Of a stretch of DNA of 64,000 bases, positions 1 through 64,000 are shown piece by piece. Position 1 is the first letter of the stretch; every line of letters begins with the position of its first letter. The stretch lies in the NCBI RefSeq assembly GCF_004349105.1, contig NZ_SMLB01000015.1, forward strand, positions 1 to 64,000. Direction: 5' to 3'. Under the pieces are notes generated by a model. The model saw only the letters and a program-made list of their open reading frames with translations. It was not told the origin of the DNA and searched no databases. The stretch is from Jiangella aurantiaca. GTDB taxonomy: Bacteria > Actinomycetota > Actinomycetes > Jiangellales > Jiangellaceae. The position numbers and the translations under genes are program-made.

Positions 1-495
1 CACATCGACACTTCGGATCAGCCACTTCCCGGACCCGCGAAACCGACGCTACAACCGAGCCCACCCTCCCGGAAGCCCGCAGCCAAGCAATCCCTCAAAC
101 GAGCCGGTTGACAACAGAGGGGAGCCGGAGTGACGCACCACAGACCGCTAGCGCTCGCACCGGCAGCGCGCAGGCTCAGGCCGGAGGCAAGCCACTCCCC
201 GATCTGGCAACGATCGGCCCGATGAACCTGATCACTCGATGCCACGCCCGACCGGCCCTTGCGGCCACACCATGAATCGGCCTTGCGCTTTGACCCCCAT
301 CGGTCAAGTGTCGACCTACGGACCTGCCATCAAGTCTCGGTTCCCCGAAGTCTCGGCCGCTGACCTGCAAGGTCGTACCCGATCAATCCTGCGAAAGCCG
401 CAGCGACCGCCGCTGAAGTGTTCAGTTTCTGTCGAGTTGGCGGCTGACAGGACATCGAATCCCGCCGCCATAACCCTCTGACTTGCAGAAATAAG
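1..495. other. no gene recognised in left-edge stretch
   Basis: I find no convincing gene here. Open frames are short, lack the strong third-position G/C bias of the neighbours, and the longest minus frame runs through the tRNA. There is no integrase next to the tRNA 3' end, although tRNA 3' ends are common integration sites and the flank on this side leaves the window. Confidence 0.5.
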
Positions 496-568
496 TGGAG
501 CTGAGGGGACTCGAACCCCTGACCCCCTCCATGCCATGGAGGTGCGCTACCAGCTGCGCCACAGCCCC
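496..568 (-). tRNA. tRNA-Ala (anticodon GGC)
   Basis: The minus strand folds as a standard cloverleaf of 73 nt. The acceptor stem GGGGCTG pairs with CAGCTCC (one G-U), the anticodon stem is CCTCC/GGAGG, and the 7-nt loop ATGGCAT places GGC at positions 34-36, reading GCC alanine codons. The T arm contains GGTTCGAGTCC and the discriminator base is A. The 3' CCA is not encoded; CTT follows, as in many actinobacterial tRNA genes. Confidence 0.95.
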
Positions 569-586
569 GTGCCGAACGGCTTCGTA

Positions 587-592
587 AGCTTA
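587..592 (-). promoter_or_regulatory. possible -10 box for tRNA-Ala
   Basis: TAAGCT lies about 19 nt upstream of the mature 5' end of the tRNA on the minus strand and fits the actinobacterial TANNNT -10 pattern. No good -35 is visible at 16-18 nt, so this is tentative. Confidence 0.3.
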
Positions 593-633
593 GCCGACGG
601 CCGGGTGAACCTCATAATCCGACCCACCCGTGG

Positions 634-661
634 CGATCGGCCCTCCGAAGCGGCCCGATCG
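634..661 (-). terminator. hairpin after histidine phosphatase gene
   Basis: Seven-base arms CGATCGG and CCGATCG flank a 14-nt loop about 20 nt past the stop codon of the histidine phosphatase gene. It has no T tract, so it may be a weak or Rho-assisted end for the nadD-rsfS transcript. Confidence 0.35.
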
Positions 662-681
662 ACCTCCGAGAGGGTACCAGG

Positions 682-1317
682 TCACCCCTCTTCGATCACC
701 ACCGGGCTGGGCAGCGTGCCGGCGTTGTGCTCGACGAGGATCCAGCCGTCGTCGCCCTCGCGGAGCATGGACCACGAGCAGTTGGACAGCCCGCCGACGT
801 TGGTGAAGCGGTGCAGCGGCATGCCGATGAGCGCCGCGATGCCCAGCCGGGCAGCGCCGCCGTGGGAGGTGAGTACGGCGAGGCCGTTCTCGGGCAGCCC
901 GGCGGCGGCGTCGGTGACGGCGGCGAACATCCGCTCGGCGACCTCCTGGCGGGTCTCGCCGCCGCCGACCCGCAGCAGCGGGTCGCCGCCACGCCAGGCC
1001 TTGAACTCGTCGGGCCAGCGGGCAGCGATCTCGGCCGTCGTGCAGCCCTGCCACTCGCCGGCGTAGGTCTCGCGCAGCCGCGGGTCGAGCTGGACGTCCA
1101 GGCCGACCAGCGTCGCCAGCGCGGCCGTGGTGTCCTGGGCACGCCGCAGGTCCGACGACACCAGGATGTCCGGCGCGAGGGCGGCCAGCCGGGCGGCGGC
1201 CTCCCGCGCCTGCTCGCGGCCAAGGTCGTCGAGGTCGACGTCGGTCTGGCCCTGGAACCGCCCAGCGGCGTTCCACTCCGTCCGGCCGTGCCGCCAGAGC
1301 ACGACGCGGCGGCTCAC
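682..1317 (-). CDS. histidine phosphatase family protein (phosphoglycerate mutase-like)
   Basis: A 211-residue cytosolic phosphohydrolase of the histidine phosphatase superfamily. The family forms a phosphohistidine intermediate; the true substrate cannot be read from sequence. The N-terminal motif RHGRTEWN (residues 9-16) carries the nucleophilic His10, a second conserved His lies in TSHGGAAR (about residue 152), and a likely acid/base Glu is in LRETYAGEWQG (about 83). The GTG start overlaps the rsfS stop as GTGA, implying translational coupling; an upstream extension of the open frame is a shadow of rsfS. A phosphatase of this kind commonly follows rsfS in actinobacteria, sometimes annotated as phosphoglycerate mutase, but the length suits a broad-specificity phosphatase. 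Confidence 0.9.
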   Translation of the reverse strand: MSRRVVLWRHGRTEWNAAGRFQGQTDVDLDDLGREQAREAAARLAALAPDILVSSDLRRAQDTTAALATLVGLDVQLDPRLRETYAGEWQGCTTAEIAARWPDEFKAWRGGDPLLRVGGGETRQEVAERMFAAVTDAAAGLPENGLAVLTSHGGAARLGIAALIGMPLHRFTNVGGLSNCSWSMLREGDDGWILVEHNAGTLPSPVVIEEG

Positions 1318-1712
1318 TCCCCGTCTCCGGAGCGCGGGCCCCGGCCGGCGTTCACCTCGGCGGGCAGCTCGATGGTCGGGCAGTCCTTCCACAGCCGCTC
1401 GAGGGCGTAGAACACCCGCTCCTCGGCATGCTGCACGTGGACGACGATCTCGAGGTAGTCGAGCAGCACCCAGCGCCCCTCCCGCTCGCCCTCGCGGCTG
1501 GCGGGGCGGGCGCCGAGGTTGCGCAGTTTCTCCTCGACGGAGTCGACGACGGAGCGCACCTGGCGGTCGTTGGAGGCCGAGCACACCAGGAACACGTCGG
1601 TGATCGCCATCCGCTCGGACACGTCGAAGGCGACGATGTCGTCGGCCAGCTTGTCGGACGCGGCCTCCGCGGCGGCGACCGCCAGCTGGATCGCGCGATC
1701 GGTTGCGGTCAA
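1314..1712 (-). CDS. rsfS: ribosomal silencing factor RsfS
   Basis: A 132-residue RsfS/Iojap family protein. The family binds ribosomal protein L14 on the large subunit and blocks subunit joining, lowering translation in poor nutrient conditions. Recognisable family segments are DIVAFDVSERMAITDVFLV, then CSASNDRQVRSVVDSVEEKL and WVLLDYLEIVVHVQHAEER. I chose the TTG start because GAGAGG lies 8 nt upstream and homologues begin at this point; an upstream ATG would add an unrelated Arg-rich stretch. It sits between nadD (47 nt upstream) and the phosphatase gene (4-nt overlap), the usual actinobacterial order. The C-terminal tail after ELPAEVNAG is variable. Confidence 0.93.
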   Translation of the reverse strand: MTATDRAIQLAVAAAEAASDKLADDIVAFDVSERMAITDVFLVCSASNDRQVRSVVDSVEEKLRNLGARPASREGEREGRWVLLDYLEIVVHVQHAEERVFYALERLWKDCPTIELPAEVNAGRGPRSGDGE

Positions 1713-1759
1713 GCGGCGTTCCTCTCCTCGTGGGACCGGAGCATGACCGGTCCAGCGTC

Positions 1760-2365
1760 TCATGCCTCGATGTAGAGGCCGCGTTTGTTGATGTACTGGA
1801 CGATGCCGTCGGGCACCAGGTACCAGATCGGCTCGCCGCCCACGACCCGGTGGCGGCACTCGCTGGACGAGATGGCAAGTGCGGGCACCTCGACCAGCGT
1901 CACCTTGCCCTCGGGCAGTCCGACGGCGGAGAGGTCGTGCCCGGGCCGGGTGCAGCCGACGAAGTGGGCCAGCTCGAACAGCTCATCGTGGTCGCGCCAG
2001 GACAGGATCTGCTCCAGCGCGTCAGCGCCGGTGATGAAGAACAGCTCGGTGTCCTCGCCGTAGTGTGCGCGGAGGTCGCGGAGCGTGTCGACGGTGTACG
2101 TGGGGCCACCGCGGTCGATGTCGACCCGGCTGACGGAGAACACCGGGTTCGACGCGGTGGCGATGACCGTCATCAGGTAACGGTCCTCGGCCGGCGTGAC
2201 GTCGCGGTCGCTCTTCTGCCAGGGCTCGCCCGTGGGCACGAAGACCACCTCGTCGAGGTGGAACCAGTGCTGCACCTCGCTGGCGGCCACGAGGTGCCCG
2301 TGATGGATGGGGTCGAACGTCCCACCCATGACGCCGAGCCGCTTCGGTTTGCTCACCGACGACAC
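1760..2365 (-). CDS. nadD: nicotinate-nucleotide adenylyltransferase
   Basis: A 201-residue NadD that joins ATP and nicotinic acid mononucleotide to form deamido-NAD in NAD synthesis. The nucleotidyltransferase signature [11 protein letters not shown] occupies residues 14-24 and supplies the HxGH histidines. The C-terminal ISSSECR is a variant of the family's ISSTxIR motif that contacts ATP phosphates. Length is normal. The gene is first of a minus-strand run into rsfS and the phosphatase gene. Confidence 0.96.
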
Positions 2366-2384
2366 CGTAATGCCTGACGCCAGC

Positions 2385-2531
2385 TCAGGCGTGCGGACGC
2401 CCCTTGCCGAAGCTCAGCACGATCAGCAGTAGCACGACGAGAATGCCGAACGCGGAGAGGCCCCAGCCCCAGGCCGGGAACCCATGGGACGAGGAGTGCG
2501 CCTCCTCGGCCAACAGCACGACGGTGTCCAT
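2385..2531 (-). CDS. small single-pass membrane protein, 48 residues
   Basis: An ATG frame of 48 codons lies between nadD and proA. After a short N-terminal part ([20 protein letters not shown]), one hydrophobic helix of about 20 residues spans [20 protein letters not shown], followed by a positive FGKGRPHA tail, so the N terminus is probably outside. Third positions are strongly G/C, as in real genes nearby, and short proteins ending in LSFG are common at this spot in actinobacteria. The function is unknown. It is 19 nt upstream of nadD and may be co-transcribed with it. Confidence 0.7.
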
Positions 2532-2548
2532 GGTGCGCAAGCCTACCG

Positions 2549-3796
2549 TCAGCCCCTCACGTGACCGTCACCGGTGACGACGTACGTCGTCGTGGTGAGC
2601 TCCGGCAGCCCCATCGGGCCCCTGGCGTGCAGCTTCTGCGTCGAGATGCCGATCTCGGCGCCGAACCCGAGCTGCTCGCCGTCGGTGAACCGGGTGGAGG
2701 CGTTGACCATGACGGCGGCGGAGTCGGTGGTGGCCGCGAACCGGCGCGACGCCTCCAGCGACCGGGTGACGATGGCCTCGGTGTGCCCGCTCCCCCACCG
2801 CCGGATGTGCGCGACGGCGTCGTCGAGGGTGTCGACGACGGCGACGGCGAGGTCGAGCGAGAGGTACTCGGCGGCCCAGTCGTCGTCGGTGGCCGGCACG
2901 ACGGCGTCGTCGTAGCCCTGGACCCGCTGGTCGCCGTGGACGGTGACCCCGGCGTCGCGCAGCGCGGCCAGCGCCGACGGCAGGAACTCGGCGGCGACGC
3001 CGGCGTGCACGAGCAGCGTCTCGGCGGCGTTGCACACGCTGGGCCGCTGCGTCTTCGCGTTGAGCAGGATCTCCAGCGCCATGGCGAGGTCGGCGTCGGC
3101 GTCGACGTACACGTGGCAATTGCCGACGCCGGTCTCGATGACGGGGACGGTGGACTCCTCGACCACGCTGCGGATCAGCCCGGCGCCGCCACGCGGGATG
3201 AGCACGTCGACCAGGCCGCGTGCCCGCATGAGCTCCTTCGCCTGGTCGTGCCCGCCCTGGACCAGCTGGACGGCGGCACCCGGCAGCCCGGCGGACTCGA
3301 CGGCCGCTGCCAGCACGCCGACGATCGCCTCGTTGGACGCCGCGGCGCTCGACGACCCCTTGAGCAGGACGGCGTTGCCGCTCTTCAGCGCCAGTCCGGC
3401 GGCGTCGGCGGTGACGTTGGGCCGAGCCTCGTAGATGATGCCGACGACGCCCAGCGGCACCCGGCGCTGGGTGACCTGCAGGCCGTTGGGGAGCGTGTAG
3501 CCGCGGACGACCTCGCCGACGGGGTCGGGCAGGCCGGCTACCTGCCGGAGCCCGCTCGCCATGCCGGCGATGCGCGACTCGTCCAGCCGCAGGCGATCGA
3601 TCATGGCGTCGGCGGTGCCGGCTTCGCGGGCCCGCTCGACGTCGGCGGCGTTGCGCTCGATGATCGCAGCGGCGTTCGCCACCAGCGCGTCGGCCATGGT
3701 GTGCAGGGCGGCGTCCTTCTCGGCGCGGGTGCGGACGGCCAGCTCGGCGGCGGCCGTGCGGGCCGCGCGGCCCAGGTCGGCGAGGGTTGTGCTCAC
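2549..3796 (-). CDS. proA: glutamate-5-semialdehyde dehydrogenase
   Basis: A 415-residue ProA, second step of proline synthesis, reducing glutamyl-5-phosphate with NADPH. The catalytic cysteine is in [13 protein letters not shown] (about Cys255), and the nucleotide-binding region includes [28 protein letters not shown] is a typical ProA segment. It lies downstream of proB on the same strand, but with an unusual 309-nt gap that holds a short coding-like remnant. Confidence 0.97.
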
Positions 3797-3805
3797 CCGG
3801 TCAGT

Positions 3806-4030
3806 CTAATTGCCCGCCGGCGCTCGCAGTCCGTCGAGCAGCCGGTCGCGGACGGCGGCGACGGCTCGCCGTCCGGCGACCGGCGGGCGGTAGGCGAGGA
3901 AGAGCATGTTCAGCGGCGTGGTCGCGGCCGTCTGCCACGGCCCGCGGCCGCCCTGGCCGACGCGCTGGTCGAGCGCGGCGTCGCCGAGCAGGACGTGAAG
4001 ATCGCGTCCTGACCCGGCGGGCGCGGTCAG
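3806..4030 (-). pseudogene. coding-like fragment between proB and proA
   Basis: This minus frame runs 74 codons to a TAG and uses almost only G/C third positions, like the true genes around it. It contains plausible protein sequence such as ALDQRVGQGGRGPWQ and TTPLNMLFLAYRPP. It has no ATG, GTG or TTG before codon 40; only CTG could start it, and an in-frame TGA lies just upstream. A short ATG frame (MTVRPDRLGER then stop) overlaps its 5' end in another frame, so one frameshift would give a small intact protein. I do not recognise the family. It may be a decayed gene, a small CTG-started gene or chance. Confidence 0.3.
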
Positions 4031-4105
4031 CGCTCACCGAGCCGGTCCGGCCGCACGGTCATGCGATGAGTGAGCGCTTGGTGTCGCCAGGGCAACACCA
4101 GACGC

Positions 4106-5266
4106 TCACCCATCGAGGTGACGGTCCTTGTAGGGCCGGCCGAGCAGCACGAGGTCGTCGCGGTGGACGACCTCGCGCTCGTATTCCGGCCCGAGCTCGC
4201 GGGCGAGGTCCTTGGTCGAGCGGCCGAGCAGCGCCGGCAGCTCCGCGGCGTCGTAGTTGACCACGCCGCGGGCCACCATGCGGCCGGTCTCGTCCAGCAG
4301 ATCGACCGGGTCGCCGGCGGTGAACGTCCCGGCGACGGCGGTGATGCCGGCCGGCAATAGCGACGCGCCGCGTTCGACGACGGCCCGCACGGCGCCGGCG
4401 TCGAGGGTCAGGCTGCCGCGGCCGTCGGTGGCGTGCTCCAGCCAGAGCAGCCGGGTGGCGCGGCGCGCGGCCCGGCGGTGGAACCAGGTGCCGACGGGGT
4501 CGCCGGCCAGCATCGCGGACACCTCGGGCGCCGACGCCAGCACGACGTCGATGCCGGAGCCGGTCGCGATGGAGGCCGCCTCGACCTTCGTCACCATGCC
4601 GCCGCTGCCCAGTCCGGACCGGCCGGCCGAGCCGATGTCGATGCCGTCGAGGTCGGCCAGGCTGTGCACGTCGCTGAGTCGCGTGGCGCCGGGCTTGTGC
4701 GGGTTGCCGTCGTAGAGGCCGTCGACGTCGGAGAGCAGCACCAGCAGGTCGGCATGGACCAGCTGGGCGACCAGCGCGGCCAGCCGGTCGTTGTCGCCGA
4801 ACCGGATCTCGTGGGTGGCGACGGTGTCGTTCTCGTTGACGACCGGCACGACGCCGAGCTGCAGCAGCTGGTGCAGCGTCCGGTAGGCGTTGCGGTAGTG
4901 CGAGCGGCGGGTGACGTCGTCGACCGTCAGCAGCACCTGGCCCACCCGCAGGCCGTGACCTGCGAACGCGGCCGTGTAGGTGGCCATCAGCAGGCCCTGG
5001 CCGACGCTGGCGGCCGCCTGCTGGCGGGCGAGGTCGCGCGGCCGGGTGGCCAAGCCCAGCGGCGCCAGCCCGGCCGCGATGGCGCCGGACGACACCAGCA
5101 CCACCTCGCGCCCCGACGCACGCGCCTTCGCCAGCGCGTCGACCACGGAGGCGACCCGGGCGTCGTCGATGCCGCCGTGCGCCGTGGTCAGCGACGACGA
5201 CCCGACCTTGACGACCACCCGCTGCGCGGTAGCGACGGCGCCGCGGGTGCTGCCCGTGCCGGTCAC
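4106..5266 (-). CDS. proB: glutamate 5-kinase
   Basis: A 386-residue ProB that phosphorylates glutamate, the first and usually feedback-inhibited step of proline synthesis. The amino acid kinase domain begins at VVVKVGSSSLT and includes VNENDTVATHEIRFGDND, the typical substrate and metal segment, and GGMVTKVEAA. The C-terminal part from about residue 280 is a PUA domain, ending YEREVVHRDDLVL. It sits 13 nt downstream of obgE, so obgE and proB are probably co-transcribed. Confidence 0.97.
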   Translation of the reverse strand: MTGTGSTRGAVATAQRVVVKVGSSSLTTAHGGIDDARVASVVDALAKARASGREVVLVSSGAIAAGLAPLGLATRPRDLARQQAAASVGQGLLMATYTAAFAGHGLRVGQVLLTVDDVTRRSHYRNAYRTLHQLLQLGVVPVVNENDTVATHEIRFGDNDRLAALVAQLVHADLLVLLSDVDGLYDGNPHKPGATRLSDVHSLADLDGIDIGSAGRSGLGSGGMVTKVEAASIATGSGIDVVLASAPEVSAMLAGDPVGTWFHRRAARRATRLLWLEHATDGRGSLTLDAGAVRAVVERGASLLPAGITAVAGTFTAGDPVDLLDETGRMVARGVVNYDAAELPALLGRSTKDLARELGPEYEREVVHRDDLVLLGRPYKDRHLDG

Positions 5267-5279
5267 GGTGTCCTCCTCG

Positions 5280-6629
5280 TCAGCTCAGGCGGGAGTCGGT
5301 GCCTCGGGGCCCGAGGTGCTCGCCGCCGGCACTGACACTGGGCTCCCAGTCGAACACGACGGCGTCCTCGCCGCCGATGACCACCTCGTCGCCGGCCTGG
5401 GCGCCGGCCGCGATGAGCGCCTCCTCGACGCCGAGCCGCGCCAGCCGGTCGGCGAGATAGCCGACCGCCTCGTCGTTGGTGAAGTCGGTCTGCCGGATCC
5501 ACCGCTCCGGCTTCACGCCGCGGATGCGGTAGCGCTCGCCCTCGTCGGTGACGGTGAAGCCGGAGTCGTCGACGGCGGCCGGGCGCAGCACCAGGCGGGT
5601 CGGCTCCGGAGGGGGCGCGGCGGCCCGGGCGGCGGCGACCAGCGATCCCATGGCGTACGTCAGCTCGCGCAGGCCCTCGTGGGTGGCCGCGGAGACCGGG
5701 AAGACCTCCCAGCCGCGCGCCTCGATCTCGGGGCGGACCAGGTCGGCCAGCTCGCGTCCCTCGGGCACGTCGATCTTGTTCAGCGCGACCATGCGCGGCC
5801 GCTTCTCCAGCCCGCCGTGCTTCTCGAGCTCCGCCTCGATGACGTCGATGTCGCTGAGCGGGTCGCGGCCGGGCTCCATGGTGGCGAGGTCGACGACGTG
5901 CACCAGCGCCTTGCAGCGCTCGACGTGGCGCAGGAACGCGTGGCCGAGGCCGCGGCCCTCGCTGGCGCCCTCGATCAGCCCGGGGACGTCGGCGACGGTG
6001 TAGCGGACGTCGCCGGCCTCGACAACGCCGAGGTTCGGGGTCAGCGTGGTGAACGGGTAGTCGGCGATCTTCGGCCGCGCCGCGGAGATGGCCGCGATGA
6101 GGCTGGACTTGCCGGCGCTCGGGAAACCGACCAGCCCGATGTCGGCGACGCTCTTCAGCTCGAGCACGACGTCCTTGGTCTCGCCCGGCTCACCGAGCAG
6201 CGCGAAGCCGGGTGCCCGGCGGCGCTTGCTGGCCAGCGCGGCGTTGCCCAGCCCGCCGTGGCCGCCCTGGGCCGCGACGTAGCGGGTGCCGGCGCCGACG
6301 AGGTCGACCAGCACCTCGCCGTCGCGGGTGCTGACGACGGTGCCGTCGGGAACCTTCAGCTCGATGTCCTCGCCGTTGGCGCCGTCGCGGTGGCTGCCCT
6401 CGCCCTGGGCGCCGTTCTTCGCCCGGCGGTGCGGCGAGCGGTGGTACTCCAGCAGCGTGGTGGTGTTGGGGTCGACGACGAGCACGATGTCGCCGCCGCG
6501 CCCGCCGTTGCCGCCGTCGGGACCGCCCAGCGGCTTGAACTTCTCGCGGTGGACCGACACGCAGCCGTGCCCGCCGTCACCCGCCGCCAGGTGCAGGACG
6601 ACGCGGTCCACGAACGACGGAATGGCCAT
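5280..6629 (-). CDS. obgE: GTPase ObgE/CgtA
   Basis: A 449-residue Obg GTPase, which acts in 50S ribosome assembly and stress control. The glycine-rich Obg fold fills residues 1-157 ([14 protein letters not shown]). The G domain has G1 GFPSAGKS (168-175), G3 DVPG (about 214) and G4 NKID (about 284); an OCT domain follows at about 355-430, and a short acidic tail closes the protein. I chose the ATG of MAIPSFVDR because AGGAA is 10 nt upstream; a TTG three codons earlier sits too close to that site. The start lies only 18 nt after the T tract of the rpmA terminator. Confidence 0.97.
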
Positions 6630-6646
6630 GGTATGCAAATTCCTCA

Positions 6647-6683
6647 GAAAAAGGGCGGGCCGGTCGAGTGACCGGCCCGCCCT
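6647..6683 (-). terminator. strong intrinsic terminator after rplU-rpmA
   Basis: A perfect 14-bp stem (AGGGCGGGCCGGTC with its complement) closes a 4-nt loop and is followed on the minus strand by TTTTT. It lies 36 nt after the rpmA stop and directly before the obgE ribosome binding site, so obgE expression must come from read-through or from a promoter inside this short space. Confidence 0.9.
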
Positions 6684-6718
6684 GATGAGTCAGGTGTGTT
6701 GCTCGTGTGGAGCGGGGG

Positions 6719-6979
6719 TCACTCCCCCGCCGGCACGACGATGTTGACGACCTTGCGGCCACGCTTGACGCCGAACTCGACGGCGCCGGCGGACGTGGCG
6801 AACAGGGTGTCGTCCTTGCCGCGGCCGACGTTGTCGCCCGGGTGGAAGTGGGTGCCGCGCTGGCGGACGATGATCTCGCCGGCGCTGACGACCTGGCCGC
6901 CGAAGCGCTTCACGCCGAGCCGCTGAGCGTTGGAGTCGCGCCCGTTCTTGCTGGACGAGGCGCCCTTCTTGTGAGCCAT
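6719..6979 (-). CDS. rpmA: 50S ribosomal protein L27
   Basis: An 86-residue bL27 with the expected start [19 protein letters not shown], whose N-terminal tail reaches the peptidyl transferase centre, and the core [23 protein letters not shown]. There is no N-terminal extension of the kind cleaved in Firmicutes. It follows rplU by 14 nt in the same transcript. Confidence 0.98.
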
Positions 6980-6993
6980 CTCGAGGTACCTGC

Positions 6994-7308
6994 CTACTTC
7001 GTCTCGATGCCGGTGACCTTGACCTGGGTGTACTTCTGGCGGTGCCCCTGGCGCCGCCGGTACCCGGTCTTGTTCTTGTACCGGAGGATGTGGATCTTCG
7101 GGCCCTTGGTGGCGCCGACGACCTCGGCCGTGACGGACACGCCCGCCAGCTTGCTGGCGTCGGTGGTCACGGTCTCGCCGTCGACGAGCAGGACCGCCGG
7201 CAGCGTGACGGTGGCGCCGACCTCGGCGTTGTCGAGCCGATCGACGTCGATGACGTCTCCGACGGAGACCTTTCTCTGGTTGCCGCCGCTGCGGACGATC
7301 GCGTACAC
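6994..7308 (-). CDS. rplU: 50S ribosomal protein L21
   Basis: A 104-residue bL21 starting with [21 protein letters not shown] at the N terminus and the [20 protein letters not shown] tail are family hallmarks that bind 23S rRNA. It is first in the rplU-rpmA transcript, with a promoter about 100 nt upstream. Confidence 0.98.
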
Positions 7309-7401
7309 CGCGGACTCACTCTCTCACTCGGGCTTCGGGCGCGCATGCCGACGCTCGTGGAGCGGGCACGCGGGTATGGGCGCGAAGAGCGCCGACGCCC
7401 T

Positions 7402-7431
7402 AGGGTACGGAATTGGTCAGGGTCGGGTCAA
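7402..7431 (-). promoter_or_regulatory. candidate promoter of rplU-rpmA
   Basis: On the minus strand TTGACC (-35) and TACCCT (-10) are separated by 18 nt, about 94 nt before the rplU start. The pair is close to the housekeeping sigma consensus and stands in the only gap between the RNase E/G gene and rplU. Confidence 0.6.
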
Positions 7432-7433
7432 AC

Positions 7434-10400
7434 TCAGGGGACGGGACTGCCGGCCGGACGCTCGGCCCGGCGCCGGGTGCGGCGTGGACGGACCGGCTCG
7501 GTCGTCGGCTCGTCGGCCGGCGGCGGCGTCGCCGCCGGCTGGCCGGTAGCGGCGGCTTCGACCTGCGCCGGGCCGGTCATCAGCGTCTCCGCGGGCGGCG
7601 GAGGCGGCGGTGGCGGTGGCGTGGCCGACGACGTGGCGCCGGACTCGCTCGTGCTCGCCGCGTCGGTGTCACCGGTGGCGGCGGCCGGCTCGGCCGCCGT
7701 CGTGGCACTGCCCGCGGCGCGCACGGCCCGCCGGCGTCGGCCAGTGGGGGCCGGCTGCTCGGCCGCCGTCGCGGCGGCGCCGCTCTCGGTCGTGGAGGCG
7801 TCCGCCTCGGTCGTAGCGTCGGCTTCGGACACCGCGGCGGGCTCGTCCGGCTGCTGGCCGCCGATCCCGTTGCCGTTGGCGCCGACCGGCATGAGGTCGG
7901 CCGGCGAGGCCTCGCCGGGGCTGGCCAGCGCCTCGAGCTTCGGCGTCAGCCCCTCGACCGGCTGCGGCGACGGCGCCGGCTCGGCCTTGCGGCGCCGGCC
8001 GCGCCGCTCCGAGCGGCTGGACCGGCCCTCGTCTGACCCGGACGAGCCGCCGGAGGAGCCGTTGCCGGACTCGACCGGGTGGGTGTGGAGGAGCAGGCCT
8101 CGGCCCTTGCAGTGCGGGCACGGCTCGCTGAACGCCTCGAGCAGGCCGGTGCCGATGCGCTTGCGGGTCATCTGCACCAGGCCCAGCGACGTGACCTCGG
8201 CGACCTGGTGCTTCGTGCGGTCGCGGCCGAGGCACTCGACCAGCCGCCGCAGCACGAGGTCGCGGTTGGCCTCGAGCACCATGTCGATGAAGTCGATGAC
8301 GATGATGCCGCCGATGTCGCGCAGCCGCAGCTGGCGCACGATCTCTTCGGCCGCCTCGAGGTTGTTCTTGGTGACGGTCTCCTCGAGGTTGCCGCCGGAA
8401 CCGGTGAACTTGCCGGTGTTGACGTCGACGACGGTCATCGCCTCGGTGCGGTCGATGACCAGCGAGCCGCCGCTGGGCAGCCAGACCTTGCGGTCCATGG
8501 CCTTGGCGATCTGCTCGTCGATGCGGTACGCCGCGAAGACGTCGTCGGTGCCGGTCCACTTCTCGACGCGGTCGCGCAGCGAGCCGGCCACGCTGGAGAC
8601 GTACTCCTCGATGGTGTCCCAGGCGCTGTTGCCGGAGACCACCAGCTTGGTGAAGTCCTCGTTGAACAGATCGCGGACCACCTTGATGGCGAGGTCGGGC
8701 TCGCCGTGCAGCAGCTGCGGGGCGTTGCCGCTGGACGCCTTCTTCTGCAGGGCCTCCCACTCGTCCTTCAGCCGCGCGACGTCGTTGGTCAGCTCCTCCT
8801 CCGAGGCGCCCTCGGCGGCGGTGCGGACGATGACGCCGGCGTCCTCGGGGACGACCTGCTTGAGGATCTTCTTCAGCCGGGTGCGCTCGGTATCGGGCAG
8901 CTTGCGGCTGATGCCGTTCATCGACCCGCCGGGGACGTAGACGACGTACCGGCCGGGCAGGCTCACCTGGCTGGTCAGCCGGGCGCCCTTGTGGCCGATC
9001 GGGTCCTTCGTGACCTGCACGAGCACCGGCTGGCCGGACTTGAGGACGTCCTCGATGCGCTTCGGGCCGTCGGACTTGCCCAGGCCGCTCCAGTCGACCT
9101 CGCCGGCGTAGAGGACGGCGTTGCGGCCGCGGCCGATGTCGACGAACGCCGCCTCCATGGCTGGCAGCACGTTCTGCACCCGGCCGAGGTAGACGTTGCC
9201 GATCAGCGACTGCTGCGAGGTGCGGCTGACGTAGTGCTCGACCAGCACATCGTCCTCGAGCACGGCGATCTGGGTGAGGTCGCCGGACTGCCGGACCGCC
9301 ATGACGCGGTCGACGGCCTCGCGGCGGGCCAGGAACTCGGCCTCGGACAGGATCGGCGGACGGCGCCGTCCGGCCTCGCGGCCCTCGCGGCGGCGCTGCT
9401 TCTTCGCCTCGAGACGAGTCGAGCCCTTGACCGAGGTGACCTCGTCGTCGAGCTCGCGGCCGTCGCGGACCCGCACGACGGTGTTCGGCGGGTCGTCCGG
9501 ACGGGGCTCGTCGCCGTCGTCGTTGCGGCGGCGACGGCGCCGGCGACGACGGCGGGTGCCGCCCTCGTCGGTGTCGGCCTGGTCGTCGTCGGACTCGCCC
9601 TGGGCGTCGTCGGCGCCGTCGTCGCCGTGGTCGTCGGACTCGGACCGGCCGTGCTCGTCGTCGGAGTCGTCGTCGCCGGAGTCGGCGCTGTCGTCGGAGC
9701 GACGGCGGCGGCCACGGCCACCGCGGCGGCGGCGCCGGCGGCGGGTGCCGTCGCCCTCGCCGTCGCCGTCGTCGTCGGAGTCATCGGCGGCGGCGGTGGT
9801 CTCGAGCTCCTCCTCGGTCTCTTCGACCTCGACCTCGGGCTCCGGCTCGGGCTCGGGCTTCGCACGCCGGCGGCCGCGGGCCGGCTGCGCGGCCTCGGGG
9901 TCGGGCGCGGCGAACAGCGGTGCGGCGGAGAACGTCGGAGGCTGGAACAGGACGGCGGAGGCGCGCGCCTCGGTGGCCTCGCTCTCGGTGCCGGACGGCG
10001 CGAACGCCGGGTGCGGGTCGGCGAGAGCGGCGGCGGAGGTCTCGTCCTCGGCGTCCGCGGTCTGGGCGTCGGCCACGGCCGGCAGCGGCTCAGGGGCGGG
10101 CTGGGCAGCCTTGCGCGACCGGGAGCGCTTGCGCGGCGCGGGCGCCTCCTCGATCACGGGCGCCTCCTCGGCGGCCGGCGCGTCGGCGACGGATGCGGCC
10201 ACGGCGACCTCGGCCTCAGCGACCGCGGCCTCGGCGACCGGGTCCTCGACCGCGAGCAGCCCGGCGCCCGCCTCGGTGGCGGCCGCCTTGCGGGCGGCGG
10301 CCTTCTTCGCCGGCGCCTTCTTGGCGGTCTTCTTCGCGGCCGTCTTCTTGGCCGAGGCCTTCTTCGCCGTCTTCTTGGCCGGTGCGGCCGGCGCGTCGTC

Positions 10401-10574
10401 GCCGGTCACCGGCTCGCCGGCGTCGTGCAGCGTGGGTTCGGCGACCGGCGGGCCCGCGGCCCGGCTGGCGGCACGTCGGCGGCGCGGCTGCGCCGGCTCG
10501 GTGCCGGTCGCGTCGGCCGGGGCCGGCGCTGGCGAGGTGGTATCTCCGGGCGAACCGGGTGTCTCTTCCTGCAT
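7434..10574 (-). CDS. rne: Rne/Rng family ribonuclease (RNase E/G)
   Basis: A 1046-residue endoribonuclease for mRNA decay and rRNA processing. The catalytic region lies roughly at residues 430-860: an S1 domain (GNVYLGRVQNVLPAMEAAF, about 455), an RNase H-like and DNase I-like core with IVIDFIDM (about 759) carrying a metal-binding Asp, and the zinc-link CPHCKGRG (about 818). The long N-terminal extension has a Lys/Ala repeat region (KKTAKKASAKKTAAKK) and alternating acidic and Arg-rich blocks; the C-terminal tail is Pro/Ala rich. Such arms are typical of actinobacterial RNase E. I prefer the ATG of MQEETPG, with AGGAG 8 nt upstream, over a GTG three codons earlier. Confidence 0.95.
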   Translation of the reverse strand: MQEETPGSPGDTTSPAPAPADATGTEPAQPRRRRAASRAAGPPVAEPTLHDAGEPVTGDDAPAAPAKKTAKKASAKKTAAKKTAKKAPAKKAAARKAAATEAGAGLLAVEDPVAEAAVAEAEVAVAASVADAPAAEEAPVIEEAPAPRKRSRSRKAAQPAPEPLPAVADAQTADAEDETSAAALADPHPAFAPSGTESEATEARASAVLFQPPTFSAAPLFAAPDPEAAQPARGRRRAKPEPEPEPEVEVEETEEELETTAAADDSDDDGDGEGDGTRRRRRRRGGRGRRRRSDDSADSGDDDSDDEHGRSESDDHGDDGADDAQGESDDDQADTDEGGTRRRRRRRRRRNDDGDEPRPDDPPNTVVRVRDGRELDDEVTSVKGSTRLEAKKQRRREGREAGRRRPPILSEAEFLARREAVDRVMAVRQSGDLTQIAVLEDDVLVEHYVSRTSQQSLIGNVYLGRVQNVLPAMEAAFVDIGRGRNAVLYAGEVDWSGLGKSDGPKRIEDVLKSGQPVLVQVTKDPIGHKGARLTSQVSLPGRYVVYVPGGSMNGISRKLPDTERTRLKKILKQVVPEDAGVIVRTAAEGASEEELTNDVARLKDEWEALQKKASSGNAPQLLHGEPDLAIKVVRDLFNEDFTKLVVSGNSAWDTIEEYVSSVAGSLRDRVEKWTGTDDVFAAYRIDEQIAKAMDRKVWLPSGGSLVIDRTEAMTVVDVNTGKFTGSGGNLEETVTKNNLEAAEEIVRQLRLRDIGGIIVIDFIDMVLEANRDLVLRRLVECLGRDRTKHQVAEVTSLGLVQMTRKRIGTGLLEAFSEPCPHCKGRGLLLHTHPVESGNGSSGGSSGSDEGRSSRSERRGRRRKAEPAPSPQPVEGLTPKLEALASPGEASPADLMPVGANGNGIGGQQPDEPAAVSEADATTEADASTTESGAAATAAEQPAPTGRRRRAVRAAGSATTAAEPAAATGDTDAASTSESGATSSATPPPPPPPPPAETLMTGPAQVEAAATGQPAATPPPADEPTTEPVRPRRTRRRAERPAGSPVP

Positions 10575-11041
10575 GTGGTGCACTCCTGTCGGCCCAGTGG
10601 ATGGGGCGCCGCGCCTCGCTCGGCGCGCTGCTGCCCATCTGCCGGGTCACTGCATCGGGCCACCTGGAGCGCCCTGACACGGCCGCTACAGGTGGAAAGC
10701 CTGTGATCGGCGACGTCCACCGGACCTGTGCGTCGTCAGGCCTTGCTCAGCGCCCGCCGCGGCGGCGCACCCTGGTCGGGGCGCCTCGCGGCTGGGCCGC
10801 TTGGCGGGCCCAGCGTGCCGAGCGTCTCCGCGGCGACCACGGTCGACCACACGGGACGTCGGCGAGGACATCGTCGGACCGAGCGGCGTGTACCGCCCGA
10901 CCAGTTCCGAGTATCGCACATGTCCGCCCGGAAACCGTGACCGCGACCGCCCGGGACACCTCGGGTCACCGCCGAAGGCAGCGCATCGCCGCAGCTCAGC
11001 GCCGACGCCTTACCATGTGCCGTAGATCACGTCGCACCATG
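10575..11041. other. long leader region upstream of the RNase E/G gene
   Basis: No gene is seen in these 467 nt. On the minus strand a GATACT -10-like box near 10915 would give a leader of over 300 nt, rich in short inverted repeats. RNase E genes in other bacteria have long leaders used for autoregulation; whether this one does is inference. Confidence 0.35.
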
Positions 11042-11776
11042 TCACGGGTCGTGCCGTCCGGGCGCGTCGGCGAGCGGATCGGCCAGCACGCCGGCGTCGT
11101 CGTCCCACACCCCCTGGGCCAGCCGGACGGCGCGCGGCGGCTGCGGCGGGGTGAACCCGGCGACGATGCGCAGCCCGGCCAGCACCTCGTCGGGCCGCAC
11201 CGTCGGCGACTGGTGCCGGATCACCGCCCGCAACGTGACTGGGTCGGCGGCGGTGTCGGCGGTCAGCCGCAGCACGGCGGCCCGCGGGTCCAGCTGCCGG
11301 ACGCCGTTCTTCGTCAGCCGCTCGACCGGCACGGAGGCGGCCGTCAGGAACGCCGTCACGGCCGCCGCGGCCTGCTCGGGGACCGCGCCGGGCAGCTGGA
11401 TCGCCCAGCTCGACGCCTGCAGCCGGTCGGCCAGCGCGCCGGGACCGGCCTCGACCACCTCGACGATGTCCAGGCCCGGCGGCAGCGCGGAGTCGAGCGC
11501 GGCCCGCACTTGCTCGGGATCGCACACCCGGGTGACCGCCAGCTCGAGATACTCGGCCTCACTGGCCGCACCCGTGGGCGCGGCGCCGGCGTAGGACACC
11601 CGCGGGTGCGGCGTGAACCCCTGCGACCAGGCCATCGGCACGTCGGCGCGGCGCAGCGCCCGCTCGAACGCGCGCTGGAAGTCGCGGTGGCTGGTGAACC
11701 GCAGCCGGCCGCGCTTGGCGAACCGGACGCGGAGCCGCTGGACGGCGGGGAGCTGCTGGTGCGGCGCGGTGCTCAG
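11042..11776 (-). CDS. TIGR03936/DUF2344 family radical SAM-linked protein
   Basis: A 244-residue DUF2344 protein, a family that accompanies or is fused to TIGR03960 radical SAM proteins and has no firmly assigned activity. The family start region VRFAKRGRLRFTSHRDFQRA and PMAWSQGFTPHPRVSYAGAA are clear. The only start that keeps this conserved N terminus is CTG at 11776, with GAGAGGA 6 nt upstream; an in-frame TGA lies further upstream and no ATG, GTG or TTG lies between. Its usual partner, the radical SAM gene, is 2.4 kb away, past a plus-strand oxidoreductase gene and a PhzF gene. Confidence 0.85.
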   Translation of the reverse strand: MSTAPHQQLPAVQRLRVRFAKRGRLRFTSHRDFQRAFERALRRADVPMAWSQGFTPHPRVSYAGAAPTGAASEAEYLELAVTRVCDPEQVRAALDSALPPGLDIVEVVEAGPGALADRLQASSWAIQLPGAVPEQAAAAVTAFLTAASVPVERLTKNGVRQLDPRAAVLRLTADTAADPVTLRAVIRHQSPTVRPDEVLAGLRIVAGFTPPQPPRAVRLAQGVWDDDAGVLADPLADAPGRHDP

Positions 11777-11890
11777 GGTGTGTCCTCTCGGGCGGTGCGG
11801 GCCGGCCGAATCGCCGGTCGATCACCCATTGTCACGCGCGGGCGGCAAGCGTACGTTCGGGCCCAGTCAATCGCTGTGGGGGGCAGAACG

Positions 11891-13273
11891 ATGACCGAAC
11901 TTCGCGACGACGCGACGTACGACCGGCTCCGCTCGCTGCTGGCCGGTGACCTCTTGGCTCCGGAGTCCCCGGGCTACAACGACGCGCGGACCATCTTCAA
12001 CGCGATGATCGACCGCCGCCCGGGCCTGATCGTCCAATGCGCCGGCCGGGCTGACGTGGCCCTGGCCGTGGCGTTCGCCCGCGAACGCGGCCTGGAGCTG
12101 GCGGTCCGCGGCGGCGGGCACAGCGTGTCCGGACAGGCGCTCACCGACGGCGGGCTCGTGATCGACCTGCGCCGGATGAGCGAGGTGAGCGTCGACCCGG
12201 CCGCCCGGACCGCCACCGTCGGCGGCGGCGCCACCATGGCCGACCTCGACCGCGCCTGCCGGTCGCACGGCCTGGCCACCACCGGCGGCCGCGTGTCGAC
12301 CACCGGCGTCGGCGGGTTCGTGCTCGGCGGCGGGACCGGCTGGCTCGACCGGTTGTTCGGGCTGGCCTGCGACAACCTCGTCGACGCCGAAGTGGTGACG
12401 GCCGGCGGCGAGATCGTCCGCGCCGCCGAGGACAGCCATCCGGACCTGTTCTGGGCGCTGCACGGCGGCGGTGGCAACTTCGGCGTCGTCACGTCGATGA
12501 CGCTGCGGCTGCACCCGCTCGAGGAGTCCACCCTCGGGTTCCTGCTCTGGCCGCCCGCACGCGGGCCCGAGATCGTGCGAATCTTCCGCGACGTGATCCA
12601 GGCCGGCCCGGACACCCTCGGCGGCGGCGCGATCTACCTGACCGGCCCCGAGGGCGAGGACTTCGTGCCCGCGGACCTGGTCGGCCGGCTGGCGCTGGCG
12701 GTCGTGCTGGTACACGCCGGGAGCGAGCGGTCGCTGCGCGAACTGGCGGCGCCGTTGTTCGACGCCGCGCCCGCGGGCGCCATGGTTGCCGAGCTGCCCT
12801 ACGACGAGCTGCAGGCCGCCCTGGACGATCCGCCCGGTTACCGCAACTACTGGTCAGCCGAGCACCTGGAGTCGCTGCCCGACGAGGCCGTCGACGCGTT
12901 CTGCTCCCAGGCCGAGGCCATGATCGTGCCCTCGGCGTCGCAGCACGTGCTCTTCAGCATGGGCGGCGCCATCGCGCGAGGGCCCCGCGACTACCCGATC
13001 CCATGGCGGCACGCCGGCTGGGTTGTACACCCGTTCGGGTTGTGGACCGACCCGGCCGACGACGATCGCGGCATCGCGTGGGCACACGAGGTCTGCGCCG
13101 CCGTCCGGCCGTGGAGCACCGGCGCCGTCTACCTCAACTTCATCGGCGACGAAGGACACAGCCGGGTCGTGTCCGGATTCGGCGCCGAGGGTTACGCCCG
13201 GCTGGCCGCCGTCAAGGCGCGCTACGACCCCACGAACCTGTTCCGGCGCAACCACAACGTCGCCCCCGCCTGA
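11891..13273 (+). CDS. FAD-binding oxidoreductase, berberine-bridge-like
   Basis: A 460-residue flavoprotein with a PCMH-type FAD-binding domain. AVRGGGHSVSGQ (about residues 71-82) carries the histidine that in this family is bonded to FAD. GGGTGWLDRLFGLACDNL and GGGGNFGVVTSM are typical FAD-contact stretches, and the C-terminal NLFRRNHNVAP matches the BBE domain signature. No signal peptide is seen, so it is probably cytosolic. It oxidises an unknown small molecule. It is transcribed against its neighbours and lies with phzF-like DNA between two genes that are normally adjacent, suggesting insertion. Confidence 0.88.
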   Translation: MTELRDDATYDRLRSLLAGDLLAPESPGYNDARTIFNAMIDRRPGLIVQCAGRADVALAVAFARERGLELAVRGGGHSVSGQALTDGGLVIDLRRMSEVSVDPAARTATVGGGATMADLDRACRSHGLATTGGRVSTTGVGGFVLGGGTGWLDRLFGLACDNLVDAEVVTAGGEIVRAAEDSHPDLFWALHGGGGNFGVVTSMTLRLHPLEESTLGFLLWPPARGPEIVRIFRDVIQAGPDTLGGGAIYLTGPEGEDFVPADLVGRLALAVVLVHAGSERSLRELAAPLFDAAPAGAMVAELPYDELQAALDDPPGYRNYWSAEHLESLPDEAVDAFCSQAEAMIVPSASQHVLFSMGGAIARGPRDYPIPWRHAGWVVHPFGLWTDPADDDRGIAWAHEVCAAVRPWSTGAVYLNFIGDEGHSRVVSGFGAEGYARLAAVKARYDPTNLFRRNHNVAPA

Positions 13274-13276
13274 CGC

Positions 13277-14101
13277 TCAGACGCCGCGCAGTTCGCCCTC
13301 GAGAACGGTGCGCGCCCGGCCCGCCAGCTCGATGCGGTCGCCGCGCATCGTCACCGCGACGGTACCGCCACGCGCGGACAGTTGCGCACCGGTCAGCGGG
13401 GCGCCGTCGGGCCGGTCCAGCTCCTTCGCCCAGTACGGCCCGAGCACGCAGTGGGCCGACCCCGTCACCGGGTCCTCCGGGATCCCCTGCGACGGCGCGA
13501 AGAACCGCGACACGAAGTCGTACGGTGCGCCGCCGTCGGCCCTGGCGGTGACGATGACGCCGCGGGCCTCGACCGCCGCCAGCGCCAGGAGGTCGGGCGT
13601 GAGGCCACGCACCGCCGCCTCGGAGTCGACGACGGCGACGACGTCGAACCGGCTCCGGCCGGTCCACACCGGCGTGACGCCGAGCGCCGCGGCCAGGCCG
13701 TCCGGCGCCGGAGCGGCCTGCGCCGGGAGCGCCGGGAAGTCCATGCCGACCGCGCCGGACCGGTCCCGGGTGACGGTGAGGACGCCGCTGCGGGTGCTGA
13801 ACCGGATCGGGCCGGCTTCGCCGCGCTCGAACAGCACGTGCGACGTGGCCAGCGTCGCGTGGCCGCACAGGTCGACCTCGACCTCCGGCGTGAACCAGCG
13901 CAGCCGGTAGTCGACCGCCGGGGTGGCCCGGGCCGCCTCGTCGCCCTCGACCGGCTCGACGAACGCGGTCTCGGAGTGCTTCAGCTCGGCCGCGACCGAC
14001 TGCATCCACTCGTCGGTCACCGGACGGTCCAGCAGGCAGACGCCGGCGGGGTTGCCGCCGAAGGGGCGATCGGTGAACGCGTCGACGACGAGGATCCGCA
14101 C
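13277..14101 (-). CDS. PhzF family epimerase/isomerase
   Basis: A 274-residue PhzF-like protein with the diaminopimelate-epimerase fold. VDAFTDRPFGGNPAGV is the N-terminal motif; KHSETAFV carries the conserved Glu expected as acid/base, and DLCGHATLAT and PEDPVTGSAHCVL are the paired substrate-binding loops. Substrates of these proteins are usually unknown outside phenazine synthesis, and no phenazine genes are near. I used the GTG giving MRILVVDAFTD, as in homologues; an ATG 8 codons upstream (14125) is possible. It converges tightly on the FAD oxidoreductase gene, leaving 3 nt. Confidence 0.88.
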   Translation of the reverse strand: MRILVVDAFTDRPFGGNPAGVCLLDRPVTDEWMQSVAAELKHSETAFVEPVEGDEAARATPAVDYRLRWFTPEVEVDLCGHATLATSHVLFERGEAGPIRFSTRSGVLTVTRDRSGAVGMDFPALPAQAAPAPDGLAAALGVTPVWTGRSRFDVVAVVDSEAAVRGLTPDLLALAAVEARGVIVTARADGGAPYDFVSRFFAPSQGIPEDPVTGSAHCVLGPYWAKELDRPDGAPLTGAQLSARGGTVAVTMRGDRIELAGRARTVLEGELRGV

Positions 14102-14199
14102 GGTCCCAGCGTACGAGCCCGCCATCACCGGATCACCACCAATCCCACTGGTCCGGTATGACCGGGTTGAATACTGTGATCCTGGTTTCGCTTCGCCGG

Positions 14200-16122
14200 T
14201 CAGGCGACGGTGAGCGGCAGCAGCTTGCGGCCGGTCGGGCCCGTCTGGATCTCGGTGCCCATGGACGGGCACACGCCGCAGTCGAAGCAGGGCGTCCAGC
14301 GGCAGTCGTCCAACTCGACCTCGTCGAGGGCGTCCTGCCAGTCGTCCCACAGCCAGTCGCGGTCCAGGCCGCTGTCGAGGTGGTCCCAGGGCAGCACCTC
14401 GTCGCGGTCGCGCTCGCGGGTGGTGTACCAGGCGAGGTCGACGGGCTCATCGGCCAGCGCCCGCTCGGTGCCGGCCACCCAGCGGTCGTAGGAGAAGTAC
14501 TCGCCCCAGCCGTCGAACCGGCCGCCGTCTTCCCAGACCGCGCGGATGACCCGCCCGACCCGGCGGTCGCCGCGGGACAGCAGCCCTTCCACCATGCTCG
14601 GCTTGCCCTCGTGGTAGCGCAGCCCGATCGACTTGCCGTAGGTGCGGTCGGACTTCACCTTCTCGCGCAGCTTGCGCAGCCGGGCGTCGACGACCTCGTG
14701 GCCGGCCTGCCCGGCCCACTGGAACGGGGTGTGCGGCTTGGGCACGAACCCGCCGATGGACACCGTGCACCGGATGTCGCCGCGCCCGGACGCCTTCCGG
14801 CCGGCCTCGATGACCCGCTTCGCGAGGTCGGCGATGGCCAGCACGTCGTCGTCGGTCTCGGTGGGCAGGCCGCACATGAAGTACAGCTTCACCTGCCGCC
14901 AGCCGCTGCTGTAGGCGGTGCTGACGGTGCGGATGAGGTCGTCCTCGCTGACCATCTTGTTGATGACGCGGCGCATCCGCTCGGTGCCGCCCTCGGGCGC
15001 GAAGGTCAGCCCGGACCGGCGGCCGTTGCGGGACAGCTCGTCGGCCAGGGTGACGTTGAACGCGTCGACCCGGGTGGACGGCAGCGACAGGGACGTGTTG
15101 GTGCCCTCGTACTGGTCGGCCAGCCCTTTCGCGATCTCACCGATCTCGGAGTGATCGGCGCTGGACAGCGACAGCAGTCCCACCTCGGTGAAGCCGGAGT
15201 TCTTCACACCCTCGGCGACCATGGCGCCGATGGTCTCGATGGAGCGCTCGCGCACCGGCCGGGTGATCATGCCCGCCTGGCAGAACCGGCAGCCGCGGGT
15301 GCAGCCGCGGAAGATCTCGACGCTGTACCGCTCGTGGACGGTCTCGGCCAGCGGCACCAGCGGCTTGCGCGGGTACGGCCACTGGTCGAGGTCCATGACG
15401 GTGTGCTTGCGGACGGTCGCGGGCACGCCCGGCCGGTTGGGCACGACCGCCGCGATGGCGCCGTCGGGCCGGTAGCTGACGTCGTAGAACTTCGGAACAT
15501 AGACTCCGCCGCCGGCCGCGAGCCGCAGCAGCAGCTCGTCGCGGCCGCCGGGACACCCCTCGGCCTTCCACTCGCGCACCACCTCGGTGATGGCCAGCAC
15601 GATCTCCTCACCGTCGCCCAGCACGGCGGCGTCGAGGAAGTCGGCGACCGGCTCCGGGTTGAACGCCGAGTGCCCGCCGGCGATGACGACGGGATGGTCG
15701 TCGCCGCGGTCGGCGGCCAGCAGCGGCAGGCCGGCGAGGTCGAGCGCCGTCAGCAGGTTGGTGTAGCCGAGCTCGGTGGCGAACGAGACGCCGAGCAGGT
15801 CGAACGCGGCGACCGGCCGGTGCGCGTCGACGGTGAACTGGCCGATGCCGTGCTCGCGCATGAGCCGCTCGAGGTCCGGCCAGACAGCGTAGGTGCGCTC
15901 GGCCAGCACGCCGTCCTGCTCGTTGAGCAGCTCGTAGAGGATCTGGACGCCCTGGTTGGGCAGGCCGACCTCGTAGGCGTCGGGGTACATCAGCGCCCAC
16001 CGCACCTGGGCGGCGTCCCAGTCCTTCACCGTCGCCCCGAGCTCCCCACCGACGTACTGGATGGGCTTGGCCACCCTCGCCAGCAACGGCTCGAGCTGGT
16101 CGAACAGGGAATCGACGGGCAT
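14200..16122 (-). CDS. TIGR03960 family B12-binding radical SAM protein
   Basis: A 640-residue protein. The N-terminal third resembles a cobalamin-binding region (MYPDAYEVGLPNQGVQILYE through PVVIAGGHSAFNPEP). The radical SAM core follows, with the iron-sulfur cysteines in RGCTRGCRFCQAGMI (about residues 272-285). The C-terminal part ends with CRWTPCFDCGVCPSMGTEI, a cysteine cluster that may bind another cluster or metal. The reaction is not established; tRNA or rRNA methylthiolation-like chemistry has been proposed for relatives. ATG is preferred over an upstream GTG because AGGA lies about 6 nt before it. Confidence 0.9.
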   Translation of the reverse strand: MPVDSLFDQLEPLLARVAKPIQYVGGELGATVKDWDAAQVRWALMYPDAYEVGLPNQGVQILYELLNEQDGVLAERTYAVWPDLERLMREHGIGQFTVDAHRPVAAFDLLGVSFATELGYTNLLTALDLAGLPLLAADRGDDHPVVIAGGHSAFNPEPVADFLDAAVLGDGEEIVLAITEVVREWKAEGCPGGRDELLLRLAAGGGVYVPKFYDVSYRPDGAIAAVVPNRPGVPATVRKHTVMDLDQWPYPRKPLVPLAETVHERYSVEIFRGCTRGCRFCQAGMITRPVRERSIETIGAMVAEGVKNSGFTEVGLLSLSSADHSEIGEIAKGLADQYEGTNTSLSLPSTRVDAFNVTLADELSRNGRRSGLTFAPEGGTERMRRVINKMVSEDDLIRTVSTAYSSGWRQVKLYFMCGLPTETDDDVLAIADLAKRVIEAGRKASGRGDIRCTVSIGGFVPKPHTPFQWAGQAGHEVVDARLRKLREKVKSDRTYGKSIGLRYHEGKPSMVEGLLSRGDRRVGRVIRAVWEDGGRFDGWGEYFSYDRWVAGTERALADEPVDLAWYTTRERDRDEVLPWDHLDSGLDRDWLWDDWQDALDEVELDDCRWTPCFDCGVCPSMGTEIQTGPTGRKLLPLTVA

Positions 16123-16238
16123 GGACGTCCTACTCACGGGTGGTCTATTTGGCGGTCACGGGTATGGTAACCACCACGAAAGAACCGGGTCTCGGGCACG
16201 ACCGGACATCCAGGCGTCTGCAATGAAAGGCAGCAGGT

Positions 16239-16616
16239 ATGACCGACTCCGCCCACGTCGTCCCGGATGCCTTCCAGACGCCGTCGTTCGAGACCCGGCC
16301 GCTGGAGGTCCAGCCCGACATCATCGCCCGGCCGCCGACCATCCCGCCGCCCGACCCCGGCACCAGCAGCCGCGAGGAGCTCGAGATGGCGCTGCAGCGG
16401 GCCCAGCTGGTCGCCGAGGACTGCGAGTCGCTGTTCGCCGCCGCGCAGCGGGCCATGGAGGACGGCGCCTGGGTGAGCCGCCTCGCCGACGAGTTCTCCA
16501 ACGGCCTCACGGTTCACGCGCGGCTGGCCGGCTCTGTCGCCGGGAGCTGCGTCGAGACCATCCAGACCGCGCTCGACGCCCGCGGCGACGAGCTGCTGGA
16601 GGTGCGGCCGCAGTGA
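16239..16616 (+). CDS. small putative type VII-associated protein
   Basis: A 125-residue protein with a Pro-rich N terminus (PPTIPPPDPG) and a helical C-terminal half. The segment EDGAWVSRLADEFSNGL around residue 75 matches in spacing the AWTSSTADAFSTAL segment of the 95-residue protein at 21146-21433, and both resemble the W-centred turn of WXG100 proteins. It has no WXG motif, so the assignment rests on paralogy and helical pattern. Its stop overlaps the GTG of the next gene. Confidence 0.6.
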   Translation: MTDSAHVVPDAFQTPSFETRPLEVQPDIIARPPTIPPPDPGTSSREELEMALQRAQLVAEDCESLFAAAQRAMEDGAWVSRLADEFSNGLTVHARLAGSVAGSCVETIQTALDARGDELLEVRPQ

Positions 16617-17686
16617 CGAAGACAGGCGACAGCCTCGCCCCCGAGCCCGGCAAGGTCGGCGGCGCCGACACCGACAAGCTGGCCGGCGGGTCGATCGAAA
16701 AGGAGTACGTCGACCACACCGCCATCGACTACTCCTCCTACGACGACGGTGGTGGTGGCGGCTACGGCGGCGGCGGTGGTGGCGGTGGCGGCTCCGAGGA
16801 CGTCGCGGACGAACCCACCCACGACGCGGCCGAGGACCCGTCCGCCGACGACCCGGCGGCCGAGCCGGAGGCCGAGGCCCCCGACGACCCGCTCTACGCC
16901 GACAGCGACGACGACGGCGACGACACCCCCGTCACCGACGACTTCGGCGACACCGAGCACCCCACCAAGCCCGGCGACCCAGAGGTCGACGAGCCGGTGC
17001 TCGAGCAGCCCGAGCAGCCGCAGCCGCCGAACACCACGGTCTCCATCGACGTCGAGGCGATGACCCGGCTGGTCGCGGCCATGGAGCGGGCCGGCGAGCA
17101 GATCGTGTCGCTGCAGGACGAGATGCGCACCATCCTGTCCGGCGTGCACCTCGACACCTCCGACACGGCGCGATTCGACCAGGTCGCGGACTGGATCCAG
17201 GAGGTGCTGCCCGGCCTGCGGCGCCGCCTGGCCATGGCGCAGGACCTGCTCGGCGAGGGCGGCGGCGGCACGCAGCCGACCGAGCACCGCCCGCTGCCGC
17301 GCCCGTACGTCGGCGACGAGTCGCAGATCAGCACCAAGCCGGTGCAAGAGTCCTACGACGCCGCCCGCACCACCGCCCACCGCTTCGGCGTCCCCGGCGA
17401 CCACGAGACGACGCGCGAGCTGGTCGCCGACCTCCGGGCCAACCGGCACGACCCGTACTACGCGCGCGAGCTGGTCCACACCACGGATCCCGAGACGCTG
17501 GTGCGGGCCGTCGTCCACGCCGGCGACGACGAACTGGCGCAGCTCACCGCCGCGACGGTGGCCACGGCCGCCCGCGGCACCGGCGAGCTGGCGCCGCCAG
17601 CCGGTTACGAGGAGCAGTGGGCGGCGCTGCGCGAGAGCGACGACCCCGCCGTGGCGGCCGCCGCCGAGCAGCTGCGCCCGGCCTGA
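16613..17686 (+). CDS. large type VII-like substrate paralogue with Gly-rich acidic linker
   Basis: A 357-residue protein. After a short head, a glycine tract near residues 44-60 and a long Asp/Glu/Pro region lead into a helical domain. SLQDEMRTILSGVHL and EVLPGLRRRLAMAQDLL correspond to TELPGVRRRLSLAESLE of the 698-residue protein at 19015-21111, and TAARGTGELAPPAGYEEQW to TATRNTGDLAMPAEYADQW. It therefore looks like a shortened paralogue that lacks the long C-terminal region. The GTG start couples it to the upstream small gene (GTGA). Function unknown; export is inferred from locus context. Confidence 0.6.
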   Translation: MTKTGDSLAPEPGKVGGADTDKLAGGSIEKEYVDHTAIDYSSYDDGGGGGYGGGGGGGGGSEDVADEPTHDAAEDPSADDPAAEPEAEAPDDPLYADSDDDGDDTPVTDDFGDTEHPTKPGDPEVDEPVLEQPEQPQPPNTTVSIDVEAMTRLVAAMERAGEQIVSLQDEMRTILSGVHLDTSDTARFDQVADWIQEVLPGLRRRLAMAQDLLGEGGGGTQPTEHRPLPRPYVGDESQISTKPVQESYDAARTTAHRFGVPGDHETTRELVADLRANRHDPYYARELVHTTDPETLVRAVVHAGDDELAQLTAATVATAARGTGELAPPAGYEEQWAALRESDDPAVAAAAEQLRPA

Positions 17687-17734
17687 ACACACGTCAGCCG
17701 GGTTCCGGGGGTGTCGGACCAGGCGTTCTCCCGC

Positions 17735-17760
17735 TTCACCAGCCAGATGCATCTGGTGAA
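17735..17760 (+). terminator. hairpin after plus-strand substrate cassette
   Basis: TTCACCAG pairs with CTGGTGAA across a 10-nt loop, and the inner 14 nt is itself a palindrome. It lies 49 nt after the stop codon; no T tract follows. Confidence 0.35.
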
Positions 17761-17829
17761 CCGGGACACGCCTACTTCACCTGATCATTTCCGGCGCTTC
17801 TGCTGTTTCCGTGGGTCGGCGGGTCAGGG

Positions 17830-18107
17830 TTCACCGGGTGTGCGGTTCGCCGGTTTTCGTGGCGTTCGTCCTCCCCCTGCTGCCCCATTCTCTTGCCGCG
17901 AACGGCCAGCGATCAGGGGACGGGGCGAGTCTGGGCACACCTCGAGGTGCCGTGGCGTGCACCTGCCGCCTGTGGGCAGCCGTGATCATCAAGGATCGCC
18001 TACATCACCAGGATGTCTGCAGCCTCACCACGATCGCAGGCGTAGTGAGGCTCCAGAAAACGTCGTGACGTGCCCCAGATCACGGCGAGATCTCACCACG
18101 TGGACGC
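17830..18107 (+). repeat. dispersed intergenic repeat, copy A
   Basis: About 278 bp matching the minus strand of 36883-37257 along most of its length, including GACGGGGCGAGTCTGGGCAC near 17920. The last 105 bp (from 18003) form a core shared with three other places. The core starts CATCACCAGGAT, contains GCAGGCGTAGTG and CTCCAGAAAAC, and ends in TCTCACCACGTGGAC. No gene is recognised in 17687-18439. Confidence 0.8.
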
Positions 18108-18143
18108 AGTGGAGAACCGGCGACGCCTCGCCCGTCGCCAACA

Positions 18144-18216
18144 CCCGTCCCGTCCCCTTGTTAGCGCCAAGGGCCGCGGAGGCGCGGGTACGCGGCCAAG
18201 ACCATCGGGCAGCAGG
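18144..18216 (-). repeat. dispersed intergenic repeat, partial copy E
   Basis: The plus strand here resembles the plus strand of 37073-37213, so it is inverted relative to copy A. Shared pieces include CGTCCC then TTAG and GCGGCCAAGA then GGGCAGCAGG. It lacks the 68-bp hairpin segment of copy B. With copy A it forms an imperfect long inverted repeat. Confidence 0.55.
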
Positions 18217-18333
18217 AGATGGGGCGGTGTGGCGACGGGCCGGGCGCCCCGGTCGGCGACGCGGCGCGAGCGGTGGGGCCGCCGGATTCCATGATCAACG
18301 CAACGGTGTGAGGTTGCTGTCGTCGGTTGGGGC

Positions 18334-18398
18334 CATCACCACGATCACCCCAGCGTCGACACGATTGCAGGCGTAGTACGACACGAAATTCCGTGGTG
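18334..18398 (+). repeat. dispersed intergenic repeat, short core copy D
   Basis: Core only: CATCACC, then GTCGACACGATTGCAGGCGT, then diverging. It is in the orientation of copy A and keeps the same short reading frame (HHHDHPSVDTIAGVV). Confidence 0.6.
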
Positions 18399-18439
18399 AA
18401 CGTGATCATCTAGGCGCCGGACGAGGCCAGGCGCGCACG

Positions 18440-19018
18440 TCAGCGCGAGGGCGGTGTGCCCTGTAGCGTCCACTCCTCGGGGATCTCCAGGGTCTGGCCG
18501 ACCTGTTGGGCGATGGCCGCGGCGTCCGCCTCGCCGTCGCGGCTCTCGGCCGGGGCCGCGATGCGCACCTCGACGAGGTAGTCGCCGCGCGACAGCCGCG
18601 CCTGAGCGGTGTCGCCGTCGGTGAACGTGTAGCCGAGGCCCCGGTCGTCGGGGAGCTGGTGGTATGTCTCGGCGTCGGCCAGGCCGTCCTCGAATCCGGT
18701 GCGCGCGCTGCCCATCATGTAGTCGACCAGCACGCTCAGCGCGACGTCGCTGCCGCCGTCGACGGTGACCCGGCACCCGGCGCTGGTCAGCACGCCCTGG
18801 GTGTCGCGCGTGACCTGGCCGCCCTCGGCGCTGACCTCGCCGCCCAGCGCCAGCGCGGCGCTCTCGGCGGGCAGGAAGTCGCACAGCAGCTCGCCGCCGG
18901 GCGCCGTCGCCGGGATCGTGCTCGTGTCCACGGGGGTGTCTCCTTCGTCGTCGTCTCCGCAGCCCGCGACCGCCAGCACGGCGGCCACCAGCACGGCGGC
19001 GGTCTTCAGCAATCTCAC
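18440..19018 (-). CDS. putative lipoprotein
   Basis: A 192-residue lipoprotein. VRLLKTAAVLVAAVLAVAGC is a lipoprotein signal with lipobox VAGC (Cys20), followed by an acidic Asp/Glu stretch. The mature part has two cysteines (LLCDFLP and SAGCRVTV), a pattern seen in DUF3558-type actinobacterial lipoproteins, where they may pair. The GTG start overlaps the stop of the 698-residue gene, so it belongs to the type VII-like operon and may be an accessory of the secreted protein on the outer membrane face. Confidence 0.8.
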   Translation of the reverse strand: MRLLKTAAVLVAAVLAVAGCGDDDEGDTPVDTSTIPATAPGGELLCDFLPAESAALALGGEVSAEGGQVTRDTQGVLTSAGCRVTVDGGSDVALSVLVDYMMGSARTGFEDGLADAETYHQLPDDRGLGYTFTDGDTAQARLSRGDYLVEVRIAAPAESRDGEADAAAIAQQVGQTLEIPEEWTLQGTPPSR

Positions 19019-21111
19019 TTGGCCAGCTCCGCGCCGGCGTTCAGGTGCTCGTCGAACGGCGGGTACACGTTGGTGTTGAGGAACGAGTCCATCGGGAAGC
19101 GGTCGCGCAGCCACGTGTTGTACGCCTCGCTCTCGAAGTCGAACTCGGGCGGGTTGCTGCCCGGCTTGATGGCCTCTGGCGGCGGCGCGCCGTACCGGTC
19201 GCCGCCCTGGTTGGCGGCGTCGATGTACTCCTGGTCGAAGTAGCCGCTGGCCAGCATCTGGTTGAGGATCATGCGTTCGAGGTCCTCTTTCTCGCTGGCC
19301 GACAGCTCCGAGAAGTCGCCGCTTGCGGTGCCCTCGACGTTGCCCATGGCGTCCTCGATCTGGCTGGTGACCTGCTCGAACGCGAACTTGCCCCACTCGC
19401 TGGCCGGTTCCAGCCCGGGCAGCGACGTGAGCGCGCCGAAGACCTGCGAGCGCATCTCGGCCTGCTTCTGCGCCAGTTCCTCCTCGCTCAGCGCGCCGCG
19501 GTAGGCGCCGTTGAGGACCCAGCCGAGCGTCGCGGCCATCTCGTTGGTGGCCGTCGTGAGCTCCGGCACGTTCTGCCCGAGCAGCATCGCCACCGGCGCC
19601 GGCGGCGGCGTGCCGTCGTCGAGCGCGTCGTCGAGCGCCTGGGACATGCGCCACTGGGAGGCCGCGCCGACGCCGGCGAGCACGGTGTTGAGGTGCTCGT
19701 CCTGGCCGTCCTTGCCGAACGTGCCGAGGATCTGCTGGATCAGCGCCGGGTTCATCGCCGCACCGTACGGCGCGCCGTCGCCGAGCAGCTCGGTCTCGGG
19801 ACCGACCGTCCAGCCGTTGTTCAGCGCGCCGTCTGCCTGCCCGGTGCGGGCGACCCGCATGAGGTCCGGCGCGTAGGAGGCCAGCATGTCGGCCATCGGG
19901 CCGCGCAGGCCGTTCCACATCTGCCAGCCCTCGCTGCCGCCGATGCCCAAGAAGCCGCCGGACGCGTCGTCACCGGTGATGTCGCCGACGAGCGTGAAGG
20001 TCTGCGAGGCGATCTGGGCGGAGATCTCGCCGGTGTACTCGCCGTTGCGGAACGTGGTGGTGGCGGCCTCGAGGGCGAGGCCGAGGTTGCCGCCGTTGCT
20101 CGCGTCGGTGTCGTAGTTCCAGCTGCGCTCGTGCAGGAAGTACTGCAGCCGGGAGTTGATCTGCATCTTGGTGCCCTCGATGTCGACCTCCTCGGTACCG
20201 CCCTCGGAGAAGAAGTCCTGGGCGGCCAGCGGGTTGTTCGAAAGAGCGAGCATGTAGGTGGCCATGACGTCGATGACGGGGTCGCCGTTGGCGTCGAGGA
20301 CGGGGTCCATGTGGTTGCTCTTGGGACCCCAGACGGCGCCGTCCTCGCCCTCGTTCTCGTAGGCGTAGAGGTCGTCGCCGACCTCGTTGAGGAACGGCCG
20401 GGAGTACACACCCTGCGACATGAGCAGCGCCAGGTACTGGGACTGGTTCTCCATCGCCTCGCCGCCCTGCTCGTGCACCGGCGCGGTGATGGCGTCGGAC
20501 CACTGGTCGGCGTACTCCGCGGGCATCGCGAGGTCGCCGGTGTTGCGCGTCGCGGTGCCGAAGACCGTGCCCAGTCCGGTGATGAGGTCGCGCCGGCTCT
20601 CGTTGGTGGCGAAGTTCTGGTCCCCCCGCGCCTCACCCAGCGCGTCGTAGGTGTCGAGCAGCGACGCCACCTGTTCCGGGGACAGGTTCTGCGCCAGCCC
20701 GGCGGCGAAGTACGGGTCGTTCGCGTTGGCGAGGATCTCGTCGATGACCTCCTGCGGGATGTCGCCGTGCGAGTCGATGAGCGCCTGCGCGGCGTCCTCT
20801 CCGTTCTGCTGTGCTTCCTCGGGCGAGACCGTGGAGATGGAGGTCTCCTCGAGCTCCACGCTGCCCGCCGGCCACTCGGGATTGGAGTTCTCGAGCGACT
20901 CGGCCAGCGACAGCCGCCGGCGTACGCCGGGCAGCTCGGTGTCGGCCCAGTCGATGGCGGCCTGCACCTGGGTGCCGAGGTCGTGATCGATGTCGAACCG
21001 GTTGAGGGCGTTCGTGAGGCCTTGCTTCGCCTCGGTCAGGCGTTCCTTGCCGTACTCGACGCCGGTGACGAGGTTGCGGAACTCCTCGACGATGATCTGA
21101 GCCTTGGCCAA
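19015..21111 (-). CDS. large type VII-like substrate or effector protein (DUF6571-like)
   Basis: A 698-residue mostly helical protein with no signal peptide or membrane segment. The N terminus (MAKAQIIVEEFRNLVTGVEYG) and TELPGVRRRLSLAE resemble long helical type VII substrates; the middle has NDPYFAAGLAQNLSPEQVASLL and YMLALSNNPLAAQDFF, resembling what I recall of the DUF6571 family found with WXG100 genes. The C terminus (YNTWLRDRFPMDSFLN) shows no toxin motif I recognise. The start is TTG, with CAGGAG 8 nt upstream. It sits between a small helical protein gene and a lipoprotein gene. Confidence 0.6.
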   Translation of the reverse strand: MAKAQIIVEEFRNLVTGVEYGKERLTEAKQGLTNALNRFDIDHDLGTQVQAAIDWADTELPGVRRRLSLAESLENSNPEWPAGSVELEETSISTVSPEEAQQNGEDAAQALIDSHGDIPQEVIDEILANANDPYFAAGLAQNLSPEQVASLLDTYDALGEARGDQNFATNESRRDLITGLGTVFGTATRNTGDLAMPAEYADQWSDAITAPVHEQGGEAMENQSQYLALLMSQGVYSRPFLNEVGDDLYAYENEGEDGAVWGPKSNHMDPVLDANGDPVIDVMATYMLALSNNPLAAQDFFSEGGTEEVDIEGTKMQINSRLQYFLHERSWNYDTDASNGGNLGLALEAATTTFRNGEYTGEISAQIASQTFTLVGDITGDDASGGFLGIGGSEGWQMWNGLRGPMADMLASYAPDLMRVARTGQADGALNNGWTVGPETELLGDGAPYGAAMNPALIQQILGTFGKDGQDEHLNTVLAGVGAASQWRMSQALDDALDDGTPPPAPVAMLLGQNVPELTTATNEMAATLGWVLNGAYRGALSEEELAQKQAEMRSQVFGALTSLPGLEPASEWGKFAFEQVTSQIEDAMGNVEGTASGDFSELSASEKEDLERMILNQMLASGYFDQEYIDAANQGGDRYGAPPPEAIKPGSNPPEFDFESEAYNTWLRDRFPMDSFLNTNVYPPFDEHLNAGAELAK

Positions 21112-21145
21112 TGGTCAAACTCCTGACGCGTGCACGGTTGCGAGG

Positions 21146-21433
21146 TCATCCGGCCCAGTGGGCGCGGGCATCGTCGGCCGGAACCTTGTCCGGCTCGCTG
21201 TCGTACCTGTTCTCCAGCGCCGTGCCCGCGCTACCGCCGGCGTCGCCCGCCGTGCGGTGGTGTTCCCCGAGCGCCGTCGAGAACGCGTCGGCGGTGCTGC
21301 TCGTCCACGCCTCGGCCTCGAGGGCGTCCTGCACCTGGTAGAAGGCGAAGCCGCAGATGCTCGCGTGTCCCCGGAGAACCGGCAACTCGTCATAGAGCGC
21401 CAGCTTGTATTGGTTGTCGACTTCTTCGCTCAC
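21146..21433 (-). CDS. small WXG100-like partner protein
   Basis: A 95-residue protein (GTG start) with two predicted helices around AEAWTSSTADAFSTALGEHH, where a Trp and a spaced Ala-Phe resemble the WXG turn without the glycine. It lies 34 nt upstream of the 698-residue gene, the usual small-then-large order of type VII substrate pairs, and is paralogous to the protein at 16239-16616. A chaperone or co-substrate role is inferred. Confidence 0.65.
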   Translation of the reverse strand: MSEEVDNQYKLALYDELPVLRGHASICGFAFYQVQDALEAEAWTSSTADAFSTALGEHHRTAGDAGGSAGTALENRYDSEPDKVPADDARAHWAG

Positions 21434-21475
21434 CCTCGTTCGCTCACCTTCGTGCTCAGGTGCCCGCTGGTCGTT

Positions 21476-21511
21476 CGGGACTGACGTCAGACCTCGCGGT
21501 CGGCTGCCATC
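21476..21511. repeat. 36-bp repeat, intergenic copy
   Basis: Matches 55430-55465 at 35 of 36 positions. It begins CGGGACTGACGTCAGACC and ends GTCGGCTGCCATC, with TGACGTCA as an inner palindrome. Here it lies between eccC and the small partner gene. Confidence 0.85.
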
Positions 21512-21515
21512 CCAT

Positions 21516-24500
21516 TCATTGCTTCTCCACCGTCGTCTCCGGCACCTGCACCAGCTGCCACTGCCCCGCCGCGGAGAACAGGCCGCGGCCCGGCGGCATG
21601 CCCCCGGTCAGCGACCGCGGCAGCTTGATGCCGAAGTGGTCGCCGTCGGCCGGCGCGCCCGGCGACAGGAGCACACCGGAACGCGACTTCTTCAGCACCG
21701 CGGCGGGGCCGCGATAGCTGCTGCCGAGGTCGTCGGTCGTGCCGGCGGCGACGATGACGCTGCCGGTGTCGCGCAGCTTCGGCAGGTGCTTCGTCAGCAG
21801 GTCGACCATCCAGCCGTCGACCCCCATCAGCTCCATGTCGTCGACGACGACCGCGCTCGGCCGGCCGCCCTTCTCCGGCACCATGGAGTCGTAAAGCTTG
21901 GTGGTCGCGTCCTTGTCAGCCTCGAGGTCGATGACGGCCTCGACCCCGGAGCGGCCGGCCAGGGCGTTCAGCGGACTGCGCCGCGGCGTGATGACCAGCA
22001 GCTTCCAGTCGCGCTCCAGCATCGATCGGGCCATCGTGAGCAGCGTGGTGCTGCGTCCGGACCGGCGCGGGCCGAGGACGAGGATGCCAGGGCCGTGGTC
22101 GATGGCGTCGAGGACGCGCAGCGTGAGGGTGTCGCCACCGACCGCCACGGGCAGCTCCGTCGGCGCCAGCGGCCGCTCGGCGAGCGCCAGCGCGTCGGTG
22201 TAGCTGATGCGCGCCGGCAGCTGGTCGACCCGGAACGGCAGGAACCGGCGCGGCACGTCGGCGTGCCGCTCCTTGGCCTCGCGGGCGATCTGCTGCAGCG
22301 CGGACACCTGCGCGGTGCCCTCGACGTCGTCGGTGAGCAGCGCGATCTGGGTCTCACGCAGGCCCTCGGCGCGGAAGCCGCGGCCGGGCGGCATGTGCTC
22401 GGGCACCTTCTTCGGGTTCATGCCGATGTTGCCGAAGTCGCCGTTGTCGGTCATGCGCAGCATCATCTTGTCCTCGACCAGTGCCGAGACGCGGCCAACG
22501 AGCGCCGTCCGGTCGGCCGTCATGACGACCTTGACGCCGACGCCCGGGCCCTCCTGGAGGATCTGCATCCACTGATCGATGAGCCGGCCGCTGTCGAAGT
22601 TCTCGAACGACTGGACGAAGCCCTCCCACCGGTCGAACAGCACCAGCAGGTACGGCAGCCGGGCGTCCGGCGCCGCGGCCGCCCGCTGCTCGCTGAGGTC
22701 GGAGAAGCCCTGCTCGGCCAGGATCTGCTGTCGCCGGCCGATCTCGGCGCGGATGCGGGCCGACAGCGCCGAGAGCCGCTCGGGCTGGTCGCGGCTGACG
22801 ACGGCGCCGGTGTGCGGCAGCCCGACCATCGGCAGCAGCGCGTTGTTGCCGCAGTCGACGCCGTAGAGGTGGACGTCGCGGGGCGACAAGGCGCGGCCGA
22901 CCAGGCCGGCGACAGCGCGCAGGGCAGTGGACCGCCCGCTGCGCGGCGCGCCGATGATGCCCAGGTGCCCGCCGCCGGAGAGGTCGTAGGACGCCACCGA
23001 GCGGCGCTGCTCACGGGGGACGTCGACGACGCCGAAGGGGAGCCGGATCGCGCGGCCGGTCTCGATGACGGCCTCGGCGTCGGTCAGCACCTGGTCGAGC
23101 GTGACGACGTCCTCGAGCGGCGGCAGCCACGGCGGTGGCGGCGCGGCGATGCCGGACCGCTGCGACGCCTCGTTGATGGCCGTGACCAGGCTCTCGAGGT
23201 CAGTGGGGATGGTCACGTCCTCGTCCTTGTCGCCGTCGTCGGCCTTCTTCGGCGCCCGGCCGAGACTGTCCCACTCGAGCTGGCGCAGGTCGACGGTGAC
23301 CTGGGCGTCGGGCGCGTGCGGCCGGCCACCGACGCGGGAGGACTGGAACGCGACCAGCGACGCCGCGCCGAGCCTGGCGTAGGCGCGGCCCGGGGTGGAC
23401 TTGGAGATCTCCGCCGCGTCCTTCGCCTCGATGACGTCCTGGCTGTCGTTGCCGTCGGTGACCCGCAGCGCGATCCGCAGGTTGGTGTTGGATTTGATCT
23501 CGGAACTGACGACGCCGGCCGGCCGCTGGGTGGCCAGCAGCAGGTGCACACCGAGCGAGCGGCCGCGGCGGGCGATGTCGACGAGGCCCTTGACGAAGTC
23601 GGGCAGCTCGGTGACCAGCGCGGCGAACTCGTCGATGATGATCAACAGCCGCGGCATCGGGTCGTCGCCGGGCCCCTTGGCGGCGAGGTAGTCCTCGATG
23701 TCCTTCTTCCCCGCCTTCGCCAGCTGGTGCTCGCGGCGGTGCAGCTCGGCGGCGAGGCTGTCCAGGGCCCGGGTGGTGAGGTGGCCGTCGAGGTCGGTGA
23801 CCATGCCGACGGTGTGGGCGAGGTTGTTGCAGTCCTTGAACGCCGCCCCGCCCTTGTAGTCGACCAGCACGAACGTCATCTCGTCGGGCCGGTTGGCCAC
23901 CGACAGCGAGGCGATGAGCGTCTGGAGCAGCTCGGACTTGCCGGAACCGGTGGTGCCGGCCACCAGGCCGTGCGGGCCGTCTGCCTTGATGTCGACCGAG
24001 AACGGGCCGTCCATGCCCTCGCCGATGACCGCCCTGGTGGTGCGCCCGATGCTGGCCCACCAGCCCTGGATGGCCTCAGCGGTCGGCGGGTCGAGCTTGA
24101 GCACGTCGAGCAACCGGCTCGACGACGGGAGCGACGACGAGAGGTCCTCGGAGCTGACGTCCTTGACCGGCGCCAGGGCACGGCCGAGCCGCTCGCACCA
24201 CTCCGCGGACACGACGTCGAGCCGGATGCCCTCGACCGTCGGCTGGCCGGTCTGGCGCACCGTGGCGGTGCCGAACTCGCCGATCGACACGACGACGCGG
24301 CACTCCTCGGGCAGGAGCCGCTCGTCGGCGTCGAGGCAGAGGAAGGTCAGCCCCAGGCGCGGCCCCTCGCGCAGCAGCGTGATGAGACCGGGTAGCAGCC
24401 GGATCCGCCGGGCGCCGTCGAGCAGCACGAGGATCGGCGGGAACGTGATCTCGCGCTTCGCCAGCATGCCGCCGCCGCGGTCGTTGAGGACGGCCTTGCG

Positions 24501-26186
24501 CCGCTCCATGATCGACATCAGCTCGGCCACCCGGCGGCCGGTGGTCTCCTCGTCTGCGCCGATGCCCGCGATGACGTCGGAGTCCTCGCCGCGGCGCACG
24601 TGCGGCAGCCAGCGCATCCAGTTCCAGGCCGCGCCGCCGTCGGAGTCGGAGAGCACCACTATGTCGACGTCGGCGGGGCTGTGCAGCGTCGCGACCTGGG
24701 CGGCCATCCAGCCGGCCACACGCCGGCGGATGTCGTCGCGCCCGGCCACGCCGGTGACGCCGGCCTGTTCGAGCGGCACGCCGACCGGGACGTCGGGCGC
24801 CGTCCAGTGCAGCACGCGCTCGTGCTCTTCGCGCGCGGGGTCGGTCATGGAGACCTCGCTGGGCACGTCCGCGGTGCCGACCCGCACCTGCATGAAGTCG
24901 GGATCGGTGCGCCGCCGCTCCCAGAGCCGGGACCTCGGGCCGGTGGCGAACAGCAACAGCGTGGCGGGGTCGGGGAGGTCGCGCCGGCGGGCCGACCGCT
25001 CCGTCACCAGCCCGGTGTAGGCCTGGCTCTCGATGTTGCGGATGCGGTCGACGTAGGTCCTCATCTCGTCGTGGTACCGCGTCTGCTGCTGGGTCTTCGT
25101 GCTGCGGTAGCGCGAGATCATCATGATCGGCGTGATGATCATGATCATCAGGCTGAACGGCGAGCGGGTGAAGTAGAACATCGCCCCGCCCATGATCGCC
25201 GGCGCCAGCGAGATGGCCCACGGCATGGGCTCCTTGTCGGGCTTGCGCGGCTCGGTGGGCAGCCGGAACTCCGTCTGCCGTGGCGGCGGCAGCAGCCGGG
25301 GCGGTCGGTTGTAGTCAAGCGTGACGCCGCCCGGACTGGGCGACAGCGAGGCGTCCGGATCGGCCGGCAGCGCCAGCTCGAGCACGACGTCGCCGACCAC
25401 CAGCGCGCCGCCCGGCGGCCAGGTGACTGGGCCGTCCACCGGCACGCGGTCGAGGTGCAGGAACGGCCGGTCGGCCTCGGGGTCGACGGTGAGGTTGGGG
25501 TGCTTGAGCCGGGCCAGCTCCTCCATGCGCTTCTTGAACCGGCGCCGGCGCCGGCGCCGCCTCTTCTCGGGCGGTGGCTCCTCGTCCTTCGGCACCACGA
25601 TGGGACCCTCCAGCAGCCGTTCCCGGACCGGCGGCGGGACCAGCACGCCGACCAGCGACGGGTCGGGTGTCAGCGTGACGGTGCCGTCGACGGCGACGTC
25701 GAGGCGGGCGGCCACGGGCGGGGTGTCCTCGCCGTACAGGTGGACGGCGGACCCGGCCCGGCTGCCGATCTCGTGGCTGCCGGGCGAGAGGTAATCGACG
25801 TGACCGGAGCCCGGACCGGACACGGTGCGCACCTGGACCACGCCGGTGCGCTCGCCGAACACGTCGGGCAGCGGCAAGCCGACGCCCACCAGGGCACCGT
25901 TGCGCAGCGACGACTCCGCGACCCGCGTGGCAGGGTCGAGCGGGGTGCCGCCGAGATAGAGGGTGGGCGGCGGGTCGGCCGCCGCCGTGGCGTCGTCGAG
26001 GACGCTCTCGCCCACGACGCCCAGGTGGCGGCCGGCGGTGCGGACGACGTGCGGCTCGGGCGCCGGGCGCACCCGGGCAGCGAGCTGCCGGGCGATGTCG
26101 GCGATGGTGGCCTCGTCCTCACAGTCGATGGCGAGGTCGACGACATCGCCGTCGCCCGATGCGGTGGCGCTCAGCAACAGCCGCAC
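21516..26186 (-). CDS. EssC/EccC-type type VII secretion ATPase
   Basis: A 1556-residue FtsK/SpoIIIE-type ATPase, the motor of type VII secretion. Residues 1-300 form two forkhead-like or ubiquitin-like domains, as in Firmicutes EssC and unlike mycobacterial EccC. An Arg tract lies at about 209-220, two membrane helices at 321-360, then a degenerate ATPase domain to about 690. The main ATPase has Walker A GTTGSGKS (744-751), Walker B LLIIIDEF (847-854) and LLATQRPAGVV. Two further domains have GAPRSGRST (about 1079) and GPRRSGRST (about 1372), where Arg replaces the usual P-loop Lys. GTG start. The WXG100 gene lies upstream and the substrate cassette downstream; no other secretion component is present. 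Confidence 0.92.
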   Translation of the reverse strand: MRLLLSATASGDGDVVDLAIDCEDEATIADIARQLAARVRPAPEPHVVRTAGRHLGVVGESVLDDATAAADPPPTLYLGGTPLDPATRVAESSLRNGALVGVGLPLPDVFGERTGVVQVRTVSGPGSGHVDYLSPGSHEIGSRAGSAVHLYGEDTPPVAARLDVAVDGTVTLTPDPSLVGVLVPPPVRERLLEGPIVVPKDEEPPPEKRRRRRRRRFKKRMEELARLKHPNLTVDPEADRPFLHLDRVPVDGPVTWPPGGALVVGDVVLELALPADPDASLSPSPGGVTLDYNRPPRLLPPPRQTEFRLPTEPRKPDKEPMPWAISLAPAIMGGAMFYFTRSPFSLMIMIITPIMMISRYRSTKTQQQTRYHDEMRTYVDRIRNIESQAYTGLVTERSARRRDLPDPATLLLFATGPRSRLWERRRTDPDFMQVRVGTADVPSEVSMTDPAREEHERVLHWTAPDVPVGVPLEQAGVTGVAGRDDIRRRVAGWMAAQVATLHSPADVDIVVLSDSDGGAAWNWMRWLPHVRRGEDSDVIAGIGADEETTGRRVAELMSIMERRKAVLNDRGGGMLAKREITFPPILVLLDGARRIRLLPGLITLLREGPRLGLTFLCLDADERLLPEECRVVVSIGEFGTATVRQTGQPTVEGIRLDVVSAEWCERLGRALAPVKDVSSEDLSSSLPSSSRLLDVLKLDPPTAEAIQGWWASIGRTTRAVIGEGMDGPFSVDIKADGPHGLVAGTTGSGKSELLQTLIASLSVANRPDEMTFVLVDYKGGAAFKDCNNLAHTVGMVTDLDGHLTTRALDSLAAELHRREHQLAKAGKKDIEDYLAAKGPGDDPMPRLLIIIDEFAALVTELPDFVKGLVDIARRGRSLGVHLLLATQRPAGVVSSEIKSNTNLRIALRVTDGNDSQDVIEAKDAAEISKSTPGRAYARLGAASLVAFQSSRVGGRPHAPDAQVTVDLRQLEWDSLGRAPKKADDGDKDEDVTIPTDLESLVTAINEASQRSGIAAPPPPWLPPLEDVVTLDQVLTDAEAVIETGRAIRLPFGVVDVPREQRRSVASYDLSGGGHLGIIGAPRSGRSTALRAVAGLVGRALSPRDVHLYGVDCGNNALLPMVGLPHTGAVVSRDQPERLSALSARIRAEIGRRQQILAEQGFSDLSEQRAAAAPDARLPYLLVLFDRWEGFVQSFENFDSGRLIDQWMQILQEGPGVGVKVVMTADRTALVGRVSALVEDKMMLRMTDNGDFGNIGMNPKKVPEHMPPGRGFRAEGLRETQIALLTDDVEGTAQVSALQQIAREAKERHADVPRRFLPFRVDQLPARISYTDALALAERPLAPTELPVAVGGDTLTLRVLDAIDHGPGILVLGPRRSGRSTTLLTMARSMLERDWKLLVITPRRSPLNALAGRSGVEAVIDLEADKDATTKLYDSMVPEKGGRPSAVVVDDMELMGVDGWMVDLLTKHLPKLRDTGSVIVAAGTTDDLGSSYRGPAAVLKKSRSGVLLSPGAPADGDHFGIKLPRSLTGGMPPGRGLFSAAGQWQLVQVPETTVEKQ

Positions 26187-26297
26187 GTAACCGTCCCGTT
26201 TCCGCGTTCAGCGTGATGGCATACTCACGAACTATCGTACTCGTGCGCAAGTGTCGCGCTTTACAGCGCTTCGGACTACCCGGCCGAACCGGGCCGT

Positions 26298-26344
26298 TGA
26301 ATGGGTGGCCCAAATCCATTCAATGGAAGTGGGCCACCCATTCA
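26298..26344 (-). promoter_or_regulatory. long perfect hairpin between WXG100 gene and eccC
   Basis: Perfect 15-nt arms TGAATGGGTGGCCCA and its complement flank a 17-nt loop that holds a smaller CCATT/AATGG pair. It lies 18 nt after the WXG100 stop and 111 nt before eccC. With no T tract it may be a partial terminator or an RNA stabiliser that keeps WXG100 output above that of the ATPase. Confidence 0.65.
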
Positions 26345-26362
26345 GCCAACGTCGGCCGACTG

Positions 26363-26635
26363 TCAGATACGGTCCGGCTCGCCGGTGGCTTCAGCGATGT
26401 TGTTGTGGTTGACCCGCACGTCGTCCGCAGCGCCGGTCAGCGCGTCGCGCAGCGTGTCCAGGTTGGTGCGGTATTCCTCCCACGCACCGCGGAAGTCGTC
26501 GGAGTAGCGGCCGGTCCAGACCGCGTTCGCCACACCGTTGTCAACCTCGGTCTTGATCGTCTGAGCGGACTCGGAGTTCCTGGTGAACGTCCCGTGGAGT
26601 TCCCGGAGAGTCCCAAGTTCTGCACCTACACCCAT
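26363..26635 (-). CDS. WXG100 family type VII secretion protein
   Basis: A 90-residue EsxA-like protein. The WXG motif is in NAVWTGRYSDDFRGAW (W at about residue 40), between two helices, and the length is typical. Such proteins are secreted as helical hairpin dimers and bind the last ATPase domain of EccC. The ATG is preceded by GAGGGAG at 9-10 nt. The promoter is about 60 nt upstream and the ATPase gene follows. Confidence 0.93.
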   Translation of the reverse strand: MGVGAELGTLRELHGTFTRNSESAQTIKTEVDNGVANAVWTGRYSDDFRGAWEEYRTNLDTLRDALTGAADDVRVNHNNIAEATGEPDRI

Positions 26636-26697
26636 GGTTCTTTACTCCCTCGTGAATGACTAGGCCCCACCACGTCGGGTGTGGCACGACACTGGAA

Positions 26698-26725
26698 ATT
26701 CTACCGGCCGTCGCGCATTTTGCAA
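26698..26725 (-). promoter_or_regulatory. candidate promoter of WXG100-eccC
   Basis: TTGCAA and TAGAAT are spaced by 16 nt on the minus strand, close to consensus, in an A/T-richer stretch. Transcription would start near 26690, leaving a leader of about 55 nt. Confidence 0.65.
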
Positions 26726-26791
26726 CTGCAGGAGCGGCCTTTTTCCAATTTCTCTCGAGATGATTTCGGTAATGGAACGGAGCTATTGGCC

Positions 26792-26813
26792 CGAGGGCGT
26801 CGGGTAGCCCTCG
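26792..26813 (-). terminator. hairpin after the Tad/BTAD operon
   Basis: CGAGGGC and GCCCTCG enclose 8 nt, about 80 nt past the stop of the LysM-BTAD gene and before the WXG100 promoter. No T tract, so only a candidate. The stretch 26636-26894 otherwise holds the WXG100 promoter and no gene. Confidence 0.35.
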
Positions 26814-26894
26814 ACGGCAATTATCGTTCCCTTTCAAAGAAACTATCCCGAGACGTTTCCGGGTACCTCCTTCGACAATACAAGGTGCCCACGA

Positions 26895-29876
26895 CTAAGC
26901 GAGATCGCGATGTCTCCCTCCGCCGCCCGGCACCAGCTCCTCGAGCAGCGCGGCCGTCTCCGGCGCGAGCTCGATGCCGCCGATGCCGAGGAGGGTCTCG
27001 CTCATCTCGCCCTCCACCGCCATGACGCCGCCTCGCCCGTCGACGGCGTGCTGGGCGAGGATCAGGTCGCGCCAGAGCAGCTGCTCCGCCGGCCTGACCC
27101 GCAGCCCGGCCCGGGCCGCGGCTGCCGCCGTGGCCGGGTCGCCGCCGTCGCGGGTGATGACGGACAACCGGTGCGCGGCGTCGACCAGCAGGTCAGACGC
27201 CACGCGTTCGACGCGGGCCCGGGCGATCCAGGCGTAGCGACCCTGCGGCCGCTCGCTGAGCACCGGGCCGCGGGCCACCCGCAGCGCCCGGCGCAGCAGG
27301 TCGGCCTCCTCGGACGGGCGCCGCACCTGCCGCGCCTGGCTGAGCAGCGCGCACACGACGTCCCAGTCCAGGACGACGGCGTCGCTCAGCTTCAGCCGGC
27401 CGTCCTCGGTCATGAGCAGGTACGGCGAGCCGGCGCGGTCGACGCCGAGCCACTCGCGCACCCGGGCGAAGGTCGACTCGCGCACCGCCGCGGTGACGCC
27501 GCGCGGCCACACGGCCGCCGCCAGCACCGTCGGGTGCACCCCCTCGCGGTGCAGCGCCAGGTGCACGACGATCTCGGTGGCCAGCGCGCGGCGCTCCGCC
27601 TCGATCTCGGTGCGGGCCTGCACCACCACCGGGCCCAGGATGTACACCCGGACCGGCGCCGTGGCCAGCTCTGCCTCCGTGACCAGCGTGCGCACCTGCG
27701 GCACCTCTGGCCGGATCTCCGGCAGCCAGGCCTCGTTGAAGTTCGGGCCGGCGGGGTCGGGGTCGTGGCTGCGGTCGGGGTCGACCAGCCCGACCAGCGC
27801 CTCGATGCTGCGCCATGACAGCTGGTTGGCCCGCACGGACAGCCCCAAGGCCGGCAGCTCCAGGGTGCCGGCGGCGTCGACGTGGATGCGCCAGCGCGCG
27901 CCCGGCACGTCGCCGGCGCAGACCACGCCGAGCGGCGACCGGCCGGCGGCGTTCGTCAGCGCGACCAGCTGCTCGGCCAGCTCGCCGGTGGGCGGCGTGC
28001 CGAGCACGAGGTACTCCGGCATCCAGGTGCCGGCGCCGCCCGGGCGGACCCGGCCGGTGAGCACATCGGCGCCGAGCCGGTCGGCGCGGCGGGCGGCCAG
28101 CTCCGGCAGCAGCGGCTCGACGCCGTCGACCAGCCGCAGCCGGCCAGGATCGAAGACGCTCAGCGCATCGGGCAGGCCATCGGCGGTGACCCGCAGGTGG
28201 TCGGACCACTGGTTGGTGGCCAGCTCGACCGCCAGCGCGGTGACCACCTCGAAGGTGGCCTCGGGGTCGCCGTCGATGCAGATGGGGCCGCCGGCCGCCT
28301 CGAGGTCGACGAGGACGTCGCGGTCGCCGCTGCGGCCCAACGAGACCAGCCCGGGGAACGGCGCCAGCACCCGGCCCCGCAGCTCCGGGTCGACGGCGAC
28401 GTCGGAGCGGGCCAGGATCCAGCGGCGGCCTTCGTCGAGCACCGACCACGGCTCCGGCGCGTCGGCCCGGGCGGGCGCCAGCAGCAGCTCGACCGAGGTG
28501 CTGTCGACCACCGCGGCGTAGACCGGGGGCAGCGGCCGGCCGGCCTCCTGGCACGCCACGGCCAGGTGCCGCAGCGCGTAGTCGAGCCAGCGGGCGCGGT
28601 CGGGGTCGGCGCCGATGCGCAGCGCCACCTCGGCCTCGACCTCGTCGCCGCCCGGCTCCGGCGTGCGCCGCCGCCGGCGGACCAGCTCCAGCGCGGCCAG
28701 CACGCCCGCCGCCAGCAGCCCGGCGTCGATGAGCCCGGCGTGCGGGTTGGTGTTGACCGTCTCGGCCTCGCCGGTGGCGACGAAGTCGGCGAACAGGCCG
28801 GCCCCGGCCTCGCCGATGCCCTCCTGCTGGCCGCCGCCCTCGTCGGGCGCGACCGGCGGGGTGGCCGGCGGCGCGGGCGGGGTCTCCGGCACCGGCGTCT
28901 CCGCCGTGACGACGTCCACGCCGACGGCGTCGGCCGGTACGATGAGCAGCCAGTTCGGGTAGATCAGCCGGGCCAGCGACAGCTCGTGCCCGTCGGGCTG
29001 GGTGCGGCCGCGGTTGAGCTCGAAGATCTCCTGGTAGCGCCGGCCGTCGCCCAGCGTGCGCTCGGCGATGTCCCAGAGGTTGTCGTGGTAGCGGCCGTCC
29101 GGCGGCTGCACGATGTAGACCTTCTGGCCGACCAGCTCGGCGCCCTCCTCGGGGTCGAGCACCATGTCGCCCAGGCGGTACTCCACCTCCTCGGTTACGG
29201 GTGCCGCGGCCGGCGGCGTCTCCTGCTGCACGGTGACCTCGGCCTGGCCGTCGTAGGCCTCTGCGGTGACGCTGGTGCCGACCGGCGGGGCCTCCGGCGC
29301 CGCGGCCGGCGAGGCGGCCGCGGCCTGGCCGACGGCCGCGGTGGCCACCAGCACCGACGCGACCAGCGCGCGGGCGAACCGCTGGGTCGGCCCGGACAGC
29401 GGCACCCGGCTGGGCAGTCCGACGCCACGCACGGCGCTGCGCAGCTCGATCAGCACGCAGACGGTGAACTGCAGCCAGGCCAGCCACACCACCCACAGCA
29501 GCACGCCGACCAGCTGCTCGGCGCCGATGGTGGCGGTGAGGTCGTCGCGGGTCGGCAGCGACGTCGGGATAGGCGGCGGGCCGCCCAGGATCAGCAGCAG
29601 CACCGGCAGACCGATGACCAGCAGCGCGAGCGCGAACCCGGCCGCGATGGCCTGCGGCAAGCTGCGCTTGGCCTCCGGCACGCCGCGGCGCTGGAACCGC
29701 TGCGGCCCGGTCTCGCGCAGCGACGCGGTCGCCGTCACCGACGCCTCGATCGGCGACACCGGCCGGGCTGTGCGCTCGGTGCGGGTCTGCGGCCGCTGCG
29801 CCGCACTGTCATTCTGGCGCGTCTGCGCGGCCCTGCGCGTGCGGCGACCTGTGCCCGGTCCCCTCGTTTCGCTCAT
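26895..29876 (-). CDS. membrane-anchored LysM-BTAD domain protein
   Basis: A 993-residue protein. A basic N terminus leads to three membrane helices (about 75-99, 121-145, 168-188). A LysM-like region follows (YIVQPPDGRYHDNLWDIAERTLGDGRRY, about 253-310), then a Pro-rich linker and a fourth helix (383-399) before a run of arginines. The long C-terminal part ends in a BTAD/SARP-like helical domain (about 770-970: VYILGPVVVQARTEIE, then VHLALHREGVHPTVLAAAVWP). Such proteins often close actinobacterial Tad loci. A link between the wall and pilus-gene control is plausible but unproven. Its ATG overlaps the upstream stop. Confidence 0.82.
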   Translation of the reverse strand: MSETRGPGTGRRTRRAAQTRQNDSAAQRPQTRTERTARPVSPIEASVTATASLRETGPQRFQRRGVPEAKRSLPQAIAAGFALALLVIGLPVLLLILGGPPPIPTSLPTRDDLTATIGAEQLVGVLLWVVWLAWLQFTVCVLIELRSAVRGVGLPSRVPLSGPTQRFARALVASVLVATAAVGQAAAASPAAAPEAPPVGTSVTAEAYDGQAEVTVQQETPPAAAPVTEEVEYRLGDMVLDPEEGAELVGQKVYIVQPPDGRYHDNLWDIAERTLGDGRRYQEIFELNRGRTQPDGHELSLARLIYPNWLLIVPADAVGVDVVTAETPVPETPPAPPATPPVAPDEGGGQQEGIGEAGAGLFADFVATGEAETVNTNPHAGLIDAGLLAAGVLAALELVRRRRRTPEPGGDEVEAEVALRIGADPDRARWLDYALRHLAVACQEAGRPLPPVYAAVVDSTSVELLLAPARADAPEPWSVLDEGRRWILARSDVAVDPELRGRVLAPFPGLVSLGRSGDRDVLVDLEAAGGPICIDGDPEATFEVVTALAVELATNQWSDHLRVTADGLPDALSVFDPGRLRLVDGVEPLLPELAARRADRLGADVLTGRVRPGGAGTWMPEYLVLGTPPTGELAEQLVALTNAAGRSPLGVVCAGDVPGARWRIHVDAAGTLELPALGLSVRANQLSWRSIEALVGLVDPDRSHDPDPAGPNFNEAWLPEIRPEVPQVRTLVTEAELATAPVRVYILGPVVVQARTEIEAERRALATEIVVHLALHREGVHPTVLAAAVWPRGVTAAVRESTFARVREWLGVDRAGSPYLLMTEDGRLKLSDAVVLDWDVVCALLSQARQVRRPSEEADLLRRALRVARGPVLSERPQGRYAWIARARVERVASDLLVDAAHRLSVITRDGGDPATAAAAARAGLRVRPAEQLLWRDLILAQHAVDGRGGVMAVEGEMSETLLGIGGIELAPETAALLEELVPGGGGRHRDLA

Positions 29877-30304
29877 GGCAATTCCCCCGTGATGCCGACC
29901 GCCGGCCGTGAGGTGGCCTGGCCCTCGATGGCGAAGTCGTCGATGAAGATCAGCTGCAGCAGCGACGTGTTCACGGTGTCCTCGGCGTGCACGAACACCT
30001 CGTCGCCGTTCACCTGCACGGTCACCCGGCCGGCGTCGTAGCCGCGTGCGGTCATGTAGTCGACCGCGGCCTGCCGCGCCTCGGACTCCAGCAGGACCAC
30101 CTGGCCCGTCTCGCGCAGCGCCTCGATGTCGATCTGGTTGGCGGCCGAGCGGGCCGCCTGTTCGGCGTCGTCGAAAAGGCGCTGCCGCGCGTTGATGGCG
30201 AACCCTCCGTCGATGACCAGTCCGGCCAGCATGAACAACATGACGATCAGCGTGACGACCATCGCGCTGATGGCGCCCCGCTCGGACCGGGCCGCGCGCC
30301 TCAC
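29873..30304 (-). CDS. TadG/TadE-like pilus assembly protein
   Basis: A 143-residue protein starting RRAARSERGAISAMVVTLIV, an N-terminal helix preceded by the SERGA sequence typical of TadE/TadG proteins, then a helical region DDAEQAARSAANQIDI and a small extracytoplasmic domain. TadE/TadG proteins are minor pseudopilins of the Flp pilus. The upstream stop overlaps at 30301-30304. Confidence 0.85.
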   Translation of the reverse strand: MRRAARSERGAISAMVVTLIVMLFMLAGLVIDGGFAINARQRLFDDAEQAARSAANQIDIEALRETGQVVLLESEARQAAVDYMTARGYDAGRVTVQVNGDEVFVHAEDTVNTSLLQLIFIDDFAIEGQATSRPAVGITGELP

Positions 30305-30726
30305 AGCGTCCCCCGCAGCTCGTCGATGGGCGCGAAGCTCTCGCCCGCGAGCGTGGCGCTGCCCGGGAAGCCGGCGAACCCGAGCTCGCCGAAGCTGACC
30401 TGGCAGCTGACCCGGACGCTGATCATCTCGCCCGGCGCGAACGTGCCGCCGAGCTGGATCGGCGCGCAGGTGACGCCGTCGGGCCGGGTGCTGTCGACGA
30501 TGGCCTGCGCGGCCTGCCGCGCCGACGCGACGTCACGCTGCAGCGACGCCGACCGCACGGCGTCGCGCGCCATCGCCTCGACGTCGCCGCGGCGGTCGAC
30601 GTACCGGCCGAGCCCGACGATCAGCATCATGACCGCGATGAGGACAGGGGCGAGGATCACGACCTCGATGGCCATGGATCCCTCCTCTCTCCTCGCCGCG
30701 CGCGCGGCCCGCAGTCTCGTGATCAC
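30301..30726 (-). CDS. TadE-like pseudopilin
   Basis: A 141-residue protein with GTG start. REEGSMAIEVVILAPVLIAVM is a typical TadE head: Gly-Ser, Glu at +5 of the helix, then a membrane helix. The C-terminal domain holds two cysteines (GVTCAP and RVSCQV) that could pair outside the cell. It is translationally coupled on both sides by 4-nt overlaps. Confidence 0.86.
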   Translation of the reverse strand: MITRLRAARAARREEGSMAIEVVILAPVLIAVMMLIVGLGRYVDRRGDVEAMARDAVRSASLQRDVASARQAAQAIVDSTRPDGVTCAPIQLGGTFAPGEMISVRVSCQVSFGELGFAGFPGSATLAGESFAPIDELRGTL

Positions 30727-31142
30727 AGGTCCGGGACGAACTGCTCGATGGGGCCCTCGATGGTCTGCGAGACCTCGGGAGCCAGGTTGTTGATGATCTC
30801 CGTGGACCGGCCGCGGACGGTGACGCGGACGTTGTCGCCCACCTGGATCGCCTCGATGCTGGTGATGACCAGGTGGCCGTTCCCGACGGCGTCGGCGTAC
30901 TCGCGGCCACGGGTCTCCGCCGCCGCCAGCGCCGCCGGCGTGCCGCCGCCGATCCGCGCCGTCCGGGCCGCCTCGCGGGCGGCCGCCGCGGCGATCTGGT
31001 TGCCGTGCCAGGTCAGCGAGAACTGCACGATGATGAAGATGATCAAGAACATGATCGGGGTGTACATCGCGAGCTCGATCGCGCTCGCGCCCCGCTCTGG
31101 TCTCGACCGCAGCCGTGCGATCCGCGCCTGGACGACGTTCAT
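30723..31142 (-). CDS. TadE family pilus protein
   Basis: A 139-residue TadE-like protein: PERGASAIELAMYTPIMFLI carries the cleavage-like Gly-Ala and the Glu that in pilins binds the next subunit, followed by one helix and a short extracytoplasmic domain. First of three consecutive TadE/TadG-like genes. Confidence 0.87.
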   Translation of the reverse strand: MNVVQARIARLRSRPERGASAIELAMYTPIMFLIIFIIVQFSLTWHGNQIAAAAAREAARTARIGGGTPAALAAAETRGREYADAVGNGHLVITSIEAIQVGDNVRVTVRGRSTEIINNLAPEVSQTIEGPIEQFVPDL

Positions 31143-31149
31143 CGGTCCG

Positions 31150-31383
31150 TCAGAGCCCCCCGCCGGGAGCGTCCGGGATGTCGATGGACTCGGCCTCGTC
31201 GGTGACCAGGCGGTAGATCACCACGCCGACCGCCGCGGCGAGCGCCACGAGGATCGCCGTGATGATGACGAACTCGATGGCCGACGCGCCGCGCTCGGGC
31301 GCGCGGCGGGCCCGCTCGGTGTGCACCTGCAGGCTCAACAGCAGCCAGCCCAGCGGGCCGGCTGGCGAGAGGTTCAGCTTCAT
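31150..31383 (-). CDS. Flp-type pilin-like protein
   Basis: A 77-residue protein (ATG with AGGAG 8 nt upstream). RAPERGASAIEFVIITAILV has the GASAIEF processing and assembly pattern of class IVb pilins, one helix, and a short acidic tail (DEAESIDIPDAPGGGL). The 35-residue leader is longer than in most Flp pilins. It is the best candidate for the major pilin here. No prepilin peptidase gene is in the window. Confidence 0.8.
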   Translation of the reverse strand: MKLNLSPAGPLGWLLLSLQVHTERARRAPERGASAIEFVIITAILVALAAAVGVVIYRLVTDEAESIDIPDAPGGGL

Positions 31384-31430
31384 GGGGGTGTCTCCTGGTC
31401 GTGTTTGGTTCGGGCCGTGATTCTGGGGGA

Positions 31431-32351
31431 TCAACTCTGCTCCAGCACCCCCATCAGCGCGGGGTAGACGAGGAAGAGCAGGAAGCCGCAGCACAGCACC
31501 AGCTGGGCGACCAGCATGGACTGCGAGCGCTGCCCGGCCTTCCCCTCGATCTCGGCAAGTTCGCGACGGCGCAACGAGCTGGCCCGCGCGGCCAGCGACT
31601 CGCGCACCTTGGCGCCGTCCTCGGCCACCAGCGCCAGCGCCGCGGCGAGATCGCGCAGTTCGTCGACGCCGACCTCGTCGCCCAGTTCGCCCAGCGCAGC
31701 CCATGGCGTGACGCCGTGCAGCCGGGCGGTCAGGAGGGTATCGCGGATGCGCACCATGGCCCAGCCGTCGCTGAGCGAGGACGCCGCCTGCAACGCCTCG
31801 GGGACGCCGCGGCCGCCGGCGAGGTTCATGGCGACGAGGTCGAGGAACGAGCCGACTACGTGGCGGAAGTCGCGGCGGCGGTCGGCCGCGCTGGACCGCG
31901 CCGACAGCGTGGGGATGAGGCCGAAGACCAGCGCGAGCACGATCCCGATCACCGTGCCCGCCGGGATGCTCAGGCCGATGTTCGCGACCGAGAGGATCGC
32001 GGCCAGCACCACGGGCATCAGGAAGCCCAGCAGCGCGGCCAGCACCGAGGTCGCCAGGTGCCCTTCCACGGACCGGCCGAGCAGCGAGAGGTCGCGGCGC
32101 AGCGAGCCCAGGTTGATCCCGACGCCTTCGAGCGTGCCACGCAGCCGGCCGCCGAGCTTGCGCATCGCGGCCGACTCGCCGGCGCCGCTGGTGACCGCGG
32201 CGGCGGTGAGGCGGTCGCGCCGGGCCCGGCTGCGCTCGGCGTCGAGGCGGGCCAGCGCCGCGGCCGGGTTGACCCGCGGCACCGAGAGCACGTAGCCGAG
32301 CAGCAACGCGCCTGCACCGGCGATGGCGCCCGCGACCAGGATCAGCGTCAT
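31431..32351 (-). CDS. tadC: TadC-like type II secretion F domain protein
   Basis: A 306-residue inner membrane platform protein. It begins with a helix (MTLILVAGAIAGAGALLLGY), has two central helices around residues 100-145 and one at the C terminus (SMLVAQLVLCCGFLLFLVYP). The T2SF core is AADRRRDFRHVVGSFLDLVAMNLAGGRGVPEAL. It partners TadB under the TadA motor. The ATG overlaps the tadB stop. Confidence 0.9.
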   Translation of the reverse strand: MTLILVAGAIAGAGALLLGYVLSVPRVNPAAALARLDAERSRARRDRLTAAAVTSGAGESAAMRKLGGRLRGTLEGVGINLGSLRRDLSLLGRSVEGHLATSVLAALLGFLMPVVLAAILSVANIGLSIPAGTVIGIVLALVFGLIPTLSARSSAADRRRDFRHVVGSFLDLVAMNLAGGRGVPEALQAASSLSDGWAMVRIRDTLLTARLHGVTPWAALGELGDEVGVDELRDLAAALALVAEDGAKVRESLAARASSLRRRELAEIEGKAGQRSQSMLVAQLVLCCGFLLFLVYPALMGVLEQS

Positions 32352-33208
32352 GCCCGCACCTCCCCGGGCTCGGCGGTGACCAGGAAGCGGCCCGGCGTCT
32401 CGAACTTGGCCAGCCGGCGCATCCACAGGAAGCCGATGGCGAAGATGGCGATGACGACGCCCAGCACGAGCTGCCCGGCCGGCGAGTTGTACGGCTCGAC
32501 GAAGTCGCGGTTGATGATCGACAGGCCGACCATGAAGAACAGGCTGACCCCGACGACGATCTGCACCGAGCGGCGGGTGCTGGCCCGGCCGGCCATGACC
32601 CGCTGGCGCATGTCGAGCTCGGCGCGGGCGGAGTCGGCCAGCGACGAGAGCACCTGCCGCAGGCCGGGGCCGCGCAACCGGGCGTTGAGGATGAGCGCGG
32701 ACACGACGAGGTCGGCGCTGGCGTCGTCGAGGTCGTCGGCGAACCGCTCCAGCGCCTCGGGCATCGGCATGCGGATGCGCAGCCGGTCGGCCAGCAGCCG
32801 CAGCTGCGGCTGGATGGACGGCGAGGCGGCGTACACGGTGGCCGGGATGGCCTGCTCGAGGCCGACGGCGCCGGCGATGGTGTCGCGCAGCGACTCCGTC
32901 CACGACGCCAGGCCCTCCAGGCGGGCGATGGACGTCCGCTCCTCCTTCGCCCCGCCGAACAGCGCCGGCCAGAACGCGACCAGCAGGCCGGCGCCGATGG
33001 CCGCGACCGGCCACTGGGTGAGCGCCAGCGCCGCGACGCCGGCGATGATGCCATACACCGTCTGCCGCCCCAGCCGCTCGACCACCGAGCGGGACGAGCC
33101 CGGCGTCGGCGGCTTCGGCTCGCTGCCGCGGATCGCGAGGATCAGCAGCAGCACCGAGGCGCCGATGGCGGCCCCGAGCAGGGTGATGAGCAGGATGGTC
33201 GGGCTCAC
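32348..33208 (-). CDS. tadB: TadB-like type II secretion F domain protein
   Basis: A 286-residue platform protein. It has an N-terminal helix (ILLITLLGAAIGASVLLLIL), two helices around residues 50-80, the T2SF domain (LASWTESLRDTIAGAVGLEQAI) and two C-terminal helices. GTG start, overlapping tadA by 4 nt. Confidence 0.9.
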   Translation of the reverse strand: MSPTILLITLLGAAIGASVLLLILAIRGSEPKPPTPGSSRSVVERLGRQTVYGIIAGVAALALTQWPVAAIGAGLLVAFWPALFGGAKEERTSIARLEGLASWTESLRDTIAGAVGLEQAIPATVYAASPSIQPQLRLLADRLRIRMPMPEALERFADDLDDASADLVVSALILNARLRGPGLRQVLSSLADSARAELDMRQRVMAGRASTRRSVQIVVGVSLFFMVGLSIINRDFVEPYNSPAGQLVLGVVIAIFAIGFLWMRRLAKFETPGRFLVTAEPGEVRA

Positions 33209-34509
33209 GCGATCACCTGGCTCGCTGTGGCGTCGTAGCCCACCGCGATGAGGTCGTCGATGCAGGCGATGGGCGCGGCTGGCACGGCGACGCCGTCGGG
33301 GCCCGCGGCGAAGATCTCGCTGGACAGCACCCGGCCGTCGACGCCGTTGATCTCGCGGATGCTGGAGACGAACCGGCGCAGCCGGCCGCCCTCGGCGAAC
33401 TCGTTGCGCTTCTCGACGAACACCACGAAGTCGATGGCGCCGGCGATGAGCATCATCGTCGCCTCGACCGGCAGCCGCTCGACCGATTGGATGGCGTACG
33501 TCGAGATGCGGTTGAACACCTCGATAGAGCTGTTGGCGTGAATGGTCGACAGCGAGCCGTCGTTCCCCTGGCTCATCGCGTTGAGCATGGTGACGATCTC
33601 GTCGCCGAGCACCTCGCCCACGATGACCCGGCTGGGGTTCATGCGCAGGCTGCGGCGGACCAGCTCGGCCATGGTGATGGCGCCCTGGCCCTCGGAGTTG
33701 GGCAGCCGCTCCTCGAACGCGACGACGTTCGGGTGCAGGTCGGCGAACTCGCCCAGGCCCAGCTCGAGCGCCCGTTCGACGGTGATGAGCCGCTCGGACG
33801 GCGGGATCTCGTTGGCCAGCGCGCGCAGCATGGTGGTCTTGCCGGCGTTGGTGGCCCCGGCGATCATGATGTTCTTGCGCGCCGCGACGGCGGCGGACAG
33901 GAACGCGGCCAGCTCCTCCGTCACCGAGCCGTAGCCGACGAGGTCGTCCAGGTGCACCCGCGACAGCCGGGCGCGCCGGATCGAGATGGCCGGCCGAGCA
34001 CAGACGCCCATGACGGCCGAGAGGCGGCTGCCGTCGGGCAGCCGCAGGTCCAGCTGCGGGTTCGCGGAGTCGAACGGGCGGCTGGTGAGGCCGGAGTAGG
34101 CGCCCAGGATCTGCACCAGCTCGACCAGCTCGTCGTCGCTCTCGGCGACCGGTGCGCCGACCACCTCGCGGCCGTCGGCGTACTGGATGAAGACCTGGTC
34201 GCAGCCGTTGATGTCGATGTTCTCGACATCGAGGTCGTCGAGCAGCGGCTGCAGCCGGCCGACGCCGAACAACGCGGCGTGGATGCCGGAGGAGATCTCC
34301 TCCTCTTCCTCCGCCGACGGCGGCGTGCGCCCGGCCGCGATCTCGGTCCGGGCGTGCGCGTCGAGGACCCGGCTGATGACCGCGCGGGCGAACTGCCGCT
34401 CGTCCTCGCCGGACATCGGCGGGATGCCGTTGGCGGCGTCGTCGCGGCGCTGCCGGGCGAGCGTGTCGGCGACCTCCTCGCGGAGGGTGCGGACGAGGTT
34501 CTGGTCCAC
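33205..34509 (-). CDS. tadA: TadA/CpaF pilus assembly ATPase
   Basis: A 434-residue hexameric ATPase of the type II/IV secretion family that powers Flp pilus assembly. Walker A GATNAGKT is at about residues 218-225, the Asp box ITVERALELGL near 242-252, Walker B RVIVGEVLGDE about 294-304, and the His box STIHANS near 321. The GTG start has AGGAG 9 nt upstream. Confidence 0.95.
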   Translation of the reverse strand: MDQNLVRTLREEVADTLARQRRDDAANGIPPMSGEDERQFARAVISRVLDAHARTEIAAGRTPPSAEEEEEISSGIHAALFGVGRLQPLLDDLDVENIDINGCDQVFIQYADGREVVGAPVAESDDELVELVQILGAYSGLTSRPFDSANPQLDLRLPDGSRLSAVMGVCARPAISIRRARLSRVHLDDLVGYGSVTEELAAFLSAAVAARKNIMIAGATNAGKTTMLRALANEIPPSERLITVERALELGLGEFADLHPNVVAFEERLPNSEGQGAITMAELVRRSLRMNPSRVIVGEVLGDEIVTMLNAMSQGNDGSLSTIHANSSIEVFNRISTYAIQSVERLPVEATMMLIAGAIDFVVFVEKRNEFAEGGRLRRFVSSIREINGVDGRVLSSEIFAAGPDGVAVPAAPIACIDDLIAVGYDATASQVIA

Positions 34510-34514
34510 CGTGG

Positions 34515-35294
34515 TCAGCTCCTGCTCGGGATGCGCGTGTGCGCCTGGGCCAGCGTGCGCACGGAGTCGCTGAGCTCGCGCGCCGAACGCACGAGCAGCG
34601 AGCGGTCGATGCGGCGGCTCCACCGCCCGGCCAGGGCACCGGCGGCCTTGGGGTCGTCGGCGATGCGGCCCAGCACGGTGACCTGGTGGCCGTCGTGCTG
34701 GAGCAGCCGGTCGAGGTCGCGCGGGCCCGCGGTGTCGCGGCTGTCGGTGACCAGCACGATGCCGACCGGGATGCTGCCGGCCTTGCCGATCTGCAGCGGC
34801 TCGGCCAGCCAGCGCAGCCGCTCGCGCAGGTGCGCGTAGTACTCGATGCCCGGCCGGACCACGAAGACGACGGCGTCGGCGGCGTTCATGACCGGCAGCA
34901 GTGGGGTGCCGGGGACGATGCGGCCGCAGTCGACCAGCGCGTCGACCGGCAGGGTCTTGAGCATGGTGGCCATCGCCGGCCACACCGAGCCGATACCGGT
35001 GAGCTGCTCGGGCCGGACGACGCCGGCCAGCAGGTCGAGCCCCCCGTCGGCGGTCTGCAGGTGCTCGGCCATGTTGGCCTCGGCGACGCCCCGGCGCGCG
35101 GCGGCGGCCAGCGACAGCAGTCCGCGCTCGGGATCGAGCGGCTCGCCCTCGGCGTCGCGGTGGCGCAGAGCGAGGTCGCCACCGGCCGGATCGAAGTCGG
35201 CGACCACGACGTCGGACGGCCAGATGGCCCCGAGGGCGTTGACCGTGGTGGTCACGCCCGGGGAGCCCTTGGCGGACGCGAACGCGATGAGCAC
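34515..35294 (-). CDS. TadZ/CpaE-like MinD family protein with altered P-loop
   Basis: A 259-residue protein of the MinD/ParA fold, with FASAKGSPGVTTTVNALGA at the N terminus, VVADFDPAGGDLAL and VDCGR at the expected switch positions. The deviant Walker A motif (KGGxGKT) is changed to KGSPGVTT: the signature Lys is kept but the P-loop Lys is Val, so ATP hydrolysis is doubtful. TadZ proteins place the pilus machine in the cell. It lies 5 nt upstream of tadA. Confidence 0.83.
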   Translation of the reverse strand: MLIAFASAKGSPGVTTTVNALGAIWPSDVVVADFDPAGGDLALRHRDAEGEPLDPERGLLSLAAAARRGVAEANMAEHLQTADGGLDLLAGVVRPEQLTGIGSVWPAMATMLKTLPVDALVDCGRIVPGTPLLPVMNAADAVVFVVRPGIEYYAHLRERLRWLAEPLQIGKAGSIPVGIVLVTDSRDTAGPRDLDRLLQHDGHQVTVLGRIADDPKAAGALAGRWSRRIDRSLLVRSARELSDSVRTLAQAHTRIPSRS

Positions 35295-35298
35295 CGGG

Positions 35299-36027
35299 TC
35301 ATTCCTCCCCGGACTCGAACGGGACGCCCCGCTCGACCAGCGTGACGACGAGCTGGCTGGTGGCCGCGAGGCCGCCGACGGTGGCGGCGTCGCCGCGGTC
35401 GACCAGCAGCGTGACCAGTGAGCCGGTGCCGCCGGCCTGGTCGGCCCCCTCGGCCGCCGTGGCCGAGGCGACCCGCGCGCCCTCGACGACCGTCTCGCCC
35501 TCGCCGGTGACGATCGAGACGAGGTCGACGATGTCGCCGGCCTGCAGGCCGCCGGCCGGCAGGAAGCCCTGGCCGAGGAACGCGCCGACGGCCACCTGTC
35601 CCTCGCCCAGCGGCGGCTGGTCGGTCAGCATCTGAGTGTCGAGCAACTGGCCCGGCTGGAGGTTCACACGGGCGTTGAACGTGAGGGCCTGCTCCAGGTC
35701 GGACTCCGGGATGAGTTCGGTGCCTTCCGCCGCTACCTGTGTGGTGCTCAGTTTGGCCTCGGTGATCCGCTCCCCCGCGGCGATCGGCTCGGTCACGACC
35801 AGGACCGGCGTGCGCTCGTCGACCCGCATGGCCAGCAACGCGGCGACCGCGGCGCCGCCCACGATGAGCAGCACCGCGAGCGCGGCCAGAGCTGGACGGC
35901 GCTGGCGCGGCGGCGACGGCAGCCGCGCGCTCTCGACACGGACCCGTTGGTTGCTGCGGATGCCGCGCTGTTCCCGCGCGCGCTGGCGCTCGTTGGCCGC
36001 GTCAGTCGTCTGAGTTGTCCCCGCCAT
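35299..36027 (-). CDS. CpaB/RcpC-like SAF domain pilus protein
   Basis: A 242-residue protein with a basic N terminus, one membrane helix (ALAALAVLLIVGGAAVAALL, about 46-65) and a SAF domain (VLVVTEPIAAGERITEAKL, then RVNLQPGQLLDTQML). CpaB-like proteins join the Flp pilus machine at the envelope. It is first gene of the Tad operon, with a candidate promoter about 190 nt upstream. Confidence 0.85.
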   Translation of the reverse strand: MAGTTQTTDAANERQRAREQRGIRSNQRVRVESARLPSPPRQRRPALAALAVLLIVGGAAVAALLAMRVDERTPVLVVTEPIAAGERITEAKLSTTQVAAEGTELIPESDLEQALTFNARVNLQPGQLLDTQMLTDQPPLGEGQVAVGAFLGQGFLPAGGLQAGDIVDLVSIVTGEGETVVEGARVASATAAEGADQAGGTGSLVTLLVDRGDAATVGGLAATSQLVVTLVERGVPFESGEE

Positions 36028-36396
36028 GAGGTGCCTCTACCGCTCCTGCCTCGTCGCCCCCGTCGCTGCCCTCCCGAACCGGCCGGGACGGCCGGGCGCA
36101 GCCGGGGGGACTCGGATCGGAGCACCGGCCCGAGGCGACCGGTTCGGACGCCGCGTCGCCGGACGCTTCGACGTGCAAACAACCCCGCTGCCCCCTGGAC
36201 GTTCGGGGGAACCTTACCTTGGATGCCTGACCGTGGTCATGCCCCTTGCCGGATGCGCATCCAGCACCGTGGACGCTACCGGCGGCCGCTTTCACGACGC
36301 TTTCATCGTGCCGCCGCGCACCTGAGGATGGCGGTGGCGGTGTCATTGGCTACTGTCGGGGACATTGCCGATCCACACGACCGCACAGGAGCACCC
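36028..36396. other. divergent control region between Tad operon and ndk
   Basis: No gene is seen. It must hold promoters for the minus-strand Tad operon and plus-strand ndk; the Tad candidate is listed separately, and I could not single out an ndk promoter. Confidence 0.5.
36211..36240 (-). promoter_or_regulatory. candidate promoter of the Tad operon
   Basis: ATGACC and TAAGGT spaced by 18 nt on the minus strand, about 185 nt before the CpaB-like start. Partial match to consensus. Confidence 0.35.
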
Positions 36397-36804
36397 GTGT
36401 CCGAGCGCACGCTCGTCCTGATCAAGCCCGACGCCGTCCGCCGCGGCCTGGTCGGGGAGATTCTGGCCCGCTACGAACGCAAGGGCCTGACCATCGTCGC
36501 CATGGACCAGCGCACCATCGACCCCACGCTGTCGGACGCGCACTACGCCGAGCACGTCGACAAGCCGTTTTACCCCGCGCTGCGCGAGTTCGTCACCGGC
36601 GGCCCGCTGGTCGCGCTGGTGCTCGACGGCGACCAGGCCATCGACGTCGTGCGGGCGATGAACGGCGCCACCGACGGCCGCAAGGCCGCACCGGGTACCA
36701 TCCGCGGCGACTTCGCGCTGTCCAACTCCGAGAACCTCGTGCACGCCTCTGACTCGCCCGAAGCCGCGAAGCGCGAGCTCGACCTCTGGTTCCCCGGCCT
36801 CTGA
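36397..36804 (+). CDS. ndk: nucleoside diphosphate kinase
   Basis: A 135-residue NDK that balances nucleoside triphosphates through a phosphohistidine. The catalytic His is in NLVHASDSPEAAKRE (about 116), and TLVLIKPDAVRRGLVGEI and GTIRGDFAL are typical. The GTG start has AGGAG 5 nt upstream. Part of the valS-folC-DUF4233-ndk neighbourhood but on the opposite strand. Confidence 0.97.
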   Translation: MSERTLVLIKPDAVRRGLVGEILARYERKGLTIVAMDQRTIDPTLSDAHYAEHVDKPFYPALREFVTGGPLVALVLDGDQAIDVVRAMNGATDGRKAAPGTIRGDFALSNSENLVHASDSPEAAKRELDLWFPGL

Positions 36805-36882
36805 GCCCGAAATGAACTCGTAGACACGATCCGTGGGTCGGTCACGTCGGGTTCGCCGGGGGTGCGGCGTCGGCCGGCGCTG

Positions 36883-37257
36883 GGTGTCCACGTAGTGAGA
36901 TTTCACCGTGATTCGCGAGCCACCACCAGGTTTTCTGGTGCTCCACCACGCCTGCAATCGTGTCGAGGCTCAGGTAATCCTGGTGATGTACGCGATCGTT
37001 GATGATCAACGCTGTCCACAGGCACCGACGGCACACCGAACCACGCCGGCGCACATCGAGGTGTGCCCAGACTCGCCCCGTCCCCCTGATAGCTGCCCGT
37101 TCTTAGGCACGGCAGCCGTGGGTCAAGTCCAAGCCCCCGACCACAGCGAAGCGCGACCACAGAGGCGCGGACTTGAGGCACGGGTGCGCGGCTAAGAGAA
37201 TGGGCAGCAGGGGGACGGCGACGGTACGAACCCGACCAACGGCACACCCGGCGAACG
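36883..37257 (-). repeat. dispersed intergenic repeat, copy B
   Basis: The longest copy, about 375 bp, lying between the ends of ndk and the DUF4233 gene. Its minus strand aligns with 17830-18107, with an extra segment of about 95 bp that includes the hairpin at 37116-37183. The core (36883-36988) reads CATCACCAGGATTACC at its start and keeps an open frame HHQDYLSLDTIAGVVEHQKT. Confidence 0.8.
37116..37183. repeat. hairpin segment inside repeat copy B
   Basis: CCGTGGGTCAAGTCC and GGACTTGAGGCACGG are inverted repeats (13 of 15 pairs) around 38 nt. The segment is absent from copies A and E, so it looks like an insertion into B or a deletion from the others. Confidence 0.55.
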
Positions 37258-37261
37258 CCAC

Positions 37262-37606
37262 TCAGCCGCCGTCCTGCTCCGCTTCGCGGGCCGCCTTCTC
37301 GCGCTCGACCTGCGGGCCGATGCGCAGCAGCACGAACCACAGCACCGCGAAGATCCCGCCCAGGATCAGCATCTCCGGCACGACGAAGCCGGCGGCCACC
37401 GAGCCCACCTGGGCCGCCGTCCCGAGCACGTACCCCGGCCGCCCGCGACGCACCGTCGCCGCGCCGAGCACGCACAGCAGCGCGATCCCGCCGCCGGCCA
37501 GCCAGGCCGCGCCGCGGCCGACGTCGGCGATGTTGATGGCGACCGGGACCGCCAGCAGCACGACGATCATCTGGATCGACAGGATGGTGGCGGCGATCCG
37601 GTTCAC
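37262..37606 (-). CDS. DUF4233 family membrane protein
   Basis: A 114-residue protein with four hydrophobic segments (about residues 5-25, 32-50, 58-76, 78-96) and a charged C terminus (ERE KAAREAEQ). DUF4233 genes follow folC across actinobacteria; the function is unknown. The GTG start overlaps the folC stop by 4 nt, so it is coupled to folate gene expression. Confidence 0.85.
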   Translation of the reverse strand: MNRIAATILSIQMIVVLLAVPVAINIADVGRGAAWLAGGGIALLCVLGAATVRRGRPGYVLGTAAQVGSVAAGFVVPEMLILGGIFAVLWFVLLRIGPQVEREKAAREAEQDGG

Positions 37607-38934
37607 GAGTCCGCCCCGAACGCCACCCGCGCGTCGCCCGCCGTCACGACGGAGCCGGTGACCACGACGCCGTAACCGCCGAGCGACTCCTCGCGCTCGG
37701 CCAGCCGCAGACCGGCGTCGATCGCCTCGGGCAGCGGCACCGCCTGGTGGACGCGGTCCTGGCCGAACACGTCGACGGCGATGTTGGCCAGCTGGTCGAC
37801 CGGCATGGTGCGCGGCGAGGAGTTCTCCGTGACGACGACGGCCTCGACCACGGGCTCCAGCTCGGTGAGGATGCCCTCGACGTCCTTGTCGGCCATGGCG
37901 GCGACGACGGCGACCAGCGCGGTGCCGGCGAACTCCTCGGTGAGTGCCGCCGCGAGCGCCGCGGCGCCCGCCGGGTTGTGCGCGGCGTCGGCCAGGACGA
38001 CCGGGCCGCGGCGCAGCGCCTCCAGCCGGCCGGGCGAGGTGACGCGCGCGAACGCGGCCCGGACGAGGTCGGCGTCGAGCGGCTCGCGTCCGCCGCCGAC
38101 GAACGCCTCGACCGCTGCCAGCGCGGCCGCCGCGTTGTGCGCCTGGTACTCGCCGTGCAGCGGCAGGAAGATCTCGTCGTACGGGCCGGTGAGCCCCTGC
38201 AGGCCGATGAGCTGACCGCCGACGGCCATCTCGCGGCTGCGCAGGCCGAACTCCAGGCCCTGCCGGGCGACCGTCGCGCCGGTCTCGGCGACGCGCGCCA
38301 GCAGGATCTGCGCCGCGGCAGCGGTCTGCGGGCCGAGGATCGCGTACCCGCCGGGCTTGATGATGCCGGCCTTCTCGGTGGCGATCTCCTCGATGGTGTC
38401 GCCGAGGTACTCGACGTGGTCGATGGCGATCGGGGTGACGACCGCGACCCGGCCGTCGGCGACGTTGGTGGCGTCCCACGCGCCGCCCATGCCGACCTCG
38501 ACGACGGCGGCCTCGACCGGGGTGTCGGCGAACACGGCGTAGGCCAGCGCCGTCAGCACCTCGAAGTAGCCCAGCGCGACGTCGTGCTTGGAGTCGACGA
38601 GGTCGAGGTAGGGCTTGACCTCGGCGTACGTGGCGGCGAACCGCTGCGGCGCGATCGGCTCGCCGTCGACCACGACGCGCTCGGTGACCGACTGCAGGTG
38701 CGGGCTGGTGTACCTGCCGGTGCGCAGGTTCAGTTCTCGCAGCAGGGCGTCGGCCATGCGCGCCGTCGACGTCTTGCCGTTGGTGCCGCCGATATGCAGG
38801 ACGGGATACGCCCGCTGCGGGTTGCCGAGCAGGTCGACGAGGTCACGGATGCGCTCCAGCGACGGCTCGACCCGCGACTCCGGACGCCGGGCCAGCAGCT
38901 CGGCCTCGATGCCGCCCAGGACGTCGTCGCTCAC
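37603..38934 (-). CDS. folC: dihydrofolate synthase / folylpolyglutamate synthase
   Basis: A 443-residue Mur-ligase-like enzyme that adds glutamate to dihydropteroate and to folates. The ATP-binding loop is [16 protein letters not shown] (about residues 44-59); [14 protein letters not shown] and [15 protein letters not shown] are family hallmarks. Its ATG overlaps the valS stop. Confidence 0.95.
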
Positions 38935-41561
38935 GGCGTGCCCTGCGGCAGGCCGGCCAGCTGGGCCTCGAGCCGGGCGATCTCGGCCTCGGCTGCGCTG
39001 CGCCGGCCGCGGACCTTCTCGACCTCGGACTCCGGCGCCTTGGCGAGGAACTGCTCGTTGCCCAGCTTGCGGAGCGCCTGCTCCAGCGCCTTCCGCTCGT
39101 TCGCGAGGTCCTTGCTCAGGCGCTTGCGCTCGGCCTCGACGTCGACGGCGCCCGAGAGGTCCAGCTCGACGGTGACGGCGCCGACGACGACCTGCGCGGT
39201 GGCGGTGAACTCGTCGGACGGCTCGGTCAGCCGGGTCAACGACCGGAACGCGGCCTGGTGCTGGGCCAACACGAACCTGCCGGACGCCGCCGCGCTGACC
39301 CGGGCCGGCACTTTCTGGCCGGGTTTGAGTCCCTGGTCACTGCGGAACCGGCGGACCTCGGTGACCAGCCGCTGCAGCTCGGCGACGGTGGCCTCGGCGG
39401 CGGCGTCGCGCCGGGACGCGTCAGGCGCCGGCCACTCGGCGACCACCAGCGACTCCGCGCCGGTGAGCGTCGTCCACAGCGCCTCGGTGACGAACGGCGT
39501 CACCGGGTGCAGCACGCGCAGCAGGCGGTCGAGGACGTGGCCGAGCACCAGCTGGGTCCGGTCGGCGACGTCGCCACCCGCGGCCAGCTGCGTCTTGGCC
39601 AGCTCGACGTACCAGTCGCAGAACTCGTCCCACGCGAAGTGGTAGAGCGAGTCACTGGCCTTCGCGAACTGGTAGTCCTCGAAGAGCGCGTCGACCTCGG
39701 CGAGGACGGCGTTCAGCCGCGACAGGATCCATCGGTCGACGGCGGTCAGCTCCTCCGACGGCGGCAGCTCACCCACGCGGGCGCCGCTGATCAGCGCGAA
39801 CCGCGTGGCGTTCCACAGCTTGTTGCAGAAGTTGCGCGACGCCTGGACCCAGTCTTCACCGATCGGGACGTCGGCGCCGGGGTTCGCGCCGCGGGCCAGG
39901 GTGAAGCGCAGCGCGTCGGAGCCGTAGGCGTCCATCCAGTCCAGCGGGTCGACGGCGTTGCCGAACGACTTGGACATCTTCTTGCCGCGCTCGTCGCGGA
40001 CCATGCCGTGCAGGGCGATGGTGTGAAAGGGAATCGCCTTCTCGGGCTCGGCGTCGGCGTGCGCGTAGAGCCCGAACATCATCATCCGGGCCACCCAGAA
40101 GAACAGGATGTCGTAGCCGGTGACCAGCACCTGGTTCGGGTAGAACTTCTCCAGCGCCGGGGTCTCGTCGGGCCAGCCGAGCGTCGAGAACGGCCACAGC
40201 GCCGACGAGAACCAGGTGTCGAGCACGTCCTCGTCCTGCACCCAGCCCTCGCCGGTCGGCTCCGGGTCGTCCGGGCCGACGCAGACGACCTCGCCGTCGG
40301 GCCCGTACCAGACCGGGATGCGGTGCCCCCACCACAGCTGCCGCGAGATGCACCAGTCGTGCATGTCGTCGACCCAGCCGAACCAGCGCGACTCCATTGA
40401 CTTCGGGTGGATGGCCACCCGGCCGTCGCGGACGGCGTCGCCGGCGGCCTTGGCGAGCGGGCCGACGCGGACCCACCACTGCAGCGACAGCCGCGGCTCG
40501 ACGACGGTCTTGCACCGCGAGCAGTGGCCGACGGCGTGCAGGTACGGCCGCTTCTCGGAGACGATGCGGCCCTCCTCTCGCAGCGCCGCGACGACGGCCG
40601 GCCGGGCCTCGAAGCGGTCCAGCCCCTGGAACGGGCCGTGCGCGGTGATGACGCCCTGCTCGTCCATGATGGTGAGCATCGGGAGGTCGTGCCGGCGGCC
40701 GATCTCGAAGTCGTTGGGGTCGTGCGCCGGGGTCACCTTGACCATGCCGGTGCCGAACGACGGGTCGACGTGCGCGTCGCCGACGATCGGGATGCGCCGG
40801 CCGGTCAGCGGCAGCTCGATCTCGGTGCCGATGAGGTGCCTGTACCGGTCGTCGTCGGGGTGCACGGCCACGGCGGTGTCGCCGAGCATGGTCTCGGCCC
40901 GGGTGGTGGCCACGACGACGTCGTCGCTGTAGCGGATCGAGATCAGCTCGCCCTCGTCGTCGCTGTGCTCCACCTCGATGTCGGACAGCGCGGTGTGGCA
41001 ACGGACGCACCAGTTGATGATCCGCTCGGCGCGGTAGATGAGCTCGTCGTCGTAGAGCCGCTTGAAGATGGTCTGGACGGCGCGCGACAAGCCCTCGTCC
41101 ATGGTGAACCGCTCGCGGCTCCAGGCGACGCCGTCGCCGAGCCGGCGCATCTGCGCGAGGATCTTGCCGCCGGACTCGGCCTTCCACTCCCAGACCTTCT
41201 CGACGAACGCCTCGCGCCCTAGATCATGGCGGGAGTGTCCGGTCTTGGCCAGCTCGCGCTCGACGACGTTCTGGGTGGCGATGCCAGCGTGGTCCATGCC
41301 GGGCATCCACAGCGCCTCGTAGCCCTGCATGCGCCGCCGCCGGACCAGCGCGTCGATGAGCGTGTGCTCGAACGCGTGGCCCAGGTGCAGCGAGCCGGTG
41401 ACGTTGGGCGGCGGGATGACGATGCAGTACGGAGGCTTGTCGCTCTTCTCGTCGGCCTCGAAATAGCCGCGGTCGACCCAGCCCTGGTAGAGGGGCGCCT
41501 CTACCGCCGCCGGGTCGTAGACGGACGGCAGGGTGGGCTCGGGGCGAGTCGACTGGGTCAC
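38931..41561 (-). CDS. valS: valyl-tRNA synthetase
   Basis: An 876-residue class I synthetase. The HIGH motif is GSLHLGHAF (about residue 50), KMSKS is KKMSKSFGN (about 527), and a CP1 editing domain lies between. The C-terminal coiled coil (about 810-876, [20 protein letters not shown]) is typical of ValRS. GTG start giving [17 protein letters not shown]. No T-box leader is seen; the gap to the divergent panE-like gene is only 44 nt. Confidence 0.97.
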
Positions 41562-41605
41562 GCCGCGGAATTCTACTGCGCACGCGCCCTCGATACCGTA
41601 CGACC

Positions 41606-42577
41606 ATGGCCTACGTGATCTACGGCGCCGGTGCCATCGGCGGCGTCCTCGGCGCACGCCTGCACACGGCCGGTTGCGACGTCCGGCTCATCGCCCGCGG
41701 CACGCACCTGTCCGCCGTCCGGTCCGGCGGGTTGCGGGTCGAGTCGCCGGAGGGCACGACGACGGTGCCGGTGGCGGCGTACGAGTCGCCGGCGGAGGCC
41801 GGCGTGGAGCCCGGCGACGTCGTGATCCTCACCATGAAGAGCCAGGACACCTCGGCCGCGCTCGGGGCGCTGCGCGCGGTCGCCGAGCCGTCGACGCCGG
41901 TCGTGTGCGCCCAGAACGGCGTGGCGAACGAGCGGCTGGCGCTGCGGCTGTTCTCGCACGTATATGGCGTCCACGTGATGTTCCCGGCGGCACACGTCGA
42001 GCCGGGCGTCGTCCAGGCGCGGTCGGCGCCGGTGCCGGGGATCCTCGACCTCGGCCGCTACCCCGCGGGCGTCGACGATGTCGCGCGGTCGGTGGCGGCG
42101 GCGTTCACCAAGGCCGGCTTCGTCTCCGAACCGCGCGAGGACATCATGCGGTGGAAGTACCGCAAGCTCGTGATGAACCTCGGCAACGCGGTGACGGCGC
42201 TGTGCGGGGTCGACGACGCCGACGCCGAGGAAGTGATGGCGCTGCTGCGGGCCGAGGCCGAGGCGGTGCTGGCGGCGGCCGCCATCGACGTCATCGACGA
42301 GGAGACCGACCGAGCCCGGCGCGGGGACATCCTGCGGATGCCGCCGTTCGGGGGCCAGGCACCCGGCGGCGGATCGTCGGTGCAGAGCCTGCTGCGCGGC
42401 ACCGGGTCGATCGAGGCCGACTACCTCAACGGCGAGATCGTGCTGCTGGCTCGGTTGCACGGCGTGCCGGCGCCGGCGAACGAGCTGGTCCGGCAGCTGG
42501 CGGTCGTCGCCGCCCGGGAACGGGTCGCGCCGGGGTCGGTACCCGCGAGCGAGCTGCTGGCGCGGCTGCGGGCCTGA
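41606..42577 (+). CDS. 2-dehydropantoate 2-reductase family protein
   Basis: A 323-residue NADPH-dependent reductase of the ketopantoate reductase fold. The Rossmann motif [14 protein letters not shown] (residues 6-19), CAQNGVANE, and [15 protein letters not shown] with the likely catalytic Lys are present. It may make pantoate for CoA or reduce another 2-keto acid; stand-alone paralogues are common in actinobacteria, so I withhold panE. Divergent from valS and end-to-end with the quinone reductase gene (stops share TGATCA). Confidence 0.87.
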
Positions 42578-44961
<2,384 letters not shown>

Positions 44962-45005
44962 CTACCCAGCGGATGAGTGAGGGATCTGTGCTGCCCGAGC
45001 TACCC

Positions 45006-45112
45006 CATCACCAGGATTACCCGACCCTCAACACGATTGCAGGCATAGTGACGCTCCAGAAAACCCCATGATGGCCCCCGAAACGCCGTTGAAATCTCAC
45101 CACGTGGACACC
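45006..45112 (+). repeat. dispersed intergenic repeat, core copy C
   Basis: A 107-bp core: CATCACCAGGATTACC, then ACACGATTGCAGGCATAGTG, CTCCAGAAAACC, and AATCTCACCACGTGGACACC at the end. It keeps the frame HHQDYPTLNTIAGIVTLQKTP before a stop. No gene or further signal is seen in 44932-45149. Confidence 0.8.
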
Positions 45113-45149
45113 GGCGAACGGTGCCCTCACCCATCGCGAGAGCGGCGCC

Positions 45150-46832
45150 CTACTCAGCGCCGCCCCGCGAGCCGTCGACCAGGACGGGCGGCTCGGCGAG
45201 GGTGGCGTGCAGCGGGTCGGCGGGGACGATCCACGGCGAGCCCGGCGCGCCGTCCGGATCGGCCCGCCAGCGGTGCGCCACGCGTTCGACCGCCACCGGG
45301 TACATCGTCAGCGACCCGTCGCGGCCGATGTGGAAGCGGAGGAAGCTCTTGTGGTCCTCGATGCCCAGGCCCGCGTACAGCTCGTTGACGTTGACATCGA
45401 CGTACCGTGCGACCAGCAGGTACACGCACACCATCCAGCTGTCGAGCAGCCCGATGACCGGCCCGTAGACGACGAAGGCCAGTAGCGTCGCCCACGGGTT
45501 CGGCAGCTCCGACAGCGGCAGCGCCGACCACACCGCCGCTCCCCCGGCAGCCAGCGCCACGTGTGGCACCGCATGTGCCACCGCCGCGATCATGTGCTTG
45601 CGGGTGCGCACCCCGAGGACCAGCGTGAACACGGCCGTCCCTGCGAGCACCGCGGCCACGCCCGTCACCGTCGCGGGAGTGATCCAATCGTCGTGCGAGG
45701 TGACGAAGGCCAGCATGAGCAGCGTCTGCACGAGGCCGAGCAGCCCGACGAAGCCGGCGTTGAGCCGGGGCAGCCGGGCGAACACCTGCCAGCCGAGCCG
45801 CCGCGACGCACCCTGCGACGGGTACGCCGCGGCCAGCTCGTAGCGCTGCGGAGTGCTGTGCCTCCGGGCGATCGTCTCCTCCGGCGGCACGGCGACGGCG
45901 TCGGGCAGATGGTCGGTGCCGACGAGGTAGGCGCCGCCTCCGCCGCAGGTCACCAGCTGGCGGCCGCGTCCGTCCGGGCCCGTACCGGCGTACCGTGCGT
46001 AGTGGTGCATGTCGCCGGCCAGCAGCAGCGGGATCCGGGCGCCGGTCGGCTCGATGACGGTCCGGATGAAGTAGTCGACGCTGTCGTAGGCGTCGGGCCG
46101 CTCGTGCGTCTTCGCCCACGACGGCTGGGCCGGCACCAGGACGATGCGGTCCTCGGGCGTCAGCCGCTCGGCGACGCGGCGGAAGTAGTCCAGCTGCGGC
46201 TCGTCGATGTACGACGACAGCTGGATGTCGACGGCCAGCAGCCACCAGCGGTGCGGCAGCTGCAGCGCGAAGTAGCTGCGCGCCTGGCGCGTGCGCCAGC
46301 CGCCGATGGTGTCGCCCTGCGCGAACAGCCGCAGGAACGCCGTCAGCCCGTCGTACCAGTCGTGGTTGCCGGGCAGCGCGTAGAGCGACGGGGTGTCGAC
46401 GGCGAGGTCGGGCAGCGCGGCGCGGAAAGGGCCCTTCCACCGGTTCTCGTAGGCCGGGCTGGACGCCGTCGGGTACACCTGGTCGCCACCCAGCACCAAC
46501 AGCGACCCGCGCGGCAGCAGCCGGCCGTCCTCGAGCATCAGCTCCGGCCGGGCCAGCAGCGACGCGACCGAGAAGGTGGCGTCGAAGCCGTCGCCGACGT
46601 CGGCGGTGTAGTCGAACCACAGCTCGTCGGCGGCGGAGTGGTCGAAGGCGCGATCCGGCAGCGCCGCCTGCAGCTCGCGCTTGTCGAGGTAGCCGCCGAA
46701 CAGGTACGCGAGCAGGACGCGGACGGCGGTGCCGGCGAGCAGGCCGGGGTTGAGCCAGGCCACTGGCCGCTGCCGCACGAACCCGGTCTCCGCCGGGCTG
46801 AGGTCGCGCGGACGGGGCGCGGGTTCAGGCAT
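45150..46832 (-). CDS. membrane-anchored calcineurin-like metallophosphoesterase
   Basis: A 560-residue protein. The N-terminal two thirds form a calcineurin-like phosphoesterase: LVLGGDQVYP (about 112-121), LPGNHDWYDG (about 154-163) and LLLAGDMHHYAR (about 259-270) supply the two-metal site. Four to five membrane helices occupy about 350-470 (FVGLLGLVQTLLMLAFV and LLAFVVYGPVIGLLDSWMV), and a soluble tail follows. The substrate is unknown. It starts 11 nt after the PucR stop and may be co-transcribed. Confidence 0.82.
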   Translation of the reverse strand: MPEPAPRPRDLSPAETGFVRQRPVAWLNPGLLAGTAVRVLLAYLFGGYLDKRELQAALPDRAFDHSAADELWFDYTADVGDGFDATFSVASLLARPELMLEDGRLLPRGSLLVLGGDQVYPTASSPAYENRWKGPFRAALPDLAVDTPSLYALPGNHDWYDGLTAFLRLFAQGDTIGGWRTRQARSYFALQLPHRWWLLAVDIQLSSYIDEPQLDYFRRVAERLTPEDRIVLVPAQPSWAKTHERPDAYDSVDYFIRTVIEPTGARIPLLLAGDMHHYARYAGTGPDGRGRQLVTCGGGGAYLVGTDHLPDAVAVPPEETIARRHSTPQRYELAAAYPSQGASRRLGWQVFARLPRLNAGFVGLLGLVQTLLMLAFVTSHDDWITPATVTGVAAVLAGTAVFTLVLGVRTRKHMIAAVAHAVPHVALAAGGAAVWSALPLSELPNPWATLLAFVVYGPVIGLLDSWMVCVYLLVARYVDVNVNELYAGLGIEDHKSFLRFHIGRDGSLTMYPVAVERVAHRWRADPDGAPGSPWIVPADPLHATLAEPPVLVDGSRGGAE

Positions 46833-46843
46833 GGTTGGTCACC

Positions 46844-48475
46844 CTACGAGCCCGCCGGGTGCTGATCAACCATCGCGCGCAGCCGCAGTTCGAGCATGGC
46901 AGCGAACCGCGCGTCGGGGTCGGCGAGGTCCAGGCCGCCGATCTCGCCGACCCGCCGCAGCCGGTACCGGAACGTGTTGACGTGCACGTGCGTGGCCGCC
47001 GCGGCCGCCGTCACGTCGCCGAACGCGTCCAGCCAGGCGCGCAGTGTCGCGACCATCTGCGACCGGTGCCGCCGGTCGTAGGCCGCCAGCCGCGCGACCG
47101 GCCCCGACGGCACCCGCCGCTCGGCCGCCATGGCGCTGCCCAGCTCGAGCAGGAACGCGGAGATCTGCACGTCGGTGAGCCGGGCGACCCGCGACCCCGC
47201 CCGCCGGGTACGCAGAACCCGGACCGCGCGGTCGGCGTCGGCGCGCGACTGCGGCAGCTCGGCCGGCCCGGCCGCGACGCCGCCGATGCCGACGACGACG
47301 TGACTGCGGGCGCCTATTCGGCTCAGGAACTCCTCGGCGACGGCGACCGCCCGCAGGTCCGCGCCGTCGCCGTCGCCGGCCAGCGGGATGACGCCGTAGA
47401 CGACGCCGCCGACGGGCGCGACCGCGGACCGCGGGTGGACGGCGGCCAGGTGCAGCGCGAACGCGCCGGCGACCCGCTGCAGGTCGGCCTCGGCGCTGGA
47501 CGGCTCGGTCTCCTCGCCGGGCACGGCCAGCGCGAGCACGCAGGCCGGCCCGCCGGCCAGGCCCAGCCGGCTGGCCGCGTCGCCCGCCGCCGGGCCGCCC
47601 TCGAGCACCGTCGCGACCAGCTCCGCACGCAGCCGCCGCCCGACGTCGGCGCCGGCGCGGTGCCGCAGCATGTGCAACGCCACCAGCTTGGCGGCATCGA
47701 CGAACGCCTGCTCGCGCTCGGCGCTCAGCGGCTCCTTCACCGCCGCCCACATCGAGCCGAGGATCTCGTCGCCGGCGCGGACCCGGATCGCCACCCGCGG
47801 CAGCTCCGCGCCGTCGATCTCCGGCAGGAACACCGGACGGTCGGACGAGTACAGCGCGCGGAAGGCCCCCTGTTGCTCCAGCTGGCGCAGGTACCGCTCG
47901 GGCACCTGGCGGCCGAGGACGGTCTCCTTGCGCGACTCGTCGGCGCGCTCCTGGTCGGCGGAGAACGCCAGCACCCGCGAGTTGAGGTCCTCGATCGTCA
48001 GCGGCGCGTCCAGTAGCGCCGACACCGCCCCGGCCAGCGCGAACAGGTCGCCCGCCCCGGCGCCGGCCAGCGTCTGGTCGTCGACCCCGCCGAGGTCGTC
48101 CAGCGCCAGCAAGCTCCGCAGCAGCGCCGCCACCTGGGCCCACGAGGCGCCGCGGGTCAGGCCGAACAGCACCAGCCCCTCCTCGGTGACCGCCTGCCGC
48201 ACGTCGGCGTCGATGTCGACCGGGACCCGCAGCACCAGCCCGACCGCGCCCTCGGCGGCGACCGCGCGCACGACGTCGGCGATCTCGGCCGACGCCGCCA
48301 GCCCGACCCCCAGCACCAGCGCGTCGTCCGGCATGGCCGGCGGGTCGAGCGGGTCGTGGATGACCACCCCGCCGACCGACCGGCCCGGGTCCACGCGCCC
48401 GGCCACGACCTCGAGCAGCGTCGACCCGAGGTCGTCGAGGACACGGCCGAGCGTGGCCCTCGGTCGCAGGGTCAT
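46844..48475 (-). CDS. PucR family transcriptional regulator
   Basis: A 543-residue regulator. An N-terminal PucR sensing domain (TLGRVLDDLGSTLLEVVAG, about 10-140) is followed by a GGDEF-like fold region and a C-terminal helix-turn-helix (VTAAAAATHVHVNTFRYRLRRV, about 490-512). PucR proteins respond to amino acids, purines or other nitrogen sources. ATG chosen, with GAGG 8 nt upstream. It directly follows the racemase gene, and a 15-bp palindrome in its promoter region suggests autoregulation and control of the amino-acid cluster. Confidence 0.88.
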   Translation of the reverse strand: MTLRPRATLGRVLDDLGSTLLEVVAGRVDPGRSVGGVVIHDPLDPPAMPDDALVLGVGLAASAEIADVVRAVAAEGAVGLVLRVPVDIDADVRQAVTEEGLVLFGLTRGASWAQVAALLRSLLALDDLGGVDDQTLAGAGAGDLFALAGAVSALLDAPLTIEDLNSRVLAFSADQERADESRKETVLGRQVPERYLRQLEQQGAFRALYSSDRPVFLPEIDGAELPRVAIRVRAGDEILGSMWAAVKEPLSAEREQAFVDAAKLVALHMLRHRAGADVGRRLRAELVATVLEGGPAAGDAASRLGLAGGPACVLALAVPGEETEPSSAEADLQRVAGAFALHLAAVHPRSAVAPVGGVVYGVIPLAGDGDGADLRAVAVAEEFLSRIGARSHVVVGIGGVAAGPAELPQSRADADRAVRVLRTRRAGSRVARLTDVQISAFLLELGSAMAAERRVPSGPVARLAAYDRRHRSQMVATLRAWLDAFGDVTAAAAATHVHVNTFRYRLRRVGEIGGLDLADPDARFAAMLELRLRAMVDQHPAGS

Positions 48476-48515
48476 GCGCAACACCTCTGAACCCAAGCAC
48501 CTGGACGACGGGCAG

Positions 48516-48530
48516 GAGTTCGTCGAACTC
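48516..48530. promoter_or_regulatory. palindrome GAGTTCGTCGAACTC, candidate operator of the PucR gene
   Basis: Perfect 7+1+7 inverted repeat, 41 nt before the PucR start. It overlaps a TAGAGT -10-like box on the minus strand, so a bound protein would block transcription. Confidence 0.55.
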
Positions 48531-48578
48531 TACAATCCGCGCCGACCCGTTGGTGTGCCCAGACGAATGCCCGGGTCG

Positions 48579-49688
48579 TCAGCCGGCCGGGAGCCAGGTG
48601 GTCGACGTCGTGAGGGACACCAGCACGTCCGGCAGCGGCTCGACGCCGAGGCCCGCGCCGGTGGGTACGGCCACGTGGCCGTCCTCCAGGACGAACGGCG
48701 ACGTCACGTCCTGGGCGAAGTAGCGGTCCGACGCCGACGTGTCGCCAGGCAGGGTGAACCCGGGCAACGCGGCCAGCGCGACGTTGGCCGCCCGGCCCAG
48801 CCCGGTCTCGAGCATCCCGCCGCACCAGACGGCGGCGCCGTGGGCCTGCGCGAGGTCGTGGATGCGCCGCGCCTCCAGGTAGCCGCCGACCCGGCCCGGC
48901 TTGACGTTGATGATGCGGCAGGCGCCCAGGAGCAGCGCGTCGGCGGCGTCCTTGGCCGACTCGATCGACTCGTCCAGGCAGATCGGCGTCCGGAGCAGCC
49001 GCGCCAGTTCGGCGTGCTGGCGCAGGTCGTCCTCGGCCAGCGGCTGCTCGATCAGTAGCAGGTCGAAGTCGTCCAGCGCGGCCAGGACACGCGCGTCGGC
49101 CAGCGTGTAGGCCGCGTTGGCGTCCACCTGCAGCAGCACCTCGGACCCGAACCGCTCCCGCACCGCCCGCACCGGCTCGACGTCCCAGCCGGGCTCGATC
49201 TTCAGCTTGATCCGCAGGTAGCCCTGGTCGAGGTAGCCGGCGACGGCATCGATCAAAGCCGGAATCGAGTCCATGATCCCGACGGAGACACCGGCGGGAA
49301 CGCGGTCGCGCACGGCGCCGAGGTACGACCCGAACGACTCGTCGCGCGCCCGCAGCCAGGCGTCCAGCACGGCCGTCTCCAGCGCGGCCTTGGCCATCCG
49401 GTGCCCGCGCACCGGCTCCAGCAGCCGCGCGACGTCCAGCGGCCCGACCTCGCCGGCGGCCAGCAGGCGCGGTGCCAGGAACCGGGCGATGACGTCGGCC
49501 GCGCCGTCGGCGTACTCCGGCGAGTACAGCGGCTCGCTCATCGCGACGCACTCGCCCCAGCCGTCGCCGTCGGGGGTGGCGGCGCGAACCAGCAGCACGT
49601 CGCGCTCGGTCTCGACGCCGAACGACGTGCGGAACGGCGCCACCAGCGGCATCGCGATGCGGCGCAGCTCGAACCCGGTGATCTTCAC
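48579..49688 (-). CDS. N-succinylamino acid racemase / o-succinylbenzoate synthase family enzyme
   Basis: A 369-residue enolase-superfamily enzyme. Catalytic lysines fall at K163 (IKLKIEPG) and K263 (NVKPGRVGG), metal ligands at D189 (QVDANAAY), E214 (LIEQPL) and D239 (CLDES); as I recall, these are the positions in the Amycolatopsis racemase, and Arg266, linked to racemase activity there, is also present. No other menaquinone gene is nearby, whereas a GNAT transferase and an M20 hydrolase are adjacent, so racemisation of N-succinyl or other N-acyl amino acids is the likely role. GTG start, 4-nt overlap with the GNAT gene. Confidence 0.9.
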   Translation of the reverse strand: MKITGFELRRIAMPLVAPFRTSFGVETERDVLLVRAATPDGDGWGECVAMSEPLYSPEYADGAADVIARFLAPRLLAAGEVGPLDVARLLEPVRGHRMAKAALETAVLDAWLRARDESFGSYLGAVRDRVPAGVSVGIMDSIPALIDAVAGYLDQGYLRIKLKIEPGWDVEPVRAVRERFGSEVLLQVDANAAYTLADARVLAALDDFDLLLIEQPLAEDDLRQHAELARLLRTPICLDESIESAKDAADALLLGACRIINVKPGRVGGYLEARRIHDLAQAHGAAVWCGGMLETGLGRAANVALAALPGFTLPGDTSASDRYFAQDVTSPFVLEDGHVAVPTGAGLGVEPLPDVLVSLTTSTTWLPAG

Positions 49689-50551
49689 GCGTCCGTCCTC
49701 TCCACCACGTACGTCCCGGACCGAGTGAACCCGGCCACCCGCGCCCCCTCGCCCAGCACGCCGCCGAGCACATCGCGCATCGCCGCGCGCCAGTGCCGGG
49801 CCGTCACCGGGTCCGTGCCGCGCAGCGCCTCGATGTCCGGCGGCGTCGCGACCAGCAGCCGCGGCGCCCGCGCCCACGCCGACCGCGGTGCCACCATCGG
49901 CCGCCCGGACGCCGACTCCGTCAGCGCCGCGACCGCGTCGGGCGGCACCACGGCACCGGTCCCGCCGCCGGCCGCGCAGGCCGCCACCACCTCCGGCGCG
50001 TCCAGCTGCCAGCGCACCAGCAGCCGGTCGCTGCCCTGGCCGCCGTTGATCGCGTCGTCCATGTCGCCGTAGAAGTCGACCAGGTAGTCGCTCGTCCGCG
50101 CCTGCAGCTTGGCCAGGTTGAAGTAGGCGTTGCGGCGGACCAGCGGGTCGAACGTCCAGGTGATCTCGCTGAGCCCGCGCTCGAGCGCCCACTCGCGCTG
50201 GTGCGCCTTGAGCGCGAACCCGACGTGCCGGCCGCGAGCGGCGGACGAGACGCCGGCGACGTGCGAGTGCAGCGACCGGCCCGGCGGCGCGGCGAAGAAC
50301 CCGACGCAGGCACCGATCAGATCGTCGCCGTCGTAGGCACCGGCGACGTAGTTGCCGGCGTGCGCCAGCGCCCGCAGGTGCTCGACGGTGACCGGCGGGT
50401 TGGACCGGTCCGGCCGCCAGATGCTGTCGAACAGCGCATAGACCTCTTCGAGGTCGCCGAGCGCGGACAGCTCGCGGATGGTCAGTCGGGCGACGGTGGC
50501 GGGCTGAGCAGCCATGTCGTCGATGATCCTCCGCTCCGGGGCGCCGGTCAT
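49685..50551 (-). CDS. GNAT family N-acyltransferase
   Basis: A 288-residue protein. The GNAT core lies in the first half: HVAGVSSAARGRHVGFALKAHQREWA is the acyl-CoA loop and helix, followed by WTFDPLVRRNAYFNLAKL, typical of large GNATs found beside N-succinylamino acid racemases. In the Geobacillus D-amino acid route the equivalent enzyme succinylates D-amino acids. ATG at 50551 overlaps the M20 stop (ATGA); an alternative ATG at 50515 has GGAGG 12 nt upstream. Confidence 0.85.
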   Translation of the reverse strand: MTGAPERRIIDDMAAQPATVARLTIRELSALGDLEEVYALFDSIWRPDRSNPPVTVEHLRALAHAGNYVAGAYDGDDLIGACVGFFAAPPGRSLHSHVAGVSSAARGRHVGFALKAHQREWALERGLSEITWTFDPLVRRNAYFNLAKLQARTSDYLVDFYGDMDDAINGGQGSDRLLVRWQLDAPEVVAACAAGGGTGAVVPPDAVAALTESASGRPMVAPRSAWARAPRLLVATPPDIEALRGTDPVTARHWRAAMRDVLGGVLGEGARVAGFTRSGTYVVERTDA

Positions 50552-51699
50552 GGTCGTCCGGCCCGATCCACTGCCGCCGGGTTCGTGCGGGCCGACGAGC
50601 CCGGCCAGGAGCCGCCGCGGACCGCGTCGACCAGCCCGGCGAGCAGCGCGGCCCGCCGCGGCAGCTCGTCGACGACGACGTACTCGCCCGGCGCGTGCGC
50701 CCCGGCCCCGACAGCGCCCAGCCCGTCCAGCGTGGGGGTGCCGTCGCCGGCGACGATGTTCCCGTCCGACGCGCCGCCCACGTGTGCCGAGGCCAGCGGC
50801 CCCAGACCCAGCCCATCGGCCACCTCCCTGGCCAGCGCGAACAGCGACGCCGACGACGACGGCTCGAACGGCGGGTGCCGCGGCCCGGGCACCACCTCGA
50901 CGCGGGCGCCGTCCAGCATCGGACGCAACGCGGCCAAGCCGTCGTCGACGCGCAACGCCTCCTCCGCGGTCGGCATCCGCGCGTCCACGTGGACCGACGC
51001 CATCGCCGGGACGGTGTTCGCGGTGGTGCCCGCGGCGCTGAGGGTGGGTGTGACGGTGGCGCCGTGCGGCCCGCGGTCCAGCGCGGCGATCGCCTGGATC
51101 TGGTGCGCCAGCTCGACCGCCGCGTTCACGCCGGCCCAGGGCTCCAGCCCGGCGTGCGCCGCCCGGCCGGTCACCCGCACCTCGTACCAGGCGACACCCT
51201 TGCGCGCGGTCTTCAGCGCACCGGCGTCGGCGGAGGCCTCCAGCACGAACGCCGCGTCCGCCCGGGCCGCCTCCTCGTGCAGCAGCGGCCGCGACGTCAG
51301 CGCGCCCAGCTCCTCGTCGCCGGTGACCAGCACGGTGATCCCGTCCAGCGACGACAGCCCGGCCAGCGCGTGGAACAGCTGCACCAGCCCGCCCTTCATG
51401 TCGAAGCAGCCCGGCCCGTACACCCGTCCGTCCTCGACCCGCCACGGGTGGGCCACCAGCGAGCCGACCGGCCAGACGGTGTCGTGGTGGCCGAGCAGCA
51501 GCACCCCGGGCGGCCCGAAGCGCCAGCGCAGGTGCGTCCGTCCCTCGACGACGATCCGCTCCGGCGCCAGGCCGGTCAGCCGCTCGCCCAACTCGGCGAC
51601 GACGTCCGCCGACGCCGCGACCGCCGCGAGATCGGCCGACGGCGACTCGCACTCCACCAGCGTGCGCAGGTCGGCGGTCATCGCCGCGACGGTGCTCAC
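50548..51699 (-). CDS. M20 family metallohydrolase (peptidase/deacylase)
   Basis: A 383-residue zinc hydrolase. LLLGHHDTVWP (metal His and Asp), GPGCFDMKGG (bridging Asp) and VTGDEELG (catalytic Glu, metal Glu) are all present, and a dimerisation domain lies between RGPHG and EVVPGPRH. M20 enzymes include carboxypeptidase G2, ArgE and N-acyl or N-succinyl amino acid deacylases; the neighbours favour a deacylase of N-acyl-L-amino acids. GTG chosen at 51699, though ATG at 51681 is equally possible. A tandem repeat lies directly upstream. Confidence 0.87.
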   Translation of the reverse strand: MSTVAAMTADLRTLVECESPSADLAAVAASADVVAELGERLTGLAPERIVVEGRTHLRWRFGPPGVLLLGHHDTVWPVGSLVAHPWRVEDGRVYGPGCFDMKGGLVQLFHALAGLSSLDGITVLVTGDEELGALTSRPLLHEEAARADAAFVLEASADAGALKTARKGVAWYEVRVTGRAAHAGLEPWAGVNAAVELAHQIQAIAALDRGPHGATVTPTLSAAGTTANTVPAMASVHVDARMPTAEEALRVDDGLAALRPMLDGARVEVVPGPRHPPFEPSSSASLFALAREVADGLGLGPLASAHVGGASDGNIVAGDGTPTLDGLGAVGAGAHAPGEYVVVDELPRRAALLAGLVDAVRGGSWPGSSARTNPAAVDRAGRP

Positions 51700-51702
51700 T
51701 GT

Positions 51703-51938
51703 GACATCAGCCGGTCGGCCCACGCGGCGACACCTCCTTCGCACCACTCGGCAATCGGTCTGGACCGACAACTCGGCGGGACCTCCGGCCCCGCGTCGCC
51801 GTCGGTGCCGCATGAGCCTCCCTGGGGACATCAGCCGGTCGGCCCACGCGGCGACACCTCCTTCGCACCACTCGGCAATCGGTCTGGACCGACGACTCGG
51901 CGGGACCTCCCCGTCGGTGCCGCAGGAGCCTCCCTGGG
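51703..51938. repeat. tandem duplication of about 112-124 bp
   Basis: Unit 1 (51703-51826) and unit 2 (51827-51938) both begin GACATCAGCCGGTCGGCCCA and end GCCTCCCTGGG; unit 1 has 12 extra bases, and few other positions differ. Unit 2 encodes the last 35 or so residues of the class A-like hydrolase and its stop codon; unit 1 is non-coding between that stop and the M20 start. Confidence 0.92.
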
Positions 51939-52766
51939 CGCCGCCCGCAGGTGGTCGACGGCGATCCGCGCGGCCGTGCCGATGACGCGGTCGGCGGCCG
52001 GGTTGCGGAACTCGCGCCCCGGCAGCCGCAGGAACACCGCGACCGCGTACGTCCCGCCGTCGGGGTACTCGACGACGCCCACCTCGTTGCGCACGTGCGA
52101 CAGCGTGCCTGTCTTGCCGCTCACCCTTACATCATCGTCCGGAAAGCCCGACGTGAGCCGGTGTGGCCAGACCTGCAGTCCCATGATCCGGCGGATCTCG
52201 GCGCAGGCCTGCTCCGGCAGCCCGTCGGCGGTCCAGATCCGGCGCAGCAGGGTCGTCGTCTCGCGCGGCGTGCTGCGGTTGGTCTTCTCGGGGTTCAGCA
52301 CCCCATCGAGGCCGTCCTCCTCGATGATGCGGAAGAGCCCGGCGCAGTCCTCCTCGAGCACCGTCCCGGACAGCCCGAGCGCCGCCATCCCGGCGTTGAT
52401 GCGCTCGCGGCCGAGCAGCGCCATCAAAGCGTCGGTGGCGTGGTTGTCGCTGACGCTCATCATCAGGTACGCGACGTCGCGCAGCGACAGGTCCGCGTCG
52501 TCCAACATCACCGAGAGCCCGGTCGGGCCGAGCGTCCGCGACCCGGCCGGCACCCGCAGCCGGTCCGTCGGCGCCCGCTCGCCGGTCGCGAACTGCCGGC
52601 ACAGCTCGACCAGCACGGGGATCTTGAACACGCTCGCGGTGACGACCGCCGCGTCCGGGTCCACGCCCACCTCGGCGCCGTCCGCGCCCAGGTCGGCCGC
52701 GTGCAGGAGCCCGGCCACGCCGGCCGCCGCGAACGCTTCCCGGAGTTCCCCCTCGACGTCCCCCAC
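51831..52766 (-). CDS. class A beta-lactamase-like serine hydrolase
   Basis: A 311-residue protein with the penicillin-recognising fold: SVFK (45-48), SDN (106-108) and KTG (218-220). The usual ExxLN loop of class A enzymes is replaced by PEKTNRSTPRETT, and there is no signal peptide, so it is probably cytosolic and not a classical drug-resistance enzyme. A role on peptides or D-amino-acyl substrates fits the operon. The last 35 residues, rich in Pro and Arg, are supplied by the tandem duplication. GTG start, 3 nt after the upstream stop. Confidence 0.82.
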   Translation of the reverse strand: MGDVEGELREAFAAAGVAGLLHAADLGADGAEVGVDPDAAVVTASVFKIPVLVELCRQFATGERAPTDRLRVPAGSRTLGPTGLSVMLDDADLSLRDVAYLMMSVSDNHATDALMALLGRERINAGMAALGLSGTVLEEDCAGLFRIIEEDGLDGVLNPEKTNRSTPRETTTLLRRIWTADGLPEQACAEIRRIMGLQVWPHRLTSGFPDDDVRVSGKTGTLSHVRNEVGVVEYPDGGTYAVAVFLRLPGREFRNPAADRVIGTAARIAVDHLRAAPREAPAAPTGRSRRVVGPDRLPSGAKEVSPRGPTG

Positions 52767-52769
52767 GTC

Positions 52770-55700
52770 TCAGGAGACCTTCGGCGTCGCGCGCACCCCG
52801 AGGTGCACGTACGGCGTGGCGTCGGCGAGCTGGTAGAACGTCACCGGCATCCACGTCTCGTTGCCGGGCAGCCGGGTCACGTACAGGTCCTGGCGCACCG
52901 GCACCAGGTCCAGCTCCTTCGGCTCGTCGTCCAGCCCCGCCAGCTCGCTCGTGCTGGTCAGCCGCAGCTTCGGCCCGGTCTCGGCCTGCCAGACGTCCAG
53001 CCGGACGCTGGTGCGCTCGTACGTGCCCACGTGCGGGGCGATGTCGGCCTCGACCGGCTCGGCCGGCGGGCCCAGCGGCGTGGCCATCTCGACGCCGCCG
53101 GCCTCACGGACGATCTCCCGGATCAGTGTCTCGTAGAGGTCGCGGGTGTGGCCGCCGTTGGTCAGCAGCGTGACGGCCATGTCCTTCTCGGGCAGCACCC
53201 GCAGCAACGCGGACTGGCCGATGGTGTTGCCGTCGTGACCGAACAGCCGGGTGCCGTTCCAGTCCAGCCGGAACCAGCCGAGCCCCCACGAGTCGGCCAG
53301 CGTGTAGGGGTCGGGCAGCTTGACCTGCTCCTCCTGCATGGCGGCGGCGGTGCCCTCGGCCAGCACGCGGGTGCCGTCGGCGGCCACCCCGCCGGCGAGG
53401 TGCATCCGGGCGAAGGTGAGCACGTCGGCGACGGTGGCGGCGATCAGCCCGGCCGGTCCGGCCGACCGCGGCAGCACCCAGACCGGTGCCCGGCGGAACG
53501 GCTCGTCCTCCTCATGCACGTGGCCGACGGCGGTCCGGTACAGCAGCGCGTCGTCGGGCAGCGTCACCGTGTGGGTCAGCCCGAGCGGTGTGTACAGCAG
53601 CTCGCGCATGGCGGCGTCCCAGGTCTGGCCGGTGAGCTTCTCGATCACCCGGCCGGCCGTGGTGAACCCGGAGTTGCAGTACGACCAGGTCGCGCCCAGC
53701 GGGTGGTTGAGCGGCAGCCCGGCCAGCGCCGCGACGTACTTCTCCAGGCAGTCGTCGCCGCGCCCGGTGTCGAGGAAGAAGTCGCCGTCGATGCCGCTGG
53801 TGTGGGTGAGCAGGTGCCGCATGGTGACCCGCGCCGTGGCGTCGTCGTCGGCCAGCCGCAGCTCCGGCAGGTAGGTGACGACGGGCTCGTCGAGGTCCAG
53901 CTTGCCGGCGTCGGCCAGCGCCATGACCACCGTCGCCGTCCACACCTTGGTGATCGAGCCGATCTGGAACAGCGTGTCGGTGGTGACCTCGACGCCGGTG
54001 TCGACGTTCGTGACGCCGTAGGCCAGCTCCAGGGTCTCGTCGCCGCGGGCGATGCCCAGGGCGGCGCCGGGTACTCGGTAGCGCTCGGCCAGCTCGTCCA
54101 GCCGCCGCTGCCAGTGGTCGCGATCCAGGGTGGTGGTTCGGGTCGTCATCGGGCTCTCCTTCGAGGTGTGCTGGGTGGCCCAGTCGACGATGCGGCGGGC
54201 GTAGTCGAGCCGGTGCGACGGGCGGCCGGCCAGGATGAACAGGTGCGACGCGCCGGGGTAGAGCACCAGCCGGGCCGGCACGCCGCGGGCGCGCAGCGCG
54301 GCGAACCACTGCTCGGCCTGTCCCGGTGGGCAGCGGTCGTCGGCCAGGCCGTGGAGGATCAGCGTCGGCGTCGTCACGTGCGCGACGTTGGTGTACGGCG
54401 ACTGCGCGGCGGCCCGCTCGGGGTCGGCGAACGGGAGGGCGGTCTCGTACGCGGCCAGGTAGTGCCCGGCGTCGGAGGTGCCGGCGAAGCTGGTGATGTC
54501 GGTCAGCACCCCGCCGGGGATCGCGGCGGCGAACCGGTCGGTGCGGCCGGTCAGCCAGCAGGTCATGTAGCCGCCGTAGCTGTATCCGGTGACGGCCAGC
54601 CGGTCAGGGTCGGCGACGCCCTCGGCGACCAGCTGGTCCAGCGGCTCCAGGAAGTCGCGCTCGTCGGCCAGCCCCCACTGGCCGACGGCCGCGGAGTAGA
54701 ACGCCGCGCCGTAGCCGTCGCTGGCCCGCGGGTTGAGCAGCAGCACCGACCAGCCCCGCTGGACCAGCAGCTGGTGGTAGGAGTGCCCGCCGTCAGGTAC
54801 TGGGCTCCACGCGTTGTGCGGGCCACCATGGATGTCCAGCAGCAGCGGGCCCGGCCGGCCCGCGGCGGCCGCGCCGGGCGGGCGGAGCAGCCAGCCGTGC
54901 ACCTCGGTGCCATCGGAGACGGTGAAGACCCACTCCTCGGCGACCGGCAGATCCAGGTCCGCCGGCGAGTGCGCGGTCAGCGTCGTCTCGGCGCCGGTCG
55001 CGACGTCGACCAGCGCGACCTCGCCGTACGAGCCGGGCCCGGCGACGACGACGGCGGCGCGCTGCCCGGCCACGGCCAGCCCCGACACGACCCGCCCGGA
55101 CCCGCCGAGCAGCGGCCGCACCGGCCCCCCGTCGACGCGGACGGTGTAGACGTGCGTGCAGCCGCGGTCGCGGGCGCAGAACACAATCGTGCCGCCGTCG
55201 CCCGCGAGCTGCGGCAGCCCGCCGGGATAGCCGGGTCCGCCGGGCATGACGTTGCGGTCCAGGTCCGCGGTCAGGTCGGTCGCCGGACCGCCGTCCAGCG
55301 GCACGCGGAACAGCCGGTTGTGCGCGACCGCGACCTCCGTCTGGCCGACGACCACCAGCGCGCCGCCGTCACGGGTCCACGTCACCGGGCCGGCGGCGCG
55401 CAGCTCTCCGACGGGCTCGCCCAATTCATCGGGACTGGCGTCAGACCTCGCGGTCGGCTGCCATCGCTTGACGGCGCCGCCGCCGGCCGGCACCACGTAG
55501 ACGGCCGACGCGCCGGTCAGGTCGGCGTCCGCCGCCGTCACCGCCGGGAACGCGAGCCGGGCGCCGTCCGGCGACCACGCGGGCGGGCCGGCGCTCCAGT
55601 CGCCGTCCGTCAGCCGCGTCGTCTCGCCGGTCGCGACGTCGACCACGTGCACGTGCTGGCGCAGGCCGCGCAGCAGCCCGGCGCCGTCGGCCTTGTAGCC

Positions 55701-56132
55701 GAGCCGGTCCAGCACGATCGGGTCGGTGTCGGCCTGGCCGGTGGTGTCGACGGCGGCGGTGAACGCGATCCGGGTGCCGTCGGGGCTCCAGACCGGCGCG
55801 CCGGCGCCCTTCGGCAGGTCCGTCAGCGCCACGGGCTCGCCGCCGCCGGACGCCGGAAGCAGCCACAGCTGCGGCGGCCCGTCGGCGGCGCGCAGGAAGG
55901 CGAGCCGCGTGCCGTCCGGCGACCACGCGGGCGAGGCGTCCGCTCGACCGTGGGTGAGCCGCCGCGGCTCGCCGCCGTCCGCGGACACCAGCCAGAGCGA
56001 CGACGCGTTCTCGTCGGCCTCGGCGTCGCTGCCCTTCAGGACGTAGGCGACCCGCGTGCCGTCGGGCGACAGCGCCGGCTCGGCGGGGACGGTCAGGCCG
56101 ACGACGTCGTCCGGCGTCAGCGGTCGGGTCAT
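52770..56132 (-). CDS. fused S9 prolyl oligopeptidase and class C beta-lactamase-like hydrolase
   Basis: One open frame of 1120 residues. Residues 1-400 are a beta-propeller of WSPDGTR repeats, and 400-655 an alpha/beta hydrolase with Ser518 (GYSYGGYM), Asp598 or Asp599 (HGLADDRCP) and His630 (GASHLF), as in acylaminoacyl peptidases. Residues 662-1120 are a serine hydrolase with SITK and YCN motifs and HDGNTIG; relatives include D-aminopeptidases and esterases. No stop divides the halves, but AAGGAG precedes the Met662 codon (54149) by 6 nt, so the second half may also be made alone. A 36-bp repeat lies within codons about 223-235. ATG overlaps the stop of the ATPase gene. No signal peptide. 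Confidence 0.88.
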   Translation of the reverse strand: MTRPLTPDDVVGLTVPAEPALSPDGTRVAYVLKGSDAEADENASSLWLVSADGGEPRRLTHGRADASPAWSPDGTRLAFLRAADGPPQLWLLPASGGGEPVALTDLPKGAGAPVWSPDGTRIAFTAAVDTTGQADTDPIVLDRLGYKADGAGLLRGLRQHVHVVDVATGETTRLTDGDWSAGPPAWSPDGARLAFPAVTAADADLTGASAVYVVPAGGGAVKRWQPTARSDASPDELGEPVGELRAAGPVTWTRDGGALVVVGQTEVAVAHNRLFRVPLDGGPATDLTADLDRNVMPGGPGYPGGLPQLAGDGGTIVFCARDRGCTHVYTVRVDGGPVRPLLGGSGRVVSGLAVAGQRAAVVVAGPGSYGEVALVDVATGAETTLTAHSPADLDLPVAEEWVFTVSDGTEVHGWLLRPPGAAAAGRPGPLLLDIHGGPHNAWSPVPDGGHSYHQLLVQRGWSVLLLNPRASDGYGAAFYSAAVGQWGLADERDFLEPLDQLVAEGVADPDRLAVTGYSYGGYMTCWLTGRTDRFAAAIPGGVLTDITSFAGTSDAGHYLAAYETALPFADPERAAAQSPYTNVAHVTTPTLILHGLADDRCPPGQAEQWFAALRARGVPARLVLYPGASHLFILAGRPSHRLDYARRIVDWATQHTSKESPMTTRTTTLDRDHWQRRLDELAERYRVPGAALGIARGDETLELAYGVTNVDTGVEVTTDTLFQIGSITKVWTATVVMALADAGKLDLDEPVVTYLPELRLADDDATARVTMRHLLTHTSGIDGDFFLDTGRGDDCLEKYVAALAGLPLNHPLGATWSYCNSGFTTAGRVIEKLTGQTWDAAMRELLYTPLGLTHTVTLPDDALLYRTAVGHVHEEDEPFRRAPVWVLPRSAGPAGLIAATVADVLTFARMHLAGGVAADGTRVLAEGTAAAMQEEQVKLPDPYTLADSWGLGWFRLDWNGTRLFGHDGNTIGQSALLRVLPEKDMAVTLLTNGGHTRDLYETLIREIVREAGGVEMATPLGPPAEPVEADIAPHVGTYERTSVRLDVWQAETGPKLRLTSTSELAGLDDEPKELDLVPVRQDLYVTRLPGNETWMPVTFYQLADATPYVHLGVRATPKVS
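55430..55465. repeat. 36-bp repeat, copy inside the S9 peptidase gene
   Basis: Matches 21476-21511 at 35 of 36 positions. Its length is a multiple of three, and here it encodes about 12 residues around RWQPTARSDASPDE in the propeller domain, keeping the frame open. Confidence 0.85.
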
Positions 56133-57100
56133 CGGCCCGGCACCTCCAGGATCTCGGCGGCGAAGTGGCAGGCGGCCCGGTGCGGCCGGTCGGCCGCGCC
56201 GGGCTGCGGGTCGGTCTCGGCGCAGATCGTGCGCTCCGGCCGGGTCAGGGGACCGATCGGACAGCGACGGTGGAACCGGCAGCCCAGCGGCGGGTCGTGC
56301 GGCGACGGCGCCTCGGCGTCCAGGCGCGGGTCGTCGGCGGGGACGGGGTCGTCCAGCGCGACGCCGAATGCCGGCGCGGCGTCCAGCAGCGTGCGGGTGT
56401 ACGGGTGCCGCGGTGCGGACAGGACGGCGTCGGCCGGGCCGGCCTCGACGATGCGGCCCAGGTACATGACCGCGATGACGTCGCTGACGTAGCGCACCAC
56501 GGACAGGTCGTGCGAGATGAACAGCATCGTCAGGCCGAGCCGGCGCTGCAGGTCGCGGACCAGGTTGAGCACCGAGCCCTGCACGGAGACGTCGAGCGCG
56601 GAGGTGATCTCGTCGGCCAGCACCACCTCGGGCTCGGCGGCCAGGGCACGGGCCAGCGCGACCCGCTGCCGCTGCCCGCCGGACAGCCCGGACGGCAGCG
56701 ATCGAGCCCGCGCCGGGTTCAGGCCGACCAGCTCCAGCAGCCGGGCCACCTCGGCGGTCCGCGCGGCGCGGCGGCGCCGGACGGGCACCGCCTCGGCGAT
56801 CGACTCGCCGATGGTCATCCGCGGGTCGAGCGAGGCGTGCGGGTCCTGGAAGACCAGCTGCAGTTTGCGCCGGTCGCGGCGGGTCCGCAGCGGGGCGCAG
56901 TCCAGCCGGATCTCGCCGCCGGCCGTCGGGACCAGCCCGACAGCGGCCTTGGCCAGCGTCGACTTGCCGGACCCGGACTCGCCGACCAGCCCCACCACCG
57001 AGCCCGCCGGGACGGTGAGGTCGACGCCGTCGACCGCGGTCAGCGCGGACCGGCCGGTCCCGAACCGGACCGTCGTGCCCTCGAACGACAGCTCCCTCAT
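56129..57100 (-). CDS. oligopeptide ABC transporter ATP-binding protein (OppF/DppF type)
   Basis: A 323-residue ATPase. Walker A GESGSGKS (about 39-46), Q-loop VFQDPHASLDP, signature LSGGQRQRVALARALA, Walker B VVLADEITSALD and the H-loop ISHDLSVV are complete. The C-terminal oligopeptide-transport region has CRFHRRCPIG and a later Cys, the pattern of OppD/OppF ATPases that may bind an iron-sulfur cluster. ATG overlaps the upstream stop by 4 nt. Confidence 0.93.
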   Translation of the reverse strand: MRELSFEGTTVRFGTGRSALTAVDGVDLTVPAGSVVGLVGESGSGKSTLAKAAVGLVPTAGGEIRLDCAPLRTRRDRRKLQLVFQDPHASLDPRMTIGESIAEAVPVRRRRAARTAEVARLLELVGLNPARARSLPSGLSGGQRQRVALARALAAEPEVVLADEITSALDVSVQGSVLNLVRDLQRRLGLTMLFISHDLSVVRYVSDVIAVMYLGRIVEAGPADAVLSAPRHPYTRTLLDAAPAFGVALDDPVPADDPRLDAEAPSPHDPPLGCRFHRRCPIGPLTRPERTICAETDPQPGAADRPHRAACHFAAEILEVPGR

Positions 57101-58992
57101 GCCTGGCCTCCCGTGACGGCGTCCAGCGCCAGGTTCAGCGGCTGGCTGCGCGGATGCCAGCAGGCGGCCCGCTGGTCCGGCGCGACGGCGGCCAGACCCG
57201 GCCGCACCCGGCAGGCGTCGTCGGCGAACTCGCAGCGGGGCGCGAACGCGCAGCCCTCGGGCCGGTCCGCGGGGTCCGGAGGGCGGCCGGCGATGGTGGC
57301 CAGCGGCCGGTCGCGGTCGGTGGCGAGGTCCGGAACGGAGGCCAGCAGCGCGCGGGTGTACGGGTGCGCGGCCTGGCCGAGCCGCTCGACCGGCACCTCC
57401 TCGACCACGCGACCGGCGTACATGACGACGACCCGCTCGCACAGCTGCGCGACGACGGCGATGTCGTGCGAGATCAGCACAACGGCCGCGCCGGTGTCCG
57501 CCTGCACGTCCTTGAGCAGCCGGAGCACCTGCCGCTGCACGGTGACGTCGAGCGCGGTGGTCGGCTCGTCGGCGATGATCAGCTCCGGAGTGCTCATCAG
57601 GCCCATCGCGATCATCGCGCGCTGGCGCATGCCGCCGGAGAACTCGTGCGGGTACTGGTGCGCCCGCCGCTCCGGCGCCGGGACGCGGACGGTACGCAGC
57701 CGGTCGACGGCGCGGGCCAGGGCGGCGCGCCGGCCCTGTCGCTCGTGCACCCGGGTCACCTCGGCCAGCTGCCGGCCCACCCGCATCGACGGGTTGAACG
57801 AGGTCATCGGGTCCTGGAACACCATCGCGACCTTAGTGCCGAGCAGCTCGCGGACCTCGGCGCCGGTGCGGCCGAGCGGCGCGACGCCGGCCACCTCCAG
57901 CCGCTGCGCGGTGACGTGTGCGGCGTCCGGGGCCAGCTGGGCGACGGCGAGCGCGGTGAGGCTCTTCCCGGAGCCGGACTCCCCCACGATGCCGACGGTC
58001 TCGCCGCGGCGGACGGTGAGGCGGACGCCGTCGACGGGGTGGGTCCAGCCGCCGCCGGGCGCGGGGAAGGCGACGCGCAGGTCGTCGGCGGCGAGCACGG
58101 CGTCCGGCTCGGCCTCGGCGACGGCCGCTTCCTGGGGCGCCGGCTCCGGCACCGTCCGCCGTCGCACCGCGCGCACCCCCACTACCTGCGCGATCGACTC
58201 GCCGAGCAGGGTGAAGGCGAGCCCGGCGACGATGACGGCGACGCCGGGGGCCAGCGCCGCGGCCGGGTTGATGTAGATGCGGTCCAGCCCTTCGCCGAGC
58301 AGCCGGCCCCAGTCGTAGGCCGGCGGCTGGACGCCCAGGCCCAGGAACGACAGTCCGGCGAACGACAGCAGCGCGGTGCCCGCCATGACGGTCGCGTTGA
58401 CCACGAGCGGCTCGCCGATGTTCGGCAGCAGGTGCCGGGCGATCAGCCGGAACCGGCCCACCCCCGCCACCCGCGCGGCCGCCACGTAGTCCCGTCCGGC
58501 CACCGCGGCCACGTTCGTCTGCACCAGCCGGGCGAACGACGGCGCGCCGGCAAGGCCGATCGCCAGCACCGCGCCGCGCGCGCCGACCCCGAAGATCACC
58601 GCGAAGAACAGCGCCAGCAGCAGGCCGGGGAACGCGACCGCGAGGTTCACGGCCGCCGTCACCAGCCGGCCGGCCCGCCGTCCGAGCACCGCCGGCAGCA
58701 CGCCCAGGATCACGCCCGCGACGACGCAGATCGCGGTGGCCAGCAGCGCGAGGCCGAGCGAGTACCGCGTCGCGACGAGGACGCGCAGCAGGATGTCGCG
58801 GCCGAGCGTGTCGGTGCCCAGCACGTGCTCGGACGTGGAGCCCTGCGACAGCGCCGCCGGGTCGGTCTCCTCGGCCGCGTCGCCCCACACGATCGGCGCG
58901 ACCACGGCCAGGATCGCCAGCACCACCAGCAGGCCCGCCGCCACCGCGCCGACCGGGTTGCGCAGTGCGGCCTGCCACTGTTCGCGTCCCAT
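57097..58992 (-). CDS. peptide ABC transporter fused permease-ATPase (DppC-DppD)
   Basis: A 631-residue fusion. Residues 1-270 are an OppC/DppC permease with an N-terminal helix, five more helices and the coupling motif YVAAARVAGVGRFRLIARHLLPN. Residues 290-631 are an OppD-type ATPase: GESGSGKS, VFQDPMTSFNPSM, FSGGMRQRAMIAMGL, LIIADEPTTALD, ISHDIAVV, and a CAFAPRCEFADDACRV cysteine region. Such fusions are common in actinobacteria. Start overlaps the permease stop as TGATG. Confidence 0.93.
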   Translation of the reverse strand: MGREQWQAALRNPVGAVAAGLLVVLAILAVVAPIVWGDAAEETDPAALSQGSTSEHVLGTDTLGRDILLRVLVATRYSLGLALLATAICVVAGVILGVLPAVLGRRAGRLVTAAVNLAVAFPGLLLALFFAVIFGVGARGAVLAIGLAGAPSFARLVQTNVAAVAGRDYVAAARVAGVGRFRLIARHLLPNIGEPLVVNATVMAGTALLSFAGLSFLGLGVQPPAYDWGRLLGEGLDRIYINPAAALAPGVAVIVAGLAFTLLGESIAQVVGVRAVRRRTVPEPAPQEAAVAEAEPDAVLAADDLRVAFPAPGGGWTHPVDGVRLTVRRGETVGIVGESGSGKSLTALAVAQLAPDAAHVTAQRLEVAGVAPLGRTGAEVRELLGTKVAMVFQDPMTSFNPSMRVGRQLAEVTRVHERQGRRAALARAVDRLRTVRVPAPERRAHQYPHEFSGGMRQRAMIAMGLMSTPELIIADEPTTALDVTVQRQVLRLLKDVQADTGAAVVLISHDIAVVAQLCERVVVMYAGRVVEEVPVERLGQAAHPYTRALLASVPDLATDRDRPLATIAGRPPDPADRPEGCAFAPRCEFADDACRVRPGLAAVAPDQRAACWHPRSQPLNLALDAVTGGQA

Positions 58993-59999
58993 CAGCCCTC
59001 CCTGATGGTCGACCGCGGGTCGGCGACCGCCAGCAGCACGTCGACGACGAGGTTCATCAGCAGCACCGCGGCGCCGTAGACCAGCACGATGCCCTGCACG
59101 ACCGGGTAGTCCTTGGCGAGGATCGACGAGACGATCGTCATCCCCATGCCCGGCCAGGCGAACACGTTCTCGACCAGCACGGTGCCGACGATCATGCCGC
59201 TGAGCAGCAGCCCGCCGATGGTCAGCGTCGAGGTCAGCGCGTTCGGGAAGACGTGGCGCAGGTACACCCGCAGCGGCGGGAGCCGTTTCGCCCGGGCGGT
59301 GCGGACGAAGTCCTCGTCCATCACCGCGAGCGCCTCGACCCGGACGATGCGGGCCATCAGCAGTGCCGGTCCGAGCGCCAGCGCCACCACCGGCAGCACG
59401 TACGACGCCGCGTCGCTCCGCCCGGCCACCGGGAACCAGCCGAGTGTCACGCCGAACACGAACACCAGGCCGACGGCGAGGAGGAACTCCGGGATCGCCG
59501 TGACCACCGCGCTGGTGGACGTGAACCCGAGCTCCGTGCTGCGGCGCCGCCCGCCGCGGGTGAGCACTGCCATCGCCAGGCCGAGGGGGATCGCCGCGAG
59601 CATCACCACGACGAACGCCGCCACCGCCAGGCTCGCGGTGGCCGGCAGCCGCTGGCCGATCGTCTCCGACACTGGCACGCCGGACGTCATCGAGACGCCG
59701 AGGTCGCCGGAGAACAGCGACCGCACGTAGTCCACGAACTGCACGCCGAGCGGGTCGTTCAGACCGAGCGCCTCGCGCCGCGCGTCCACCAGGTCCGGCG
59801 GCGCGGTGACGCCGAGCGCCGCCCGCACCGGGTCGCCGGGGATCAGGTGGATCATCCCGAACGCCAGCGTCACCAGGACCGCGAGCGACACCAGCAGCCG
59901 GCCCAGCCGGCGCAGCAGGAACCCCGCCCACGGGTTGCCGGCCCACGCGGGCACCCGGGTCCGCGTGGGCGCGGGCGGTGCGGCGACGGGTGCCGTCAC
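58992..59999 (-). CDS. peptide ABC transporter permease (DppB type)
   Basis: A 335-residue permease with six helices, the DppB signature IHLIPGDPVRAALG in the N-terminal region, and the coupling loop FVRTARAKRLPPLRVYLRHVFPN. Near the C terminus, WPGMGMTIVSSILAKDYPVVQGIV is family-typical. GTG start overlapping the stop of the binding protein gene (GTGA). Confidence 0.93.
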   Translation of the reverse strand: MTAPVAAPPAPTRTRVPAWAGNPWAGFLLRRLGRLLVSLAVLVTLAFGMIHLIPGDPVRAALGVTAPPDLVDARREALGLNDPLGVQFVDYVRSLFSGDLGVSMTSGVPVSETIGQRLPATASLAVAAFVVVMLAAIPLGLAMAVLTRGGRRRSTELGFTSTSAVVTAIPEFLLAVGLVFVFGVTLGWFPVAGRSDAASYVLPVVALALGPALLMARIVRVEALAVMDEDFVRTARAKRLPPLRVYLRHVFPNALTSTLTIGGLLLSGMIVGTVLVENVFAWPGMGMTIVSSILAKDYPVVQGIVLVYGAAVLLMNLVVDVLLAVADPRSTIREG

Positions 60000-61594
60000 G
60001 AGGCCGTCAGCCGGATCGTCGCCGGGATCGGGCCGTCGCCGCCGCGTTCGACGGTGACGCCGTCCAGGAAGATCGGGACGGTCTCGTCGGCGAAGATCAG
60101 CACGTCGTTCTCGGCGAACAGCGCCTCCTCCGCCTCCTGCCACTTGTCGCAGCCCTCCTGGCCGGGCAGCGTCATCGCCTCGGCGACGGCGGCCGCGTAC
60201 CCCGGGTTGTCGATCGAGGCGAGGTTCACCCCGCCGTCGGCCGGCGGCGGACCGGAGAGGAACGGCACCATCTGGCTGGGCAGCCGCAGGTTCACCGGCA
60301 GGAGCGCCGCACCCCACGACCCGGTGCCGAAGACCACCTCGTTGTATTCCGTCGGCGGCAGTCCACGGGTGGTGGCGGCGACGCCGAGCTCCGTCCACGT
60401 CGCCGCGATGAGCTCGGCCGCCGCCGCGGTGGTGTCACCGCGGGTGCTGTTGTAGATCAGCTCGAGCTGCAGCGATGCGCCGTCCTTGCTGCGCACGCCG
60501 TCCGAGCCCGCCGTCCAGCCGGCCGCGTCGAGGGCTGCGGCGGCCGCCTCGCTGTCCTGCGCCGGCAGGTGGCCGTCGACGGCGTCGTAGCGACAGGCCA
60601 CCGGGTCGATGACGGCGAGCGCCTCGGACCGCTGCCCGTAGCCACCGGTGATCACCGACATGAGCTCCTCGAAGTCCAGCGCCTGGGCGAGCGCCGCGCG
60701 GACGGCGTCGTCGGCGCCTGGGTTGCCCGCGGCCTGGTTGAAGAACAGCTCGCCGACGACCGCACGCATGGTGACCTGCTCGTACTGCTGCTCCAGCCGC
60801 TGGCGGTCCGGCCCGACGACGGAGGCGGCGTTCAGCTCGCCCGACAGCAGCAGGTTCGCCGCCGTCGACTCGTTCGCGATGACGCGGATGTTCACGGTGG
60901 CCGGCGTGCCGGGCTCAACGGCCGTCCTGCCGTCGGGACCCCAGGTGTAGTCGTCGCGGCGCTGGAACGTGTAATGGTCGTCGCGGACCACCTCGGTCAG
61001 CTCGAACATCCCGGTGCCGATGCCGTCCTCCTCCAACAGCGACGGATCGTCCAGGCCGGCCTTGCAGGCGATGAAGAGGTCGCCGGTGCTCTGCAGCAGG
61101 AACGGGTCGGGCGCGGGCGTGGTGATGGTGACGGTGCGGGCGGCGTCGTCGGCGGTCGCGGTCATCTCGGCCGGGACCAGCACGCCGCGCACCGGGGAGA
61201 CGTTCGCCTCGTCGACCACGAACTGGAAGTTCGCCGCCACATCGGTTGCCGTCAGCGGCGTACCGTCGGTGCAGGTCACGCCGTCGCGCAGTGTGTACGT
61301 GACGGTGGTCGGCGTGACCTCCCACGACTCCGCCAGCCAGGGCAGCTCCTCACCGTCAACGGTGAAGTAGACCAGCTTGTCGTACAGGTAGTTGTCGATG
61401 GCGCGGGTCGCCGCGAGCACCGTCAGATGCGGATGCAGGTTGCCCGGGTCGGCGGCGACCGCGGTGGTGAACGTCCCGTCGACGACGGGTTCGGCGTTAC
61501 CGCCCGCCTCGCTGGGACCGTCCCCGCCGTCGGAGCCGCCGCAGGCGGCAAGGACGACTGCCAGGGCCGCGGCGAGCGCTGGGGCGATGCGCAT
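59996..61594 (-). CDS. peptide ABC transporter substrate-binding lipoprotein
   Basis: A 532-residue family 5 solute-binding protein. MRIAPALAAALAVVLAACGG is a lipoprotein signal with Cys18 as lipid site. DPGNLHPHLTVLAATRAIDNYLYDKL and WEVTPTTVTYTLRDGVTCTDGTPL are family hallmarks. It captures peptides or similar compounds outside the membrane. ATG has AAGGAG 6 nt upstream. First gene of the transporter operon; a palindrome about 45 nt upstream may be its operator. Confidence 0.93.
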   Translation of the reverse strand: MRIAPALAAALAVVLAACGGSDGGDGPSEAGGNAEPVVDGTFTTAVAADPGNLHPHLTVLAATRAIDNYLYDKLVYFTVDGEELPWLAESWEVTPTTVTYTLRDGVTCTDGTPLTATDVAANFQFVVDEANVSPVRGVLVPAEMTATADDAARTVTITTPAPDPFLLQSTGDLFIACKAGLDDPSLLEEDGIGTGMFELTEVVRDDHYTFQRRDDYTWGPDGRTAVEPGTPATVNIRVIANESTAANLLLSGELNAASVVGPDRQRLEQQYEQVTMRAVVGELFFNQAAGNPGADDAVRAALAQALDFEELMSVITGGYGQRSEALAVIDPVACRYDAVDGHLPAQDSEAAAAALDAAGWTAGSDGVRSKDGASLQLELIYNSTRGDTTAAAAELIAATWTELGVAATTRGLPPTEYNEVVFGTGSWGAALLPVNLRLPSQMVPFLSGPPPADGGVNLASIDNPGYAAAVAEAMTLPGQEGCDKWQEAEEALFAENDVLIFADETVPIFLDGVTVERGGDGPIPATIRLTAS

Positions 61595-61638
61595 GACCAA
61601 CTCCTTCGAGAGAGCAGGTGGTCCGCACAGCCTGGCCC

Positions 61639-61654
61639 CGTGACCCGGGTCACG
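61639..61654. promoter_or_regulatory. palindrome CGTGACCCGGGTCACG, candidate operator of the transporter operon
   Basis: Perfect 16-bp palindrome in the 129-nt gap before the binding-protein gene. It differs from the palindrome near the PucR gene, so another regulator may act here. No clear -10 or -35 pair is seen. Confidence 0.45.
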
Positions 61655-61723
61655 TCTTTGTCCGATCCGACGACCCCGGGCGGCAGAACTCGTCGGCCCC
61701 TACCGACGCGTCGCGGCGGCTGC

Positions 61724-63304
61724 TCAGGCGCGCAGCACGCGGCCGGCCCGCTCGCCGGTGAAGCCGCCGCCGTCGACGACCACCCGGCCGCCCAGGACGA
61801 CGGTCTCCACGCCGTCCGGCGTCACGGCCGGGTCGGTGTAGGTGCCCGCGTGGCCGATCCGCTCGGGGTCGAAGACGGTCACGTCGGCGTGCGCGCCGGG
61901 CAGCAGCACGCCGCGGCCGGCCAGCCCGAACTGGCGGGCGATCAGCGACGTCGCCTTGCGGATCGCTTCCTCCCAGGTGAGCACCCGCTGGTCGCGGACG
62001 TACGTGCCGAGCAGCCGCGGGAAGCAGCCGTAGGTGCGCGGGTGCTGCAGCCCCATGGGCGGGCCGTTGTCCGAGCCGATGCCGACCAGCGGGCTGGCCA
62101 TGATCGCGCGCACGTCCGGTTCGGCCATCATTTCCACGACGATCATCGCGGCCGGGTCCTCGACGACGAGGTCGCAGAGGGTGTCGAACGGGTGCTCCGC
62201 CTGGCCACGAGCGGTGGCGAGGTCGGCGATGGTGCGGCCGACGGCGTCCGGGTCGCGGTGGCCGGTGACGATGACCTGCGCCGGCGTCGTGTTGGCCCAC
62301 ATGCCGTCGCCGGGGTCGCCGCGCTCGGCGTCGGCCCGCAACCCGACCCGGTAGGCGGGGTCGGACAGGCGCGCCGTCATCGCCGCCGCCCCGCCCTCGG
62401 CCGCGCGGTTGGGCAGCAGTGCGAGCAGCACCGTCCCGCCGGCGAGGTACGGGTACTGGTCGCCCATGACGTCGACGCCGGCCAGCCGGGCGGACTCGAT
62501 GCGCTCCAGCAGGGCCGCGCTCTTGCCGTGCGCGGCCCGCCCGGCCGCCTTGCAGTGCGAGATCTGCAGCCGCACGCCGCCGGCCCGGGCGACCGCGACC
62601 GCCTCGTCGATGGCGTCCTCGACGTAGCGGCCCTCGTCGCGCATGTGCGTGGCGTAGGTGCGGCCGTAGGCGCCGGCGACCCGGGCGATCGCCTCCAGCT
62701 CGGTCTGCTCGGCGAAGCAGCCGGGCGGGTAGATGAGGCCGGTGGAGAAGCCGACGGCGCCGGCCTCGAACGCCTCGGCGGCCAGCCGCTGCATGTGCTC
62801 GACGGCGCCGGGGCGCAGGTCGTCGCCGGCGCCGTTGGCGGTGAGCCGCAGCGTGTGGTGACCGACGAGGTAGGCCAGGTGGTTGGTGGGTCCGTGCTTC
62901 TCGACGAGGTCGAGGAACGCGGCGAAGGAGCCCGGTCGCGGCGGGAGGTCGCAGCCCAGCTCGCCGTACATCTCCTGGACGACGGCGGCCGACGCCTCGT
63001 CGAGCGGGGCGAAGCTGAACCCGCAGTTGCCGGCCACCTCCGTGGTCACGCCCTGGAGCAGCTTGAACGGCTGTGGGTCGTCCATCAGCGGGACCATGTC
63101 GCTGTGGGAGTGGGCGTCGACGAAGCCCGGCGCGACATACAGGCCGTCGCAGTCGACGACCTGGGCGCCGGCGGCGGCGTCGTGCTCGCCGGCGGCGCCG
63201 ACCGCGCGGATCACGCCGTCGGCGATGACGACGTCGGCCACCACGCCGGGTGAGCCGAGGCCGTCGAACACGGTGCCGCCACGCAGGACGAGTGTCTCGC
63301 TCAT
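61724..63304 (-). CDS. N-acyl-D-amino-acid deacylase family amidohydrolase
   Basis: A 526-residue amidohydrolase-superfamily enzyme. HSH (65-67, FVDAHSHSD) and C94 (VAGNCGFSFAP) match the metal ligands of D-aminoacylase, with further His in ATHMRDEG and ISHCKAAG, and Asp in GIGSDNGPP. The family frees D-amino acids from N-acyl forms, or hydrolyses related cyclic amides. It is not coupled to the transporter genes (129-nt gap), but its activity fits them. ATG chosen because homologues begin near this point; a TTG 4 codons upstream is unlikely. Confidence 0.88.
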   Translation of the reverse strand: MSETLVLRGGTVFDGLGSPGVVADVVIADGVIRAVGAAGEHDAAAGAQVVDCDGLYVAPGFVDAHSHSDMVPLMDDPQPFKLLQGVTTEVAGNCGFSFAPLDEASAAVVQEMYGELGCDLPPRPGSFAAFLDLVEKHGPTNHLAYLVGHHTLRLTANGAGDDLRPGAVEHMQRLAAEAFEAGAVGFSTGLIYPPGCFAEQTELEAIARVAGAYGRTYATHMRDEGRYVEDAIDEAVAVARAGGVRLQISHCKAAGRAAHGKSAALLERIESARLAGVDVMGDQYPYLAGGTVLLALLPNRAAEGGAAAMTARLSDPAYRVGLRADAERGDPGDGMWANTTPAQVIVTGHRDPDAVGRTIADLATARGQAEHPFDTLCDLVVEDPAAMIVVEMMAEPDVRAIMASPLVGIGSDNGPPMGLQHPRTYGCFPRLLGTYVRDQRVLTWEEAIRKATSLIARQFGLAGRGVLLPGAHADVTVFDPERIGHAGTYTDPAVTPDGVETVVLGGRVVVDGGGFTGERAGRVLRA

Positions 63305-63317
63305 GGGCGGATTCAAC

Positions 63318-63335
63318 CGCAGGTGGGGTCCTGCG
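63318..63335 (-). terminator. hairpin after clpX
   Basis: CGCAGG and CCTGCG enclose 6 nt in the 53-nt gap between clpX and the amidohydrolase gene. It is short and lacks a T tract. Confidence 0.3.
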
Positions 63336-63357
63336 TGTTCGTCGGATCGGCCAAACG

Positions 63358-64000
63358 TCAGGCGGACTTCTCGCGGCGCTCGCGCTTGCGCGGGCCCTCG
63401 CGCGGGACGAGGGTGGGCAGCACGTTGGTCTCGACCACGTCGCGGGTGATGACCACCCGGGCGACGTCGTCGCGCGAGGGCACCTCGTACATCACGTGCA
63501 GCAGGACCTCTTCCAGGATCGCCCGCAACCCGCGCGCCCCGGTGCCGCGCAGCAACGCCAGGTCCGCGACCGCCTCGGTCGCGTCGTCGGTGAACTCCAG
63601 CTCCACGTGATCGAGCTCGAACAACCGCATGTACTGCTTCACCAGCGCGTTGCGCGGCTCGGACAGGATGCGGATCAGCGCCGCCCGGTCCAGCGGCGAC
63701 ACCGTCGTGATGACCGGCAACCGGCCGATGAACTCCGGAATCAACCCGAACTTCAGCAGGTCCTCCGGCATCACCTCGCCGAAGGTGTTCACCGCGTCGC
63801 GCTCGGACTTGGACTGGATCTGCGCGCCGAAGCCCAGGCCGCGCTTGCCGATGCGGCCCTGGATGATGTCGTCCAGCCCGGCGAACGCGCCGCCCACAAT
63901 GAACAGCACGTTCGTGGTGTCGATCTGGATGAACTCCTGGTGCGGGTGCTTGCGCCCGCCCTGCGGGGGGACGCTGGCGGTGGTGCCCTCGAGGATCTTC
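63358..64000 (-). CDS. clpX: ATP-dependent Clp protease ATP-binding subunit ClpX (partial)
   Basis: The C-terminal 213 codons; the N terminus lies beyond the right edge. The visible part begins in the large AAA+ domain ([20 protein letters not shown]), contains the sensor region [20 protein letters not shown], the RKH-like pore region, and [16 protein letters not shown] with the arginine-finger area, then the small C-terminal domain with [19 protein letters not shown] (sensor 2). It ends in a basic tail. ClpX unfolds substrates for ClpP. Confidence 0.96.

Follow-up and report, generated by a model that had tools for sequence, protein, structure and literature searches.

The closest described counterparts of the repeats studied here are the REP sequences and REPINs, which occur as many short intergenic palindromes, single or in inverted doublets, and are accompanied by one partner gene per genome that is bracketed by the same palindromes, with subfamilies that have their own enzyme. 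In one account (PMC3733652), REP-like repeats are tied to the HUH enzyme RAYT, GTAG and CGTC repeats are placed in phyla that exclude the Actinobacteria, and untagged REP-like sequences are mentioned in M. tuberculosis; the same account leaves open which enzyme serves the CGTC repeats and whether RAYT-less repeats have one of their own. Other relevant systems are MITEs, gene-less derivatives of DDE insertion sequences that share inverted ends with a gene-bearing unit, the I-Bth0305I and Vsr-like homing endonucleases, and the AbiE toxin-antitoxin systems, in which the AbiEi protein recognizes inverted repeats of its own promoter (PMC7319586).

The repeats of Jiangella aurantiaca and their partner gene resemble each of these in part. 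They share the features of the REP/REPIN-RAYT systems listed above, but the partner encodes an AbiEi-like domain joined to a Vsr-like nuclease instead of a RAYT (TnpA-REP, an HUH Y1 transposase), and the palindromes are longer (72-105 bp) and have no constant GTAG tag; of the 28 copies in alignment A2, 8 have CTAC/GTAG at the core's foot (counted by eye). A Y1 transposase (PF01797) was found in none of 22 genomes (12 of Jiangella, 2 others of the family, and 8 of the same class, G014-G021 lying outside the set), and a RAYT was rejected as the partner on this basis; the same family was found in 5 of 14 control genomes. By analogy, the system appears to work as REP/RAYT does, but it falls outside that class on both the Y1 enzyme and the GTAG tag. 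The gene-less doublets recall MITEs, although the Jiangella gene is no recognized transposase and no target-site duplication was seen. The nuclease has the fold of I-Bth0305I (3r3p, Z 12.1) and Vsr (1cw0, Z 10.2), but it is fused to the AbiEi-like domain, surrounded by inverted palindromes and, as far as seen, not intronic. Likewise, the N-terminal part resembles an AbiEi antitoxin (6y8q, Z 11.6; PF13338 in 14 of 14 proteins), whereas the C-terminal nuclease domain sets the protein apart from AbiE. Among the titles and opening lines of abstracts that searches of open-access papers listed, none links these nucleases to palindromes, a weak sign of novelty. To judge from the sequences, the repeats and the nuclease seem to represent a so far undescribed class of mobile DNA that has a dedicated enzyme.

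The window copies and their palindromic core

The window is a stretch of 64,000 nucleotides of J. aurantiaca, whose genome (G000; 6,620,775 bases in 102 contigs) was analyzed within a comparison set of 22 Jiangellaceae genomes, 12 of them Jiangella. A first-pass annotation of the window had described four dispersed repeat copies, and a profile of the 72-bp core recovers all of them at the same places and on the same strands (E 3e-20 to 9e-15). By reading, they lie between genes, as had been stated, in the gaps at 17687-18439, 36805-37261, and 44932-45149. Copy 1 (17983-18104, plus strand; nhmmer E 2.5e-37) has a left module, TGATCATCAAGGATCGC, preceded by CTGTGGGCAGC, then the palindromic core (18001-18072; profile hit at 18001-18071, plus strand, E 5e-20) and a right module that ends in CTCACCACGTGGAC. 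Copy 2 (about 18332-18411, minus strand) is a solo palindrome of the unit-end type that starts with GATGATCACGTTCACCA on the minus strand; the profile places its core at 18334-18402 on the plus strand (E 9e-15). Copy 3 (36886-37023, minus strand; nhmmer E 5.5e-34; core at 36920-36990, minus strand) combines the core palindrome, left and right modules, and a CTGTCCACAG stretch, and copy 4 (44996-45108, plus strand; nhmmer E 6.2e-27; core at 45006-45074, plus strand) has the core palindrome and the right module.

The annotation had also proposed a longer element common to two of the copies, and we find it at sites A and B as two pairs of inverted arms, 17968-18105/36886-37023 (78% identity) and 17916-17959/37042-37085 (91%). 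The second pair belongs to another palindromic module, read as running from CCCCCTGCTGCCCATTCTCTTAGCC to AAGAACGGGCAGCTATCAGGGGGACGGGG, which is joined to copy 3 on the minus strand (37024-37260) and whose right half reappears, inverted, left of copy 1. This large module (CCCCCTGATAGCTGCCCGTTCTTAG...; 17916-17959 and 37024-37260) is itself repeated in many copies in the same genome, and no partner gene was found for it.

A fifth window copy, considered at 17718-17742, was rejected as nonsignificant (core profile E 0.95). A hairpin-like stretch at 17718-17790 (CAGGCGTTCTCCCGCTTCACCAGCCAGATGCATCTGGTGAACC...TGATCATTTC) is similar to solo palindromes of G003 and G007. Elsewhere in the window, two 84-bp direct repeats with 99% identity lie at 51703-51910, 124 bases from start to start, and ARAGORN calls tRNA-Ala(cgc) at 10421-10518 and tRNA-Asp(gtc) at 16843-16942; both calls are probably false, as Rfam at its gathering score finds a tRNA only at 496-568.

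The 72-bp core matches its own reverse complement, as hits on the second strand show; it is a near-palindrome, a property that the annotation had missed. In an alignment of 62 such 72-mers drawn from several genomes, 73.5% of cells obey mirror pairing, and the covariation score is 0.156, compared with 0.098 (standard deviation 0.006) in shuffles and at most 0.063 with partners slid; one mirror pair occurs equally often, 24 times each, as C-G and as G-C. Of the five covariation measures, two were level with shuffles, namely pairs changed on both sides (19 versus 17.3, with 89 of 500 shuffles as high) and further pair types (48 versus 44.1; 44 of 500).

The four copies had been reported to share a short open reading frame. 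The frame is indeed open in all four, but copy 2 has a different form, in which the frame departs after IAGVV. Over 33 copies from the window's own genome, the synonymous share of single-base codon differences in that frame, 0.218, lies between the values of the other two forward frames (0.144 and 0.290), and the third codon positions of the frame are the least variable, which speaks against the suggested debris of a short gene, as does the finding that paired changes in the arms alter the frame's reading between genomes. We attribute the conservation of the core to mirror pairing with covariation and not to coding. The alternative suggestion of a structured RNA has something in its favor, since the folds of copies 1 and 3 are somewhat more stable than those of shuffles (z -2.0 and -2.3), but those of copies 2 and 4 are not (z -0.2 and 1.0), and Rfam reports no family over its gathering score in the window besides the tRNA. 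The whole element is a palindrome and also forms the ends of the gene-bearing units described below, which makes DNA a likelier level of action than a transcript. That the repeat is a short gene, its remnant, or a structured RNA seems highly improbable to us.

Copy number and site occupancy

A lack of further copies in the genome, which the annotation had named as a refutation, is not what we find; there are many, well above chance. A 143-bp query finds at least 56 places in the window's own genome (mirror hits included; 40 of 139 candidates scored). In 360 kb of contig C14 of that genome, 17 separate copies match the 72-bp profile at E < 1e-3, besides the 4 in the window. Matches to model R1, which was built from 28 copies and whose counts include mirror hits, number at least 150 each in G000, G002, and G006, 135 in G001, 124 in G011, 95 in G007, 21 in G005, 10 in G003, 8 in G008, and 0 in G004, G009, and G010.

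Synteny of the window with seven relatives allows the sites to be compared. Site C (44972-45149), occupied by copy 4 in the window, is empty in G008, G003, and G006 and holds other sequences in G001 and G011. By eye, copy 4 apparently splits a host hairpin (44974-45140), composed of TGAGTGAGGGATCTGTG (44974-44990) and GCCCTCACCCATCGCGAG (45123-45140), and the alignment, also read by eye, has a similar unsplit hairpin in G011. At site A, the distance between the aligned blocks is about 730 bases in the window and 32 bases in G001; the neighboring gene is missing in the other relatives. Site B (36805-37261), 3' of ndk (PF00334), occurs in four states across 12 genomes, namely empty, solo, composite, and hairpin-gene-hairpin. 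Between the end of ndk and the next-gene anchor, G009 and G010, where the site is empty, have 53-62 bases; G003 and G006, which hold a solo palindrome of another type, have 200-208; the window, with its composite repeat, has 509; and 7 of 12 Jiangella, where a nuclease gene is bracketed by GATGGCGGGTGGTTCGGTGG palindromes, have 1147-1295. Insertion into G+C-rich palindromes such as terminator loops is plausible by eye, and we rejected it on the basis of 15 solos, in which flank complementarity is 6.50, compared with 6.37 for swapped flanks, with 407 of 1000 permutations as high.

The nuclease gene and its palindromic ends

The leads to a partner gene were the site B gene of the relatives and a paralog in contig C14, with palindromes on either side; the C14 protein matches AbiEi_4 with 28 bits (cut-off, 25) and DUF559 below the cut-off. 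The gene bracketed by the window's own palindrome was identified in G001 (L177), where the palindrome flanks it on both sides in inverted orientation (profile E 6.6e-6 and 3.6e-4). Close homologs of the L177 protein (E < 1e-90) occur once per genome in 15 of 22 Jiangellaceae genomes; the one in the window's own genome lies at C93:4121-5068, that of G008 is interrupted by an in-frame stop, and the next best matches stand at about 1e-30. The palindrome lies upstream of this cognate gene in 15 of 15 cases, and an inverted copy lies downstream in 13, L204 and L215 having no 3' end. In G001 the unit sits beside a PAC2 gene and a class I synthetase-like gene, presumably mshC, and by reading the same neighbors recur around the unit in most Jiangella genomes and in two from another genus, with a flipped unit in G001 and G003. 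Between these neighbors, the unit in L201 and L209 is read in the orientation opposite to that in L202-L208, in different species, as if it had turned between its inverted ends.

The window copies relate to this unit in two ways. Compared with the two ends of the nuclease unit, copy 2 is 85-86% identical in its own genome, 87-90% in G002, and 72-81% in G006. The hairpin of copies 1, 3, and 4 is common to the nuclease-unit ends, and copies 1 and 3 have 13-14 further bases around CTGTCCACAG in common with them (E 0.005-0.19), a match that is too short to stand alone. By short exact words, neither the second palindromic module nor the right module occurs in the Jiangellaceae nuclease-unit loci examined; copies 1, 3, and 4 are best read as composites related to the 5' end of the unit rather than as simple deletions.

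The cognate gene, of about 320 codons, encodes an AbiEi-like DNA-binding domain fused to a Vsr/I-Bth0305I-like PD-(D/E)XK nuclease. In the AlphaFold model of the J. rhizosphaerae protein (mean pLDDT 94.3), residues 1-198 match AbiEi as given above, residues 1-211 match Rv2827c (1zel, Z 9.2), and residues 203-314 match I-Bth0305I (3r3p_A, Z 12.1, rmsd 2.5, 97 of 97 residues) as well as Vsr; VIA-align rows under Z 8, TnsA (Z 6.7) among them, were left aside. The residues E206, D238, E249, D251, K255, E273, and K274 are invariant in 71 sequences and are candidates for the PD-(D/E)XK catalytic residues. AbiEi_4 (PF13338) is found at E <= 0.1 in all 14 cognate proteins (40.2 bits in L201, with a cut-off of 25), DUF559 (PF04480) in none of the 14 at the same E value, and three paralogs in the window's own genome pass the DUF559 gathering score. 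Neither a sequence search of solved structures with A4 nor NCBIfam gave a match, and PADLOC assigned only AbiEi models, to 14 of 14 cognate proteins.

Bracketing by palindromes extends to the paralogs, whose alignment is homologous to that of the cognate proteins (hhalign probability, 99.1). Each of the 12 Jiangella genomes has 5-23 matched nuclease-gene stretches, fragments included. Among 69 paralog loci (30 returned by the search and 39 picked from the list, with one duplicate dropped), palindromes scoring at least 12 lie upstream in 46, downstream in 51, and on both sides in 38, compared with 4.4%, 4.2%, and 0.2% of random C14 anchors; the other 31 have no palindrome on one or both sides at this threshold. 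Where asymmetry permits telling (L133, L141, and L156), the 5' and 3' palindromes are reverse complements of each other. Different paralog groups have different palindromes, and the GTTGATCATGGAG palindrome that brackets another of these groups occurs 71 times in G000, 105 times in G008, and 88 times in G001, frequently in mirror pairs with a spacing of about 41 bases.

Flank similarity of at least 18 is found in 63 of 81 Jiangellaceae units, compared with 20 of 405 swapped ones. Beyond the family, the best 80 of 449 confirmed relatives were kept, of which 78 have long enough flanks. The upstream flank scores at least 18 against the reversed downstream flank in 43 of these 78 actinobacterial loci, versus 7 of 468 swapped pairs, and in 38 of 72 after removal of six Jiangellaceae-like loci (L251-L255 and L257). 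Similarity in direct orientation is also raised (36 of 78 at the same score), because palindromes match both ways, so that inversion is read in single loci only. Host genera include Kribbella, Nocardioides, Geodermatophilus, Blastococcus, Pseudonocardia, Nocardia, and Rhodococcus. A putative DnaA box, T[TC][ACG]TCCACA, occurs in sense orientation no more than 200 bases ahead of the gene in 60 of 83 Jiangellaceae units and in 26 of 73 others; the expected background, estimated from 424 kb, is 0.0037 per 210 nt. The DnaA-box-like TTGTCCACA of these 60 Jiangellaceae genes is seen, for example, before position 1501 of L205.

Solo palindromes and the units of their own genomes

Hairpins bracket the gene, solos carry the end variant of the unit in their own genome, and sites are filled or empty between relatives. 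The second of these observations comes from counts in 22 genomes. Pattern 1, AATGATCAYGTN{0,8}CACCA (AATGATCAYGT..CACCA type), has 75 sites in G003, 20 in G018, 18 in G001, 13 in G002, 12 in G006, 11 in G011, 7 in G016, 5 in G000, 2 each in G014 and G013, 1 in G020, and 0 in the other 11, the reversed control giving 0 in all 22. Sites with AATGATCATGT number 173 in G019, 137 in G021, 107 in G016, 88 in G012, and 80 in G015, whose own units end likewise, and 26 in G020, 3 in G018, 2 in G017, 0 in G013 and G014, and 0-2 in each of the 12 Jiangella, with 1 control match over all genomes. Among the matches listed, the solos of G021 are mostly AATGATCATGTAAACCAT, the unit there having AATGATCATGTAAACCAG, and those of G016 are mostly TTCACTTG or TTCACTAG, the unit having TTCACTTG. 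The four Jiangella genomes without the cognate gene have no site by pattern 1, and R1 counts are higher in the seven Jiangella with an intact gene than in the five that lack it or have a stop (exact one-sided probability 0.0025, uncorrected for relatedness). There are exceptions: without a close homolog, G020 has its 26 AATGATCATGT sites, G013 its 2 pattern 1 sites, and G005 21 weaker R1 matches, and G007 has the gene, 95 R1 matches, and no pattern 1 site.

Among the solos examined, which had been chosen as mirror pairs, seven from G003 are 86-bp palindromes, and six from G001 and one from G002 are inverted doublets of 168-210 bp, that is, the unit minus its gene in the arrangement of a REPIN. 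Mirror pairs more than 700 bp apart in G003 surround ordinary genes. In the same genome, solos in opposed orientation flank single ordinary genes on both sides, and these genes read as ThyX-, M48-, and inositol monophosphatase-like (L231-L235).

These patterns bear on two other explanations. The palindromes could be operators or terminators of AbiEi-type regulators, with a defensive or regulatory nuclease and with copies spread by an unrelated transposase or by recombination. The PADLOC assignments and the binding of AbiEi proteins to inverted repeats in their own promoters (PMC7319586) are in line with this, but inverted copies stand at both ends of the gene, the solos follow the end variant of the unit genome by genome, and Y1, the sole transposase class searched for, is absent from the 22 genomes in that search. 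We consider this explanation unlikely. Still less likely, in our judgment, is a homing-like unit, whose nuclease would cut gene-less alleles so that repair copies the gene in, with solos as targets or as remnants of gene loss. The nuclease domain is closest to a homing endonuclease, and site B has a solo in G003 and G006 where seven relatives have hairpin-gene-hairpin, though with another type of palindrome; yet many solo sites stand against a single-copy cognate gene, and homing alone does not spread solos.

Proposed mode of movement and its meaning

Among the readings that the first-pass annotation had offered, we favor the nonautonomous mobile element, given the many copies, the variable sites, and the gene-bearing unit with matching ends. 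Specifically, we propose, with a probability of roughly 0.65, that the repeats are gene-less relatives of a palindrome-ended mobile unit and are mobilized by its nuclease. The gene-bearing member consists of a single gene with two inverted hairpin copies around it, usually preceded by a TTGTCCACA-like leader that resembles a DnaA box. The AbiEi domain would recognize the hairpin, the nuclease would cut or nick there, and repair or replication would then copy the unit and the solos into new intergenic sites, as is thought to happen for RAYT with REP/REPIN. A coupling to replication via the DnaA-box-like motif is speculation at this point.

In the broader form of this proposal, which we hold to be about evenly balanced between right and wrong, a distinct class of mobile DNA is common in Actinobacteria, in which an AbiEi-type DNA reader with a Vsr-like nuclease moves hairpin-ended DNA, including gene-less swarms, possibly timed to replication by the DnaA box of the leader; it would be a counterpart of RAYT/REPIN with unrelated chemistry. 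A single protein and a single hairpin now suffice to test which enzyme moves RAYT-less palindromes, because a functionally blank AbiEi plus Vsr-like family has matching end palindromes and solo populations in the same genomes. If the proposal is true, it would give a role to a large nuclease family, point to a compact hairpin-guided nuclease, and explain much of the repeated intergenic DNA in Jiangella.
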